Positions 1 through 64,000 of a stretch of DNA of 64,000 bases are shown one piece after another; position 1 is the stretch's first letter; every line of letters begins with the position of its first letter. A program made the translations under genes and the position numbers. Origin of the DNA: Burkholderiales bacterium (GTDB taxonomy: Bacteria > Pseudomonadota > Gammaproteobacteria > Burkholderiales > Burkholderiaceae_C). The stretch lies in assembly GCA_947453625.1 (NCBI GenBank), contig CANGHK010000007.1, positions 51,361 through 115,360 on the forward strand, given 5' to 3'. The notes under the pieces were generated by a model, which was not told the DNA's origin, did not search any database, and was given only the letters and a program-made list of their open reading frames with translations.

Positions 1-622
1 CGCGGTCGGCCACCGACAGCGCCATGCGGGCGTTCTGCTCGACCAGCAGCACCGTCGTGCCGCGCCGCCGGATCTCCGCGATGATCGCGAACACCGCCTG
101 CACGATCACCGGCGCCAAGCCCAGCGAGGGCTCGTCGAGCAGCAGCAGGCGCGGCTTGGCCATCAAGCCGCGCGCGACCGCGACCATCTGCTGCTGGCCG
201 CCCGACAGCGTCCAGCCCAGCGCATTGGCGAAGGGCCGGATGTCCGGGAACAGGTCGAACATCTCGTCCGACTCCTTGAGCAGTTGGTCGGTGGCGACGC
301 GTCCGCGGTTCGATGCGCCTAGCATGATGTTCTCGCGCGCCGTCAGCCCGGGAAACAGGCGCCGCCCCTCGGGCACATGGGCGATGCCCAGCCTGACGAT
401 GGCCTCGGGCGCCAGGCCGGCGATCGATCGGCCGTCGAAGCGGATGTCGCCTTGCGCCGGCTTGAGCAAGCCCGAGATCGCGCGCAAGGTGGTCGACTTG
501 CCCGCGCCGTTGGCGCCCAGCAGCGTGACGACCTCGCCCGCGTCCACCGCGATGGACAGACCGTGCAGCGCCTCGATCTCGCCGTAGCGAACGACCAGAC
601 CCTCAAGCGAAATCAGGGGCAT
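1..622 (-). CDS. livF: Branched-chain amino-acid ABC transporter ATP-binding protein LivF (3' end outside window)
   Basis: Minus-strand translation MPLISLEGLVVRYGEIEALHGLSIAVDAGEVVTLLGANGAGKSTTLRAISG...LSGGQQQMVAVARGLMAKPRLLLLDEPSLGLAP: Walker A, ABC signature, Walker B; adjacent to livMG/livH. Confidence 0.9.
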   Translation of the reverse strand, partial: MPLISLEGLVVRYGEIEALHGLSIAVDAGEVVTLLGANGAGKSTTLRAISGLLKPAQGDIRFDGRSIAGLAPEAIVRLGIAHVPEGRRLFPGLTARENIMLGASNRGRVATDQLLKESDEMFDLFPDIRPFANALGWTLSGGQQQMVAVARGLMAKPRLLLLDEPSLGLAPVIVQAVFAIIAEIRRRGTTVLLVEQNARMALSVADR

Positions 623-2405
623 CGGGTTCACTTCCGAGGTAGGCGGCAATCACATCGGGTTGGCGCAGCACGTCGGCCGCCACGCCGTCGGCGATGCGGC
701 GGCCGAAGTTCAGCACCGTGATGCGCTCGGCCACTTCGGTGACGAGCGTCATGTCGTGGTCGATGATCAGTATCGTCAAGCCCTTGGCCGCGATGCGCTT
801 GAGCAAGTCCTGCAGGCCGACCTTCTCGCTGGAGTTCAGACCGGCGGCGGGTTCGTCGAGCAGCAGCAGGGTCGGATTGCCGGCGAGTGCCCGCGCGATC
901 TCGATCAGCCGCTGGTGGCCGTAGGAGAAGCCGGTGACGAGCTCTTGCGCGCGCGCCTCCAGCCCGACGAAGGCCAGCGCCGCGCGCGCCCGTTCGACCA
1001 GCGCTTCATGGCCCTTGCCGATCTCGTTGCCGGGATGCTCGGCGCCGATGATCACGTTCTCGAGCGCGGTCATCGAGCGGAACAGGCGGATGTTCTGGAA
1101 AGTGCGGCCCAGGCCGGCGGCGGTGCGGGCGTGCGGCGGCAGCGCCGTCACGTCCTGCCCGCCGAGCAGGATGCGGCCGGCCGTGCCGGTGTAGATGCCC
1201 GAGAGCACGTTGAGCGTGGTCGTCTTGCCCGAACCGTTGGGCCCGATCAGCGCATGCACGCTGCCGCGCCTGACCGAGAACGAGATGTCGTCGACCGCCT
1301 TGACGCCGCCGAAATGCTTGGCCAGGCCCTGCACCTCGAGCGCCATCGGCGCGTCTGCCGTGGCGGCCTGGCCGGGCGGCGCCAGCATCAGGTCGGCCGG
1401 CGCGTCGGTGAACGGCGGCGGCGCGAGCCAGCGGCGCACGCGGTCCTGGACGAAGCCCCAGATGCCGTCGGGCATGTAGCGGATGATCAGCACGATGGAC
1501 AGGCCGTAGATCGCCAGATAGAGGCCGGGCACGCTCTTGAGGAAGCGCAGGCTCTCGGGCAGCACGATCAGCAAGCCGGTGCCGATCAAGGCCCCGACCG
1601 GCGAGGCCACGCCGCCCAGCAAGGTCATCGTGATCAGGACTATCGATTCGGCGAAGCTGAACTGGTCTGGGCTGACATAGGCGAAACCGCCCGCGAACAA
1701 GCCTCCACCGATGCCGCCGAGCACGGCCGACAGCGCAAACGCAGCGACCTTGACCCTGTAGACATCGACACCGGCTACGCCGGCCGCGAGCTCGTTGTCG
1801 CGCACCGCGCGCATCGCGCGGCCCAGCGGGGTCTGGGGCAGGCGCCAGACCAGGTAGCCGATCAGCGCCATCGCCGCCACGCACAGGCCGAGAAAGGCCT
1901 GCGATGACTGGAACAACTCGGGCCGCGTTATCTTGCCCACGCCGTCCGGCCCATGCGTGACCGGAATCCAGTTCACCATGATCAGCGTGACGATCTGCTG
2001 GAAGCTGATGGTGACCATCGCCAGGTAGTGGCCGCCCAGTTTGAGCGTCGTCATGCCGAGGAAGCCGCCCATCACCAGCGCGACGGCCGCGCCCATGGCC
2101 AGCGCGACCCAGAAGTTCAGGTGCAGGTCGGTGGTGCCCAGGCCGACCGCGTAGGCACCGAAACCGAAGAACGCGGCCTGCGCCAGGTTGATCTGCCCGC
2201 ACAGGCCGAGCACGATGGTCAGGCCGAAGACCGCGATGCCGAAGGTGGCGGTCTGCACCAGGATGTGGACGGTGTAGCCCTGCATGGGCAGCAGCACGAC
2301 GAGGGCGACCACGGCGGCGGCCAGTGCGGCGAAGGCGATTGCGCCGTTGCGGCCTCTGGTGTTCTTTGGCGCGGCCTTGGCCGCGGTGTGGAGGGCGGTG
2401 TTCAC
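603..2405 (-). CDS. Fused branched-chain amino-acid ABC permease (LivM) and ATP-binding protein (LivG), 600 aa
   Basis: N-terminal multi-TM LivM-like region, then C-terminal ABC ATPase (GPNGSGKTT, LLLLDEPAAGL); ORF overlaps livF start by about 20 nt. Confidence 0.92.
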   Translation of the reverse strand: MNTALHTAAKAAPKNTRGRNGAIAFAALAAAVVALVVLLPMQGYTVHILVQTATFGIAVFGLTIVLGLCGQINLAQAAFFGFGAYAVGLGTTDLHLNFWVALAMGAAVALVMGGFLGMTTLKLGGHYLAMVTISFQQIVTLIMVNWIPVTHGPDGVGKITRPELFQSSQAFLGLCVAAMALIGYLVWRLPQTPLGRAMRAVRDNELAAGVAGVDVYRVKVAAFALSAVLGGIGGGLFAGGFAYVSPDQFSFAESIVLITMTLLGGVASPVGALIGTGLLIVLPESLRFLKSVPGLYLAIYGLSIVLIIRYMPDGIWGFVQDRVRRWLAPPPFTDAPADLMLAPPGQAATADAPMALEVQGLAKHFGGVKAVDDISFSVRRGSVHALIGPNGSGKTTTLNVLSGIYTGTAGRILLGGQDVTALPPHARTAAGLGRTFQNIRLFRSMTALENVIIGAEHPGNEIGKGHEALVERARAALAFVGLEARAQELVTGFSYGHQRLIEIARALAGNPTLLLLDEPAAGLNSSEKVGLQDLLKRIAAKGLTILIIDHDMTLVTEVAERITVLNFGRRIADGVAADVLRQPDVIAAYLGSEPDAPDFA

Positions 2406-3281
2406 CTAGGCTTTCTCCGCCACGCGCTCGCCGAAGATACCTTGCGGGCGGAAGATCAGGAAGGCGATCAGCACCAGAAACGCGAAGCCGTCCTTGTAGG
2501 GCACCGAGACATAGGCCGCGCCGAAGGTCTCGATCACGCCGAGCGCGAGCCCGCCGATGATCGCGCCCTTGACGTCACCAAAGCCGCCGATGATGGTCGC
2601 GGCGAAGGCCTTCAACGCGATGGTCGCGCCCATCTGTATCGAGACGAACAGGATGGGTGCGACCAGGATGCCGGCCACGCCGCCGAGCAGCGCCGAGTAG
2701 ACGAAGGTCAGCATGATCATCGTGGCCACCGGGATGCCCAGCAGCGCCGCCATCTCCTTGTCCTGCGACGTGGCCTGCAGCTTCTTGCCCAGCATCGTGC
2801 GCTCGAAGAACCAGAAGTTGAAGGCCACCAGCACCAGCGTCACCCCCATGATCAGCAGGTACTGGCTGTCGAGGTAGACCGGCCCGATCTGCAGTCCCGG
2901 CGTCTCGAACCAGCCCGACAGCACCTGGGGTTGCGGGCCGTAGAGCGCCAGCACGGTGTTGGCCAGGAAGATCGACGCACCGATGGTGGCGATGATCACC
3001 GGCAGGAAACTGCGGTTGCGCAACGGGTAGTAGACGCCGAGGTTGAAGATCACGCCCAGCAGCGCCATGCCGCCGAGGGCGGCGAGGAAGGACAGCCAGT
3101 ACGGCCACTGCAGGTCGACCGCGAAGACGACCATCAGGTAGGCACCGACCATCGAGAACTCGCCTTGCGCGAAGTTCACGACATTGGTGGCCCGGAAGAT
3201 CAGGACGAATCCCAGCGCCACCAGCGCATAGACCGACCCTATCCCCAAGCCCGTGAAAAGGAGCTGGAGCGCGAGATCCAT
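2406..3281 (-). CDS. livH: Branched-chain amino-acid ABC transporter permease LivH
   Basis: 291 aa, MDLALQLLFTGLGIGSVYALVALGFVLIFRATNVVNFAQGEF typical of LivH. Confidence 0.92.
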   Translation of the reverse strand: MDLALQLLFTGLGIGSVYALVALGFVLIFRATNVVNFAQGEFSMVGAYLMVVFAVDLQWPYWLSFLAALGGMALLGVIFNLGVYYPLRNRSFLPVIIATIGASIFLANTVLALYGPQPQVLSGWFETPGLQIGPVYLDSQYLLIMGVTLVLVAFNFWFFERTMLGKKLQATSQDKEMAALLGIPVATMIMLTFVYSALLGGVAGILVAPILFVSIQMGATIALKAFAATIIGGFGDVKGAIIGGLALGVIETFGAAYVSVPYKDGFAFLVLIAFLIFRPQGIFGERVAEKA

Positions 3282-3290
3282 TCGAGCGCT

Positions 3291-4439
3291 TCAGGAGGCC
3301 GATTCGACGTGCTTGTCGAAGACGATCGTGCCTTTTTCGTTACGCACGATGTTGTAGCCGTGCAGGCCATCGCCGTTGGCGTCGAAGTTGTATTCGCCTT
3401 CGGCCCCAGCATGTTTGCGGATCGATAGGATGGCCTCGCGGATCGCCGCCGGGTCGGTCTTGCCGGCCTTCTTGATCGCCATGCAAAGCACCGTGACGGC
3501 GTCGTAAGTCCACGAGGCCTGGTTGTCCGGCGCCACCTTGGCGACCTCGCGGTAGGCCTTGCCAAAGGCCCTGGACGCCTCGCTCGATTCCTCGGCGTAA
3601 TCGGCGACGCCGAAAGTGCCGTGCAGCGCCGGGCCCGCCAGCTTCAAGGCCGTGATGTTGACGATGGACGGCGAGCCGACATACGGAATCATCACGCCCA
3701 GCTGGCGCAACTGGCGCGCAAAGATGCCGAGGTCGTTCTCGAAGGTGAAGTAGGAGCCCAGGATGTCGGCGCCCGATTGCTTGATCGCCAGCACGACCGG
3801 CGTGAAGTCCTGGCTCTGGTTCGCGTAGCCCTGGTCGAGCACGACGGTCGCGCCGTCCTGCCTGGCCAGGCCGGCCGTCAGCGCCTTGCCGCCGGCGGTG
3901 CCGAAGGCATCGGTCGAGTGCACGATGGCCCATTTCTTCTTGCCCAGCGTCTTCACGCCGTATTCGGCGATCACGCTGCCCGAATACAGGTCATTCGGGC
4001 GGAAGCGGAAATACCAGGGGTTGCCCATGTGGGTCAGCGCCGGATCGGTGCCGCCTATCATCACGGGCTTGCCGACCTTGAGCACATCGGGTGCGATCGC
4101 GTGCAACTGCGTCGAGCGGATCGATCCCAGGAAGGCGACGATGTCGGTCTGCGATGCGAGCTTGGAGAACGCGAGCACGATGCCGGGGTTGGTCGTCTGG
4201 TCGTCCTCGACGATCAGTTCGACCTGCTTGCCGAGCACGCCTCCGGCCTTGTTGACCGCATCGACCGCGATCCGCGCGCCGATCTGCGCATAGCGGCCCG
4301 ACTCTGCCGCCGGCCCGGTGACCGGCGCGCACATGCCGATCTTGATCGTCGCGCCTTGCGCGCCAGCACGGCCCATGAAGGCGGGCAGCGCGAGGCCTGC
4401 GGTGAGCCCTGCGGAAAAATAACGACGAGAGAGCGCCAT
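3291..4439 (-). CDS. ABC transporter substrate-binding protein, LivK/leucine-binding type
   Basis: SRRYF Tat-like signal at start, IKIGMCAPVTGPAAESG periplasmic-binding fold; operon with livH/livMG/livF; internal ATG at 4439 preferred. Confidence 0.9.
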   Translation of the reverse strand: MALSRRYFSAGLTAGLALPAFMGRAGAQGATIKIGMCAPVTGPAAESGRYAQIGARIAVDAVNKAGGVLGKQVELIVEDDQTTNPGIVLAFSKLASQTDIVAFLGSIRSTQLHAIAPDVLKVGKPVMIGGTDPALTHMGNPWYFRFRPNDLYSGSVIAEYGVKTLGKKKWAIVHSTDAFGTAGGKALTAGLARQDGATVVLDQGYANQSQDFTPVVLAIKQSGADILGSYFTFENDLGIFARQLRQLGVMIPYVGSPSIVNITALKLAGPALHGTFGVADYAEESSEASRAFGKAYREVAKVAPDNQASWTYDAVTVLCMAIKKAGKTDPAAIREAILSIRKHAGAEGEYNFDANGDGLHGYNIVRNEKGTIVFDKHVESAS

Positions 4440-4584
4440 GGTTCTGTCTCCGATCTGGTTCTTCAAGCGGTCAATTCAGTGTAGAGGCGAACCCGACGGG
4501 TGTGATGACTTCTTGCGTGAGGGTATTCACTGCCTGGTTTTTCTGCGGTCTCGGCGTAAATCGTCGAGACCGATTCGGCTGGGC

Positions 4585-4705
4585 TCAAGGCAGTTCCGCC
4601 AGGCATTGCCGCACCACCTCGGCCAGCGGCGCGGCGGGCACGCGGCCCAGCAGCGCGCGCAGCCGGCTGTCGTCCAGCCGGTGCGGCCGCTGCGACAGCC
4701 CGTGC
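4585..4705 (-). pseudogene. C-terminal remnant of an NAD-dependent epimerase/dehydratase-like protein
   Basis: Translated tail HRLDDSRLRALLGRVPAAPLAEVVRQCLAELP* resembles the C-terminus of such proteins; no upstream coding part. Confidence 0.4.
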
Positions 4706-4867
4706 GTCAAGCTCGAGGCCGTTCGCCAGGGTCTGGGCATAGGCATCGTGATGCCGCGGCTGGCGCGCCGCTCACCCGACCTGGCGCGGGTGTTGCCCGA
4801 ATTGGCGCTGCCGGTGTGGGACTTTCTTGCGCAGGGTTTGCGCGACTGGGGCGCGGGCCCGGGCTGA
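4706..4867 (+). pseudogene. C-terminal remnant of a LysR-family regulator
   Basis: VKLEAVRQGLGIGIVMPRLARRSPDLARVLPELALPVWDFLAQGLRDWG resembles the LysR effector-domain C-terminus; rest missing. Confidence 0.5.
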
Positions 4868-4909
4868 CCGCGCAGGCCCCGTCCGCGCGGGACTGGCGTA
4901 TCGCCTCGG

Positions 4910-6061
4910 TTACGGGGTCTCGACCTTCCGCGCCGCCGCTTCAGCCTGGGCGCCGCCCTGACCACCGCCTTCCACGCCACCCGGGTCCTTGACTGGAGCG
5001 GGCAACTGGGGTTGGACCGGCGGCTGGGGTCGGGTGCTGTCGGGCCGGATGCCTTCGACCAGGCCGCGGATCATCAGCAGCAAGGGCTCCGACGCAAAAC
5101 CGGTGCCGAACGCCAGCGTGGCCGCCGAGGTCAGCCCCGAAGGGGTGACGATGTACCAGGTGGCCACCGCGAGGAAAGGTGCCGACACCAGTTGCATGAT
5201 CTGGAACACCACTTCCTCACGCGCCTCGAATGCTCGCAAGCCTGGCTCGGCGGCGCTGGGCTGGAAGCTGGGGTGCAGGCGCCGCTGGAACTCCGGGATT
5301 CGCCTCGACAAGCTGACCGCCCCGCCGATGAAGGCCATCACCAGCACAAAGAAGGGCACCGCCAACCCGCCGATGACCTCGACATGCTGCTGTTGGCCCG
5401 CGGCGCCCGATGCCGCTCCAGCCGGGGCCGCGGCGTCCGGGTCGGTGCGGACGGTGGCCGTGACGCCGCCTATGGCCAGCAACAACGTGTAGCGGAGTTC
5501 GCCCGTGTAGGCGACGAGCTTGCCGTCTTTTTCCCGGTAGTCGGGCCAGGTGCGGGTCTTCTCGGGATCGGCCGGGCAGGTCACGACGGCCGACACATCG
5601 CTGAGCCCGCCCATCGCGTTGCTTCGCACACAGCCTCGCACCAGTTCCAGCGTTGCCGATCGCTGGCTGCTCGCGCCATCGATGGGCTGCTCGGAAACAA
5701 AGGGCAACACCAGCATCGCGAACGAGCCCAGCGTGAACGCATAGGCAAACACGAAGATGTCGTTGATGCGCCGCCGCGCGTTGCCGGTGAAACACTGGAT
5801 GAACCAGCAAGCGGTCAGGATCATCAGCGCGGCCGATGCCAGGCTGTCGATGCGGCCCAGGGTGGCTGGTACCAGGTTGAACAGGTGCATCTTGGGCAGC
5901 ATCGCGACCACGAACATCGCCCCCGTGCCCAGTGCCAGCCGGGGATGCGCCAGGCCGTCGGGCTCGTGCAAAGACCAGCCGCTTTGCGCTGCCGCACTGT
6001 CGCCGCCGGTCTCGCCAGCCGCTGCCGTCGCATCGCCCTCCGTCGTCGAATCCTGCGCCAT
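4910..6061 (-). CDS. Hypothetical membrane protein
   Basis: 383-aa ORF with several hydrophobic segments and low-complexity ends. Confidence 0.7.
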   Translation of the reverse strand: MAQDSTTEGDATAAAGETGGDSAAAQSGWSLHEPDGLAHPRLALGTGAMFVVAMLPKMHLFNLVPATLGRIDSLASAALMILTACWFIQCFTGNARRRINDIFVFAYAFTLGSFAMLVLPFVSEQPIDGASSQRSATLELVRGCVRSNAMGGLSDVSAVVTCPADPEKTRTWPDYREKDGKLVAYTGELRYTLLLAIGGVTATVRTDPDAAAPAGAASGAAGQQQHVEVIGGLAVPFFVLVMAFIGGAVSLSRRIPEFQRRLHPSFQPSAAEPGLRAFEAREEVVFQIMQLVSAPFLAVATWYIVTPSGLTSAATLAFGTGFASEPLLLMIRGLVEGIRPDSTRPQPPVQPQLPAPVKDPGGVEGGGQGGAQAEAAARKVETP

Positions 6062-6228
6062 CTCGTCGCCCTCCGTTGCCGCACCCTGTCACGCTCGGAT
6101 CATGTCCGCTGCGGCGGCGGCCGGGTGCTGCGGGAATTGCCGAAACGCAAGGCCATGGCGCGAGCGGTCCGGCGCGTTCCCGGCGGCAGGCGGGCTACAG
6201 GAGGCGGGTGCTGTGCCATGCGCCGGAC

Positions 6229-6311
6229 TCAAGAGCTTGCCCGCAAGCATGCGGGCAGAGCCTTCGTGAGCCACGGGACAGCACGCAGGTGCTGTCCCAT
6301 GCGCTCACTCA
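6229..6311 (-). repeat. Two-hairpin extragenic element abutting the SDR stop codon (family member 1)
   Basis: Perfect stems GGGACAGCAC/GTGCTGTCCC (6275-6284/6289-6298) and TGCCCGCA/TGCGGGCA (6238-6245/6250-6257) separated by a linker containing (minus strand) CACGAAGGC. Confidence 0.65.
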
Positions 6312-7064
6312 GCGGCCGCCGCCCACGTCAAGGATCGCGCCGGTGGTGTAGCTGGCCTCGGCCGACAGCAGCCAGACGATCGCCGTGGCGACCTCGTCGG
6401 CGCCGCCCGGGCGCTGCATCGGGATCAGCCCGGCGGCAGCCTGCGGCCGGCCGCGGTCGCCGCTGGTGGCGTGGATGTCGGTGTCGATCAGGCCGGGCCG
6501 CACCGCGTTGACACGTATGCCCTCGGCCGCCACCTCCAGCGCCAGGCCGTGGGTGAAGGTGTCGATCGCGCCCTTGCTCACCGCGTAGTCGATGTACAGG
6601 TTGGGCGATCCCAGCCGCGCCGCGACGCTGCCGAGGTTGACGATCGCCCCGCCCGCGCCGCCGTGGCGGCGGCTCATCCGGCGCACCGCCTCGCGCGCGC
6701 AGAGCAGGCTGCTGCTGATGTTGACCGCCCACATGCGCTGCCAGCGCGCCATCGTCATCTCGTCCAGCCTGGCTTGCCGGTCGACGATGCCGGCGTTGTT
6801 GACCAGGCCTGACAGCCGCCCGAGTTCGCCGTCCACGCGCTCGAACATCGCCAGCACCGCGGCCTCGTCGGCGACGTCGGCGGCCACGGTGATCGCGCGG
6901 CGCCCGGCGGCCCGCACCTCGGACGCCACCGCCTCGGCCGCGCCGGCGTCGCGGGCGTAGTTGACCGCCACGTCCCAGCCGCGCTGGGCGGCCAGGCGGG
7001 CGGTTGCTGCGCCTATGCCGCGGCCGGCGCCGGTGATCAGCAGGACGGGGGCGGTGGTGCGCAT
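6309..7064 (-). CDS. SDR family oxidoreductase
   Basis: VLLITGAGRGIGAATARL, NNAG, YxxxK (YAVSK) motifs; start at 7064 preferred. Confidence 0.9.
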   Translation of the reverse strand: MRTTAPVLLITGAGRGIGAATARLAAQRGWDVAVNYARDAGAAEAVASEVRAAGRRAITVAADVADEAAVLAMFERVDGELGRLSGLVNNAGIVDRQARLDEMTMARWQRMWAVNISSSLLCAREAVRRMSRRHGGAGGAIVNLGSVAARLGSPNLYIDYAVSKGAIDTFTHGLALEVAAEGIRVNAVRPGLIDTDIHATSGDRGRPQAAAGLIPMQRPGGADEVATAIVWLLSAEASYTTGAILDVGGGR

Positions 7065-7236
7065 GCGGGGGTTCTCCTGGGGCGGCGATGTTCCGCCATT
7101 CTGGGCCGCGCGGGGGCCCCGGCCGCGTCGCGCAGGTGTCGGGTATCCCGGGAGGCGGCGCGGCGCGCCTTGCCGCAAACTGCGCAGCGCGCGGGCCAGG
7201 GCTGGTCCTTGCCGGCGCCACCGCAGGAGACCCCCG

Positions 7237-8499
7237 ATGACACTTTCCGCCGCATCCCGCCAGGCCCGTGACGACGCCTTCGGCCTGCCAATCGATCAGA
7301 TCGACGTCAGCAAGCCCAGGCTGTTCCAGGACGACACGATCGGCCATTACTTCGAGCGCCTGCGCCGCGATGACCCGGTGCATTGGCAGAGCAACGCCTT
7401 CTACGGCCCGTTCTGGTCGGTCACCCGCTACCAGGACATCGTCGATGTCGACAGCAACCATGCGCTGTACTCGTCGGACTGGACCCAGGGCGGCATCGCG
7501 CTGTTCGACGGTCCGCTCGACGAGCGCATGCAGATGTTCATCGCGATGGACCCGCCCAAGCACGACGAACAGCGCAAGACCGTGGCGCCCATCGTCGCGC
7601 CGGCCAACCTGGCGGCGATGGAGGCCACCATCCGCCAGCGCACCGCCCGGGTGCTGGACGGCCTGCCGCGCGGTGAACCCTTCAACTGGGTCGAGCGGGT
7701 GTCGATCGAGCTGACGACCCAGATGTTGGCCACCCTGTTCGACTTCCCTTTCGAGGACCGGCACCTGCTGACGCGCTGGTCCGATGTCGCCACCTCGGTG
7801 CCGGGCACCGACCATGTCACCGAGTCGCCGGCCGCCCGCCTGGCCGAACTGGGCCAATGCCTGGCCTACTTCACCCGGCTCTGGAACGAACGCGTCAACG
7901 CGCCGCCAGAATCAAGAAAGGGCGACTTGATCTCGATGCTGGCCCACGCGCCGGCCACGCGCCAGATGTCGCCGCGCGAATTCATGGGCAATCTGCTGCT
8001 GCTGATCGTCGGCGGCAACGACACGACGCGCAACTCGATGACCGGCGGCGTGCTGGCGCTGCACCAGCATCCCGCCGAATGGGCCAAGCTGCGCGCCAAT
8101 CCGGCCTTGGTCGACAGCGCGGTGCCCGAGATCATCCGCTGGCAGACCCCGCTGGCTTACATGCGGCGCACCGCGATGGCCGACACCACGCTGGGCGGCA
8201 AGGCGATCAAGCGGGGCGACAAGCTGGCGATGTGGTACCTGTCGGGCAACCGCGACGAGACCGCGATAGACCAGGCGCACCGCTTCATCGTCGACCGCGT
8301 CAGGCCGCGCCAGCACCTGTCCTTCGGCTTCGGCATCCACCGCTGCGTCGGCAACCGGCTGGCCGAGCTGCAGCTCAAGATCCTGTGGCAGGAGATCCTG
8401 CTGCGCTTTCCGGCGGTCGAGGTGGTGGGCGAGCCGCGGCGCGTGCTGTCCAACTTCGTCCATGGCTTCACCCATCTGGTGGTGAGGCTGCCGGGTTGA
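7237..8499 (+). CDS. Cytochrome P450
   Basis: I-helix GGNDTTRN and haem-ligand motif FGFGIHRCVGNRLAE. Confidence 0.94.
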   Translation: MTLSAASRQARDDAFGLPIDQIDVSKPRLFQDDTIGHYFERLRRDDPVHWQSNAFYGPFWSVTRYQDIVDVDSNHALYSSDWTQGGIALFDGPLDERMQMFIAMDPPKHDEQRKTVAPIVAPANLAAMEATIRQRTARVLDGLPRGEPFNWVERVSIELTTQMLATLFDFPFEDRHLLTRWSDVATSVPGTDHVTESPAARLAELGQCLAYFTRLWNERVNAPPESRKGDLISMLAHAPATRQMSPREFMGNLLLLIVGGNDTTRNSMTGGVLALHQHPAEWAKLRANPALVDSAVPEIIRWQTPLAYMRRTAMADTTLGGKAIKRGDKLAMWYLSGNRDETAIDQAHRFIVDRVRPRQHLSFGFGIHRCVGNRLAELQLKILWQEILLRFPAVEVVGEPRRVLSNFVHGFTHLVVRLPG

Positions 8500-8752
8500 G
8501 CGACGGCCGCCATCGCGGACGGGATACCCCGGCGGCGTCTGAAACAGTAAAAAGTAAAAAAATGGTCAAAGAAAAATTGTTGATGTATTGAAGTAATCCG
8601 AACTCGGTGCGTGGTTTTTATGGATTTAATATAAAAAATTATCTAAAGTAAGATTAACTCTTCAAAACCGCTTCAAGCGCCGGATTGCCGCCGATGCCGA
8701 CTCCTTGCCCACCCCGATCTCCCTTGGCGCGCCTCGCCGGTGGCGACGGCCC

Positions 8753-11698
8753 ATGAGCGGCCTGCGCCCCTGGCTGCGCGTGCTGGCGCTGCTGGCCCTG
8801 GTGCTGGCGCTGCCTTGCGGCGCCAAGCCGCAGGCGGTGCTCGACCTGGCGCTGCTGGTCGACCCCGCCGGCACCGAGACCCTGGCCAGCGTCAGCGCGC
8901 CGGCCGCCCAGGCGCGCTTCAAGCCGCTGGGCCGCGGCTTCAACGCCGGCTTCACGAAAAATGTGCACTGGCTGCGCTTCAGCCTGCCTGCCGCCTCCCA
9001 CGGCCCCTGGCTGCTGGAGGTCCAGCCGGCCACGCTGGACGACCTGCGGCTGTACGAGCCCGGCGCGGCCGGCTTCGTCGAGCACCATGCCGGCGACCTC
9101 CAGCCCTTCTCCCGGCGCGAGGTGGCGCACCGCAACGCCGTGTTCCGGCTCGGCGAGTCCGGCGCCGCCGGCCCGCCGCAAACGCATTACCTGCGCCTGC
9201 AGGCGGCCGGTACCTCGCAGGCGCGACTGGTGTTGTGGCAGTCGGACGACTTTCGCGCCGCCCAGTTGCGCGACTATGCCGGCCTGTCGCTCTACTTTGG
9301 CCTGCTGCTGATGTTGCTGGCGGGCAACCTGATGCTGTGGGTCAGCTTGCGCGACCCGGTGTTTGCCTGGTTCAGCCTGAACATTCTGTGCGCCGGGCTG
9401 ACGCAATTCGGCACCCAGGGTCTGGTCGGCCAGTGGCTGCTGCCCGATGCGCCGGGGCTGGCAGATTTCTGTGGGCTGGCGTCCCAGCTGTCCTATGTCG
9501 CGTCGTCGGCCGCGCTGTTCCGGCGCCTGCTGTTGGTCGGGTCCCAGCCGGCCTGGCTGGGGGCACCGCTGCGATTGCAGGTGCTGCTGTCCTGGCTGGC
9601 GCTGCTCGGCTACTTCATGGGCCATCTCCCGGCGGTCGCCCAAGCGGTCTGCAGCTATATCCTGCTGGTCGCAGTGTGGAACCTGTGGCTGGCGCTGCGG
9701 ATGCGGCGCGCCGGGCTGTCCGAAGCGTGGTGGCTGCTGCTGGCCACCGTCACCCACCTGTTCACGCTCGCCCAGCAGACGCTTGGCCTGATCGGCGTCG
9801 TGCCGGGTTCCGGGCAGGGCAGTGGCGCCACGCTGGCCGGCGGACTGGTGGCGCTGCTGTGCGCGCAGATGGCGCTGGCGCGGCGCATCGTCGCGGTGCG
9901 CAACGAACGCACCCGGGCCGAGCAGCGCGCGGCCCGGTCCGATCGGGCGGCGATGGTCGAGCGCGAGGCGCAGGCCCTGCTGCAGGACACGCTGGCCGAG
10001 CGCGACCGCGCCCTGGCCTTGCTGGACAAGACGGTGGCCGACCTGCGCCAGGCCCAGCAACTCGGCCGGGTGGGCAGCTGGGAATGGGACGTCGCTTCTG
10101 ACACCCTGCAGGTATCGCCGGTGATGGCCGAACTGTTCGAGCACGACCCGTCGCAGTCACCGCCCGTCTTCCCCGGCCGCCTGGCCTGGTATGCGCCCGA
10201 CAGCCGGCAGCGGGTTGCCGAGGCGATTGCCCGGGCCCGGGCCACTGGCGAGCCTTACCGGGTCGAGGCCGAACTGGCGCTGCCGTCGGGCACCAGGCGC
10301 TGGATCGAAAACCGGGGCCAGGCGCTGCGCGACGCCCAGGGCCGCATCGTCAAACTGGTGGGCATCACCCAGGACATCAGCGACCGCCGCGACGTCCAGG
10401 CGGCGCAGGCCGCACTGCTGGCCGAGGAAGCCGCCAGGCGCAGCAAGGACGAATTCCTGGCCCGTGTCAGCCATGAATTGCGCACGCCGCTGAACGCAGT
10501 CCAAGGGTTTTCGCAGCTGCTGGCGCTGGATGGGCAGGTTCAGGCCCTGCCGCTGGTGGCCGAGCAGGTGGCGATGATCCAGGGGGCCGCCGACCACCTG
10601 AAGTCGATGATCGACGATGTGCTGGACCTGGCCCGCAGCCAGTCCGGCGGCCTGCACCTGGCCGCTGAAGTGACCGAGGTCGGCCCCCTGGCCGTTCAGT
10701 GCCTGGCGTGGCTGGCCCCCTTGGCCGAGCGGCACCAGGTCAGCCTGCGGCTGCAAGGGCATGACGCCGGTTACCAGGTCTTTGGCGACCGCACCCGGCT
10801 GCGCCAGGTGCTGATCAACCTGTTGAGCAATGCGATCAAGTACAACCGGCCCGGGGGCCAGGTCGTGTTGTCGCTGTTGCGTGTGGCCGGCGAAGGCCAG
10901 GCCGTGGCGGCCGGCCGGGTCGAGGTCGCGGTCAGCGACACCGGCCCGGGGCTGTCGCCGCGCCAGATCGGCGGGCTGTTCCAGCCCTTCAACCGGCTGG
11001 GTGCCGAACTCGGCGAGGTCGAAGGCTCGGGGCTGGGCCTGTCGGTGGCGCGCGCGCTGGTCGATGCCATGGGCGGCACCTTGCGCGCCAGCAGCGCGCC
11101 CGGCCAGGGGGCCAGGTTCACGGTCAGCCTGCCCGAAGTGCGCCCGGCCGACCCGGGCCAGGCCCAGGCGGTGGCGACGTTGGTGGAAACGGCGGACGCG
11201 CCGCAGGCCGCCGGGCGCGACGGCCTGCCCAGCGGCGCGGCGGCGCAGCCTGGCGCGGTCGACGCGGGTGCCGAATCCGGTGCCGAGGCCAGCGCCTGCG
11301 CAAGGCCGTTTGTCGTGCTCTACGTCGAGGACAACCGGCTCAACGCGACGGTGATGCGCCACGCGATGAAGCGCCTGCCCTGGGTCCAGCTCGAGGTCGC
11401 CACCGATGGCCAGGCCGGCCTGGACCGCGCGTGGCAGTTGCAGCCTGACCTGGTGCTGCTCGACATGAACCTGCCGCTGCTCAGCGGCGCCGAGGTCTTG
11501 CAGCGCCTGCGCGCCGACCCGACCCTGGCGACCATCCCCTGCGTGGCGGTCTCGGCCAACGCGGTGCCGGGTGACATCGCCAGCGCGCTGGCCGCCGGCT
11601 TCAACGACTACGTGACCAAGCCCTTCACCATCGCCCGCCTGCTCAGCCTGGTGGAGGGGCACCGGCTGCAGGCCGCCTTGGCCGCGCCGACCGCCTGA
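8753..11698 (+). CDS. Hybrid sensor histidine kinase/response regulator with 7TM-DISM-like sensor and PAS domain
   Basis: DISM-like extracellular region (NVHWLRFSL..LLEVQPATLDDLRLYEP), 7 TM, VSHELRTPLNAVQGFSQLL, GSGLGLSV, receiver LLDMNLPLLSG; start uncertain (8705 or 8753). Confidence 0.9.
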   Translation: MSGLRPWLRVLALLALVLALPCGAKPQAVLDLALLVDPAGTETLASVSAPAAQARFKPLGRGFNAGFTKNVHWLRFSLPAASHGPWLLEVQPATLDDLRLYEPGAAGFVEHHAGDLQPFSRREVAHRNAVFRLGESGAAGPPQTHYLRLQAAGTSQARLVLWQSDDFRAAQLRDYAGLSLYFGLLLMLLAGNLMLWVSLRDPVFAWFSLNILCAGLTQFGTQGLVGQWLLPDAPGLADFCGLASQLSYVASSAALFRRLLLVGSQPAWLGAPLRLQVLLSWLALLGYFMGHLPAVAQAVCSYILLVAVWNLWLALRMRRAGLSEAWWLLLATVTHLFTLAQQTLGLIGVVPGSGQGSGATLAGGLVALLCAQMALARRIVAVRNERTRAEQRAARSDRAAMVEREAQALLQDTLAERDRALALLDKTVADLRQAQQLGRVGSWEWDVASDTLQVSPVMAELFEHDPSQSPPVFPGRLAWYAPDSRQRVAEAIARARATGEPYRVEAELALPSGTRRWIENRGQALRDAQGRIVKLVGITQDISDRRDVQAAQAALLAEEAARRSKDEFLARVSHELRTPLNAVQGFSQLLALDGQVQALPLVAEQVAMIQGAADHLKSMIDDVLDLARSQSGGLHLAAEVTEVGPLAVQCLAWLAPLAERHQVSLRLQGHDAGYQVFGDRTRLRQVLINLLSNAIKYNRPGGQVVLSLLRVAGEGQAVAAGRVEVAVSDTGPGLSPRQIGGLFQPFNRLGAELGEVEGSGLGLSVARALVDAMGGTLRASSAPGQGARFTVSLPEVRPADPGQAQAVATLVETADAPQAAGRDGLPSGAAAQPGAVDAGAESGAEASACARPFVVLYVEDNRLNATVMRHAMKRLPWVQLEVATDGQAGLDRAWQLQPDLVLLDMNLPLLSGAEVLQRLRADPTLATIPCVAVSANAVPGDIASALAAGFNDYVTKPFTIARLLSLVEGHRLQAALAAPTA

Positions 11699-11728
11699 CG
11701 GGGCCGGCGCGACCTGGGGCCCACGCGT

Positions 11729-13192
11729 TCAACTGCCCAGGCTGTTGGGGTCGCGCCAGGCGCGCTCGAAAGGCAGGCGCCAGGCCTGGGGCGCGATCAA
11801 CTGGTGGATGGACTTCGGCCCCCAGGAGCCGGGCTCGTAGAGGCGAACCGGCGGCGGGGCTTCGAGCAGCGCGGTCGACACCTGCCACAGGCGCTCTATG
11901 CCCTCGGCGGTGGTGAACAGGGTGTGGTCGCCGCGCATCGCGTCCAGGATCAAGCGCTCGTAGGCTTCGAGCACCTCGCCGGCCAGCCCGGTGTCGTGCA
12001 TCGCGAACTGCAGGCTGAGCTTGTCCAGCCGCATGCCCGGGCCGGGCCGCTTGCCATAGAACGACAGCGACATCTTCGACGCGTCGGCGAGGTCGAAGGT
12101 CAGGTGGTCAGGCCCTTGCGCGCCGACCCCCGATCCGGCCGGAAACATGCTCTTGGGCGGCTCGCGGAAGGCGATGGAGATGATGCGCTTGCCCTCGGCC
12201 AGCCGCTTGCCGGTGCGCAGGTAGAAGGGCACGCCGGCCCAGCGCCAGTTGTCGATGAAGCACTTCACCGCGATGAAGGTTTCGGTCTCCGACTCCGGGT
12301 CCACCCCGGGCTCGGCGCGGTAGCCGGTGTACTGGCCGCGCACCACGTCGGCCGGTTGCAGCGGCAACATGCTGCGGAAGACCTTGTTCTTCTCCTCGCT
12401 GATGGGGGCCGGCGCCAGCGCGGTGGGCGGCTCCATCGCCATGAAAGCCAGGATCTGGAACAGGTGGGTGACGACCATGTCGCGGTAGGCGCCGGTCTGC
12501 TCGTAGAAGCCGGCGCGCTTGCCCAGACCCAGGGTCTCGGGCACGTCGATCTGCACATGGTCGATGAAGTTGCGGTTCCAGATCGGTTCGAACAAGCCGT
12601 TGGCGAAACGGAAAGCCAGGATGTTCTGCGCCGGCTCCTTGCCCAGGAAATGGTCGATGCGGAAGATCTGGTCCTCGGCGAAGACCTGGTGCAGCTGGGC
12701 GTTGAGCGACACCGCGCTCGCCAGGTCGGTGCCGAAGGGTTTCTCCATGACGATGCGCGAGCGCTCGACCAGGCCGGCCTCGCCGAGCAGGCGGACCGCT
12801 GCCAGCGCTGCGCTGGGCGGCACGCTGAGGTAATGCAGCCGGCGGCTGTCGGCACCCAGGTCCCGCTCGGCGCGCTCGACTGCGGCGCGCAGCGCGCCCG
12901 CGCCCGACGACAGCGGCACATAGTCTAGGCGCTGGGCAAACGCCGCCCAGTCGTCCTCGGTGAGCTTGCGGGTGGAGAACTCCTCCAGCGCCTGCCTGGC
13001 CAGCGCTCGGAAGGTCTCGATGTCGATTTCGTCGAGCGAGACGCCGATGATCCGGCAGCCCGGCATGAATCCGGTGCTCGAGAGGTGGTGCAGGCCGGGC
13101 AGCAGCTTGCGCCTGGCCAGGTCGCCGGTGGCGCCGAACAGCAGCACGACTTGCGGAAAACGCGGGCCCACACCGGGCGGGATCTTGGCCAC
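11729..13192 (-). CDS. zwf: Glucose-6-phosphate 1-dehydrogenase
   Basis: LFGATGDLARRKLLPGL, RIDHFLGKEPAQNILAFRFAN. Confidence 0.95.
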   Translation of the reverse strand: MAKIPPGVGPRFPQVVLLFGATGDLARRKLLPGLHHLSSTGFMPGCRIIGVSLDEIDIETFRALARQALEEFSTRKLTEDDWAAFAQRLDYVPLSSGAGALRAAVERAERDLGADSRRLHYLSVPPSAALAAVRLLGEAGLVERSRIVMEKPFGTDLASAVSLNAQLHQVFAEDQIFRIDHFLGKEPAQNILAFRFANGLFEPIWNRNFIDHVQIDVPETLGLGKRAGFYEQTGAYRDMVVTHLFQILAFMAMEPPTALAPAPISEEKNKVFRSMLPLQPADVVRGQYTGYRAEPGVDPESETETFIAVKCFIDNWRWAGVPFYLRTGKRLAEGKRIISIAFREPPKSMFPAGSGVGAQGPDHLTFDLADASKMSLSFYGKRPGPGMRLDKLSLQFAMHDTGLAGEVLEAYERLILDAMRGDHTLFTTAEGIERLWQVSTALLEAPPPVRLYEPGSWGPKSIHQLIAPQAWRLPFERAWRDPNSLGS

Positions 13193-13439
13193 TGGGCATC
13201 TCCTTGCGCTCGTGAGCCCGAGGGGCCGCAGCCGGGTGGCTGCGCGCCGTCTGGACCCGTTTGGACCTGGTTGAGCGGCCCCCGCGGCAGATTGCGAGCC
13301 TGTTCACCGGGTCTTGATGGATAGTTTTGACAGCTTAAAGTATTTTATTTAATATTCAAGCCTTTCCCGCCGGAAAGCTTGGCGAACATGCGTGCGTCCC
13401 CGCCATCACAGCCACCCCATGACGGTTGCGGCGGTCGCC

Positions 13440-13886
13440 GTTGATCCTGAAAACCTTTCGATGTCGACGCAACACGAGCTGCCCCCGCCGCCTGTGGCCG
13501 CTGCCGCGCTGGCCAGGATGCTTGCCTTGCCGAAGCGCCGGTGCGGCCCCGATTTTTCGCAGTGCAAGCCCGGCACGGTGCAGCGCCATGTCGTGTGCCG
13601 TCCGGCCGGGCTCGACACCCGCGACCCGGCGTGCTGCCCGCGCCAGCCCGGCCCGGCAGGCTTCGCGACCCGGCCGCGCCCGTCCCCGCATCGCCCGACC
13701 AGCAAGCTCACCGCTGCGCCGCCGCAGCCACCGGCAATGTCCTCGGAAGCCGCCATGCCCCCTCTGCGCCACCTGGTCGACCAAGCCCTCTTGCAGCATT
13801 TCTCGTCGACCGGCGTCTTGATCAACCGCCAGGCGCCGCGCCGCGCCACCCGGCGCCTGCTGGCGACCGCGCAGCGCGCAGGCTGA
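13440..13886 (+). pseudogene. Degenerate remnant of a CheB/CheR-fusion-like chemotaxis protein
   Basis: RRCGPDFSQCKPGTVQRHV resembles the CheR-start motif (GHDFSxYKxxTxxRRI); VDQALLQHFSSTGVLINRQ resembles the downstream PAS entry; conserved middle absent. Confidence 0.45.
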
Positions 13887-13892
13887 GCCGAC

Positions 13893-15212
13893 ATGGACAC
13901 GCTGCAACGTCGGGCCGAAGCCCTGCTCCAGGCCAGGTCTGAGCAGCCGGCGCCATCCTCCTCTCCCGATGCCGTGGTCCCGCTGCTCAACGCGCTGCGC
14001 TTGCACCAGATCGAACTGGAGGTGCAGAACGAGGACTTGCGCCGGGCGCTAGCCGAACTCGAGCGCTCGCGCGAGCGCTGGTTCGATCTGTATGAGACGG
14101 CGCCGGTGGGTTACTGCAGCGTCAGCGACACCGGCCTGGTGCTGCAGGCCAACCGCCGTGCGGCGGAGTTGCTGGGCTGGTCAGACGACGGGCTGGTCAA
14201 GCAGCGGTTTGCGCGCTTCATCGTCGATCAGGATGTGAGCCTGTATTACAGCCTGCGCCGGCGCCTGCTGGCGACTGGTGCCGCGCCGCCCTGCGAAGTG
14301 CGGCTGTCGGGTGGCGGCGAAGGTGGGGTCTGGGTGCAACTGACGGCGACCCTCGTGCAGGAGCCCGAGCAGGGCCAAAGCCTGCGCATCGTGCTGACCG
14401 ACATCAGTGAGCGAAGACGGCTGGCCGCCGCCTTGCAGGCCCAGCAACTGGCCGAGCAGGCCAGCCTGGCCAAGACCGCCTTTCTGGCGCGGATGAGCCA
14501 TGAACTCAGGACGCCACTGCACGCCATTCTGGGTTTCTCCAGCTTGTTGCTCACCGACGACGAACTGCCGCTCGCGAGCGGGCCGCATGAGGCCGTGTCG
14601 CTGATCCAGGACGCTGGCATGCACTTGCTGGCGCTGGTGGACGACCTGCTGGACGTGTCCCGCATCGAGAGCGGTGCGATGCGGGTGACCCTGGGCCCGG
14701 TCGATGCGCTGGCCGTGTTGCGCGATGCCGTGCTGGGCATGGCCACGCGTCCTGCCTATCCCCAGCGGATAGGCGTCACCGCCCTGCCCGACGGTGAAAC
14801 CCGCGCCATGGTGCGGGCCGACCCCACCCGGCTGCGGCAGGTGGTGCTGAATCTGCTGTCCAACGCGCTCAAGTACAGCGCCGCGCCCAACCGGGTCACC
14901 GCGCAGCTGACGCGCATCGGCGAGCGCTGGCGGATCAGCATCGTCGACAGCGGCATCGGCATGTCGGCGGCGCAACTGGCCGACCTGTTCCAGCCCTTCA
15001 ACCGCTTGGGACGCGAGGTGTCGGGCATCGATGGCGCGGGCATAGGCCTGTTCATCACGCGCGAACTGGTGCAGGCCATGGGTGGCCAGTTGCACGTCCG
15101 CAGCCAGCCCGGTGTCGGCACCGAGGTGCAGGTCGACCTGATGGCCGATGAGGCAGGCGCGCCAGGCGGCGACCCGCGCCAGGTCGATGAGGCCGGCCAC
15201 CGCTCGGGTTGA
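13893..15212 (+). CDS. PAS-domain sensor histidine kinase
   Basis: PAS region WFDLYETAPVGYCSVSDTGLVLQANRRAAELLG, MSHELRTPLHAILGFSSLL, N/G boxes. Confidence 0.9.
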   Translation: MDTLQRRAEALLQARSEQPAPSSSPDAVVPLLNALRLHQIELEVQNEDLRRALAELERSRERWFDLYETAPVGYCSVSDTGLVLQANRRAAELLGWSDDGLVKQRFARFIVDQDVSLYYSLRRRLLATGAAPPCEVRLSGGGEGGVWVQLTATLVQEPEQGQSLRIVLTDISERRRLAAALQAQQLAEQASLAKTAFLARMSHELRTPLHAILGFSSLLLTDDELPLASGPHEAVSLIQDAGMHLLALVDDLLDVSRIESGAMRVTLGPVDALAVLRDAVLGMATRPAYPQRIGVTALPDGETRAMVRADPTRLRQVVLNLLSNALKYSAAPNRVTAQLTRIGERWRISIVDSGIGMSAAQLADLFQPFNRLGREVSGIDGAGIGLFITRELVQAMGGQLHVRSQPGVGTEVQVDLMADEAGAPGGDPRQVDEAGHRSG

Positions 15213-15279
15213 GGCCCGGGCCGCGGCCGGCCACTTGGTTAAAGTCGACGCTCCCGATATCCCCAACCGCCGAGGCCCC

Positions 15280-16323
15280 ATGACCCTGCACCGCCGCAAT
15301 TTCCTGGCCGCCACCGGGGTCGCCCTGGCCGCCACCGCGCCCGGCTTGCGGGCCCAGCCCGTCGACAAGCCCGAGAAGCCCCAGCTGACGCTGGCCGTCG
15401 GGGGCAAGAACCTGCTGTACTACCTGCCGCTGACGATCGCCGAGCAACTGGGCTACTTCAAGGCCGAGGGACTCGAAGTGAAGATCGTCGATTTCTCCGG
15501 TGGCAGCCAGGCGCTGCGCGCGCTGGTGGGCGGCAGTGCCGACGTCGTCAGCGGCGCCTTCGAGCACACGATCAACATGCAGCCCAAGGGCCAGAAGCTG
15601 CGCGCCGTCGTGCTGATGGGGCGGGCGCCGCAGATCGTGCTGGGCATCAACCCCAAGACGATGCCCAACTTCAAGACCGTGGCCGACCTGAAGGGCAGGA
15701 AGATAGGCGTCACCGCGCCCGGCAGCAGCACCAACGTGATGGCCAACTTCGTGCTGGCCAAGGCCGGGCTCAAGCCCGGTGACGTCAGCTTCATCGGTGT
15801 GGGGGCGGGCGCCGGCGCGGTGGCGGCGCTGCGCTCGGGTCAGATCGACGCCATGGCCAACCTCGACCCGGTGATCTCGCTGCTGACGCGCGGCAACGAG
15901 CTGAAGATCGTCAGCGACACCCGCATCGTCGCCGAGGCCGACAAGGTGTTCGGCGGCCCGATGCCCTCGGCCTGTCTGTACCTGCCGCAGTCCTTCATCG
16001 ACAAGCACCCGCGCACCGTGCAGGCCCTGGCCACGGCCATCGTTCGCGCCAACCAGTGGATACAGAAAGCCGGCCCGGGCGACATCATCAAGACCGTTCC
16101 CGAGAGCTACCTGCTGGGCGACCGGGCGGTCTACCTCGACGCCTTCCTGGCCGCGCGCGGCGCGCTGTCGCCCGACGGTCTGTTCCCGGCCGCCGGCGCC
16201 GAGACCGCGCGCCGCGCGCTGGCCAGCATAGACCCCGAGATCGCCAAGGCCACGATAGACCTGAAGGCCGTCTTCACCGACGACTTCGCCAAGGCGGCGC
16301 TGGTGAGATTCCCGATCAAGTGA
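15280..16323 (+). CDS. ABC transporter substrate-binding protein, NitT/TauT (SsuA) type
   Basis: Tat-like RRNFLAATG signal; GYFKAEGLEVKIVDFSGGSQALRALVGGSADVVSG. Confidence 0.88.
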   Translation: MTLHRRNFLAATGVALAATAPGLRAQPVDKPEKPQLTLAVGGKNLLYYLPLTIAEQLGYFKAEGLEVKIVDFSGGSQALRALVGGSADVVSGAFEHTINMQPKGQKLRAVVLMGRAPQIVLGINPKTMPNFKTVADLKGRKIGVTAPGSSTNVMANFVLAKAGLKPGDVSFIGVGAGAGAVAALRSGQIDAMANLDPVISLLTRGNELKIVSDTRIVAEADKVFGGPMPSACLYLPQSFIDKHPRTVQALATAIVRANQWIQKAGPGDIIKTVPESYLLGDRAVYLDAFLAARGALSPDGLFPAAGAETARRALASIDPEIAKATIDLKAVFTDDFAKAALVRFPIK

Positions 16324-17147
16324 GCGCGCCGGCATTGGCGCTGCAGGATGTCTCCTGCACTTTTGTGGCGCGCGACAAGCCCGGCCAGCGCCATACCGCG
16401 GTGGCTGGCTTGTCGCTGGCGGTGGGTGCAGGCGAGTTCGTCTCGGTGGTCGGCCCCACCGGCTGCGGCAAGAGCACGCTGCTCAATCTGGGCGCCGGGT
16501 TGCTGGCGCCCAGCACCGGTGCGGTGTCGGTGTTCGGCCAGCCGCTGACCGGGTTGAACACGCGCGCCGGCTACATGTTCCAGACCGAGAGCCTGATGCC
16601 CTGGCGCACCGCGCTGGGCAATGTGATGGCGGGGCTGGAGTTCCGCGGCATGCCACCGGCCGAGGCCAGGGCCCAGGCCGGGGACTGGCTGCGCCGGGTC
16701 GGCCTGGGTGGGTTTGGCGACCGCTACCCGCACCAGATGAGCGGCGGCATGCGCAAGCGCGCCAGCCTGGCCCAGACCCTGGTGCTCGACCCCGACATCA
16801 TCCTGATGGACGAGCCCTTCTCGGCGCTCGACATCCAGACCCGGCAGCTGATGGAAAACGAGTTGCTCGAGCTCTGGCAGAGCAAGCGCAAGGCGGTGCT
16901 GTTCATCACCCACGACCTGGACGAGGCGATCGCGCTGAGCGACCGGGTGGTGGTGATGAGCGCCGGCCCGGCCTCGCACCCGATCGGCGAGTTCACGGTG
17001 GATCTGGCGCGTCCCCGGGATGTGGCCGAGGTGCGCACCCTGCCGCGCTTCATCGAGTTGCACCAGGCCATCTGGGCGGTGCTGCGCGACGAGGTGCTCG
17101 CGGGCTACCGGCAGCAGTTGCAGCCGGCTGCCACTGAGGGGAACTGA
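16320..17147 (+). CDS. ABC transporter ATP-binding protein, NitT/TauT type
   Basis: GPTGCGKSTLLN, MSGGMRKRASLAQ, LMDEPFSALD; GTG start overlaps the upstream stop. Confidence 0.88.
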   Translation: MSAPALALQDVSCTFVARDKPGQRHTAVAGLSLAVGAGEFVSVVGPTGCGKSTLLNLGAGLLAPSTGAVSVFGQPLTGLNTRAGYMFQTESLMPWRTALGNVMAGLEFRGMPPAEARAQAGDWLRRVGLGGFGDRYPHQMSGGMRKRASLAQTLVLDPDIILMDEPFSALDIQTRQLMENELLELWQSKRKAVLFITHDLDEAIALSDRVVVMSAGPASHPIGEFTVDLARPRDVAEVRTLPRFIELHQAIWAVLRDEVLAGYRQQLQPAATEGN

Positions 17148-17152
17148 CCGCG

Positions 17153-17980
17153 ATGTGGCAGGCCGTCAAACCCAACCCGCGCAACCTGCGCCTCTGGCAG
17201 CTCGGGCTGCTGGCCGCGATCTTCGGCGTCTGGCACCTGCTGACCGTGCCCGGCCTGCTGCCGCCGCTGGTGTTCGAGAACGACCAGCAGGCGGCTTTCT
17301 TCTTCGGCGAGCCGCTCAAGGTCTTGTCGCGGGTCTGGCATTGGTTCGTCGTCGACGCCGACATCTACGGCCACCTCGCGGTGACGCTGGTCGAGACCCT
17401 GCTGGCGTTTGCGATAGGTTCGGCCGCCGGCCTGGGCGGTGGGCTGTGGCTGGCGCTCAGCCCGATGGCCAGCGCGCTGCTCGAGCCTTATGTGAAAGCG
17501 ATGAACGCGATGCCGCGCATCATCCTGGCGCCTATCTTCGCGGTCTGGTTCGGTCTGGGCATCGCCAGCAAGGTGGCGCTGGGCGTGACGCTGGTGTTCT
17601 TCATCGTCTTCTTCAACGTCTACCAGGGCGTCAAGGAAGTCAGCCCGGTGATCCTGGCCAATGCCCGGATGCTGGGCGCCAGCCCGCGCCAGCTGCTGCG
17701 CCATGTCTACCTGCCCAGCGCGACCAGTTGGGTGTTCTCGTCGCTGCACACCAGCGTCGGCCTGGCCTTCGTCGGCGCTGTGGTCGGTGAATACCTGGGC
17801 TCAGCCAGCGGCGTGGGCTATCTGATCCACCAGGCCGAGGGCGTGTTCGACATCAACACCGTGATGGCCGGCATCCTGGTGCTGACCGGCTTTGCGCTGG
17901 CGTTGGACGCCGCGGTGGGCAAGCTCGAGCGCCGCCTGATGCGCTGGCAGCCACGCGGTGGCGAGACCGAGCGGCTCTGA
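17153..17980 (+). CDS. ABC transporter permease, NitT/TauT type
   Basis: 275-aa multi-TM protein with EAA-like loop; operonic with 15280-17147. Confidence 0.9.
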   Translation: MWQAVKPNPRNLRLWQLGLLAAIFGVWHLLTVPGLLPPLVFENDQQAAFFFGEPLKVLSRVWHWFVVDADIYGHLAVTLVETLLAFAIGSAAGLGGGLWLALSPMASALLEPYVKAMNAMPRIILAPIFAVWFGLGIASKVALGVTLVFFIVFFNVYQGVKEVSPVILANARMLGASPRQLLRHVYLPSATSWVFSSLHTSVGLAFVGAVVGEYLGSASGVGYLIHQAEGVFDINTVMAGILVLTGFALALDAAVGKLERRLMRWQPRGGETERL

Positions 17981-17988
17981 TCCGCGAC

Positions 17989-18013
17989 CCCTGGGGCTGA
18001 ACAGGCCCCAGGC
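17989..18013. terminator. Hairpin between convergent genes
   Basis: CCTGGGGC-tgaaca-GGCCCCAGG; no clear T-tract. Confidence 0.45.
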
Positions 18014-18025
18014 GTGTCGAGACCC

Positions 18026-18922
18026 TCAGCCGGGCCGGCCCGGCGGCGCGAAGCGTGCGCACAGCGCGTCTAGCAGCGCCATCAGGTCGGCCTGCAGCGC
18101 GTCGAAGCCCGCATGCCGCTGCAGCGTGGCCGAATCCATGTAGAGCCGCTTGTTGACTTCGAGCTGCAGGCTGTGGCGGCCGGCGGCCGGGTCGGCATGG
18201 GCGCGCACCAGCTCGACGCCCTTGAACGGGTCGTTGACCGCCACGTTGTAGCCCATGGCGGTCAGGGCATCGCGCACGAAAGTGGTGAATGCGGGCGCGC
18301 AGGTGGTGCCGTCGCGGTCGCCCAGCACCATGTCGGCCCGCGGCTGGCCTGCGCCGCCTTCGCCCATGGACCCGCCCACCGCGTTCATCGAGTGGCAGTT
18401 CAGGTGGTAGACCACGCCGAACTCGGCATGCGCCGCATCCAGCAGCCCGCGCAGCGCCGCGTGGTAGGGCGCATGGCAGCGCGCGATGCGCCCGCGCAGC
18501 TCGGCCACGCCCAGGCGCCGGTCGTAGATCGGCCGGCCATCGTCGAGCAGCCGCCACACCAGCGCCTTGCCCAGCGCGGCCTTGCCGCTGGGCTGGTAGT
18601 CATCCGGCCATTGGCCCGCCTCCATCAGGTCGAGGTCGATGTCGCCGGCGTGGCGGTTCGGGTCGATGTAGGTGCGCGCAAACTCGGCCGCCAGCAGCGG
18701 GATGCCGCGCTTCGCCGCCGGGCGCCAGAGATCGTCGATGAAGCAATCCTCGCCGTCGCGCAGCGCCTGCTCGTCGATCGCGGCGCCGAAATCGGCGGGG
18801 AAATGCCGGCCCGAGTGCGGCGAGTCCAGCACCACCGGGTGCGCCGGACGGGCCGGTCCGTGGCGGGACATCAGCGGCGGGTCGGTCCGGGTGTCGGTAG
18901 GGGTTTCGCTGCGGTCGTCCAT
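18026..18922 (-). CDS. N-formylglutamate amidohydrolase family protein
   Basis: VVLDSPHSGRHFPADFG, YHLNCHSMNAVGG, DLMEAG motifs. Confidence 0.88.
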   Translation of the reverse strand: MDDRSETPTDTRTDPPLMSRHGPARPAHPVVLDSPHSGRHFPADFGAAIDEQALRDGEDCFIDDLWRPAAKRGIPLLAAEFARTYIDPNRHAGDIDLDLMEAGQWPDDYQPSGKAALGKALVWRLLDDGRPIYDRRLGVAELRGRIARCHAPYHAALRGLLDAAHAEFGVVYHLNCHSMNAVGGSMGEGGAGQPRADMVLGDRDGTTCAPAFTTFVRDALTAMGYNVAVNDPFKGVELVRAHADPAAGRHSLQLEVNKRLYMDSATLQRHAGFDALQADLMALLDALCARFAPPGRPG

Positions 18923-19099
18923 GCGGTGATCCTGTTTCTGTCGGGGAGCGATGCGGGGGATGGGTCAGGCCAGGCGCGCGCAGGCTGCCTGCGCACCATC
19001 ATCGGGCCTTCCCGGATGGGCGCTGGCCCGCTTATCGCTAGTATCCGGGGTGGCGCCGGTTTGGCGCCGCCAGACCGCCCACCGCAGGAAGACCCCACC

Positions 19100-20893
19100 A
19101 TGCAAGAAGAACGTCAATTGCGCGCCCTGATCGACGAGGTGCGCGCCGGCAAGCTGCCGCGCCGCGGTTTCATCCAGCAACTGGTGGGGCTGGGCTTGAG
19201 TGCGCCCATGGCCGCGATGCTGCTGACGCACGCCGGCGTCGCCCAGGCCCAGCCGGCGACGGCCTACAAGCCGACCAAGCGCGGTGGAGGCGGCCCGCTC
19301 AAGATCCTGTACTGGCAGGGCGCGACCCTGCTGCAGCCGCATTTCGCCACCGGCACCAAGGACCAGGACGGCTCGCGCATCTTCTACGAGCCGCTGGCCT
19401 GCTGGGACAACGACGGCAACCTGATTCCCATCCTCGCCGCCGAGATCCCCACGCGCGAGAACGGCGGGCTGACGGCCGACGGCAAGTCGGTGATCTGGAA
19501 GCTCAAGAAGGGCGTCACCTGGCATGACGGCCAGCCCTTCACCGCCGACGACTGCGTCTTCACCTGGGACTATGCCCGCGACCCGGCCACCGCCGCCGTC
19601 ACCACCGGGGTCTACAAGGACGTCGTCGTCAGCAAGATCGATTCGCACACCGTCAAGGTGAGCTATCCCAAGCCGACGCCGTTCTGGGCCCAGCCCTTCG
19701 TTGCGGCCGAGGGCATGATCATTCCCAAGCATGTGTTCGGCCCGTTCATAGGCGCGAAGTCGCGCGAGGCCCCGGCCAACCTGAAGCCGGTGGGCACCGG
19801 CCCGTACAAGATCGTCGATTTCAAGCCCGGCGACATGATCCGCGGCGAGATCAACAACAGCTACCACATGCCGAATCGGCCGCACTTCGACTCGATCGAG
19901 GTCAAGGGCGGCGGGGATGCCACCTCGGCCGCGCGCGCGGTGCTGCAGACCGGCGAATTCGATTTCGCCTGGAACCTGGCGGTCGAGGACGAGGTGCTCA
20001 AGCGCATGGAGGCCGGCGGCAAGGGCCGGACCGTGATCGTGCCCAGCGGCGACATCGAGTTCATCCAGGTCAACATCACCGACCCCTGGAACGAAGTCGA
20101 CGGCGAGCGCGGCAGCGTCAAGTCCAAGCACTTCGCCTTCAGCGACCCGGCCGTGCGCGAGGCGATGTCGTATCTGGTCGACCGCAAGAGCATCCAGGAC
20201 AACATCTACGGCCGCACCGGTTTCGCCACCAGCAACTTCGTCAACGCGCCGTCGCGCTTCAAGTCGCCCAACACGAAGTACGAGTTCAACGTCGACAAGG
20301 CCAGCCAGATCCTGGACGGCGCGGGCTGGAAGAAGGGCGGCGACGGCGTGCGCGAGAAGGGCGGCAAGAAGCTCAAGCTGGTGTTCCAGACCTCGGTGAA
20401 CGCTCTGCGCCAGAAGGAGCAGGCCGTGATCAAGCAGGCCAGTCAGAAGGCCGGCATCGACCTGGAACTCAAGCAGGTGACGGCCTCGGTGTTCTTCTCG
20501 TCGGATGTCGGCAACCCCGATACCTACGGCAAGTTCTGGTCCGATCTGCAGATGTTCACCACCACCATGACCCAGCCCGACCCCGAGCGTTTCATGGACC
20601 AGTACCTGGCGCGCGAGATCTCGCAAAAGGCCAACAAGTGGTCGGGCCGCAACATGTGCCGCTGGACCAACGACGAGTACGAAAAGATCTACAGCGCGGC
20701 CGAGTCCGAACTCGACCCGGTCAAGCGCGCCGCGCTGTTCATCCGGATGAACGACCTGCCGGTCAAGGACAACGTGATCATCCCGATCGCCAGCCGGCCG
20801 CGGGTCTACGGCGCCGTCAACAAGCTGCAGCTGACGCTGTCGGGCTGGGACCTGGGGCATTCGACGATCCACAACTGGTACCGCGAGGCATGA
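19100..20893 (+). CDS. Peptide/nickel-type (DppA) ABC transporter substrate-binding protein
   Basis: Tat-like RRGFIQQLVGLG; WHDGQPFTADDCVFTWDYARDP. Confidence 0.9.
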   Translation: MQEERQLRALIDEVRAGKLPRRGFIQQLVGLGLSAPMAAMLLTHAGVAQAQPATAYKPTKRGGGGPLKILYWQGATLLQPHFATGTKDQDGSRIFYEPLACWDNDGNLIPILAAEIPTRENGGLTADGKSVIWKLKKGVTWHDGQPFTADDCVFTWDYARDPATAAVTTGVYKDVVVSKIDSHTVKVSYPKPTPFWAQPFVAAEGMIIPKHVFGPFIGAKSREAPANLKPVGTGPYKIVDFKPGDMIRGEINNSYHMPNRPHFDSIEVKGGGDATSAARAVLQTGEFDFAWNLAVEDEVLKRMEAGGKGRTVIVPSGDIEFIQVNITDPWNEVDGERGSVKSKHFAFSDPAVREAMSYLVDRKSIQDNIYGRTGFATSNFVNAPSRFKSPNTKYEFNVDKASQILDGAGWKKGGDGVREKGGKKLKLVFQTSVNALRQKEQAVIKQASQKAGIDLELKQVTASVFFSSDVGNPDTYGKFWSDLQMFTTTMTQPDPERFMDQYLAREISQKANKWSGRNMCRWTNDEYEKIYSAAESELDPVKRAALFIRMNDLPVKDNVIIPIASRPRVYGAVNKLQLTLSGWDLGHSTIHNWYREA

Positions 20894-20974
20894 GACCCCC
20901 CCTGATTCGGCCTGCGGCCGCCTGCCCGTCGGGGTGGCACCGCGCGCTGAGCCCGCGCCCGGCCTGAGCAAGGC

Positions 20975-21934
20975 GTGGGTTCCTACCTCCTGCGGCGCCT
21001 GCTGCTGGCCGTGCCCAGCCTGCTGGGCATCAGCGTGGTGCTGTTCGCGGTGCTGGCGCTGGCGCCTGGCGACCCGTTCTCCGAGCTGGCGCTCAACCCC
21101 AACGTGCCGGCCGAGGTCAAGGCTGCGCTGCGCGCCAAGTTCGGCCTCGACGACCCGGTCTGGCAGCGCTATTTCCACTGGCTGTGGGCGATGCTGCACG
21201 GCGACTGGGGCTTCTCCTTCATCAGCCGGGTCGACGTCGACACACTGATCCTGCAGCGCGTTCCCACCACGCTGGCGGTGATTGGCGCGTCGCAAGTGCT
21301 GGCGCTGGCGATCGCGCTGCCGGTGGGCATCTACTCGGCGGTCAAGCCTTATTCCTGGTTCGACCGCATCGCCAGCGCGCTGGCTTTCGTCGGTTTCTCG
21401 CTGCCCACCTTTTTCACCGGGCTGCTGCTGATCCTGTTGTTCTCGATCAAGCTGGGTTGGCTGCCGTTCGTCTACCGCGCCGACTTGAGCTCCACCGGCT
21501 GGCTGTGGTGGTCTGAGCAGATCCGGCAATCGATCATGCCGGTGCTGGTGCTGGGGTTGTTCCAGGGCGCGAGCTGGACCCGCTATGTGCGCTCGTCGAT
21601 GCTCGACGTGGTGCGGCTGGACCATGTCAACACCGCGCGCAGCAAGGGCTTGTCGGAGCGGGTGGTGGTGGTCAAGCACATCGTTCGCAATGCGCTGATC
21701 CCGGTGGTGACGCTGGTGGCGCTGACGATGCCGCAGGTCTTCGGCGGCGCCATCGTCACCGAGCAGATCTTCCGCGTGCCCGGCATAGGCTCGCTGCTGA
21801 TCGACGCCATCCTGCGCAACGACACACCGGTGATCATGGCGGTGACCTTCGTGTTTTCCTGTCTCGTGATTCTCTTCAACCTGATTGCCGATCTGCTCTA
21901 TGGCTGGCTCGACCCCCGCATTGCCTTCCGCTAG
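20975..21934 (+). CDS. ABC transporter permease (DppB-like)
   Basis: MGSYLLRRLLLAVPSLLGISVVLFAVLALAPGDPFSEL; GTG start likely. Confidence 0.92.
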   Translation: MGSYLLRRLLLAVPSLLGISVVLFAVLALAPGDPFSELALNPNVPAEVKAALRAKFGLDDPVWQRYFHWLWAMLHGDWGFSFISRVDVDTLILQRVPTTLAVIGASQVLALAIALPVGIYSAVKPYSWFDRIASALAFVGFSLPTFFTGLLLILLFSIKLGWLPFVYRADLSSTGWLWWSEQIRQSIMPVLVLGLFQGASWTRYVRSSMLDVVRLDHVNTARSKGLSERVVVVKHIVRNALIPVVTLVALTMPQVFGGAIVTEQIFRVPGIGSLLIDAILRNDTPVIMAVTFVFSCLVILFNLIADLLYGWLDPRIAFR

Positions 21935-22844
21935 TCTCGGCGCACCCGAGGCTCGCCGGCCAGCCCGCCACACCTCGCCCTCGGCCGAGGCCTGGCGCCG
22001 TTTCAAGCGCCACAAGATGGCTGTGGCCAGTCTGGTCGTGCTGCTGCTGATGGTGGTGGCGGTGGTCCTCGGCCCGCTGGTCTGGACGCTGGCGATCAAC
22101 GACATCGACTTCAAGGCCACGCTGCAGGGGCCGACGCTGGCCCACCCTATGGGCACCGACGATCTCGGCCAGGACATCCTGGCCCGCATGCTCTACGGCG
22201 GGCGCATCTCGATGGCGGTCGGCCTGGCGGCGATGACGATGGCGATAGGCGTGGGCGTGACCATCGGTGCGCTGGCCGGCATCTCGCGCGGCGCGGTCGA
22301 TGGCGCGTTGATGTGGCTGACCGACCTGTTCCTGTCGCTGCCGCAGTTGCCGCTGCTGCTGCTGTTGATCTACCTGTTCCGCGACACGCTGAAGTCGAAG
22401 TTCGGGCCCGAGGTGGGCGTGTTCATCATGATTGTGCTGGTGATAGGTGGCTTCCGCTGGATGCCGGTGGCGCGCCTGGTGCGGGCCCAGTTCTTCAGCC
22501 TGCGCGAGAAGGAGTTTGTCGAGGCGGCGCGGGCGCTGGGCGCGACCACCACGCGCCAGGTCTGGCGCCATATCCTGCCCAACGCGCTGGGCCCAGTGAT
22601 CGTGGCCGGCACCATCGATGTGGCGGCGGCCATCATTGCCGAATCGACGCTGTCCTTCCTCGGTCTGGGCTTTCCGCCCGACATCCCGACCTGGGGCCGC
22701 ATCCTGTTCGACAGCAAGGACTACCTCGACATCGCGCCGCACTGGGCGATGTTCCCTGGCCTGGCGATCTTCCTGGCCGTGCTGACGATCAACTTCATCG
22801 GCGACGGTCTGCGTGATGCGCTCGACCCCCGCAAAGTGTTCTAG
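21900..22844 (+). CDS. ABC transporter permease (DppC-like)
   Basis: HPMGTDDLGQDILARMLYGGRIS, EAARALGATTTRQVWRHILPN. Confidence 0.92.
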   Translation: MAGSTPALPSASLGAPEARRPARHTSPSAEAWRRFKRHKMAVASLVVLLLMVVAVVLGPLVWTLAINDIDFKATLQGPTLAHPMGTDDLGQDILARMLYGGRISMAVGLAAMTMAIGVGVTIGALAGISRGAVDGALMWLTDLFLSLPQLPLLLLLIYLFRDTLKSKFGPEVGVFIMIVLVIGGFRWMPVARLVRAQFFSLREKEFVEAARALGATTTRQVWRHILPNALGPVIVAGTIDVAAAIIAESTLSFLGLGFPPDIPTWGRILFDSKDYLDIAPHWAMFPGLAIFLAVLTINFIGDGLRDALDPRKVF

Positions 22845-22850
22845 GCACGC

Positions 22851-23828
22851 ATGGCATTGCTCGATATCCAGGGCCTGAAAACCCATTTCAAGACCGACGA
22901 TGGCTGGCTGCACGCGGTCGACGGGGTCGACCTCTCGGTCGATGGCGGCGAGACGCTGTGCGTGGTGGGCGAGTCGGGCTGTGGCAAATCGGTCACCGCG
23001 ATGTCGGTGATGCGGCTGATCGCGATGCCGCCCGGGCGCTTTGCCGGCGGCCAGATCCTGTGGCAGGGCCGCGACCTGATCAAGTTGCCCGATGACGAGA
23101 TGCGCAAGATCCGGATGAAGGAGATCGCGATCGTGTTCCAGGAGCCGATGACCTCGCTGAACCCGGTCTACACCATAGGCGAGCAGATCGGCGAGGCGCT
23201 GCGCCTGCACGAGGGCTTGAGCAAGAAGGATTCCATAGACCGCGCGGTCGAGATGCTGCAACGCGTCAAGATCCCGACGCCGGGCCGCCGGGTGCACGAC
23301 TATCCGCACCAGTTCTCGGGCGGCATGCGCCAGCGCGCGATGATCGCGATGGCGCTGTCCTGCGGCCCGAAGCTGCTGATCGCCGACGAGCCGACCACCG
23401 CGCTGGACGTGACGATCCAGGCCCAGATCCTCGACCTGCTGGCCGAGTTGAAGGACGAATTCGGCATGGCCGTGCTGCTGATCACCCACGCGATGGGCGT
23501 GGTGGCCGAGGTGGCGCAGCGGGTGGCGGTGATGTATGCCGGCAAGGTGGTCGAGGAGGCGCCGGTCGAGGAATTGTTCGCCCATCCGCGCCACCCGTAT
23601 ACCCAGGGCCTGATCCGCTCGATTCCGCGCATCGACACCGACGCGGTACACAAGGTGAGGCTCGAGACGATTGCCGGCACCGTGCCCAAGCTGATCGCGC
23701 CGGGCGAGGGCTGCCGCTTCGCGCCGCGCTGCAAGCACGCCACGCCCGACTGCGGCGCGGTCACACCGGTGCTGCGCGAGGTCGCGCCTGGCCACCGCGT
23801 GGCCTGCTTCCTGGACATCGAAGCATGA
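22851..23828 (+). CDS. ABC transporter ATP-binding protein (DppD-like)
   Basis: [28 protein letters not shown], oligopeptide C-terminal Cys-rich region. Confidence 0.93.
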
Positions 23829-24817
23829 GCGCGCCCCTGCTCAAGGTCGAGAACCTGGTCAAGCATTTCCCCATCAAGGGCGGGCTGCTGGGCCGTACGG
23901 TCGACCGGGTGCACGCGGTCGACGGCGTCAGCTTCGAGCTAGAGGCCGGCGAGACGCTGGGCGTGGTGGGTGAGTCGGGCTGCGGCAAGAGCACCACCGG
24001 CCGCTGCATCCTGCGCCTGATCGAGCCGACTTCGGGCCGGGTCACGTTCGAGGGCAAGGACGTCACCGCGCTGGCACCTAACGCGCTGCGGGCGATGGCG
24101 CGCGACATGCAGATCATCTTCCAGGATCCGTACGCGTCGCTGAACCCGCGCATGACGGTGGCCGCGATCATCGGCGAGGCACTGACCATCCACAAGCTGA
24201 CCCAGACGACGCGCGAGTACACCGACCGCATCGTCGACCTGCTCGAGCAGGTGGGCCTGAGCGCCGACCACCTGCAGCGCTACCCGCATGAGTTCTCGGG
24301 CGGCCAGCGCCAGCGCATAGGCATCGCCCGCGCGCTGGCGGTGGCGCCGAAGCTGATCGTCTGCGACGAGGCGGTCTCGGCGCTGGACGTGTCGATCCAG
24401 GCCCAGGTGATCAACCTGCTCGAGGACCTGCAGGCCAAGCACCACCTGACCTATGTCTTCATCGCCCACGACCTGTCGGTGGTCGAGCACATCAGCGACC
24501 GCGTGGCGGTGATGTACCTGGGCCGGATCGTCGAGATCGCGTCGGCGAAAGACCTCTACACCCGGCCCCAGCATCCCTACACCGAGGCGTTGCTGTCGGC
24601 GGTGCCCATCCCCGACCCGCGGGCCAAGCGCGAACGTCAGCAAAAACGCATCCTGCTGCAGGGCGATGTGCCCAGCCCGATCCACCCGCCGTCGGGCTGC
24701 CATTTCCACACCCGTTGCCCTATCGCCAAGCCGCAGTGCAAGGCCGAGTCGCCGGTGCTCAAGACCGTGGGCGAGCCCGGCGACCGCCACCAGGTGGCCT
24801 GCCACTTCAGGGGCTGA
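23825..24817 (+). CDS. ABC transporter ATP-binding protein (DppF-like)
   Basis: [34 protein letters not shown] overlap with upstream gene. Confidence 0.93.
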
Positions 24818-25016
24818 GTGGGACGCAAGGGCCTGCCTGCGCAGGGCCTTGCGCCTACGAAGGCCCGAGCCCTCCGCGGCGAGGGCTGAGTGGGACGGCA
24901 GGGCCTGCCTGCGCAGGGCCTTGCGCCTACGAAGGCCCGAGCCCTCCGCGGCGAGGGCTGAGTGGGACGGCAGGCCCCGCCTGCGCAGGGCCTGTCGCCC
25001 ACGAAGGCCGGTCCCA
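24813..25016 (+). repeat. 72-bp tandem repeat, about 2.8 copies, starting at the dppF-like stop codon (two-hairpin element, member 2)
   Basis: GGGCTGAG at 24811, 24883 and 24955 (exact 72-bp spacing); palindrome CCTGCGCAGG, GGCCTT..AAGGCC and AGCCCTC-cgcggc-GAGGGCT in the units. Confidence 0.85.
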
Positions 25017-25095
25017 GGGTTGATCCCGAGCCCGGGCGATCCGGACGACGGCGTTGCGCGCTTTACAGTGCTGCGCATCCCATCAAGGAGTTTCC

Positions 25096-26064
25096 ATGCA
25101 CCGCCGCACCCTGATCCTGCTGACCGCGGCCCTGACCGCCCTGGCGGCGCCTGCCGCATTCGCCCAATCCGACAAGCCCGCGCTGCGCATCCTGGTCGGC
25201 TTTCCGGCCGGCGGTTCGGCCGATGTCATCGCCCGCCTGCTGTCCGAGCGCCTGCCGGCCCAACTGGGCGGCCAGACGGTGATGGTCGACAACAAGCCCG
25301 GCGCGGCCGGCCGCATCGCGATCGAGGCGCTGAAGAACGCGCCGGCCGACGGCAACACCGTGGTCATCATGCCCAGCGGCCCGGTGGTGCTGTTCCCGCA
25401 TGTGTTCAAGAAACTGGGTTACGACCCGGTCAAGGACCTGGCGCCGATCAGCCAGCTGGCCGGCTTCCAGTTCGGCGTCGTCTCGGGCCCGAAGAGCAAT
25501 GTCAAGACCATGGCCGAGATGCTGGCCAAAGCCAAGGCCGACCCGTCCACCGCCACCTACGGCTCGTCGGGCAACGGCACGGTGCCGCACTTCCTCGGCC
25601 TGATGATCGGTGATGCGGCCGGCATCGATTTCCAGCATGTGCCCTACCAGGGCGGCGCCCCGGCGATGAACGCGCTGATGGGCGGCCATATCGGCTACAA
25701 CATCGACGTCATCACCGAGGCACTGGAGCAGCACAAGACCGGCAAGGTGCGCATCATCGCGGTGGCCGGTGCCCAGCGCGCGCCGCAGCTGCCCGACGTG
25801 CCCACGCTGCGCGAGCAGGGCGTGGCGATGGACGCCAGCGCCTGGTTCGCGATGTATGGCCCGGGCACGCTGCCGGCGGCCACCGCGCAGCGCCTGAGCG
25901 CGGCGGTGCAGGCGGCGATGAAGGACCCGGTGATGCAGGCCAGGCTCAGCGGCCTGGGGCTCGACACCATCGCTTCCACGCCGGATCAACTGGCCGCGGT
26001 ACAGCGCGTCGACTTCGCCAAATGGGCCAAGCCGGTCAAGGCCTCGGGCTTCCAGGCCGATTGA
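25096..26064 (+). CDS. Tripartite tricarboxylate transporter substrate-binding (TctC/Bug) family protein
   Basis: LRILVGFPAGGSADVIARLLSERLPAQLGGQTVMVDNKPGAAGRIA. Confidence 0.93.
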   Translation: MHRRTLILLTAALTALAAPAAFAQSDKPALRILVGFPAGGSADVIARLLSERLPAQLGGQTVMVDNKPGAAGRIAIEALKNAPADGNTVVIMPSGPVVLFPHVFKKLGYDPVKDLAPISQLAGFQFGVVSGPKSNVKTMAEMLAKAKADPSTATYGSSGNGTVPHFLGLMIGDAAGIDFQHVPYQGGAPAMNALMGGHIGYNIDVITEALEQHKTGKVRIIAVAGAQRAPQLPDVPTLREQGVAMDASAWFAMYGPGTLPAATAQRLSAAVQAAMKDPVMQARLSGLGLDTIASTPDQLAAVQRVDFAKWAKPVKASGFQAD

Positions 26065-26079
26065 CGCCGGGCCAGCGCG

Positions 26080-27408
26080 ATGACCCGTCCCAACATCGTC
26101 TTCATCGTCGCCGACGACCTCGGCTTTGCCGACCTGGGCTGCTACGGCGGCCGCGCGGCCGAGTTCGGCGCCGTCTCGCCGGTGCTCGACGGCCTGGCCG
26201 CGGCCGGCATCAAGTTCACCCAGGGCTATGCCAACTCGCCGGTCTGCTCGCCGACCCGCTTCGCGTTGATGACCGGGCGCTGGCAATACCGGCTGCGCGG
26301 CGCGGCCGAGGAGCCGATCAACAGCCAGAGCCGGGGCAGCAGCACGCTGGGGCTGCCGCCCGAGCATCCCACGCTGCCTTCGCTGCTGCGCGACGCGGGC
26401 TACCGCACCGCGCTGATCGGCAAGTGGCACCTGGGCTACCCGCCGCATTTCAGCCCGCTCAAGTCGGGCTACGAGACCTTCTTCGGCCCGATGTCGGGCG
26501 GGGTCGACTACTTCACCCACTGCGATTTCCGCGGCACCCACGACCTGTGGCGCGACGAGGCCGAGCACCGCCAGCCCGGCTACCTGACCGACCTGATCAC
26601 CGACCGTGCGGTGGACTGGCTGGGCGAGGTGGCGGGTACGGCGGGTGCCGGCGCCGCGCCGTTCTTCCTCAGCCTGCACTACACCGCGCCGCACTGGCCC
26701 TGGGAGACGCGCGACGACGCTGCGCTGGCCGAGGAGGTCAAGGACAACCTGTTCCACCTGCACGGCGGCAGCATCCACCGCTACCAGCGCATGGTCCAGC
26801 AGATGGACGAGGGCATAGGCCGGGTGATGGCCGCGCTGCGCGACGCCGGCGTGGAGCGTGACACGCTGGTGGTGTTCACCAGCGACAACGGGGGCGAGCG
26901 CTTTTCCGACAACTGGCCGCTGGTGGGCGGCAAGATGGATTTGACCGAGGGCGGCATCCGCGTGCCCTGGATCGCCCACTGGCCGGCGCAGATCGCGCCC
27001 GGCGGTGTCAGCGCCCAGCATTGCCTGACGATGGACTGGAGCGCGACGCTGCTGGCCGCGGCCGGCGTGGCGGCCGACCCGGCCTACCCGCTGGACGGCG
27101 TCTCGCTGCTGCCGGTGCTGCGCGATCCGGTGCACCGTTTCGAGCGCATGCTGGCCTGGCGCATGAAGCACCGCGGCCAGCGCGCGCTGCGCCAGGGCGA
27201 CTGGAAATACCTGCGGGTCGACGGCCATGAGTACCTGTTCAACATCCCGGCCGACGAGCGCGAGCGCGCCAACCACGCCCGGCGCGAACCCGAACGCCTG
27301 GCCGCGCTGCGCCAGGCCTGGTGCGACTGGGAGGCAACGCTGCCGGCGATCCCCGAGGACGCCACGGTCAGCCTGGGTTACGGCGTGGCGGACATGCCGC
27401 AGCGCTGA
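26080..27408 (+). CDS. Sulfatase
   Basis: RPNIVFIVADDLGFADLGCYGG; formylglycine motif CSPTR (SPVCSPTRFALMTGR); GKWHLGY. Confidence 0.93.
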   Translation: MTRPNIVFIVADDLGFADLGCYGGRAAEFGAVSPVLDGLAAAGIKFTQGYANSPVCSPTRFALMTGRWQYRLRGAAEEPINSQSRGSSTLGLPPEHPTLPSLLRDAGYRTALIGKWHLGYPPHFSPLKSGYETFFGPMSGGVDYFTHCDFRGTHDLWRDEAEHRQPGYLTDLITDRAVDWLGEVAGTAGAGAAPFFLSLHYTAPHWPWETRDDAALAEEVKDNLFHLHGGSIHRYQRMVQQMDEGIGRVMAALRDAGVERDTLVVFTSDNGGERFSDNWPLVGGKMDLTEGGIRVPWIAHWPAQIAPGGVSAQHCLTMDWSATLLAAAGVAADPAYPLDGVSLLPVLRDPVHRFERMLAWRMKHRGQRALRQGDWKYLRVDGHEYLFNIPADERERANHARREPERLAALRQAWCDWEATLPAIPEDATVSLGYGVADMPQR

Positions 27409-27575
27409 AGTTCCGGGGGCAGCGCGGCGGTTTGCTTTCGAAAAAATCTTGATGGGCCGGAGACGCCAACATTTCCTTGGCGCTCTGAAATATTCAAGCC
27501 CGCGCTTTTCCCGTCGGTCTGAAATGCTACGCTGTGGCCGATTCGCGGCCGACGCGCCCCAGGCCTGACCGCCTG

Positions 27576-28706
27576 CTAGACACAAAGTCCGAGCGCACGG
27601 CTTTGTGGGCTGCAGGCGCTGGGTTTTTGTGCGGCCGGGAGCTTGGTCTTGCAACTGGCCAGGCGCTCCTTCACTTTGTCGGAGTATTGCCACCCGGCCG
27701 CAACCGCTGGCAGGGGTGATCCAGGCTGCCAGGTCAGGGCACTCCATTTCTTGTGGCCCTGACTTTGCAGGCTGCTGAATTTTTCACAGAATGCATCAGC
27801 AAAATCCACGATGAACTTGTTCCGATTCGGATCGGAAAAGTTGGCCGTGATCAGATAGGAATCCACGGCCAGTGAAGCCAGCTCGGTGCCGGAAATATTG
27901 AGGCTTGGGTAGCTGGAACTCTTGATGTCTGCTTTCTGGTATTCCTGAAGGACTTTTCCGGCACTCGGCTGGGACGGATCGAACTTCAAGAGTTTGAGAT
28001 TGGCGGGCACATTCTTTTCAAGAATGCCCAGTGGTTGACCGCCAACCAGGACCATGACATCGATTTTTGGATAGTCTTTGTAGAACTGCGGGTCACTCAG
28101 TGCCATCAATGCCGAGCGGCGTCTCTTGGTGCCCTCATCATCGCCGGTGGCGGTGGAGTTTATAAACGGCTCGACAATATCGGGAGACTGCGCAAAAATC
28201 TTGCTGTAAATATTCAGTGCAGTCAAGTAAGTGCCGCTCTTCTCCATGTCCATCCATATCTTCTTGTCCTTCATTTGATGGATGAACTCCATCGGATCGT
28301 CCTTGCGCACAAGGAAATGAATCTCCTCCTTGTACAGTGGCATGAACACCCGCAGATTCACCAGTAGTTTTGCATACTCTTTCTGGGTATCGGCAGGAAC
28401 GGCTTTTGAATCACGCAGTCGCACGAAGGCCGCGTAGACATCGGATTGAACTATCGCCAGGCTCACCCCTTTCGTCTGGCTCATGTCTTCAACGTTAGCC
28501 CATGAACCCTTCGAATCCTTCACTTCCAGCGCGGGGTAAACGATGTCGCGCAGGTTGTTGCCGATGGCGTAATAGGTTCCGGTCTTGCCGCCGGTGACGA
28601 TGCTCTCGGCGCCGGCGCCGGCAGTTGGGGCGAGGGTGGCCGCGTAAACGCCGAAGAGCAGCGCCATCGAACAGCCGGGGTTTTTGGCGTATGATATTTT
28701 ATTCAT
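27576..28706 (-). CDS. TAXI-family TRAP-type solute-binding protein with Cys-containing C-terminal tail
   Basis: TGGKTGTYYAIGNNLRD...SLAIVQSDVYAAF typical of TAXI proteins; ends ACSPQSRALGLCV*. Confidence 0.85.
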   Translation of the reverse strand: MNKISYAKNPGCSMALLFGVYAATLAPTAGAGAESIVTGGKTGTYYAIGNNLRDIVYPALEVKDSKGSWANVEDMSQTKGVSLAIVQSDVYAAFVRLRDSKAVPADTQKEYAKLLVNLRVFMPLYKEEIHFLVRKDDPMEFIHQMKDKKIWMDMEKSGTYLTALNIYSKIFAQSPDIVEPFINSTATGDDEGTKRRRSALMALSDPQFYKDYPKIDVMVLVGGQPLGILEKNVPANLKLLKFDPSQPSAGKVLQEYQKADIKSSSYPSLNISGTELASLAVDSYLITANFSDPNRNKFIVDFADAFCEKFSSLQSQGHKKWSALTWQPGSPLPAVAAGWQYSDKVKERLASCKTKLPAAQKPSACSPQSRALGLCV

Positions 28707-28731
28707 TTGTAATCTCTGAAATTAAATGCCA

Positions 28732-29100
28732 TCAGCGACAGAGCCCAGCCTGCTTGTCGGCCGTCGAACAATCTCCGCTAGCCGACTTGGGAGTGGATTT
28801 TGATGGCGCCTCCTGCATGCCGGCTGATGATTCCTGGGGATGGTCAGCGTGTTTCTTGCCAGCCGAGATAAAGTACCACGAACCCGCCCCGCCGAGCGTC
28901 AAGAGCGCGATAAGCAATGCCATGATCGGCGCCTTCGAGCGGCCGGCGCCCGCGCCTTCGCTGTTGAGCAGGAGGGGTTTGAGGCATTCGCTGCAAACAA
29001 AGTCCATGCCAACGGAAACTTCGACAGTCCTGCGCGTGTCGGCAATGGTGCAGTTGCCAAAGTTGGAGCACTTGCCGGATCTTCCTGCGATCGATGCCAT
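28732..29100 (-). CDS. Small zinc-ribbon single-TM protein with Cys-containing C-terminal tail
   Basis: 122 aa; CSNFGNC..DFVCSECLKPL zinc-ribbon pattern, one TM segment (APIMALLIALLTLGGAGSWYF), ends DCSTADKQAGLCR*. Confidence 0.75.
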   Translation of the reverse strand: MASIAGRSGKCSNFGNCTIADTRRTVEVSVGMDFVCSECLKPLLLNSEGAGAGRSKAPIMALLIALLTLGGAGSWYFISAGKKHADHPQESSAGMQEAPSKSTPKSASGDCSTADKQAGLCR

Positions 29101-29168
29101 TCGGTATTTTCCTTCCTTTTTAAATGCTCACGAAATTCAATGAATCACTGACTTCCAGCCTCTGCCAT

Positions 29169-32100
29169 CTACTGTGCTGATTCGCCCCTCAGCAGGCTCG
29201 TCGCGCGCCTTCCAGCGTCAAGGAAGCGGCGGTAGATTTCATCCTGGATGTTGCCGCCACGCGCGGCCTTGACCGCTTCCACTTCGGCCAGAAGCATGCG
29301 CCGCAGATCGCTTCGGCGATCGAGGTGAACATACTCCGCACTCGCCAGCAGCCGTTCGCACAGCGCCTTGATCGTATGAAGGTTGCCGAGATCGATGCCT
29401 TCGGCACTTTCCATGAAACTCTTGCCCAGCAGGATCGGATCATTGTCGAAGCCGTCGGCATCCTTGGTCACCAACAGGACCTCTTCAATGCCTGTTGCCG
29501 GGTTCTTTCCTGCGTGAACGCAGCCCAGGACCTTGGCCAGCAATATATAAGGCAGTCCCTGATTTTTGACCTCGGCACTGGACGGGGCAAACAGGCGTGG
29601 CCAGGAATTGCCGTCGCCTTCCGTATGCAGTTCAAGCCGGGCTCGGGCGCCACCGATTTCAATTCGGCGTCGGTATTTTTCCTCCAGGAACTGGAGTGGC
29701 TTGAGGTAGCGCAGTGGGAACAGATTGGTGATCGACACCAGCGTGATTTCGCCTCGACGGTTGTCTGATTCGATGATTTCCACATCGCCGGTCCTGGCTT
29801 CGCGCAGCACCTCCCTGAGTGCCTTGGAAAACTCCGCATGCTCAGGCGCCCTGGGCAGGATGACGGTAAACTTGTTCACCGCCGTGGGAACGCCAACAGG
29901 GATACCGGGCGCGCTCCGGTTAATTTCAAGCGGATCGAAGGTGGTAAAATTTCCTGCACGGTTCACCAATTCACTTACGTAACTCTTCAATTCCTGTTTG
30001 TCGGCGCCGTAGCGATCGCGCAGCTTATCAATGATTGAAACCCCCAGCAATCGGTCCTTGGGATTTTGCACAAGGTTTTGATGCGCGATTCGCATGTTGT
30101 CCTCGCACACGGTTTCAACCACATCCAGGAAAGTTGACTCCGTGACGCGCTGGTTGAATTGCACGAAGCCTGAACTGGGTCCCATCTTTTCGACCAGGAC
30201 CGCACGTACCCGCGAGGTCTGTGTTTTTTGCTCGGCTTCGTCGATCACCAACCGACGGCTGATGCTCTTGACCTGCACCGGGTCGTAGAAGCGGATGAGA
30301 TGCTGTCGCAGATCGGCAGCCCCGTCGTCGGTAAGTCGCGCCTGGACGCCGACCTCGAATTTTTTCACTGCCTGCTGAAGTGTATTGGACGCACGATCCA
30401 CTTCAGCTTTCAAATCGGTGACCTCGGCGACGACCTCCATCAGCAGCGCTTTTGCAAACCCCCAACCCTCCGCCCGGGTCCGGTAAACGTACAACTCCTG
30501 CAGATGAACGCCGTGAGCGTCCAGCAGACTGTCGGGCTTTCCGAGCAGGTGCTTGGAGATCAAGCCCATGCCGGCCCATTTCTGGGCGTTTTCCAACACG
30601 CGGGCCTGCATTTCCTCCTCCGCACTGCGCGCCCGTGCGATGTTTTCGTCGCAGGCCTTCAAGCGCTCCTCAAGCGTCTCGGTCAAGGCGGCGAGCAGGC
30701 GTGAAATGTCCCAGGTCGACTTGGCGCCAAGCTTCCAGTCGTTGATCAACTCCTGATCGATGCGCCCGCGAATCTCGCACGCCATGTCCTTGCGTGCTTT
30801 CATCTTGGTGCGATAGAAGGTCGCGACCCCCAGGGTTCGGTAGTCGTCCTGGAACCGTTTCTCGCAAAGCTTGGTCAGTTCGTCCAACCAGGTAGGACGC
30901 GCACGCTCACGCACTAGCGACTTGAAATTTGGAATGACGGCTTCCCATTCGCCGACAAATGACTTCCATTTCTTGTTGGCGGCATCTTCGGGCAGCACAC
31001 CCAGGGCCAGGGTCAGGTGATCGTCCGACAAGAGCCAACGCAGCTGTGTCTCCTTCTGCCTGATGAACTCGTGAAAGTCCAGTTTGCGAGGCTCTTCGAT
31101 GAAGCCCGAAGCCTCCTGCCAGTGGTTGAAGCGCAGTTGCAGCGCCGCCTGACGTGCAAAGCTGTAGGTCAAGTACTCGCTGATTTCTTCTTCAGGAATC
31201 GCCAGGCGCTTGATGCCAAATGCCAGGAATCGCTTCGACCGCTCGGGGCTCCGGCCCTGCGGCGCGGTCTCGGGCGAGCCGTCGCCATTTTCGGCGTTTT
31301 CCATTCGCCCGAGTGATGCCCAGTTGACCTTGGTTGCCGCGACGATCTTCTGGTAGAGAAAATCTGCAACGATGCCCGGCAAATCCCGATCGACATCCAC
31401 CGTCAGGCCGTTCTCATTCTCGTTTCCGAAAACAAAACAGCCGTTGAACGGGTCGCTCAGCCTGAGCCGCTCCTTGACGCCGGTCACGTCATAAGGCTGA
31501 TAGGCGCCGATCGACATGGCATTGAGTTCGGTGAGGGCGGCAAAGCCGTTCGCATGATAGTTGCCGGTGTCCCAATTCGGATTTGGATAGGCGTCAGGCA
31601 GCAGCGCGTAGATGAGGATGCGAAAGCGCTTCGAATCGGGATAGAGATCGCGCAACTGCGCCACGGCGTCGACGACGCTGCCACTGCCGGTGCCGCCAGC
31701 CAGTCCGACGATGACATGGAAGGTGATTTCGGTCAGGCCGTTTTGCTGCAAGGCTTTGACTTGCGACTGCACTTGCTCCCGGTACTTGTCGGCCTTGCAG
31801 GCAAAAAGGAAGCGGCCGAGCCGGCGCTTTTGTCCTCCAAGGGTGGCGCCGACGATGCTGTTCAAGATGTCCCGCCACTCTTCCGGGCTGCCCAGCCAGT
31901 GTTTCAGACCCGGATAACTTTCCAGATTGTCCAGGCGCGAACTGAGGTTGGCGTCAGTGATCAGCAACTGGCTCGCTTTGGCCAATTGCACGGAAGTCCC
32001 GAGCGTCTTCCAACTGGGGTCATCGATCGACATCATTTCGTTGGATGAGTCGACGTACAGATAGCCGATGTCGGCCGCGGCGATTTTTTCGCCGTGAAAT

Positions 32101-32177
32101 TCTTGATACAAGGTCTTGCGCAGCGCGCGGATGATCTTGCCACCCGTTCCGCCCAGTCCGATGACGAGGTGGTTCAT
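29169..32177 (-). CDS. Tubulin/FtsZ-like GTPase (bacterial tubulin-like family), about 1000 aa
   Basis: N-terminal GLGGTGGKIIRALR and tubulin-signature-like GLAGGTGSGSVVDAV; start at 32177 with AGGGAG upstream. Confidence 0.82.
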   Translation of the reverse strand: MNHLVIGLGGTGGKIIRALRKTLYQEFHGEKIAAADIGYLYVDSSNEMMSIDDPSWKTLGTSVQLAKASQLLITDANLSSRLDNLESYPGLKHWLGSPEEWRDILNSIVGATLGGQKRRLGRFLFACKADKYREQVQSQVKALQQNGLTEITFHVIVGLAGGTGSGSVVDAVAQLRDLYPDSKRFRILIYALLPDAYPNPNWDTGNYHANGFAALTELNAMSIGAYQPYDVTGVKERLRLSDPFNGCFVFGNENENGLTVDVDRDLPGIVADFLYQKIVAATKVNWASLGRMENAENGDGSPETAPQGRSPERSKRFLAFGIKRLAIPEEEISEYLTYSFARQAALQLRFNHWQEASGFIEEPRKLDFHEFIRQKETQLRWLLSDDHLTLALGVLPEDAANKKWKSFVGEWEAVIPNFKSLVRERARPTWLDELTKLCEKRFQDDYRTLGVATFYRTKMKARKDMACEIRGRIDQELINDWKLGAKSTWDISRLLAALTETLEERLKACDENIARARSAEEEMQARVLENAQKWAGMGLISKHLLGKPDSLLDAHGVHLQELYVYRTRAEGWGFAKALLMEVVAEVTDLKAEVDRASNTLQQAVKKFEVGVQARLTDDGAADLRQHLIRFYDPVQVKSISRRLVIDEAEQKTQTSRVRAVLVEKMGPSSGFVQFNQRVTESTFLDVVETVCEDNMRIAHQNLVQNPKDRLLGVSIIDKLRDRYGADKQELKSYVSELVNRAGNFTTFDPLEINRSAPGIPVGVPTAVNKFTVILPRAPEHAEFSKALREVLREARTGDVEIIESDNRRGEITLVSITNLFPLRYLKPLQFLEEKYRRRIEIGGARARLELHTEGDGNSWPRLFAPSSAEVKNQGLPYILLAKVLGCVHAGKNPATGIEEVLLVTKDADGFDNDPILLGKSFMESAEGIDLGNLHTIKALCERLLASAEYVHLDRRSDLRRMLLAEVEAVKAARGGNIQDEIYRRFLDAGRRATSLLRGESAQ

Positions 32178-32869
32178 GCAGATAACTCCCTGTTTCAACC
32201 TGATTGGAAATATTCCTCAGCTTGCAGCCGCAGAATCCGCCGCAATCGACATTCACTGACTGGCGCGCGGCGGATCGGCGGTCACCAAACCACCATTCGC
32301 CCCGTCCGCGCCACTGGGTCGATGCGACTCTCCAATCGGATTCCCAAAAAATCGCCGAATCGATTTATCGACTGACACTGTGCCGTCACTGTTGGATACC
32401 CGTCGGTTAACACACTTTGCAGCTTATAAGTGATTTGCTGGATTGTGTCAAGTTCGATCTTGCTGCTTCTGGTCGTTCATGCATTTCGCGTATTTCACGC
32501 GGAGCGTTCGGCTTTACATGATGCCGCCAATAACCAGGGTGGGGCGCGAATCTGCCCGGTGGGGCTCGAGATCGCCGTGGTCCGGATCGCCGTCAGCGGC
32601 TTGATTCCTGCGAATCAGGCGCCTGGTCAGGACATGTCTGCCTGGGAGGTGGCGCTCGGCACCTCTTCTGCACGATCAATCGCCGTGGATCGGAGGCGGG
32701 AGGATCGCCTCGCCGCCGATGACCGGCTGAGCTGGCCCGCTCTCGAGACGAAAGCCGGACGGGGTCGGTTCTCCTGCCGGTCGTCTCGGGCCACATGGCC
32801 CATGGACAACAAACGCCGGGCCGGCCCAGGTGTTTCGCCTCGGGGGGACGGGCGCCGCGAGGCGCTGGC

Positions 32870-34168
32870 CTACGCCGGCAATTCGACGCCATTGAACGGC
32901 GTTGCGCGCGCCTGCAGACCGGTGAACGCGAAGTCCAGTTCAGGCGGCAGGCCGCTGACGATGCGCGCAATGCTCTTGCCCGAGCCGCAGGCGTGGGTCC
33001 AGCCCAGCGTGCCGTGGCCAGTGTTCAGGTACAGGTTGGCGATCTTCGAGCGGCCGATGATCGGCACGTTGGACGGTGTCGCGGGCCGCAACCCGGTCCA
33101 GAACTGGGCCTGCTCCGCATCGCCCGCGCCGGGGAACAGCGCCTCGGTGCGCTTGACGATCGCTTCACAGCGCACCCTGTTCAAGTCACGGTCGTAGCCG
33201 TTCAGTTCGGCCGTGCCGGCGATCCGCAGCCGGTCGCCCAGGCGCGAGAAGACGAGCTTGTATTCATCGTCGGTGAGCGAGACCTGGTGTGCCGCCGAGG
33301 CGTCCTTGACCGGCATCGTCACCGAGTAGCCTTTGGCCGGGTAGATCGGCAGCCGCATACCCAACGGCGCGGCAAGCAGCGGGCTCAGGCTGCCCATCGC
33401 CAGCACATAGGCATTGCCGCCCACGCGCTGGAAGCGGCCTTCGTCATCGGTGGCTTCGACATGGTCTATCTTGCCGCCCGCCTCGCGCAGCGCGGTCACG
33501 GTGTGGCTCATCAGGAACTGCACGCCGTCGGCACGGCAGCGTGCAACGAGCTCGCGCGCGAAGCGATTGGCGTCGCCCGACTCGTCTTCGGCGGTATAGG
33601 TTGCACCCGCCAGTTGCGGGCGGATATGGCGCAACGCCGGTTCGAGCTTGACCGCCTCGTCGGCCGAGATCACCCGCCGGTCGCAACCCAGCTCGCGCAT
33701 CTGCGCGGCCGGGCCTTCAGCGCTGTCGAATTCCTTCTGGCTGGTGTAGAAGTGCAGGATGCCCTGGGTGCGCTGGTCGTATTCGATGCCGATGTCACGG
33801 CGCAGGGTCTGCAGCGTGTCGCGGCTGTAGGTGCCCAGGCGAACGATCTGCTCGATGTTGTGGCGGGTGCGCGCCGGCGTGCATTCGCGCAGGAACTGCA
33901 AGCCCCACAGCCACTGCCGCATGTCGGCGCGGATGCGGAACAGCAGCGGCGCGTCTTCCTTGCCCAGCCACTTCAGCACCTTCAGCGGCGCGCTCGGGTT
34001 GGCCCAGGGTTCGGCATGGCTGACCGAGATCTGGCCGCCGTTGGCGAAGCTGGTTTCGGCGGCCGGCGTGGCCTGCCGGTCGATCACGGTGACCTCGTGA
34101 CCCTGCTGGCGCAGGAAATAGGCGGAGGTGACGCCGAGCAGGCCGGCGCCGAGGACGATGACTTTCAT
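32870..34168 (-). CDS. dadA: D-amino acid dehydrogenase (DadA-like) FAD oxidoreductase
   Basis: MKVIVLGAGLLGVTSAYFLRQQGHEVTVIDRQ, GHGTLGWTHACGSGKSIA C-terminus. Confidence 0.9.
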   Translation of the reverse strand: MKVIVLGAGLLGVTSAYFLRQQGHEVTVIDRQATPAAETSFANGGQISVSHAEPWANPSAPLKVLKWLGKEDAPLLFRIRADMRQWLWGLQFLRECTPARTRHNIEQIVRLGTYSRDTLQTLRRDIGIEYDQRTQGILHFYTSQKEFDSAEGPAAQMRELGCDRRVISADEAVKLEPALRHIRPQLAGATYTAEDESGDANRFARELVARCRADGVQFLMSHTVTALREAGGKIDHVEATDDEGRFQRVGGNAYVLAMGSLSPLLAAPLGMRLPIYPAKGYSVTMPVKDASAAHQVSLTDDEYKLVFSRLGDRLRIAGTAELNGYDRDLNRVRCEAIVKRTEALFPGAGDAEQAQFWTGLRPATPSNVPIIGRSKIANLYLNTGHGTLGWTHACGSGKSIARIVSGLPPELDFAFTGLQARATPFNGVELPA

Positions 34169-34216
34169 GGGGAACTCCAAAAGCATATTGGCCCGCATCG
34201 CGCTGGCGGTGCGGGT

Positions 34217-34406
34217 TGCCGCTCCCTCTGTCTTGGGTACCTGAGAGTTTCAGCCGAGGCGGCAGCCGCTGGGCTTTGCTCCTTCGGTGCGTCACGGTTG
34301 TGACGGCTCTCCAGACGGCGATGACGGTGTGCAGTACGGGACCTGAGCGTTCATGGGAGGTTGCGCCTTCGGTGGCCGGGATGGGGTCCCGACACTCTCC
34401 TGCAAA
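34217..34406 (-). ncRNA. Tandem glycine riboswitch upstream of dadA-like gene
   Basis: Minus strand shows two aptamer cores: GGAGAG..CACCGAAGGCGCAA..GCTCAGGT..CTGGAGAG and CACCGAAGGAGCAA..GAAACTCTCAGGTACC..GACAGAGGGAG. Confidence 0.9.
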
Positions 34407-34439
34407 TTTCAGAATCTGGGCTTTGTGCGACAGTCCTCG

Positions 34440-34576
34440 CGCGCGAAATCGCGCTCGGCCCTTCGCCAGGCACGAGCCCCTTTCGGGCTTGCACGCGCGG
34501 GCTCAGCCTCGGGGCTTGTATCGCCCCGAGGCCTTCGCCAGGCACAAGCCCCGTCCGGGCCTTGTGTCCGGGCTCA
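34440..34576 (-). repeat. 72-bp-period two-hairpin element downstream of the MFS gene (member 3)
   Basis: CTTCGCCAGGCAC at 34461 and 34533 (72 bp apart); perfect stem GCCTCGGGGC/GCCCCGAGGC (34506-34515/34523-34532). Confidence 0.7.
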
Positions 34577-35902
34577 GTCCTCCAGCGCGTGGTCGCGGCT
34601 TTCTGGCATCGCCAGCATGGCCAGCGCGGTGATGACGCTGGCGCCCGCCACGTACCACGCGGGCGCCGCGGGGTTGCCCGTCACGCCGATCAGCCAGGTG
34701 ATGACGAGCTGGGTCGTGCCACCGAACAGCGAGACACCGACGGCATAGGCGATCGACATCCCGGTGGCGCGGATGCCGCGCGGCAGCAACTCCGTAATGG
34801 CAACCAAGGACGCGGCGCCGCTGACCGCCGTCAGCGCGGCCAGAAATCCCGACACTGCAAACAGCGTGGTGGCCGTGGGGTTTGCGACCAGCAGCATGAA
34901 GGCCGGAACGGTCAGCATCGCGGCCGCCACACGTGGCCAGAACATCGTCGGCTTGCGGCCGAAGCGGTCGCACAGCCAGCCACCGAGCAGCGAGAACACC
35001 AGCGTGCACAAGCCGCCGACGACGGTCGCGCCCATCGCCAGGACCGGCGACATATTCAGCGTCGTGATCGCATAGGTGGTCATGAAGTTGCCGACGTAGG
35101 TCGAGACCGTGCCGCCGATGACCACGAGCACCGCCAGCCCGATCAGGCCGCGCTTGCGCTTCAGCCCGGTCACCCCGGAACTGACCGCCTGCGTCGGGCC
35201 GGCACGCAAGGTCTCGGGCATGTTGTGTCGAAGGTAGACGGCCAGCGGCACCAGCAGCAGGCCGACCATGAAGGGCACGCGCCAGCCCCAGGCCAGCATG
35301 TCGGCCGGCGAAAGGCTGCTCGTGAGCACCAGTCCAAACGCACCCGCGACCAGCCCGGCTGCGCCCTGGCTGGCCAGTTGCCAGCTCGCGTACAGGCCGC
35401 GTTTGGCCGCAGGTGCCGACTCGATCAGGAAGGCACTGGAGGGGCCCACTTCACCCCCGAGCGCAAGGCCTTGGACCAATCGGCACAACACGACGATGAT
35501 CGGCGCTGCCAGGCCGATGCTCGCGTAGGACGGCGTCAGCGCCAGGCCCAGGGTGCCGATCGTGATCAGGGCGATGGTCAGCAGCATGGCCGGGCGCCGG
35601 CCGGCGCGGTCGGCGAAGGCACCGATCAGCACACCGCCCACCGGCCGTGCGAAGAAGCCGACGCCGAACACCGCCACCGACAGCAGCAGGCTGCCGAGCG
35701 GCGTCGACGCCGGGAAGAAGGTCTTGCCGATGTAGACGGCAAAGAAGGCGTAGGTGACGAAGTCATAGAACTCGAGCGCGTTGCCGGCGACGGTGGCCGC
35801 CACCACGCGCTTGGGCACGCCGACCGCCCGCGCCGAGCTCGTGCGGGGTTCGGCCGCGCGCCTGGACGCGACGGGCAGGGGATGGGAGGCAGACAGGTTC
35901 AT
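34574..35902 (-). CDS. MFS transporter (metabolite:H+ symporter type)
   Basis: 442 aa, 12-TM pattern; NALEFYDFVTYAFFAVYIGKTFFP, RPVGGVLIGAFADRAGRRPAM. Confidence 0.92.
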   Translation of the reverse strand: MNLSASHPLPVASRRAAEPRTSSARAVGVPKRVVAATVAGNALEFYDFVTYAFFAVYIGKTFFPASTPLGSLLLSVAVFGVGFFARPVGGVLIGAFADRAGRRPAMLLTIALITIGTLGLALTPSYASIGLAAPIIVVLCRLVQGLALGGEVGPSSAFLIESAPAAKRGLYASWQLASQGAAGLVAGAFGLVLTSSLSPADMLAWGWRVPFMVGLLLVPLAVYLRHNMPETLRAGPTQAVSSGVTGLKRKRGLIGLAVLVVIGGTVSTYVGNFMTTYAITTLNMSPVLAMGATVVGGLCTLVFSLLGGWLCDRFGRKPTMFWPRVAAAMLTVPAFMLLVANPTATTLFAVSGFLAALTAVSGAASLVAITELLPRGIRATGMSIAYAVGVSLFGGTTQLVITWLIGVTGNPAAPAWYVAGASVITALAMLAMPESRDHALED

Positions 35903-35998
35903 GGCAGTTCTCGCTGGACGGGGCTGGGCCCAAGGTGCTGCGGACAGGAAATCGACGCCAAGGCCTCAGCAGCCGTGGCGACAGGAGAGGCGGAGGAA

Positions 35999-37169
35999 TC
36001 AGTCGGTCAGGAACCGTTCGGCGAGCAGCGCCCAATAGGCGGCGCCGATCGCGATGTTGTCGTCGTTGAAGTCGTAGCCCGGGTGGTGGACCATGCAGGC
36101 GCCGGCGCTGTCGCCGTCGCCATTGCCGATCAACAGGTAGCTGCCGGGCACGCGCTCCAGCATGAAGGCGAAGTCCTCGCTGCCCGGCAGCGCCGGGCCT
36201 TGCAAGGTGACGCCGTTGGCACCGCGCAGTGCCAGCCCGACTTCGCGGGCAAAGTCTGTCTGTTCGGGTGTGTTGACGAGCACCGCGTAGCCGGCGCGCC
36301 AGTCGATCCGCGCGCCGACGCCAAAGCTCTCGGCCTGCGCGGCCACCAAGGCCTTGATGCGCTGCTCCAGCATTGCGCGCACCGCGCCGTCCAGCGCGCG
36401 CACGCTCAGTTCCAGTGTCGCGGTGGCCGGAATCACGTTGTTCGCCTTGACGGCGTGCAAGGCACCGACGGTGACGACCGCCATCGCCTGTGGATCGACA
36501 CTGCGAGAGAAGATGGTCTGCAAAGCCATCACGATGCTGGCCGCGGCGACGATGGGGTCGGTGGCCTTGTGCGGCATCGCGCCATGGCCACCGACCCCGT
36601 CAGCGTGATGCTGGCGTAGTCGCTCGACGCCATCGCCGCACCGTCGCGGAACACCAGTTGCCCCTGCGGCAGACCGGGCAGTTTGTGCATCGCGAAGATC
36701 GCGTCGCAGGGGAAGCGGTCGAACAGCCCGTCCTCCATCATCCGCAGCGCGCCGCTGAAGCGGCTTTCCTCGGCCAGGCGGCGCGCCGCTGCCAGCAGCA
36801 TCGCGGTGTGTGGCCGTCATGGCCGCAGGCGTGCATCACGCCAGCGCGTTGGCTGGCCCACGCGGCGCCGGTGGCCTCGGCGATCGGCAGAGCGTCCATG
36901 TCGGCGGGCAGGCCGAGCCGCCCGGCGCCGCTGCCGCGGACCAGGCGGCCGACCCCACGTTCGACGGCGTAGCCCCAGGATTCGAGCTTGTCGGCCACCA
37001 GTGCGGCGGTGCGGTGCTCTTCGAACGCAAGTTCCGGCTCGTGGTGGAGGTCGCGGCGCAGGCGGATGAATTCACCGATCTGCGGATTCAGCACCTGGCG
37101 CAGGTAGGTGGGCTCGGCAAATTGCGCAACGCGCGGGGTCTGGGCGGCCGTCGTGGCGGTCTCGAACAT
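35999..37169 (-). pseudogene. M20D-family amidohydrolase (hippurate hydrolase-like), disrupted by two frameshifts and an internal deletion
   Basis: Three overlapping minus-strand frames (37169 to ~36805; ~36805 to ~36590; ~36590 to 35999) together encode HACGHDGHT/AMLLAAARR.../GGHGAMPHKATDPI...; FQPAEE segment missing. Confidence 0.8.
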
Positions 37170-37303
37170 GGGGTGAGCTCCGTTGGCGCCGGTTCGATAT
37201 AGCCAGCGCCTGGCGCCAATGTAGGCCCAGCCAATCATCAAGTCCAATGCATTGTTAGTCCAGTTATGATGACTACAATGAATGAAATATCCAGGTTTTC
37301 CCG

Positions 37304-38188
37304 ATGACATTGGTCCAGTTGCGTCACCTGATCTCACTGGCCCAGAGCGGCTCGTTCACACGCTCCGCCGAGGCGCTGTTCCTGACCCAGCCTGCGCTGA
37401 GCCGCAGCATCCGCGCGCTGGAGGAGGAGCTCGGCCAGCCGCTGTTCGACCGCTTGGGGCGGCGCAGCGTGCTGACGCCCTTCGGTGTCGAGGCGCTGCA
37501 GCGCGCGCGGCAACTCGTCTTCGATGCCGATGAACTCGAAGCCAGCGGACGGATGATGCGGGAGGGTCGCTCGGGCACGGTGCGCATCGGATTGGGCTCG
37601 GGGCCGGGCGCGATGCTGATGACACCGCTGCTGAAGACGATGGCGAAATCGCACCCGACGATTCACGTCGAGGTCGCGCGTGGCCCCACCGACGTGCTGA
37701 CACGCCGGTTGCGCGAACGCGAGCTCGACGCGCTGGTCGTCGACGCCCGCTCGCTGTCACCGGCGCCCGACCTTCGTGTGGCCAACCTGGTCGAAATGCG
37801 CGGCGCCTTCATGGTGCGCGAAGGGCATCCGCTCACCCGCTGGAAAGGCGCGCTTCGGTTCGACGCGCTGCGACAGTTCCCGATCGCGGCTACACCGCTG
37901 AGCGACGAAATCGCGCGCACGATGGTCGAACGCTACGGGCCGGCGGCCCATCCGTCTGAATGCGTCACGCTGCGCTGCGAGGAGATCCCGAGCCTGGTCG
38001 AGGTGGTGCGCCACAGCGATGCGGTCTTGATCGCCATCCGCACCGCGGCCCCCGATCTGGTGGAGTTGGTGCTCAAGCCCGCCATCAGCGCGACCGCGCG
38101 CTTCGGTATCGTCACGCTCGCCCGGCGCGCCGAGCCGCCCGCCCTGCCTATCGTGCGCAAGCTGATCGCCGAAGTGATGCACGACTGA
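37304..38188 (+). CDS. LysR family transcriptional regulator
   Basis: LRHLISLAQSGSFTRSAEALFLTQPALSRSIRALEEELGQPLFDR HTH. Confidence 0.94.
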   Translation: MTLVQLRHLISLAQSGSFTRSAEALFLTQPALSRSIRALEEELGQPLFDRLGRRSVLTPFGVEALQRARQLVFDADELEASGRMMREGRSGTVRIGLGSGPGAMLMTPLLKTMAKSHPTIHVEVARGPTDVLTRRLRERELDALVVDARSLSPAPDLRVANLVEMRGAFMVREGHPLTRWKGALRFDALRQFPIAATPLSDEIARTMVERYGPAAHPSECVTLRCEEIPSLVEVVRHSDAVLIAIRTAAPDLVELVLKPAISATARFGIVTLARRAEPPALPIVRKLIAEVMHD

Positions 38189-38331
38189 CGGGGTCGTCTA
38201 TGCCCGCCGGAGCGCATCGATCGACCACCGGCGGTCGATTCGCACGGCCCAACCGGCGTTTCGTCGCAAGCCATGCGGTTGTCTCACGGTCAGCCCCGAC
38301 ACTCGAACTCGACAACCCTCTGGAGCACCCC

Positions 38332-39348
38332 ATGACCTGCCTTCTTCGGCGCATCCTGGCCTTGCTGGCCACCCTGCTCGTCGCAGCACACGCACAGGCC
38401 TACGAGGCCGGCTGGATGCAGATCCAGGCGCTGGGCACCACACCGGACGCGCCCACGACGACGGTCGCGCTGTACTACCCGACGCTGGCCGTGCCGCGAG
38501 CCATCGCCATGGGACCGTTCTCGCTACACGCGGCCATCGGCGGCAAACCCGTCGACAAGGTCAAGGCGTTGATCCTGCTCAGCCACGGCATCGGCGGCAG
38601 CGAACTCGGGCACAGCGTCCTGGCACAAGCGCTCGCCCGGAGCGGCTATCTGGTCGCCGCGCTGCGTCATCCCGGCGACAACTGGCAGGATCGGTCGTTG
38701 ATCGAGAAGAGCCCCGAGCGCTACTTCGACGAGCGGCCGCGGCAGGCTTCTCGGGTCATCGACGCGATCCTGGCCGATCCCGCGTGGAAGGACAGGATTG
38801 CGACCGACAGCCAGGGACCTCGCGTCGGTGCGCTCGGACACTCGGCTGGCGGCTACACGGTGCTGGCGTTGGCGGGCGCCAGGCCGGATGTGTCTCGCAT
38901 GAGCAGACATTGCCTGGCCGAAGCAGCCGAAGACCCGATCTTCTGCGGCATGGGCCGATCGGGCGCTGCGATGCCGTCCTTGCCCGCAGCCACGCCCGCG
39001 CTCGAGGACGAGCGCGTTCGGGCGATCGTCGCGATGGCTCCGGCGGGTGTGCTGCTCAGCGCCGAATCACTCGCCACGGTTCGGCCGGCGACCCTGATCT
39101 ACCTGGCTGAGCTCGATCGTTTCCTGGTGCCGCGATTCCATGCCGAGTGGGTCGCCAGCAAGCTGACCGCGCCCAATCTGCGGCGGGTGTCCAACGCCTG
39201 GCACTTCGCCTTCATGGATACGCCCAACATGTCCCTTCCCAGTCCGGACGGCGATGTCGCCGCGAACCCACCGGGTTTCGATCGCGCTGCGTTCCTGAAG
39301 CAGCTCGCCGTCGAAATCACAGCCTTCTTCGACAAGACCCTGCGCTAG
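38332..39348 (+). CDS. Secreted alpha/beta hydrolase (dienelactone hydrolase-like)
   Basis: Signal peptide, ILLSHGIGGSELGH, GALGHSAGGYTVLAL nucleophile elbow. Confidence 0.85.
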   Translation: MTCLLRRILALLATLLVAAHAQAYEAGWMQIQALGTTPDAPTTTVALYYPTLAVPRAIAMGPFSLHAAIGGKPVDKVKALILLSHGIGGSELGHSVLAQALARSGYLVAALRHPGDNWQDRSLIEKSPERYFDERPRQASRVIDAILADPAWKDRIATDSQGPRVGALGHSAGGYTVLALAGARPDVSRMSRHCLAEAAEDPIFCGMGRSGAAMPSLPAATPALEDERVRAIVAMAPAGVLLSAESLATVRPATLIYLAELDRFLVPRFHAEWVASKLTAPNLRRVSNAWHFAFMDTPNMSLPSPDGDVAANPPGFDRAAFLKQLAVEITAFFDKTLR

Positions 39349-39399
39349 CCGAATCAGGTTCGCGGCCTAACGACAGCATCCGAAGGTCTCGAGTTGTGA

Positions 39400-39605
39400 G
39401 CGGCGGCGCACAAGCGAGCTGGCGGTCTCGCTCGCCAACACCCAGCCCTTCGCGCGTGAACTCGGTGGCCGAGTGCATGTGTTCGCGCACAACGGCAACC
39501 TGCCTGGCATCGGTGACTGCGCCATGCTGGACGCTGGCCCGTACCGACCGGGCGGACCGATTCCGAACTGGCCTTCTGGGCGCTGCTTGCCCACGGAAAC
39601 CGACG
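39400..39605 (+). pseudogene. Remnant of a class II glutamine amidotransferase (YafJ-like)
   Basis: NTQPFARELGGRVHVFAHNGNLPG then, after a frame change, TDSELAFWALLAH. Confidence 0.6.
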
Positions 39606-39855
39606 CCCACATTCGCGACGGGTCAAATCGCGCCCCCCTGGCTGTGGCTGCTGCAGCGGTATTGCAAGCCCGGTGACCCAGCGCACCATTGCGGTGGTGG
39701 CGTGGCGATCGGCACCGGCGACCGGTCTGTCTTGCGCGCGCAGATATGCAAGCGCGTGCCTATCGCGCCGCGCCGCGCCAGCGGCAAGAATCGCGGCAGC
39801 GCCCACCCCGTTCTCGCCCCCCGGCCTGCTGGCCGAGAGGCATCACCTACCCGCC

Positions 39856-40593
39856 ATGGACGCGTTTTCCCAGAGCTTCGGCCTTGCGCTGCACCTGATC
39901 ACCCAGGCCGATGCCACGCTGTGGCGCATCGTCGGCCTGTCGCTGCGCGTTTCGGCCACGGCTTGCGCAGTGGGCGCGGGCGCCGGCCTGCTGCTCGGCG
40001 CCTGGCTGGCGGTGGCGCAGTTTCCGGGCCGAAGCGCGCTGATCGGCGTGCTCAACACGCTGCTGGCGCTGCCCTCGGTGGTGGTGGGGCTGGTGGTCTA
40101 CCTGCTGTTGTCGCGCAGCGGGCCGCTGGGCGCCTGGGGCATCCTGTTCACGCCCACGGCGATGGTCATCGCCCAGAGCATCCTGGTGGTGCCGCTGATC
40201 GCCGCGCTGGCGCGCCAGCTGGTGGCCGACGCGCTGCGCGAGGGCGGCGACGAGTTGCAGGCGATGGGGGCGGGCCCGCTGCTGGCTGCCTTGCTGCTGC
40301 TGGCACACCAGCGGCTGGCCGTGCTGACGCTGCTGCTGACCGCCTTCGGCCGGGCCGTGGCCGAGGTCGGCGCGGTGATGATCGTCGGCGGCAACATAGA
40401 CGGCGTGACGCGGGTGATGACCACCGCGATCGCGCTGGAGACCAGCAAGGGCGACCTGCCGCTGGCGCTGGCGCTGGGCACCGTGCTGCTGGGCGTGGTG
40501 GCGCTGATCAACCTGGCGGTCGGCCTGACGCAGCGCCGTGCCGGGTCGGGCGCCGGGGCGGTGGCGGGCTGGACCGGCGGGCTGGCGCGATGA
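39856..40593 (+). CDS. tupB: Tungstate ABC transporter permease
   Basis: TupB-like permease (LSLRVSATACAVGAGAGLLLGAWLA), followed by TupC- and TupA-like genes. Confidence 0.87.
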   Translation: MDAFSQSFGLALHLITQADATLWRIVGLSLRVSATACAVGAGAGLLLGAWLAVAQFPGRSALIGVLNTLLALPSVVVGLVVYLLLSRSGPLGAWGILFTPTAMVIAQSILVVPLIAALARQLVADALREGGDELQAMGAGPLLAALLLLAHQRLAVLTLLLTAFGRAVAEVGAVMIVGGNIDGVTRVMTTAIALETSKGDLPLALALGTVLLGVVALINLAVGLTQRRAGSGAGAVAGWTGGLAR

Positions 40594-41363
40594 GCAGTGT
40601 CTGGCTGCCGGGCGCAGCGCCGGCCGGGGCCTTGGTGGCGCCAGCAGTGCTGTCGACGCCGGCCTTGATCGCGCTGCGCCAGGCCACCGTGTGCTTCGGT
40701 GCCCGGCCGGCGCTGCGCGAGCTCAGCCTGCAGATCCACCGCGGCGACCGCATCGCGCTGGTCGGGGCCAACGGCTCGGGCAAGACCACGCTGCTGCGCC
40801 TGCTCAACGGCCTGCTGCGGCCCAGCGCGGGCGAGCGCGTGCTGCTGGCGCAGGGCCCGCGGCCGGTCACGGCGATGGTCTTCCAGCGGCCCTTCCTGCT
40901 GCATTTCAGCGTGCGGCGCAACCTGCAGCTCGCGCTGTGGCTGGCCGGCGTGCCCGGCGCCGAGCGGGCCGGGCGGCTGGACCTGGCCCTGGACCGGGTC
41001 GGCCTGCAGGCGCTGGCCGACCGGCCGGCGCGCTCGCTGTCGGGCGGCCAGCAGCAGCGCCTGGCGCTGGCGCGGGCCTGGGCCGTGCGGCCCGACATCC
41101 TGTTTCTCGACGAGCCCACCGCCAGTCTCGACCCCTCGGCCAAGCGCGAGGTCGAGACCTTGATCGACGAGTTTGGCCGCGACGGCATGGCACTGGTGAT
41201 GAGCAGCCACAACCTGGGTCAGGTCAAGCGCCTGGCGCGCCGGGTGGTCTACCTCGACGCCGGCCGGCTGCTGGCCGACCTGGAGGTCGACGAATTTTTC
41301 AGACGCCAGGACCTGCCACCCGAGGTGGCGCAATTCCTCAAGGGAGAACTGCCATGGACATGA
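40590..41363 (+). CDS. tupC: Tungstate ABC transporter ATP-binding protein
   Basis: GANGSGKTTLLRLLNGLL, LSGGQQQRLALARAWA, FLDEPTASLDP. Confidence 0.87.
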   Translation: MSSVWLPGAAPAGALVAPAVLSTPALIALRQATVCFGARPALRELSLQIHRGDRIALVGANGSGKTTLLRLLNGLLRPSAGERVLLAQGPRPVTAMVFQRPFLLHFSVRRNLQLALWLAGVPGAERAGRLDLALDRVGLQALADRPARSLSGGQQQRLALARAWAVRPDILFLDEPTASLDPSAKREVETLIDEFGRDGMALVMSSHNLGQVKRLARRVVYLDAGRLLADLEVDEFFRRQDLPPEVAQFLKGELPWT

Positions 41364-42172
41364 CCCGCCGCCTCTGCCTGGGCCTGGCGCTGCTGGCTGC
41401 CGCCACGCTGGCGCAGGCTCAGACGCCCTTCATCGTGATGGCTTCGACCACCTCGACCGAGCAGTCCGGCCTGTTCGGCCACCTGCTGCCCATCTTCAAG
41501 GCCGCCAGCGGCACCGAGGTGCGGGTGGTGGCGCTGGGCACAGGCCAGGCGCTGGACATGGGCCGCCGCGGCGATGCCGACATCGTCTTCGTGCACGACC
41601 AGGCCGCCGAGGAAAAATTCGTCGCCGACGGTTTCAGCCTGAAGCGCCTGCCGGTGATGGTCAACGATTTCGTGCTGATCGGACCGTCCGCCGACCCCGC
41701 CAAGCTGCGCGGCAAGGACATCGCGGCGGCCTTGCAAAAGCTGGCGTCATCCCCGAGCGCCGCCTTCATCTCGCGCGGCGACAAGAGCGGCACCCACGCC
41801 GCCGAACTGCGCTTCTGGAAGGCCGCCGGCACCGACATCGCGGTGGCCAGGCCCGCCGGCTACAAGGAATGCGGCTGCGGCATGGGCCCTGCGCTCAACA
41901 TGGCCGCGTCCACCGGCGCCCATGTGCTGGCCGACCGCGGCACATGGCTGAGCTTCAAGAACCGCGCCGATCTTGCCGTGCTGGTCGAGGGCGACACCCG
42001 CCTCTTCAATCCCTACGGCGTGATGGTCGTCAACCCGGCCAAACATCCGCATGTCAAGGTGGCGTTGGCCCAGGGCTTTGCCGATTGGGTGGTGTCACCG
42101 GCCGGTCAGGCGGCGATCACCAGCTACAAGATCGGCGGCGAGCAGTTGTTCTTCCCCAACGCCGGCAAGTAG
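41354..42172 (+). CDS. tupA: Tungstate ABC transporter substrate-binding protein
   Basis: FIVMASTTSTEQSGLFGHLLPIFKAASGTEVRVVALGTGQALDMGRRGDADIVFVHD: TTSTxxSGL motif. Confidence 0.9.
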   Translation: MDMTRRLCLGLALLAAATLAQAQTPFIVMASTTSTEQSGLFGHLLPIFKAASGTEVRVVALGTGQALDMGRRGDADIVFVHDQAAEEKFVADGFSLKRLPVMVNDFVLIGPSADPAKLRGKDIAAALQKLASSPSAAFISRGDKSGTHAAELRFWKAAGTDIAVARPAGYKECGCGMGPALNMAASTGAHVLADRGTWLSFKNRADLAVLVEGDTRLFNPYGVMVVNPAKHPHVKVALAQGFADWVVSPAGQAAITSYKIGGEQLFFPNAGK

Positions 42173-42198
42173 CGACCGCGGCCGGCCGGCACAGGCCG

Positions 42199-42215
42199 AT
42201 GAGAACCGTTCTCAT
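42199..42215. promoter_or_regulatory. Fur-box-like inverted repeat
   Basis: ATGAGAAC-C-GTTCTCAT, perfect 8-bp arms with 1-nt centre, upstream of the ferredoxin/AOR genes. Confidence 0.45.
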
Positions 42216-42413
42216 GCGGCGGGGCTGAATGCCGGCCTGATGCCGTGATGGCGTCTCAGCCTGGCACAGCCCAGCCTATCTCCCTCTGCATATCAGGGTA
42301 AGCACCAGGTTTCCGCGGGTCTTGCCTATGTCCATCATTGCATAGGCCAATCGTCCACGCATGGCGCGTGGATGCGCCTGCAACCCCTTCAAGATCCCCT
42401 GGAGAAGAACACC

Positions 42414-42887
42414 ATGCAGAAAAGCCTGCACATCAATCCGGAGAAATGCACCGGATGCCTGCAATGCGAGATGGCTTGTTCGTTTGAGAACTATGGCGTC
42501 TACGCGCCGGCCAAATCCCGCATCAAGGTGTTCGACTTCCACCACACCGGCCGCAAGGTGCCCTACACCTGCACCCAGTGCGACGAGGCTTGGTGCCTGC
42601 ATGCCTGTCCGGTCGAGGCGATCACGGTCGACCGCGCCACCGGCGCCAAGGTGGTGAACGAATCGACCTGCGTCGGCTGCAAGGTCTGCACCATCGCCTG
42701 CCCGTTCGGCACCGTCAATTACGTCCAGGAAACCGGCAAGGTTCAGAAGTGCGACCTGTGCGGCGGCGAGCCCGCCTGCGCCGATGCCTGCCCGACCGGC
42801 GCGATCACCTACATCGACGCCAACTGGACCGGTCTCAACAAGATGGCTGCCTGGGCTGACAAGCTCGGTAACCAAACCGCCGCTTAA
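42414..42887 (+). CDS. 4Fe-4S ferredoxin-like electron-transfer subunit associated with AOR
   Basis: CTGCLQC, CTQCDEAWCLHAC, CVGCKVCTIAC, CDLCGGEPAC clusters. Confidence 0.92.
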   Translation: MQKSLHINPEKCTGCLQCEMACSFENYGVYAPAKSRIKVFDFHHTGRKVPYTCTQCDEAWCLHACPVEAITVDRATGAKVVNESTCVGCKVCTIACPFGTVNYVQETGKVQKCDLCGGEPACADACPTGAITYIDANWTGLNKMAAWADKLGNQTAA

Positions 42888-42900
42888 AGGGGAACTCGAT

Positions 42901-44748
42901 ATGTCCTGGGCAGGAAAAATCCTTCGCGTCAACCTCACCGCCGGCACCGTCGTGTCGGAGCCGCTCAACATGAGCTGGGCCAAGTCTTACCTCGGCTCGC
43001 GCGGCCTGGCCACCAAGTACCTGGTCGAGGAAATCGACGCCACCATCGACCCGCTGTCGGTCGACAACAAGATCATCTGGGCCACCGGCCCGCTGACCGG
43101 CACCATGGCCTCCACCGGTGGACGCTACACGGTGGTCACCAAGGGCCCGCTGACCGGCGCGATCGCCTGCAGCAACTCGGGCGGCTACTGGGGCGCCGAG
43201 CTCAAGATGGCCGGCTGGGACATGGTGATCTTCGAAGGCAAGTCGGCCAAGCCGGTCTACCTTTCGATCAGCGACGGCAATGCCGAGCTGAAGGACGCCG
43301 CCCACCTGTGGGGCAAGAGCGTGTTCGAGACCGAAGCCGCACTCAAAAAACAGCACCAGGACCCGCAGCTGCGCATCAGCTCGATCGGGCTGGCGGGCGA
43401 GAACCAGGTGTTGTACGCCGCGGTCGTCAACGACCTGCACCGCGCGGCCGGCCGCTCGGGCGTGGGCGCGGTGATGGGCAGCAAGAACCTGAAGGCGATC
43501 GCGGTGCGCGGCACGATCGGGGTGGGCAATATCGCCAACCCCAAGGAGTTCATGCGCGTCACTTACGAGAAGAAGAAGATCCTGGCCGAGAACGCCGTCA
43601 CCGGCCAGGGCCTGCCGACCTTCGGCACCCAGGTGTTGATGAGCGTGATCAACGAGATGGGCGCGCTGCCCACCCGCAACCACCGCGACAGCCAGTTCGA
43701 AGGCGCCAAGGACATTGGCGCCGAAGCGATGGCCACACCGCGCGAAAGCGACGGCAAGAAGCAGCTGGTCACCAACCAGGCCTGTTTCGGCTGCACGATC
43801 GCCTGCGGCCGGATCTCCAAGATCGACCCGACCCACTTCTCGGTCGTCAACAAGCCGCAGTACTGGGGCGCGACCGGCGGCCTGGAATACGAAGCCGCCT
43901 GGGCGCTGGGCGCGTCCAACGGCGTCAACGACCTCGAAGCGCTGCAGTACGCCAACACCCTCTGCAACGAGCAGGGCATGGACCCGATCACCTTCGGCAC
44001 CACGGTGGGCGCGGTGATGGAGCTCTACGAGATGGGCGTGATCACCCAGGAGATGCTCGGCCTGGAGGCACCCTTCGGCTCGGCCAAGGCGCTGTGCGAG
44101 CTGGCCGAGATGACGGCCAACAACGTCGGCTTCGGCAAGGAAATGGCCCAGGGCAGCAAGCGCCTGACCGCCAAGTACGGCCACCCCGAGCTCAGCATGA
44201 GCGTCAAGGGCCAGGAGTTCCCGGCCTACGACGGCCGCGGCATCCAGGGCATGGGCCTGGCCTACGCCACCAGCAACCGCGGCGCCTGCCATCTGCGCGG
44301 CTACACCGTGGCCTCCGAGGTGCTGGGCATCCCAGTCAAGACCGACCCGCTGGTGGCCGATGGCAAGCCCGAGCTGGTGATGGCCTTCCAGGACGCCACC
44401 GCGGCTTTCGATTCGGCCGGCATCTGCATCTTCACCAGCTTTGCCTGGGGTCTGGCCGACGTGCAGCCGCAGGTGGCGGCGGCTTGCGGCGACGAGTTCA
44501 CGCTCGAGAACCTGAGCTTGATCGGCGAGCGGATCTGGAACATGGAGCGCGACTTCAACAACCGCGCCGGCTTCACCGAGCGGGACGACACCTTGCCGCC
44601 GCGGCTGCTCAATGAGGCGGTCAAGACCGGCCCGGCCAAGGGCCTGGTCAGCAAGCTGCCCGAGATGCTGCCCAAGTATTACGACATCCGCGGCTGGGAC
44701 ACCGGTGGCCGGCTGAAGGCTGAAACCCGCGCCAGGCTCGGCCTCTAG
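42901..44748 (+). CDS. aor: Tungsten-containing aldehyde:ferredoxin oxidoreductase
   Basis: MSWAGKILRVNLTAGTV, ATGPLTGTMASTGGRYTVVTKGPLTGAIACSNSGGYWGAELK, CFGCTIACGR. Confidence 0.93.
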   Translation: MSWAGKILRVNLTAGTVVSEPLNMSWAKSYLGSRGLATKYLVEEIDATIDPLSVDNKIIWATGPLTGTMASTGGRYTVVTKGPLTGAIACSNSGGYWGAELKMAGWDMVIFEGKSAKPVYLSISDGNAELKDAAHLWGKSVFETEAALKKQHQDPQLRISSIGLAGENQVLYAAVVNDLHRAAGRSGVGAVMGSKNLKAIAVRGTIGVGNIANPKEFMRVTYEKKKILAENAVTGQGLPTFGTQVLMSVINEMGALPTRNHRDSQFEGAKDIGAEAMATPRESDGKKQLVTNQACFGCTIACGRISKIDPTHFSVVNKPQYWGATGGLEYEAAWALGASNGVNDLEALQYANTLCNEQGMDPITFGTTVGAVMELYEMGVITQEMLGLEAPFGSAKALCELAEMTANNVGFGKEMAQGSKRLTAKYGHPELSMSVKGQEFPAYDGRGIQGMGLAYATSNRGACHLRGYTVASEVLGIPVKTDPLVADGKPELVMAFQDATAAFDSAGICIFTSFAWGLADVQPQVAAACGDEFTLENLSLIGERIWNMERDFNNRAGFTERDDTLPPRLLNEAVKTGPAKGLVSKLPEMLPKYYDIRGWDTGGRLKAETRARLGL

Positions 44749-44772
44749 CCTTTACGGGCTGTTGTTGACCTC

Positions 44773-44800
44773 AAGGCGGTTTTCGGACCGCCTTGTCATT
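44773..44800 (+). terminator. Terminator/attenuator-like hairpin between aor and the FAD oxidoreductase gene
   Basis: AAGGCGGT-tttcgg-ACCGCCTT perfect 8-bp stem followed by GTCATTTT. Confidence 0.6.
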
Positions 44801-44822
44801 TTCTGACTGGAGATTTGCCGCC

Positions 44823-46238
44823 ATGAAGCATGTCATCCTGGGCGCCGGCCCGGCCGGTGTGATCGCCGCCGAAACCCTGCGCAAGAACGCGCCCAACGAC
44901 GAGATCGTCATCATCGGCGACGAGCCCGAAGCGCCTTACTCGCGCATGGCCATCCCCTACCTGTTGATCGGCAAGGTGGCCGAGGAGGGCACCCGCTTGC
45001 GCCACGGCGCCGACCACTACGGCCGGCTGCGCATCGCCTTGAAACGCGGCCGCGCCAAGTCGGTCGACACCGCGCAGCGCCGGGTGCTGCTCGAGGACGG
45101 CAGCGTAGAGACCTTCGACAAGCTGCTGATCGCCACCGGCTCGTCGCCCGCGACCCCGACTATCCCCGGCATCCACGGCAAGGGCGTTCACCCCTGCTGG
45201 ACGCTGGCCGACGCGCGCAAGATCATGGAACTGGCCCAGCCCGGCGCGCGCGTGCTGCAACTGGGCGCCGGCTTCATCGGCTGCATCATCATGGAAGCGC
45301 TGGCGATGCGCGGCGTCAAGTTGACCGTGGTCGAGATGGGCGACCGCATGGTGCCGCGCATGATGGGGCCGACGGCCGGCGGCATGATCAAGGACTGGTG
45401 CGAAAAAAAGGGTGTGACGGTGTACACCGGCGCCCGGGTCGAGGCGGTAGAGCGGCCCGAGCCGGTGGCGCCGCCGGCACCGGTTGCGGCGCCGGCGCCT
45501 GCGCCCGGCCTGCTGACCAAGATCGCCCAGGCGCTCGGCCTGGGGTCCGAGCCGGCGCCGCGGCCGGTGGCCGCCCCGGCTGCCGCGCCCGCGCCAACGA
45601 CGGCACCTATGACGGTGCGCCTGTCCACCGGCCAGCACCTGGAGGCCGACCTGGTGATCAGCGCGACCGGCGTCAAACCCAACATCGGCTTCCTGCAGGG
45701 TTCGGGCGTGCTGTGCCTGATCGGCGTGTTGACCGACGAGCACCTGCAGACCAATGTGCCGGGCATCTACGCGGCGGGCGATTGCGCCGAGGCCTTCGAC
45801 AAGGTCAGCGGCACCACCATCGTCAGCGCGATCCAGCCCAATGCTGCCGAGCAGGCCCGGGTGGCCGCGCTCAACATGCTGGGCAAGACCACCTCGCTGA
45901 AGGGCGTCACGCAGATCAACGTGCTCGACACGCTGGGCATGATCTCGGCCAGCTTCGGCAACTGGCAGGGCGTGCCGGGTGGCGAGCATGTCGAGCTGAC
46001 CGACCGCGAGGGTCCCGGAGGAGGCAGGCTGCTGAGCCTGCAGTTCTCGGGCGACAAGCTGGTGGGCTGCAACGCGGTCGGCTGGACCGAGCATGTGGGC
46101 GTGATGCGCGGCTTGGTCGAGGGCGAGGTGCGGCTCAGCCCCGAGTGGAAGCAGCGCCTGCTGGCCGACCCGACGCTGTTGATGGAGGCCTACCTGGCCA
46201 ATGCGCAGGCCCAGCAAACCCCGGCCCACCTGCGCTGA
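44823..46238 (+). CDS. NAD(P)/FAD-dependent oxidoreductase of the AOR cluster, with Ala/Pro-rich insertion
   Basis: MKHVILGAGPAGVIAAETLRKNAP, ATGSSPATPTIPG, GIYAAGDCAE. Confidence 0.9.
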   Translation: MKHVILGAGPAGVIAAETLRKNAPNDEIVIIGDEPEAPYSRMAIPYLLIGKVAEEGTRLRHGADHYGRLRIALKRGRAKSVDTAQRRVLLEDGSVETFDKLLIATGSSPATPTIPGIHGKGVHPCWTLADARKIMELAQPGARVLQLGAGFIGCIIMEALAMRGVKLTVVEMGDRMVPRMMGPTAGGMIKDWCEKKGVTVYTGARVEAVERPEPVAPPAPVAAPAPAPGLLTKIAQALGLGSEPAPRPVAAPAAAPAPTTAPMTVRLSTGQHLEADLVISATGVKPNIGFLQGSGVLCLIGVLTDEHLQTNVPGIYAAGDCAEAFDKVSGTTIVSAIQPNAAEQARVAALNMLGKTTSLKGVTQINVLDTLGMISASFGNWQGVPGGEHVELTDREGPGGGRLLSLQFSGDKLVGCNAVGWTEHVGVMRGLVEGEVRLSPEWKQRLLADPTLLMEAYLANAQAQQTPAHLR

Positions 46239-46266
46239 TGGCAGCCGGGGCAGAATCGCGCCAGCC

Positions 46267-46521
46267 ATGAAGATCACGTTCAAGCTCTACGCCAGCCTCA
46301 CCGATTACCTGCCTGTCGCGGCCCGCCGCGGCAACCGGATCGACCTGGAGCTGGAGGACGGGTCGACCATCGCGCAGATCATCGAGCCCTTTGGCCTGCC
46401 TATCAAGCTGGTGCACCTGGTGCTGGTGAACGGCGTCTACGTGCCGCCCGAGCAGCGCGCCAGCCGCGCGATCGTGGACGGCGACACGCTGGCGATCTGG
46501 CCGCCGATCGCCGGCGGCTAG
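46267..46521 (+). CDS. MoaD/ThiS-family ubiquitin-like sulfur carrier protein
   Basis: 84-aa beta-grasp-like protein ending IWPPIAGG (terminal GG). Confidence 0.85.
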   Translation: MKITFKLYASLTDYLPVAARRGNRIDLELEDGSTIAQIIEPFGLPIKLVHLVLVNGVYVPPEQRASRAIVDGDTLAIWPPIAGG

Positions 46522-46534
46522 ACTGGCGCAGCGG

Positions 46535-46837
46535 ATGCAGGCCGACTACCCGGCAGAGTTCCGGCGCGAGCAGGGGTTCACCGAGCGCGACTGGCTGCGC
46601 TGCCTGCCGGGCGCGGTGCGGGGCTGCCCGCTGGATTTGAGCCGGCCCGGCCAGGCGCGGGTGCAGATCGGCAGTGGCGCGCTGCACCTGTCCTGGCAGG
46701 TGCTGGCGCCGCGCCAGATCGCGTTGGTGCGGCTGCCGCGTCTGCAGACCCATTACCGCTTCGAGCAGGTGGTGGACGCCGAGAGGCTGGCCTTCATGCG
46801 CTACTTCGATCTCTACACGATGCGCGGCGGCGGTTGA
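46535..46837 (+). CDS. Hypothetical protein, last gene of the AOR cluster
   Basis: 100-aa ORF 13 nt after moaD-like gene, same strand. Confidence 0.65.
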   Translation: MQADYPAEFRREQGFTERDWLRCLPGAVRGCPLDLSRPGQARVQIGSGALHLSWQVLAPRQIALVRLPRLQTHYRFEQVVDAERLAFMRYFDLYTMRGGG

Positions 46838-46886
46838 TCCGCTGCGCCAGGGTGCTGGACGACCGTGCTGGACGACAGTGTGCCCG

Positions 46887-47213
46887 TCAACGCGGCCCGT
46901 CAACGGCTGGGGCGCGCTGGCCCAGCCAGCCCAGCAACTCGGCCAGCCGGGTGGCCACCCAGACCGCCTCGGCGGCGCTGAAGCCCGATTCGGGTGTGGC
47001 CAGCCCGTCCTGGGTGCGGCCCAGGATCAGGTCCTCGGACACGCCCTGGTCGTGGTGCAGCGCCTGGCTGGGGTCGACCAGCATCTGCGCCATGTCCTCG
47101 CACAGCTCGTAGCGGGCGCGGAAGGTCTCTTTCGTCACGCCGAGCCGGCCGCGCGCATCGGCATGCACGGCCTCGAACGAGGGCGGGATGTGGATCTGGT
47201 AGTCATCGGACAT
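46887..47213 (-). CDS. Small conserved-looking hypothetical protein
   Basis: 108 aa, MSDDYQIHIPPSFEAVHADARGR...RYELCEDMAQMLVDPSQ. Confidence 0.65.
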   Translation of the reverse strand: MSDDYQIHIPPSFEAVHADARGRLGVTKETFRARYELCEDMAQMLVDPSQALHHDQGVSEDLILGRTQDGLATPESGFSAAEAVWVATRLAELLGWLGQRAPAVDGPR

Positions 47214-47237
47214 GCGGTGTTGTAGCGCATCGCCCGC

Positions 47238-48254
47238 TCAGGTGGCGCAGCCCGCCTCGACCACTGCCTGCGCCTTGATCGGCACCGGCTCGGGCACGCG
47301 GTAGCCGTAGCGCACGGCGGTCAGCTCGGCCAGGATGCTGACGGCGATCTCGGGCGGCGTGCGGGCGCCGTTCTTCAGCCCCACCGGGCCGTGCAGGCGG
47401 TCGAGCTGGTCGTCGGTCAGGCCGAAATGCTCTTTCAGCCGTTCGCGGCGCTTGGCCTGGTTGACGCGCGAGCCTATCGCGCCGACGTAGAACGCGGGGC
47501 CGGTCAGCGCCTCCATCAGCGCCAGGTCGTCGAGCTTGGGGTCGTGCGTCAGCGCGATGATCGCGGTGTGGCCGTCGGGCTTGAGTGCGACCACCGTGTC
47601 GTCGGGCATGGTGCGCAGCAGCGTCGCGCCAGGCACCTCGAAGCCGGTGGCGTATTCCTCGCGCGGGTCGCAGACCAGCACCTGGTAGCCGAGCGCGATC
47701 GCCATCTGCGCCAGGTATTGCGTCATCTGGCCGGCGCCTATCAGCAGCAGCCGCCAGTGCGGGCCATGGTGGGTCGTCAGCTGGGTCTCGGTCAGCGACA
47801 GCTCGTCGCTCATCGCTTCATCGTGGGTGGCGGGCTGCAGCACCACCTCGCCGCTGACGATCGTCAGCACCCGGCGCACCCGCTCGCCCTGGCTCAGGCG
47901 GGTCAGCAGTTCATCGAGCCGGGTGCGCGGCAGCACGGGCTCGAGCACCAGCTCGATCAGCCCGCCGCAGGGCAGGCCGAAGCGGTGCGCGGCATCGGCA
48001 TCGATGCCGTAGCGCACCACCTGCGGCAGGCCAGCGGCCAGCACGCCCTCGCGCGCCTTGTCGATCAGGTCGTCCTCGATGCAGCCGCCCGACACGCTGC
48101 CAGCCACCAGGCCGTCGTCGCGCACCGCCACCGCCGAGCCGGGCGGGCGCGGCGCCGAACCCCAGGTGCGGGTGATGGTGCCCAGCACCACGCGGTGGCC
48201 TGCCGCCACCCACTGGGTGATCTGGCGCAGCACATTGAGGTCGACGTTGTCCAT
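47238..48254 (-). CDS. XdhC/CoxI family protein
   Basis: VLGTITRTWGSAPRPPGSAVAVRDDGLVAGSVSGGCIEDDLI; LLIGAGQMTQYLAQMAIALGYQVLVCDPR; start at 48254. Confidence 0.92.
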   Translation of the reverse strand: MDNVDLNVLRQITQWVAAGHRVVLGTITRTWGSAPRPPGSAVAVRDDGLVAGSVSGGCIEDDLIDKAREGVLAAGLPQVVRYGIDADAAHRFGLPCGGLIELVLEPVLPRTRLDELLTRLSQGERVRRVLTIVSGEVVLQPATHDEAMSDELSLTETQLTTHHGPHWRLLLIGAGQMTQYLAQMAIALGYQVLVCDPREEYATGFEVPGATLLRTMPDDTVVALKPDGHTAIIALTHDPKLDDLALMEALTGPAFYVGAIGSRVNQAKRRERLKEHFGLTDDQLDRLHGPVGLKNGARTPPEIAVSILAELTAVRYGYRVPEPVPIKAQAVVEAGCAT

Positions 48255-48500
48255 GGCAGCTTGCTCTGAGCGTTGAAGGTCTGAAAGTAACCGGTCCGGA
48301 GGCGGCAATCGGCGCCGCGCATTCCTCTGGGCATTGCGCAGCATAAGGCGTCCGCCAGGCGGCACTATGCGCGGATATTCATAAGGGATAACGAACTGAT
48401 GCGGCGCGCCTGTTTTGCCTAGCATCGCCCAGTTTGCCAGTCTGTCATCGGGCACGCCGACGGCCAGTCCTGAACCCATCACCCCCAAGGAGACACCCGC

Positions 48501-48974
<474 letters not shown>

Positions 48975-48989
48975 GCGAGGATCACCCCC

Positions 48990-51350
48990 ATGAACGCACG
49001 CCAAGGATTCATCGGCCAGTCGGTCGAGCGCCGCGAGGACGGCCGCTTTCTCACCGGCAAGGGCCAATACACCGACGACATCACGCTGCCGCAGCAGACC
49101 TACGCCTATTTCCTGCGCTCACCCTATGCCCACGCCCGCATCAAGTCGCTCGACAGCGCTGAAGCGGCGCGGGCGCCCGGCGTGCTGGGCATCTTCACCG
49201 GCGAGCACTTCAAGGCCGTCGGCGGCCTGCCCTGCGGCTGGTTGATCAACAACCTCGACGGCACGCCGATGAAGGAGCCCAAGCACCCGGTGTTGGCCGA
49301 CGGCAAGGTGCGCTATGTCGGCGACCGGGTGGCGCTGGTGGTGGCCGAAACGCTGGAGCAGGCCCGGGTGGCGGCCGAGCTGATCGCCGTCGACTACGAC
49401 GAGCTGACGCCGGTGGTTGACACCGCAAAAGCCTTCGGCGCGTCGGCGCCCGGGCATTCGGTGCACGACGAGGCGACCGACAACCTGTGCTACCGCTGGG
49501 GCATAGGCGACCAGGCCGGCACCGATGCGGCGATCAAGGGCGCGGCCCATGTCACGACGCTGCAGTTCCGCAACAACCGGCTGATCCCGAACGCGATGGA
49601 GCCGCGCGCGGCCAACGCCTATTACGACAGCAACGCGGACAACTACACGCTCTACGTCAGCAACCAGAACCCGCATGTCGAGCGGCTGCTGATGTGTGCC
49701 TTCGTGTTGGGCATCCCCGAGCACAAGATGCGGGTCGTCGCGCCCGACGTGGGCGGCGGCTTCGGCAGCAAGATCTACCTCTACGGCGAGGAGACCGCGC
49801 TGGTCTGGGCGAGCAAGACCATCAAGCGCCCGATCAAGTGGACTTGCGACCGCAGCGAGGCCTTCCTCAGCGACGCCCATGGCCGCGACCATGTCTCCAC
49901 CGCCCAGCTGGCGCTGGATAAAGACGGCAAGTTCCTGGCCTTGCGTGCCGACACCACCGCCAACCTCGGTGCCTACCTGTCGACGTTTTCCACCTGCATC
50001 CCGACCATCCTGCACGCCACGCTGCTGGCCGGCCAGTACAAGACGCCGCACATCTACTGCGAGATCACCGCGGTGTTCACCAACACCGCGCCGGTCGACG
50101 CCTACCGCGGCGCCGGCCGGCCCGAGGCCACCTATTTGCTGGAGCGCATCGTCGAGACCGCGGCGCGCGAGACCGGACTCGACCCGGCCGAGATCCGGCG
50201 CCGCAACTTCATCACCGAGTTCCCCTACGCCACGCCGGTCGGCCTGACCTATGACACCGGCGATTACGAGGCGACGATGGCGCGCGCGATCGAGCTGGCC
50301 GATGTCGCCGGCTTCGCGGCGCGGCGTGCGGCGTCCGAGGCCCAGGGCCTGAAGCGCGGCCTGGGCTACTCGGCCTACATCGAGGCCTGCGGCATCGCGC
50401 CGTCGTCGGTGGCCGGCGCGCTGGGCGCCCGCGCCGGGCTGTTCGAGGCCGGCGAGGTGCGTGTCCACCCGACCGGCAAGGTGACGGTCTTCACCGGCAG
50501 CCACAGCCATGGCCAGGGCCACGAGACGACGTTTGCGCAAGTGGTGGCCGACAAGCTGGGCATCCCGCTAGACGACATCGTGATCGAGCATGGCGACACG
50601 TCCAAGGTCTTGTTCGGCATGGGCACTTACGGCAGCCGCTCGCTGGCGGTGGGCGGCACGGCCATCGTCAAGGCGGTCGACAAGGTGATCGCCAAGGGCA
50701 AGAAGATAGCGGCCCACCTGCTCGAAGCCGCCGACACCGACATCGTCTTCGAGGGCGGCGAGTTCAAGGTCGCCGGCACCGACAAGAAGGTGCCGTTCGC
50801 CGCGGTCTCGCTGACCGCTTATGTGCCGCACAACTTCCCGCACGACAAGCTCGAGCCCGGCCTGAACGAGAACGCCTTCTACGACCCGAGCAACTTCACC
50901 TACCCGGCGGGCACCTACATCTGCGAGGTCGAGATCGACCCGGCCACCGGCCACACTCGGGTGGACCGGATGACCGCGGTCGACGACTTCGGCAACATCG
51001 TCAACCCGATGATCGTCGAAGGCCAGGTCCACGGCGGGCTGGCGCAAGGCATAGGCCAGGCGTTGCTCGAGCATGGCGTCTACGACACCGAGACCGGCCA
51101 GTTGCTGACCGGCAGCTACATGGACTACGCGATGCCGCGCGCCGACGACCTGCCCAGTTTCACGGTGGAAACCGCCAAGGGCACGCCCTGTACCCACAAC
51201 CCGCTAGGGGTCAAGGGCTGTGGCGAGGCCGGCGCGATAGGCTCGCCACCGGCGGTGATCAATGCCATCTGCCACGCCCTGGGCGTCAAGGATGTGCCCA
51301 TGCCGGCCACGCCCTACACTGTGTGGCAGGCCGCCCGGGCCGCCCGCTGA
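48990..51350 (+). CDS. coxL: Molybdopterin-binding large subunit, form II CODH-like (CoxL family)
   Basis: 786 aa; [18 protein letters not shown] (form II signature), [17 protein letters not shown]. Confidence 0.93.
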
Positions 51351-51374
51351 ACCCGATCTGTTGGAGACATTCCC

Positions 51375-52172
51375 ATGCAAGCTTTTGCCTATGACAAACC
51401 GGCCTCGTCGGCCGACGCCGCCCGTGCCGCCCTGGCCTCGGGCGCCAAGCTGATCGCCGGCGGCCAGTCGCTGCTGGCGTCGATGAAGCTGGGCCTGTCC
51501 GCGCCCGAAGCGCTGGTCGACCTGGGCGGCATCGCCGACCTGAAGGGCATCACCGTCAGCGGTGGCGTCGTCAGGGTCGGCGCGATGACCACCCATGCCG
51601 CCGTTGCCGCCCACGCCGGGCTGGCCGCCGCGATCCCCGCGCTGGCCGACCTGGCCGGCAAGATCGGCGACCGCCAGGTGCGCAACCGCGGCACGGTCGG
51701 CGGCAGCCTGGCCAACAACGACCCGGCGGCCTGCTACCCGGCCGCCGCGCTCGGCCTGGGCGCAACCATCCACACCGACCGCCGCGACATCGCCGCCGAC
51801 GACTTCTTCACCGGCATGTTCGAGACCGCGCTGGCCGAGGGCGAGTTGATCACCGCGGTCAGCTTCCCGGTGCCGGCCAAGGCCGGCTGGCAGAAGTTCA
51901 AGCAGCCGGCGTCGCGCTTCTCCATCGTCGGCGTGTTCGTCAGCCAGGGCCCGCAAGGCGTTCGGGTGGCCGTCACCGGCGCCGGCGCCTGCGTGTTCCG
52001 CGCCAGCGGGCTGGAGGCCAAGCTGGCCGCCGATCTCCCCAACAGCTGGTCTGCCGCCGCGTTGGCCGGCGCCACGGTCAGCGCCGACGGTTTCAACAGC
52101 GACCTGCATGGATCGGCCGAGTACCGCGCCGCGCTGGTGCCGGTGCTGGCCGGCAGAGCCGTCGCCGGCTGA
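51375..52172 (+). CDS. coxM: FAD-binding medium subunit (CoxM-like)
   Basis: LIAGGQSLLASMKLGLSAPEALVDLGGI, IGDRQVRNRGTVGGSLANNDPAACYPAA. Confidence 0.94.
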   Translation: MQAFAYDKPASSADAARAALASGAKLIAGGQSLLASMKLGLSAPEALVDLGGIADLKGITVSGGVVRVGAMTTHAAVAAHAGLAAAIPALADLAGKIGDRQVRNRGTVGGSLANNDPAACYPAAALGLGATIHTDRRDIAADDFFTGMFETALAEGELITAVSFPVPAKAGWQKFKQPASRFSIVGVFVSQGPQGVRVAVTGAGACVFRASGLEAKLAADLPNSWSAAALAGATVSADGFNSDLHGSAEYRAALVPVLAGRAVAG

Positions 52173-52192
52173 TAGGCTGCCTCGTCAGGTCG

Positions 52193-52218
52193 AACGCCGC
52201 ACCCGGTGCGGCGTTTTT
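52193..52218 (+). terminator. Intrinsic terminator after coxM-like gene
   Basis: AACGCCGCAC-ccg-GTGCGGCGTT perfect 10-bp stem followed by a T-tract. Confidence 0.9.
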
Positions 52219-52232
52219 ATTGGAGCTGTGCC

Positions 52233-53162
52233 TTGTCACCGTCCCCTGAAACCGCGCTGCCCGCCAGCATTGCCGACACCATCAGCCGGCTGGCTGCGCT
52301 GGATTACGTTGCCGACCGGCAGCTCGCCACCTGCGTCTACCTGGCGCTCAAATTGCAGCGCCCGCTGTTCCTGGAAGGTGAGCCCGGCACCGGCAAGACC
52401 GAGATCGCGCGCACGCTGGCTTTGATGCTGGGCCGGCCGCTGATCCGCCTGCAGTGTTACGAAGGGCTGGATCTGGCGGGCGCCGCCTACGAGTGGAACT
52501 ACGGCCGGCAGATGATGGAAATCCGCCTGGCCGAGAAAGACGGCATGGGCCGCGAGGCCTTGGCCGCCGAGCTGTTTTCCGAGCGCTTCCTGACCAAGCG
52601 CGCGCTGCTGCAGGCGATAGACCCGGCCAACCCGGTGGCGCCGGTGCTGCTGATCGACGAGCTTGACCGCGCCGACGAGCCCTTCGAGGCCTTCTTGCTG
52701 GAGGTGCTGGGCGACTTCCAGATCACCATCCCCGAGTTGGGCACGGTCAAGGCGCTGCAGCCGCCGATCGTCATCCTGACCAGCAACCGCACGCGCGAGA
52801 TCCACGACGCGGTCAAGCGGCGCTGCCTCTACCACTGGGTGGATTTTCCGGACGCCGAGCGCGAGCTCGACATCCTGCGCCGCCGCGTGCCCGGCGCATC
52901 GGCCGAGCTGGCGCGCCAGATCGTCGCCTTCGTCCAGCAGCTGCGCTCGGTCGAGCTCTACAAGCTGCCCGGCATCGCCGAGACCATCGAGTGGACGCGT
53001 GCGCTGATGGAGCTCGACACGGTGGTGCTCGACCCGCAGGTGATCCAGCACACGCTGGGCCTGCTGCTGAAGTACCAGGACGACATCGCCCGCATGCAGG
53101 GCGGCGAGGCGGCGCGGCTGCTGGAGCAGGTGCGCGGCGACGCGCGCCGGCCCGCGGGCTGA
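52233..53162 (+). CDS. MoxR-family AAA ATPase (CoxD-like)
   Basis: LFLEGEPGTGKTEIARTLA, VLLIDELDRADEPFEAFLLE; GGAG 9 nt before TTG start at 52233; GTG at 52206 lies inside the terminator stem. Confidence 0.88.
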   Translation: MSPSPETALPASIADTISRLAALDYVADRQLATCVYLALKLQRPLFLEGEPGTGKTEIARTLALMLGRPLIRLQCYEGLDLAGAAYEWNYGRQMMEIRLAEKDGMGREALAAELFSERFLTKRALLQAIDPANPVAPVLLIDELDRADEPFEAFLLEVLGDFQITIPELGTVKALQPPIVILTSNRTREIHDAVKRRCLYHWVDFPDAERELDILRRRVPGASAELARQIVAFVQQLRSVELYKLPGIAETIEWTRALMELDTVVLDPQVIQHTLGLLLKYQDDIARMQGGEAARLLEQVRGDARRPAG

Positions 53163-53187
53163 GCGGCCTTCGCCGCAGGCCACCACG

Positions 53188-54402
53188 ATGCTTGCCGCCC
53201 GGGCTTCAGCGGGATATCTCGCCGAGAACGTGATGCACTTCGCCCGCGTGCTGCGCAGCGCCGGCATGCCGGTGGGAGGCGACCGGGTGCACACCGCGCT
53301 GGCGGCGCTGCAGGTGGCCGGCCTCGAATCGAAACGCGATTTCCACGCCGTGCTCAGCGCCTGCCTGCTCGACCGCATCGAGCACCGCGAGCTGTTCGAC
53401 CAGGCTTTCGCGCTGTTCTGGCGCGACCCCGACCTGATGGGCCGGATGCGCGCGATGCTGCTGCCCAAGGTTCACCTCAAGGACGGTGCGCTGGCGCCGA
53501 CGCCCGAGAACCGCCGCCTCGGCGAGGCGCTGTTCCCGCACCCGCCGAACCGTCCGCCAGCCGCGCCCGAGCAGGACCAGATCGAGATCAACGCCGAGCT
53601 GACCTGGAACGACCGCGAGGTCTTGCGCCAAGCCGATTTCGACACCATGACGGCCGACGAATGGCGCGCCGCCCAGCGCCTGCTGGCGCAGTTGCGGCTG
53701 CTGTTCGAGCCGCTGGCGACGCGGCGCAGCGCCCGCGCCGCGCGCCCCGGCCGGGCCGACTGGCGCGCGACGATGGCCGCGATGGCGCGCCAGGGCGGCG
53801 AACTGGGCGACATGCGCTGGCGCGCGCCCCGCCAGCAGCCGGCGCCGCTGGTGGTGCTGGCCGACATCTCGGGCTCGATGAGCCGCTACTCGCGCATGCT
53901 GCTGCACTTCGCCCATGCGCTGGGCCAGGCCAGCGGGCAGAAGACTGGCCATGTCGAGAGCTTCGTCTTCGGCACAAGGCTGACCCGCACCACAAGGCTG
54001 CTGAAGGGCCGCGACCCCGACCTGGCCGTCGGCCAGGTGGTGCGCGCGGTGGCCGACTGGTCGGGCGGCACCCGCATCACCACCAGCCTGCATGAGTTCA
54101 ACCAGCGCTGGGCCAGGCGCGTGCTGGGCACCCAGGCCACCGTGCTGCTGATCACCGACGGCCTGGAGCATGGCGACACGGCCGCGCTGTCCTTCGAGAT
54201 GGAGCGCCTGCACAAGAGCTGCCGGCGCCTGCTGTGGCTCAACCCGCTGCTGCGCTTCGACCAGTTCGAGCCCCGCGCCGGCGGCATCAAGGCGATGCTG
54301 CCGCATGTCGACCGCTTCATGCCGGCGCACAACCTGCAGAGCCTGGCCGACCTGGTGCAGGTGCTGGGCCGGCGCGCCGGGCCGGTCCGCAAGCCGCATT
54401 GA
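53188..54402 (+). CDS. VWA domain-containing CoxE-like protein
   Basis: VVLADISGSMSRYSRMLLHFAHAL (MIDAS DxSxS). Confidence 0.9.
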   Translation: MLAARASAGYLAENVMHFARVLRSAGMPVGGDRVHTALAALQVAGLESKRDFHAVLSACLLDRIEHRELFDQAFALFWRDPDLMGRMRAMLLPKVHLKDGALAPTPENRRLGEALFPHPPNRPPAAPEQDQIEINAELTWNDREVLRQADFDTMTADEWRAAQRLLAQLRLLFEPLATRRSARAARPGRADWRATMAAMARQGGELGDMRWRAPRQQPAPLVVLADISGSMSRYSRMLLHFAHALGQASGQKTGHVESFVFGTRLTRTTRLLKGRDPDLAVGQVVRAVADWSGGTRITTSLHEFNQRWARRVLGTQATVLLITDGLEHGDTAALSFEMERLHKSCRRLLWLNPLLRFDQFEPRAGGIKAMLPHVDRFMPAHNLQSLADLVQVLGRRAGPVRKPH

Positions 54403-54462
54403 TTTCCCGCTTCCCTCTTTCCACGTCCAACCGCCCCAACCGCCCCAACCGCCGACCGCACC

Positions 54463-54996
54463 ATGCAACTCACCAACCAACAAACCCTGCCTGTCAGCCA
54501 GGCCCAGGCCTGGGAGGCGCTCAACGACACCTCGCTGCTGCAGCAGGCCATCCCCGGCTGCGAGAGCCTGACGCCGGCCGGCGAGAACCAGTACGAGGTG
54601 CTGATCACCGCCGCGATAGGCCCGGTCAAGGCCAAGTTCAAGGGCAAGCTGCAGTTGGAGAACCTGCAGCCGCCGACCTCCTACACCTTGCGCTTCGAAG
54701 GCCAGGGCGGCGCGGCCGGCCATGGCAAGGGCAACGCCGAGATCCGCTTGGAGGCCGTGGGCCCGAACCAGACCGTGCTGCACTACACCGCGCATGCCAC
54801 CGTGGGCGGCAAGATCGCGCAGATCGGCTCGCGCCTGGTCGACATGGCGGCGCAGAAGATGGCCACCGAGTTCTTCGAGACCTTCAACACCAAGCTGCAG
54901 GAGCGCTATGCGGTGGTGGCCGCGCCGGTGGTCGCGCCGCCGCCAGGCCTGCTGGCGCGGCTGCTGGCGTGGTTCAAGAAGCTCTTCGGCGGCTGA
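54463..54996 (+). CDS. coxG: CoxG (carbon monoxide dehydrogenase subunit G) family protein
   Basis: AWEALNDTSLLQQAIPGCESLTPAGENQYEVLITAAIGPVKAKFKGK. Confidence 0.92.
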   Translation: MQLTNQQTLPVSQAQAWEALNDTSLLQQAIPGCESLTPAGENQYEVLITAAIGPVKAKFKGKLQLENLQPPTSYTLRFEGQGGAAGHGKGNAEIRLEAVGPNQTVLHYTAHATVGGKIAQIGSRLVDMAAQKMATEFFETFNTKLQERYAVVAAPVVAPPPGLLARLLAWFKKLFGG

Positions 54997-55100
54997 GCGG
55001 AAGGGACAGGCGGTCCGGGCCGGGCCGGATTCTGCTGACCCGCCTGATCGCCCACCCGAGGCAGCGTCAAGCCACCGGACCGGCTCCCTAGAATCGGGCC

Positions 55101-56249
55101 ATGAAAGCCCGCGGCGTCCACCTCCAGTACAGCTTCGAGACCGACGGCCAGCGCGGCGCGGCGTTGCACAACCCGCTGTTCGACCTGCTGTCGGCGGTGC
55201 ACGAGCATGGCTCCATCCAGCATGCGGCCAAGGCGCTGGGCGCGTCCTACCGCCACATCTGGGGCTTGCTCAAGCGCTGGGAAGAGACGATGGGCGAGCC
55301 GCTGGTGACCTGGTCGCAAGGCCAGCCGGCGCGCTTGACGCCTTTCGCCGACCGGCTGCTGTGGGCCGAGAAACGTGCCCGCACCCGGCTGACGCCGCAT
55401 ATCGAGGCGCTGCGCGCCGAACTGGAGCGGGTGCTGGCCGAGGCGCTGGACGGCAGCCAGCATGTGCTGACGATCTTCGCCAGCCACGACCTGGCCTTGC
55501 CGCTGCTGCGCGACCTGGGCCACCAGCAGCATGGCTTGCACATCGAGTTGCGTTTTGCCGGCAGCGTCGACGCGCTGCGGGCCCTGGCCCAGGGCCGCTG
55601 CCTGGTGGCGGGTTTCCATGTGCCACCGCTGCGCGGCGGGTCGGCCCAGTTCGCCGGCGCGATGAAGCCGCTGCTCAAGCCCGGCCTGCACAAGCTGATC
55701 GGTTGCCTGCGCCGCAACCAGGGCCTGATGGTGCGGCCGGGCAATCCGCTGCGCGTGCGTGGCCTGCCCGACCTGGCGCTGCCCGCCGGCCCCGACGGCA
55801 GCGCGGCGCGCTTCGTCAACCGCCAGAGCGGATCGGGCACGCGGCTGCTGATGGACCACTTGCTGGCCGAGCAGGGCATAGACCCGGCCAGCGTGCGCGG
55901 CTATTTCGACGCCCCCGAGGACAGCCACCTGGCGGTGGCCGCCGCGGTGGCCAGCGGCGTCGGCGATGTAGGGCCCGGCATCGAGGCGGCGGCGCGCCAG
56001 TTCGGCCTCGATTTCATCCCGCTGATCGCCGAGGACTATTACCTGGTCTGCCTGAAGGACGCGCTCGACCATCCGGCGGTGCACAAGCTGCGCCAGGCGC
56101 TGGAGAGTCCGGCCTGGCCGGCGGCATTGTCGGCGTTGCCGGGCTACGCGCCGGCGCGCAGCGGCGAGGTGTTGTCGCTGATCCAGGCCCTGCCCTGGTG
56201 GCATTACCGCGTGCCGCGGCATGCGGCCGAGGCGCAGGACTTGGGCTAG
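55101..56249 (+). CDS. ModE-like HTH regulator with C-terminal periplasmic-binding-like domain
   Basis: LLSAVHEHGSIQHAAKALGASYRHIWGLLKRWEETMGEPLV HTH; SGSGTRLLMDHLLAEQGIDP ligand-binding region. Confidence 0.88.
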   Translation: MKARGVHLQYSFETDGQRGAALHNPLFDLLSAVHEHGSIQHAAKALGASYRHIWGLLKRWEETMGEPLVTWSQGQPARLTPFADRLLWAEKRARTRLTPHIEALRAELERVLAEALDGSQHVLTIFASHDLALPLLRDLGHQQHGLHIELRFAGSVDALRALAQGRCLVAGFHVPPLRGGSAQFAGAMKPLLKPGLHKLIGCLRRNQGLMVRPGNPLRVRGLPDLALPAGPDGSAARFVNRQSGSGTRLLMDHLLAEQGIDPASVRGYFDAPEDSHLAVAAAVASGVGDVGPGIEAAARQFGLDFIPLIAEDYYLVCLKDALDHPAVHKLRQALESPAWPAALSALPGYAPARSGEVLSLIQALPWWHYRVPRHAAEAQDLG

Positions 56250-56394
56250 AGCGGTCCGTTTGCGCAGCCGGCGCTGCTCCGGTCCCCAACCACGGCAAGC
56301 TGCGCATCGAAGCGCGCAATCCTGTTCTTTGAATTGCTGAAAATCCCTTTCAGGAAAGCAACTTATGTGAAAATAAAAGTACGCAGATGAGCTC

Positions 56395-57612
56395 ATGTAC
56401 AACGCGCCCCACCAATTCGAACCCCTGATGCCCTCGGCGGCAAGGCAGGAACCCCTGCTGGCCAAGGCACATGACTTGGCGTTGGCCGCCACGGCACTGG
56501 CCAGTCAGCCCTTGGCAGCCGAGTTGCGTGGGTTGCTGCGGGCCATGAACTCGTACTACTCGAACCGCATCGAGGGGCAGCACACGCGCCCGTTCGAGTT
56601 GGCGCAGGCGCTGCGCAAGGATTTTTCGCAGGACGCGAAGCTCGCGGCGCGCCAGCGACTGGCCATCGCCCATATCGACACCGAGGCCGAACTCGAGGCT
56701 AGCTTTGTCGGGTCCGCGGGCGTCGCGGCGCTCTATGCCCCCGCCGCCGTGCAGGACATCCACCTCGCCCTGTTTTCCCGCCTGCCTGGCGCAGACCTCC
56801 AGACCGACGAGGGTGCCGCCATCGAACCTGGCCAGTTCCGGGTGCGCGAGGTCAGCGTTGGTCGCGATGTGGCGCCCGCGGCGGCCAGCTTGGGCGACTT
56901 CATCGGGCGCTGGGCTTCGTTCTATGGCCATGTTCGCCGCGGCGATGCGGCCTTGGTGGCCGTGGCTGCCGCGCACCAGCGCCTGGGCTGGATCCACCCC
57001 TTTGTCGACGGCAATGGTCGGGTCATGCGCCTGCACACGCACGCGGTGCTCAGCGCAATGGGCTACACCGGCGGCCTGTGGTCGCCGCTGCGAGGGTTCG
57101 CGCGCACGGTCGATCGCTACTACGCGCTCCTGGCCGCTGGCGACGAGCCGCGGCGTGGCGACCTGGATGGCCGGGGCACGCTCAGCGAGTCAGCGCTGGT
57201 GGACTGGATCGATTACGTGCTCGATGTCTGCCTGGACCAGGTCGGCTTCATGCGGCAAATGCTCAGCTTGGGTGCAATCGACCAACGCATCGCCGCCTGC
57301 CTGAGCTTCGAGCAGGCGTCCCTGAAGAGCGGCGTGCGGCTGGAGGCCCTGCGGCCGTTGCACTACTTGTTCGTGACGGGCATGGAGATCGAGCGCGGCG
57401 AGTTCAAGCGCATGACCGGCCTGGGCGAGCGCACGGCGGTCAACCTGCTGTCTGCGCTGGTCAAACGGGGTTTGCTGGTGAGCGACACCGTGCAAGGCAA
57501 GGTGCGGTTCGGCTTGCCCTTGCACGCGCTGCGGTTCTACTTCCCGGCGCTGTGGCCCGAGGCCGAGGCCGACATGGCCACGCAGTCGCCCCAGGGCTTG
57601 GACACCCGATAG
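56395..57612 (+). CDS. Fic family protein
   Basis: Fic motif HPFVDGNGRVMR; SNRIEGQ N-terminal inhibition-like motif. Confidence 0.92.
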   Translation: MYNAPHQFEPLMPSAARQEPLLAKAHDLALAATALASQPLAAELRGLLRAMNSYYSNRIEGQHTRPFELAQALRKDFSQDAKLAARQRLAIAHIDTEAELEASFVGSAGVAALYAPAAVQDIHLALFSRLPGADLQTDEGAAIEPGQFRVREVSVGRDVAPAAASLGDFIGRWASFYGHVRRGDAALVAVAAAHQRLGWIHPFVDGNGRVMRLHTHAVLSAMGYTGGLWSPLRGFARTVDRYYALLAAGDEPRRGDLDGRGTLSESALVDWIDYVLDVCLDQVGFMRQMLSLGAIDQRIAACLSFEQASLKSGVRLEALRPLHYLFVTGMEIERGEFKRMTGLGERTAVNLLSALVKRGLLVSDTVQGKVRFGLPLHALRFYFPALWPEAEADMATQSPQGLDTR

Positions 57613-57729
57613 GTCGCCCATTCCCCGCACAGCGGTTTGCAGGTCAAGGCGGCAGCAAGGCTATCGATGGCCTCGCACTCATCTGGCGCGGAGAGCAGGC
57701 CGTCGGCCTGCCCTCGATCGGGCGCCTGC

Positions 57730-58695
57730 CTACCCGAGCGCCAACTCCGCCAGGCGCAGCGCGCCTTCCATGCTGCGGGCGCCACCGATGAACAGGTTCG
57801 AGTGGCAGAAGACGCTGTCGGGCACGCCCGTGACCGCAGCCAGTTCCTGGTTGCGCAGCCCGGCCCAGGTCTTGGGCAAGTCCAGCCTGGCAACGAAGGA
57901 GCCGAGCTCCACCGGCACGGTCTTGACCTGGTACTGCTCGCCCTCCGAATCGGGATAGATCACGAACCGGATGTCGGGCATCTCGTCCACCACCACATGC
58001 GTCCACGGCATGCCGCCCTCCTGAAGGTGGAGCACCCGTCCGTCCAGCAGCCGCGGCGCCCGACGCACGATGTCCAGCGACCTGAGCTGGGAGATCTTCT
58101 TGATGACGGCGCGGTCCAGAAATTTCCGGGTGATGGCCACCGCCTCGCGGAAACGCTTGTCCTGAAGTTCGGCTTTCGCCGCCGCCGTCAGCCCATGCTC
58201 CTCCATCCAGTTGGTGTTGAGCTGGGCGATCAAGGCCGACAGGCCGAAGATGCCGGGTGCGACGCTGCCCTGTCCGGTGTCGACGATGTCGAGGTATTGC
58301 ACCAGCGAGCCGTCCAGGGATCGCACGGTCTCGGCCACCGCGTCCGGATCCAGCGGGTTCCCGACGCTGCCGGCCAAAGCCTGCACATAGGCCGCGCCAT
58401 GCGCCGACCACACCAGGCCGGCGCTGGCATAGCCCACGCCGGCCGCGGGCTCACCGTCGACCTGGCGCGCCGGCCTGGCGCCGTCGAAGCCGCGCTGGTG
58501 GTGGTCGAAGCGTCCGCGCGCCGTGTCCCAGGTGCCGCCGACATCGACGGCGAAATCGGCGGCGTCGATCAGCGCGTCATGGCGGGTGCGGACCAGGGTG
58601 TGCGATGGATAAACGCCCATCAGGACGCCGACGCCAAACACGTCGTCGGCGTGGAAACTGCCACTGTGGGTGGCGATGGTCTTGTGATCGGTCAT
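57730..58695 (-). CDS. MYG1-like (DHH-type) metal-dependent protein
   Basis: ATHSGSFHADDVFGVGVL, GRFDHHQRGF. Confidence 0.9.
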   Translation of the reverse strand: MTDHKTIATHSGSFHADDVFGVGVLMGVYPSHTLVRTRHDALIDAADFAVDVGGTWDTARGRFDHHQRGFDGARPARQVDGEPAAGVGYASAGLVWSAHGAAYVQALAGSVGNPLDPDAVAETVRSLDGSLVQYLDIVDTGQGSVAPGIFGLSALIAQLNTNWMEEHGLTAAAKAELQDKRFREAVAITRKFLDRAVIKKISQLRSLDIVRRAPRLLDGRVLHLQEGGMPWTHVVVDEMPDIRFVIYPDSEGEQYQVKTVPVELGSFVARLDLPKTWAGLRNQELAAVTGVPDSVFCHSNLFIGGARSMEGALRLAELALG

Positions 58696-58802
58696 CGGCC
58701 GATTTTAGGAGGCCGGTCGCTGCGCGCTGTGGGCGGGCGCCGCGCCGGGTGGCCTGGCGTGACGCGGCCTGCAAGGGCTTGCCTTATTTTGTTGCAGTTC
58801 CG

Positions 58803-58884
58803 GGAAATCCCAATCTTGACAAGGGCTTTCGGCGCCTGCCAGCAGGCATCGAACAGGGTTGTCCACAGAAGCTGTGGAGGGATG
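58803..58884 (+). repeat. 82-bp dispersed repeat copy A with two inverted repeats
   Basis: 77/82 identity by eye with 60366-60447; contains GCCTGC-CA-GCAGGC and TCCACAG-aag-CTGTGGA. Confidence 0.9.
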
Positions 58885-58971
58885 ATGGCCGGACAGTTGA
58901 CGCGGACAGCCCCCATCACCTTGCCATTGCAGCGCAAGGGCAGCGCCAATTGACACTCATTTGCCACCCAG

Positions 58972-59009
58972 TTGACAAAACGTACCGTTTGACGTACGCT
59001 TTTTGTCAA
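58972..59009. promoter_or_regulatory. Nested inverted repeat, putative YefM/YoeB operator
   Basis: TTGACAAAA-CGTAC-n8-GTACG-n2-TTTTGTCAA, 13 nt upstream of the antitoxin start. Confidence 0.65.
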
Positions 59010-59021
59010 AGGAGTTGGAGC

Positions 59022-59264
59022 ATGACCATTCTCACGGCCAGCCAAGCGAGGGCGAATCTGTACCGCCTCATTGATCAGGCGGCGCAATCGCATCAGCCCG
59101 TCTTCATCACCGGTAAAAGATCTGGTGCGGTACTGGTTTCGGAAGAAGACTGGATGTCGATTCAAGAAACACTGTTCCTGCTGTCAGTCCCGGGCCTGCG
59201 GGAATCGATCAAGCAGGGCATGGCCGAACCGCTGAGCGAAAGCGCAAGGGAACTCGACTGGTGA
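59022..59264 (+). CDS. yefM: Phd/YefM-family antitoxin
   Basis: MTILTASQARANLYRLIDQAAQSHQPVFITGKRSGAVLVSEEDW. Confidence 0.93.
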   Translation: MTILTASQARANLYRLIDQAAQSHQPVFITGKRSGAVLVSEEDWMSIQETLFLLSVPGLRESIKQGMAEPLSESARELDW

Positions 59265-59524
59265 GCTGGGAACTCGTCTACGCGAAGCAAGCGCAAAAGG
59301 ACGCGAAGAAGCTCTCTTCGGCTGGTCTGAGGCCGAAAGCCGAAGAACTGCTGGGTATTTTGAAACTGGATCCGTACCAGAATCCGCCGCCGTTCGAAAA
59401 GCTGGTGGGAGATTTGGGCGGCGCTTATTCCAGGCGAATAAATATTCAACATCGCTTGGTGTATGAAGTATTTGTAGCGGAAAAGACGGTGCGCGTACTT
59501 CGCATGTGGACCCATTACGAATAG
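59261..59524 (+). CDS. yoeB: YoeB-family toxin
   Basis: WELVYAKQAQKDAKKL...NPPPFEKLVGDLGGAYSRRINIQHRLVYEV, 4-nt overlap with antitoxin. Confidence 0.93.
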   Translation: MSWELVYAKQAQKDAKKLSSAGLRPKAEELLGILKLDPYQNPPPFEKLVGDLGGAYSRRINIQHRLVYEVFVAEKTVRVLRMWTHYE

Positions 59525-59606
59525 CGATGGCTGGCAACAGCCGGCCGGTGCCGTTGCCCGTCACCCTGCTGGCCAAAACCCTTCGAAGTATCCTGGGCAG
59601 AAGATC

Positions 59607-59732
59607 ATGATGGTCGAAATCGAAGGCTATGCCGATCTCGTTCCTTTTGTTGAGGAGGACGACTATTTCTTTCTCAAGACGATCATCCCCAGCCGGAAGG
59701 CGACACGAGACTTCTTGGCAAGCAAGGAATAG
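59607..59732 (+). pseudogene. C-terminal remnant of a toxin-like protein paired with the CopG-like antitoxin
   Basis: 41 aa MMVEIEGYADLVPFVEEDDYFFLKTIIPSRKATRDFLASKE*; appears N-terminally truncated. Confidence 0.5.
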
Positions 59733-59736
59733 CGTC

Positions 59737-60036
59737 ATGAAACTTGATGAATATGAAGAGGAAGTGCTCAAGGCCCTTGAGTCCGGAAAGTTGGTTCCAG
59801 TGGCAACCAAGGTGGAACTGGAACGGATGCGACAAGCAGCGCGCGCAACGGCGATCAAAGATCAGCGGATAAATATTCGCCTCTCCACCGGCGATCTTCG
59901 CGATATTCAAGCGAAGGCGCTGCGGGAGGGGTTGCCCTATCAGGCGCTGATTGCCAGCGTTCTGCATAAATATGTCACTGGCAGGCTTGCAGAGCCTGTC
60001 AATGGCGCTCAAGGCGCTTCCAAAAGCGACGCCTGA
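59737..60036 (+). CDS. CopG/ribbon-helix-helix-type antitoxin
   Basis: QRINIRLSTGDLRDIQAKALREGLPYQALIASVLHKYVTGRL. Confidence 0.82.
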   Translation: MKLDEYEEEVLKALESGKLVPVATKVELERMRQAARATAIKDQRINIRLSTGDLRDIQAKALREGLPYQALIASVLHKYVTGRLAEPVNGAQGASKSDA

Positions 60037-60365
60037 TCGGGTAGGGGCCTGGAGCGTCTGACTCCCGGCCCCTGCACCGCCCACCGGGAGGTGCCGCGGT
60101 GCGCGGCCCAAGCCAGTCGGTTCGCTCGCCGAAGCCAAGCCCATCCTGAATCCCATCGCCCTGCGCCTTGGAGGACCACCGGTTCTCGAGGACGCGAGCG
60201 CTGCGGCCTGGGTTGGTCAGCAGCGCTTGCCTGGCTGATCGATTCGACGGCGCGGGTGCAGCCCGACGCGATCCCTGGGCCTGCCGATCAGGCCTTGCTG
60301 GGCGCAGGCCTGCGCGCATCCTGACGCAGCCGGCCCGGCTGCTGCATTTTTTTGATGCAAGGGCT

Positions 60366-60447
60366 GGAAATCCCAAGCCTGACAAGGGCTTGCAGCGCCT
60401 GCCAGCAGGCATCGAACAGGGTTGTCCACAGAAACTGTGGAGGGATG
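60366..60447 (+). repeat. 82-bp dispersed repeat copy B
   Basis: 77/82 identity with copy A, same orientation, no gaps. Confidence 0.9.
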
Positions 60448-61061
60448 GCTTGGCGCCACACCCGATCGGAAACTCATTTCCGGTATCTTGCTGATCAAAT
60501 CATCGTTTTCTCTCTACGCAGCGCGCATACTGCATGAACTGATCGAACAACAGCGAGGGACGGATGCGCTACTTGAGACGGTTGAGCATGGCCTGGGTGG
60601 TCGCTGCGGGATCGGTGTTGGCTGGACTGGCTGTGGATGACATAACGGCCACGGTCGTCAGGACTGTGCGGTGCCCTCGCGACGGTGGCAACCGCAGGCG
60701 CATGGCAGCGATGCGATGCGCAGCCCAGAATCTGGCGCAGGTTTCGGCGGGGCGTTTTCATGTCCAGGCTGAACCGATTGGATCACCGAAAAGTAGCCAT
60801 ATGCATTCTCGAAATTTATCTATATAAATATGCATTTATATATACTCTCACTGAGTCGGGTACCAGTCACCAACGCCATCCGCTTCGTGCCGGTACGCGC
60901 CAAGCCTCGTCCGGGCCTTCACGTCAAACCTCATCTTCACTGTGCATTCAAGGCTGGTCGGTTAAGCACGGTGGATTAAGAGTGTTTCCCAGCCCGATCT
61001 TCGTCGGCAATTATCGGGCTAATTCAGTGGCGATGAAATTGCAAGCTTTACAACGGCACAA

Positions 61062-63263
61062 ATGACCAAACATCTATTTCCTATAGTGCTTCTGTTGCTG
61101 TCCTCACTCGCCGGCGCGCAGGATCCCGTAACCCCAAGAGCAGCCAATCCTCTAGGTTTCCTTATCAATATTTTTTCGCCTAAACCGGCCGCATTGGCTA
61201 AGCTACTAGATGAGAAGAAGTTGGCTGATGCCGACGCATACTTGGCCACAGAGCGAAAATACTTTTTAGTTGACAACAAGGCTGAGCAGATTGAATTATT
61301 GCGTCGTGCGAGCTCAGCCTTTAATGCTATGTATGAGCCTGAATTTGAGCGCGCACTTTCGGATCTCGCAAATGTCACGCTTGCTCCTTCGGATGGTTGG
61401 CGGCGCCAGAAGGGGATAATCCGAACTGCTGAAGCGTTGATCAGCGACTACAACGCCCTGCAGATATCGTCTATTCCGGAGTTTCGTTCCAAGAGAATTT
61501 TGGACTTTGAAGCAGCTATAAACGCAAAAAAGTTTAGTATCGTTCTGGCAGCCGCCACCGAATTCTCAACGTTCGACCACACCAAGGATTTAGATTTTTT
61601 CGCGGAATACCCTGTATCTTTGGCTGAGGATTTCTTGACCGCAAATACGACCGCGCTCCAATCGTACATTTCATCGCTATCGACTGATTACGTAATACAA
61701 CTCAAAAATAAATATGGCGGCAGAGATCAGAGTGGCATTAAATTCAATGATGCCTTGTTGACCCGATTCCTTCAGTTAAGTCTTCCGGAAGGCCCGAGCT
61801 CAAGCTCAATGGTCAATCTAGTTTCGACAATTAAAAGGGCTAGGGCAGCAGGGTTTATCGTTTCCCGACTGCCTGATTCACAGGTGGCATTTGTCGAAGC
61901 TAATAGCAAGTCTTTGCTGGCAGAAGGACAAATTGAATTCCCCACTGTTGTCGCGATGGATTTACCTTTTGAGTCGAAAAAAATCGAACTAGATTCATTT
62001 TTTGACTTCACGGCCGATAAAAGCGCTAAATACATTGTGGTCTTAGATGTTGCCGTAGCCAAGGCGACACGCAAGGTAATCGCAAAAACCGATTCATCGT
62101 CGCGATTCATTTCTGGCAGACATAGCGAGCCAAATCCCCAGTATGAAGATGCACGAAGCAGGGTATACCAAGCGCAAAATGAATTGGCGCGAATGAATTC
62201 GCAGCAAACCGCAGGGCTTGCTGCTGCGATTTTGCAAGGCATTGCGCAAGGCATTGCCACCAACAATCTCAACATGGCTCGTCAAGCACTGAGTAATACG
62301 CCAATGATGCTGCAAGTGGACGATTTTCAAAGCTATAATTATAGCTACTCTGAAGTTCGCGCTGCACGTTACGTGACTGCTAATTACATCGTGATTGACA
62401 AAAGCGGCAATAGGTACTTCAAGGGTACGGTTGATGTTTCAGACAACAAATCATTTCAGGTTGCCTATAATATTCATGACAAAGACCCGGAAGGAAGTTC
62501 AATTTCTTCGCGGTACGCCAGCGAAGGAGATATAGCAAACTATGAAAAGTCACCAATGCCGTTGCCTGTTTCTCTCTTGATTGAGGACTACCTAAAACAC
62601 GAAGTAGAAAGCAAACAGCTGGTTAATATGGTTGCGCTACGTGAAGAAATGCTTGCCGACAAAAATAAGGCTTTGGCTGCATACAAGAGTACTCAATACG
62701 CCGCCACTCCTGTGAATGACGCTCGGTTCCAGTCCGTAGTCGTTGTGAGCAATCCCAAGGGTGCAATCGGAGCTGGTTTCTTCGTCACTCCTGATTTAGT
62801 GTTGACGAATTTTCATGTTATCGAAGGTTCGCAGTTTATCGAGATGAGACTTTTTAATGGACTTGAGACCTTCGGTAAGGTCGTAAAGACAGATGTGCGT
62901 CTAGACCTTGCTCTGATCAAGGTACAGACGCGAGGTGTTCCTGTGTCCTTTTATCAGGGCAATACGCTTGACCTTGGTGCGACGGTTGAAGCCATCGGAC
63001 ATCCCAAAGGACTGACGTTCACAATTACTCGGGGAATCGTAAGCGCGGTCAGGCGGCGTCCAAGTGTCTTCGGTGTAGGTGGTAAGGAGGTACTGTTCGT
63101 CCAGACAGACGCTGCTATCAACCCAGGCAACTCTGGAGGTCCACTCTTCATTGGTGAGAAACTCATTGGAGTCAACAACAACAAGATGGTCGCCGGAAGC
63201 GAGGGTCTTGGGTTCTCGATTCACTATTCCGAGGTAAGTGATTTTCTGAAAGAGTCCAACTGA
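61062..63263 (+). CDS. Secreted trypsin-like serine protease with large uncharacterised N-terminal region
   Basis: Signal peptide; C-terminal triad motifs TNFHVI, RLDLALIKV, NPGNSGGPL. Confidence 0.88.
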   Translation: MTKHLFPIVLLLLSSLAGAQDPVTPRAANPLGFLINIFSPKPAALAKLLDEKKLADADAYLATERKYFLVDNKAEQIELLRRASSAFNAMYEPEFERALSDLANVTLAPSDGWRRQKGIIRTAEALISDYNALQISSIPEFRSKRILDFEAAINAKKFSIVLAAATEFSTFDHTKDLDFFAEYPVSLAEDFLTANTTALQSYISSLSTDYVIQLKNKYGGRDQSGIKFNDALLTRFLQLSLPEGPSSSSMVNLVSTIKRARAAGFIVSRLPDSQVAFVEANSKSLLAEGQIEFPTVVAMDLPFESKKIELDSFFDFTADKSAKYIVVLDVAVAKATRKVIAKTDSSSRFISGRHSEPNPQYEDARSRVYQAQNELARMNSQQTAGLAAAILQGIAQGIATNNLNMARQALSNTPMMLQVDDFQSYNYSYSEVRAARYVTANYIVIDKSGNRYFKGTVDVSDNKSFQVAYNIHDKDPEGSSISSRYASEGDIANYEKSPMPLPVSLLIEDYLKHEVESKQLVNMVALREEMLADKNKALAAYKSTQYAATPVNDARFQSVVVVSNPKGAIGAGFFVTPDLVLTNFHVIEGSQFIEMRLFNGLETFGKVVKTDVRLDLALIKVQTRGVPVSFYQGNTLDLGATVEAIGHPKGLTFTITRGIVSAVRRRPSVFGVGGKEVLFVQTDAAINPGNSGGPLFIGEKLIGVNNNKMVAGSEGLGFSIHYSEVSDFLKESN

Positions 63264-63395
63264 AGGTGCCTCTACCCATACCTTGGGTGAATTGTATTAA
63301 TAATACCTCGCTTCTTGGTGGGCACTAAATAATTCTCTTGGGTTTTGCGCGATTATTTCGCAAGTAAAAATTTGTGAAGCACAAAATATAAATTT

Positions 63396-63866
63396 ATGAG
63401 ATTGGCTTTCATTGCATTACTTTGTATTCTGTCCGGAGCAGCAAATGCGCAATGGACATATAGAACAGTCGACGACAAAATGCGAAGCTCGAAGAAGAAT
63501 TTCGCGGAGCTGAACAGCGCCAATCAAGCTCAGTTATCATTCCCATATAAAGGCGGATCAACACTACAACTCATAGTATTCAAGAATTCGAAAGATGATG
63601 AGTTGGACGTTCTATTCTGGTTGAAGCGAGGCCAAATGCCTTGTCATGACCACTGCATGGTTTCCGCAAAGTTTGACAACGACGAGATAAGTGAGTGGCG
63701 ATCAAGCGGTCCAGCTGCAGGTCGAAGTGACGCCGTTTACATAAAGAATTCGGCAGAATTTCTAGAGCGACTTAGACTTTCTAAGAAGCTCACGGTTGAG
63801 GTTCAGATATATGACGGAGGCAATTTTCAATATCAATTTAAAACGGCTGGTCTTACTAACAAGTAA
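63396..63866 (+). CDS. Hypothetical secreted protein
   Basis: Signal peptide MRLAFIALLCILSGAANAQ; 156 aa in AT-rich segment. Confidence 0.7.
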   Translation: MRLAFIALLCILSGAANAQWTYRTVDDKMRSSKKNFAELNSANQAQLSFPYKGGSTLQLIVFKNSKDDELDVLFWLKRGQMPCHDHCMVSAKFDNDEISEWRSSGPAAGRSDAVYIKNSAEFLERLRLSKKLTVEVQIYDGGNFQYQFKTAGLTNK

Positions 63867-63911
63867 ATAAATTTGGTGCACTTTTGGTTTAATTGAAGTA
63901 TACTTTCTGGT

Positions 63912-64000
63912 ATGAACATCGAATCCTCTTCCAGACCCGTTTTTACATCACGCCGTATGGAGCAGCAATGGCAGCGGATGCAGGGCGTAAAATTGGTAAA
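63912..64000 (+). CDS. Possible start of a CDS running off the window
   Basis: ATG at 63912, open in frame to the end (MNIESSSRPVFTSRRMEQQWQRMQGVKLV...). Confidence 0.3.
   Translation, partial: MNIESSSRPVFTSRRMEQQWQRMQGVKLV

Follow-up and report, generated by a model that had tools for sequence, protein, structure and literature searches.

Paired two-cysteine C-terminal tails on a TAXI-type solute-binding protein and a neighbouring zinc-ribbon membrane protein: a putative docking tag encoded beside a bacterial tubulin-like gene

The analyzed window is a stretch of 64,000 nucleotides from a Burkholderiales bacterium, in which an operon on the minus strand comprises, in this order, the genes for FtsZl1, a zinc-ribbon transmembrane (TM) protein, and a TAXI protein. 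The first gene (29169..32198) encodes an FtsZ/tubulin-like protein of the FtsZl1 (Tubulin_2) family (PF13809, E 1.7e-75), with its start likely at 32177 (MNHLVIGLGGTGG). The Pfam match spans residues 11-351 of 1009, which corresponds to an N-terminal FtsZ-like domain with a long C-terminal extension, and a GLAGGTGSGS loop is present in the sequence. The three-gene order is common to nine related loci, whose FtsZl1 proteins are 80-84% identical to that of the window. In loci L021-L029, which include Candidatus Accumulibacter, the corresponding identities are about 70% for the TAXI protein and 45-50% for the zinc-ribbon partner. The much higher identity of FtsZl1 would mean either that the tubulin-like protein is very strongly constrained or that the operon was transferred recently. 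Downstream of the operon lies a plus-strand gene (25054-26064) for a solute-binding protein that we named by eye as TctC/Bug-type, a further kind of orphan receptor that is common in such bacteria. PADLOC gave no match.

The second gene (28732..29100) encodes a zinc-ribbon protein of 122 amino acids with a single TM segment. Its ribbon (C-x5-C ... C-x2-C; 28984..29070) is predicted to be cytosolic and to contain strands (pLDDT about 73), and the four ribbon cysteines (C11, C17, C36, and C39) are invariant in 10 orthologues, as are C111, S112, D115, G119, and C121 of the tail. No Pfam family exceeded its cut-off for the window protein; the homologues L090 and L078 pass DZR. A fold search with the AF2 model of the zinc-ribbon protein found no significant match. 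The predicted TM helix (28864..28932) corresponds to residues 57-79, which are helical in this model, and most homologues have a hydrophobic stretch after the ribbon. The topology is uncertain because the charge bias between the flanks of the helix is weak (2.1 vs 1.5 K/R); the stalk behind the helix is presumably periplasmic.

The third gene (27576..28706) encodes a TAXI-type periplasmic solute-binding protein of 376 amino acids with a signal peptide. It was assigned to the Pfam family NMT1_3 (PF16868) with 53.4 bits against a cut-off of 27 (E 3.8e-14), and the TAXI profile matches TAXI chains in the PDB, such as 4ddd and 1us4, down to E 5.7e-20. For the TIGR02122 (TRAP_TAXI) model the window protein scored 51 bits, below the cut-off of 84.35, and its homologue L094 scored 120 bits. 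For the TAXI protein, AF2 gave a model of low quality (mean pLDDT 38), which was left out of the fold search, although a helix was placed at residues 367-371. With the solute-binding proteins of TAXI-TRAP systems (BCSP31/TT1099 type) the window protein shares the NMT1_3/TAXI ligand-binding domain and the signal peptide. In contrast to them, it has no fused DctQM membrane subunit on its contig, and it carries a C-terminal extension with GHxKW and GWxY motifs, an extra pair of cysteines, and a Cx9C tail. The TAXI-TRAP systems have been described as always having fused DctQM (PMC5812351). We found six DctM genes in the genome, none of them on the contig with the TAXI gene. Since no TRAP permease gene lies on this contig, the TAXI protein would need another membrane partner.

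The TAXI protein terminates in CSPQSRALGLCV, its ORF (28706..27576) closing with SACSPQSRALGLCV and a stop codon, and the zinc-ribbon protein terminates in CSTADKQAGLCR, its ORF (29100..28732) closing with GDCSTADKQAGLCR and a stop codon. The respective tails, C365-SPQSRALGL-C375-V (27579..27614) and C111-STADKQAGL-C121-R (28735..28770), both have the form C-S-x6-G-L-C-x, that is, Cx9C plus one further residue. The original prediction had described such shared tails on two otherwise unrelated neighbours, and it was right on both points, with both tails real and encoded on the minus strand at the positions it had given. We scanned the DNA of the whole home genome for the pattern C-x7-G-[LF]-C-x-stop and obtained five matches, two of which are the two tails; another two end in TGG rather than in a stop codon, and one falls in a short frame overlapped by longer frames. 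Among 47 ORFs of the window chosen by length, the TAXI ORF alone ends in Cx9C; this listing excludes the 122-residue zinc-ribbon ORF, which was displaced by a longer antisense frame. Proteome-wide statements made here are based on DNA pattern scans.

The TAXI tail is kept as C[SRK][PA]QDRxxGLC[RKS] in twelve related loci from Polaromonas, Accumulibacter, Ramlibacter, Caenimonas, and unnamed bins. All zinc-ribbon neighbours of the KCSNFGNC type among these loci keep a tail of the form CSx[AS]D...[AV]G[LV]C[RK]. Ramlibacter and Caenimonas have a different zinc ribbon and a different upstream gene, yet their tails are CSAAHQTAGLC and CSVAHEKAGLC plus four residues. Searching with profiles through the order, class, and family, and through plasmids, we widened the set to 58 loci with this TAXI subfamily. 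The Cx9C tail is present on the TAXI protein in 57 of them (39 distinct sequences) and on the neighbouring zinc-ribbon protein in 47 (34 distinct sequences). Of the eleven loci outside the latter count, one is masked (L137), two lie at contig edges (L163 and L115, the latter with an upstream fragment that shows CEPNRAALGLC), two have a TAXI tail and no zinc-ribbon neighbour (L030 and L077), and the rest are altered. For the L030 and L077 genomes, no unlinked zinc-ribbon partner was found among the matches examined, which are part of those listed. The altered group includes a Cx12C zinc-ribbon tail beside a Cx9C TAXI tail in L104, a replacement of the second cysteine by serine in L139, and the loss of the zinc-ribbon cysteine pair, with the TAXI cysteines kept, in four Burkholderiaceae loci (L088, L091, L095, and L097). 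In these four, the zinc-ribbon neighbour ends without cysteines, for example in EERAILESGW, and the glycine of the TAXI tail is lost as well (CTDAEKVLMLC), hinting at an altered docking mode. The reverse case is L078, where the zinc-ribbon tail is kept and the TAXI tail is lost. An even number of columns, four, is invariant for cysteine in the 57 aligned TAXI proteins, with body and tail contributing two each; the tail-less TAXI protein of L078 retains the two body cysteines.

The zinc-ribbon tail is retained on quite different bodies, including a single KCSNFGNC ribbon, another ribbon in Ramlibacter and Caenimonas, and double ribbons elsewhere. Two zinc-ribbon proteins, from L090 (7961-8734) and L153 (genome G1030, ORF ending in CEPNRAALGLCER), carry two Cx9C modules in a Pro/Ala-rich stalk.

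Several specific forms of the motif, rather than every possible Cx9C tail, were scanned in wider sets of genomes. C-terminal copies were confined to this gene pair for the D-form motif (14 genomes) and for C-x5-[AIV]-L-G-L-C (33 genomes). The form C[ST]xA(h)xALGLC gave exactly two matches in 398 genomes, both in a zinc-ribbon gene beside a TAXI gene. The motif was found at no other protein C-terminus in the pattern-searched genomes. Further matches, such as a FabD-like CGPGKVLAGLC in L230 and frames in L197 and L199, were judged by eye to be internal, antisense, or non-coding. The motif is absent from all 21 tail-less TAXI relatives. The same is true of two FtsZl1 operons (Paraburkholderia PREW-6R and G311) that have zinc-ribbon TM proteins and no TAXI gene, and in which other C-terminal domains take the place of the tail; the tail therefore tracks TAXI rather than the tubulin gene. 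The tubulin gene is absent from most of the tail-bearing pairs, and conservation across the loci extends to no third gene. In several genera, the place of FtsZl1, upstream of the tail-bearing pair or close to it, is taken by a protein family of about 480-510 amino acids without a Pfam match (L031, 5890-7392; L032, 5893-7395; L030, 5514-7034, minus strand; and L164, upstream of the pair).

Neither a chance frequency of the pattern nor a lack of conservation in orthologues, the two objections that the original prediction had raised against itself, is borne out by the five home-genome matches and by the tails conserved in the sets of 12 and 58 loci. Its proposal that the shared tail ties both proteins to one pathway has good support from the conservation, the pair-specificity, and the contrast loci. 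We conclude that the two-cysteine tail, which dozens of related species have kept, is almost certainly a dedicated tag and that, judging from the sequences, its most likely use is to dock the two proteins to each other.

The TAXI tails follow the form C-[ST]-x-[QE]-[ED]-[RK]-[IV]-L-G-[LI]-C and the zinc-ribbon tails the form C-[STP]-x-A-[VLD]-[AE]-A-[LA]-G-L-C, and glycine is the commonest residue at position 9 in both. By analogy with known helix termini, we infer that position 2 together with position 5 may act as a helix capping box and that G9-L10 may form a helix-ending turn. In the AF2 model of the zinc-ribbon protein, a helix at residues 113-118 stops at G119 (block pLDDT 75). In a simple backbone sampling, a capped helix with glycine at position 9 reached disulfide range between C1 and C11 in 8.4% of the accepted samples, and an unbroken helix never did. 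Both tails could thus be copies of one tiny module, a Ser/Thr-capped helix of one to two turns with a Gly-Leu end, whose two cysteines would be joined by their own disulfide in the oxidising periplasm. The TAXI module would sit on a short linker at the end of the secreted ligand-binding domain, and the zinc-ribbon module at the distal tip of the flexible, Pro/Ala-rich stalk that follows the single membrane helix into the periplasm. By binding each other or the same site, the two knobs would hold the TAXI receptor at the membrane protein, so that the ligand state of TAXI could be relayed through the cytosolic zinc ribbon to a lineage-specific effector, which in this clade may be the tubulin-like GTPase FtsZl1. 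We lean, by a narrow balance, towards the reading in which matched disulfide-closed knobs dock the TAXI receptor to its zinc-ribbon membrane partner and signal to a variable effector. Its full form for this clade, in which a short disulfide-locked docking tag, unique to the pair within the proteome, connects a small-molecule receptor of the periplasm to a membrane adaptor controlling a tubulin-like cytoskeletal GTPase, is a tentative proposal that we regard as possible rather than probable.

A common third partner would also explain the matching sequences, if both tails bound a housekeeping component of the periplasm or envelope. Such a receptor fits the observation that either tail can persist without the other, as well as the absence of tail-tail covariation. 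In a partial Mantel test, tail-tail similarity showed no covariation once TAXI-body distance was accounted for (partial r 0.088, a value matched in 677 of 5000 permutations), and direct contact between the tails accordingly remains an inference. An association of L10I in the TAXI tail with G9A/S in the zinc-ribbon tail was discarded as confined to a single clade of the tree. However, none of the genes around the pair is a conserved candidate for this component, and a housekeeping receptor should serve other tagged proteins, of which the pattern scans found none; we consider this explanation unlikely.

The Cx9C spacing is identical to that of mitochondrial twin-Cx9C (CHCH) proteins, and the tails share the helical character of each CHCH arm. 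The two tails could accordingly be the halves of a split twin-Cx9C, antiparallel helices whose two interchain disulfides covalently join TAXI to the membrane protein, given that both are predicted to be helical and both are expected in the periplasm. Unlike CHCH, there is one arm per protein here, mostly with no second arm in the chain, and a glycine at position 9 breaks the helix. A covalent bridge is also at odds with the loci where one partner only has lost its cysteine pair (L078, L088, L091, L095, L097, and L139), with the unequal spacings in L104, and with the two copies in the zinc-ribbon proteins of L090 and L153 against one in TAXI. We hold it to be quite unlikely and favour an intrachain disulfide loop, because the cysteine pair can be lost in one partner and kept in the other and because the module is doubled in two zinc-ribbon proteins.

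A role in sorting, processing, or protection, as a surface anchor or as a disulfide cap that shields from C-terminal proteases, and unrelated to pairing, would suit the extreme C-terminal site of the tails, which are usually followed by 1-10 residues. In contrast to LPXTG, PEP-CTERM, and GlyGly-CTERM signals, they lack a hydrophobic helix with basic residues, the proteins ending 1-15 residues after the last cysteine, and they are confined to one gene pair and absent from tail-less TAXI relatives. Thus, among the roles named in the original prediction, the disulfide loop is favoured by the pairing of the cysteines and the geometry, docking would be the likeliest use, and the sorting tag, which we judge distinctly improbable, is disfavoured by its confinement to the pair and by the missing hydrophobic segment and basic cluster. 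A chance resemblance of two unrelated C-termini, conceivable for so short a motif in a single-genome view, is refuted by the conservation of both tails across dozens of loci and their exclusivity to the pair in the scans.

The preferred reading, docking of the TAXI receptor through matched disulfide-closed knobs, has a parallel in solute-binding proteins that stimulate membrane receptors, an accepted general mechanism (PMC9602780) exemplified by citrate-BctC with the sensor kinase BctE, where a solute-binding protein stimulates a transmembrane receptor (PMC5812351). In both cases the gene of an orphan periplasmic receptor neighbours that of a membrane protein possessing a cytosolic domain. The partner here differs in being a zinc-ribbon protein with no kinase, chemoreceptor, or cyclase domain, and a terminal tag is common to the pair. 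TAXI proteins, zinc ribbons, and FtsZl1 are individually known (PMC2875224, PMC9871819). A description of the TAXI/zinc-ribbon pair or of its tails was not found in the open-licence papers searched, which is weak evidence of absence. The two cysteines of each tail offer a small handle for probing the pair, and the tail signature separates orphan TAXI proteins with a probable signalling role from those serving TRAP permeases.

Although known since 2010, the FtsZl1 family has had no input assigned to it, and the pair provides a concrete candidate, a periplasmic ligand receptor with a membrane adaptor; if true, it would be a route from outside chemistry to the bacterial cytoskeleton. Makarova and Koonin (2010, PMC2875224) reported genes for a vWA protein, a protein kinase, or a GTPase in the majority of FtsZl1 (Tubulin_2) operons. 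The window operon likewise starts with FtsZl1 (PF13809) in a membrane-protein context, whereas here FtsZl1 is accompanied by a zinc-ribbon TM protein and a TAXI receptor. No vWA, kinase, or GTPase genes were seen among the conserved neighbours in the window and nine loci, where the neighbours were Pfam-scanned in part. An OmpA-like gene was recognized by eye in G311. An FtsZl1 operon without TAXI (L247, 3833-11263, minus strand) encodes, besides two zinc-ribbon TM proteins, one protein that is caspase-like and one that is OmpA-like, as named by eye, extending the FtsZl1 context reported in 2010.
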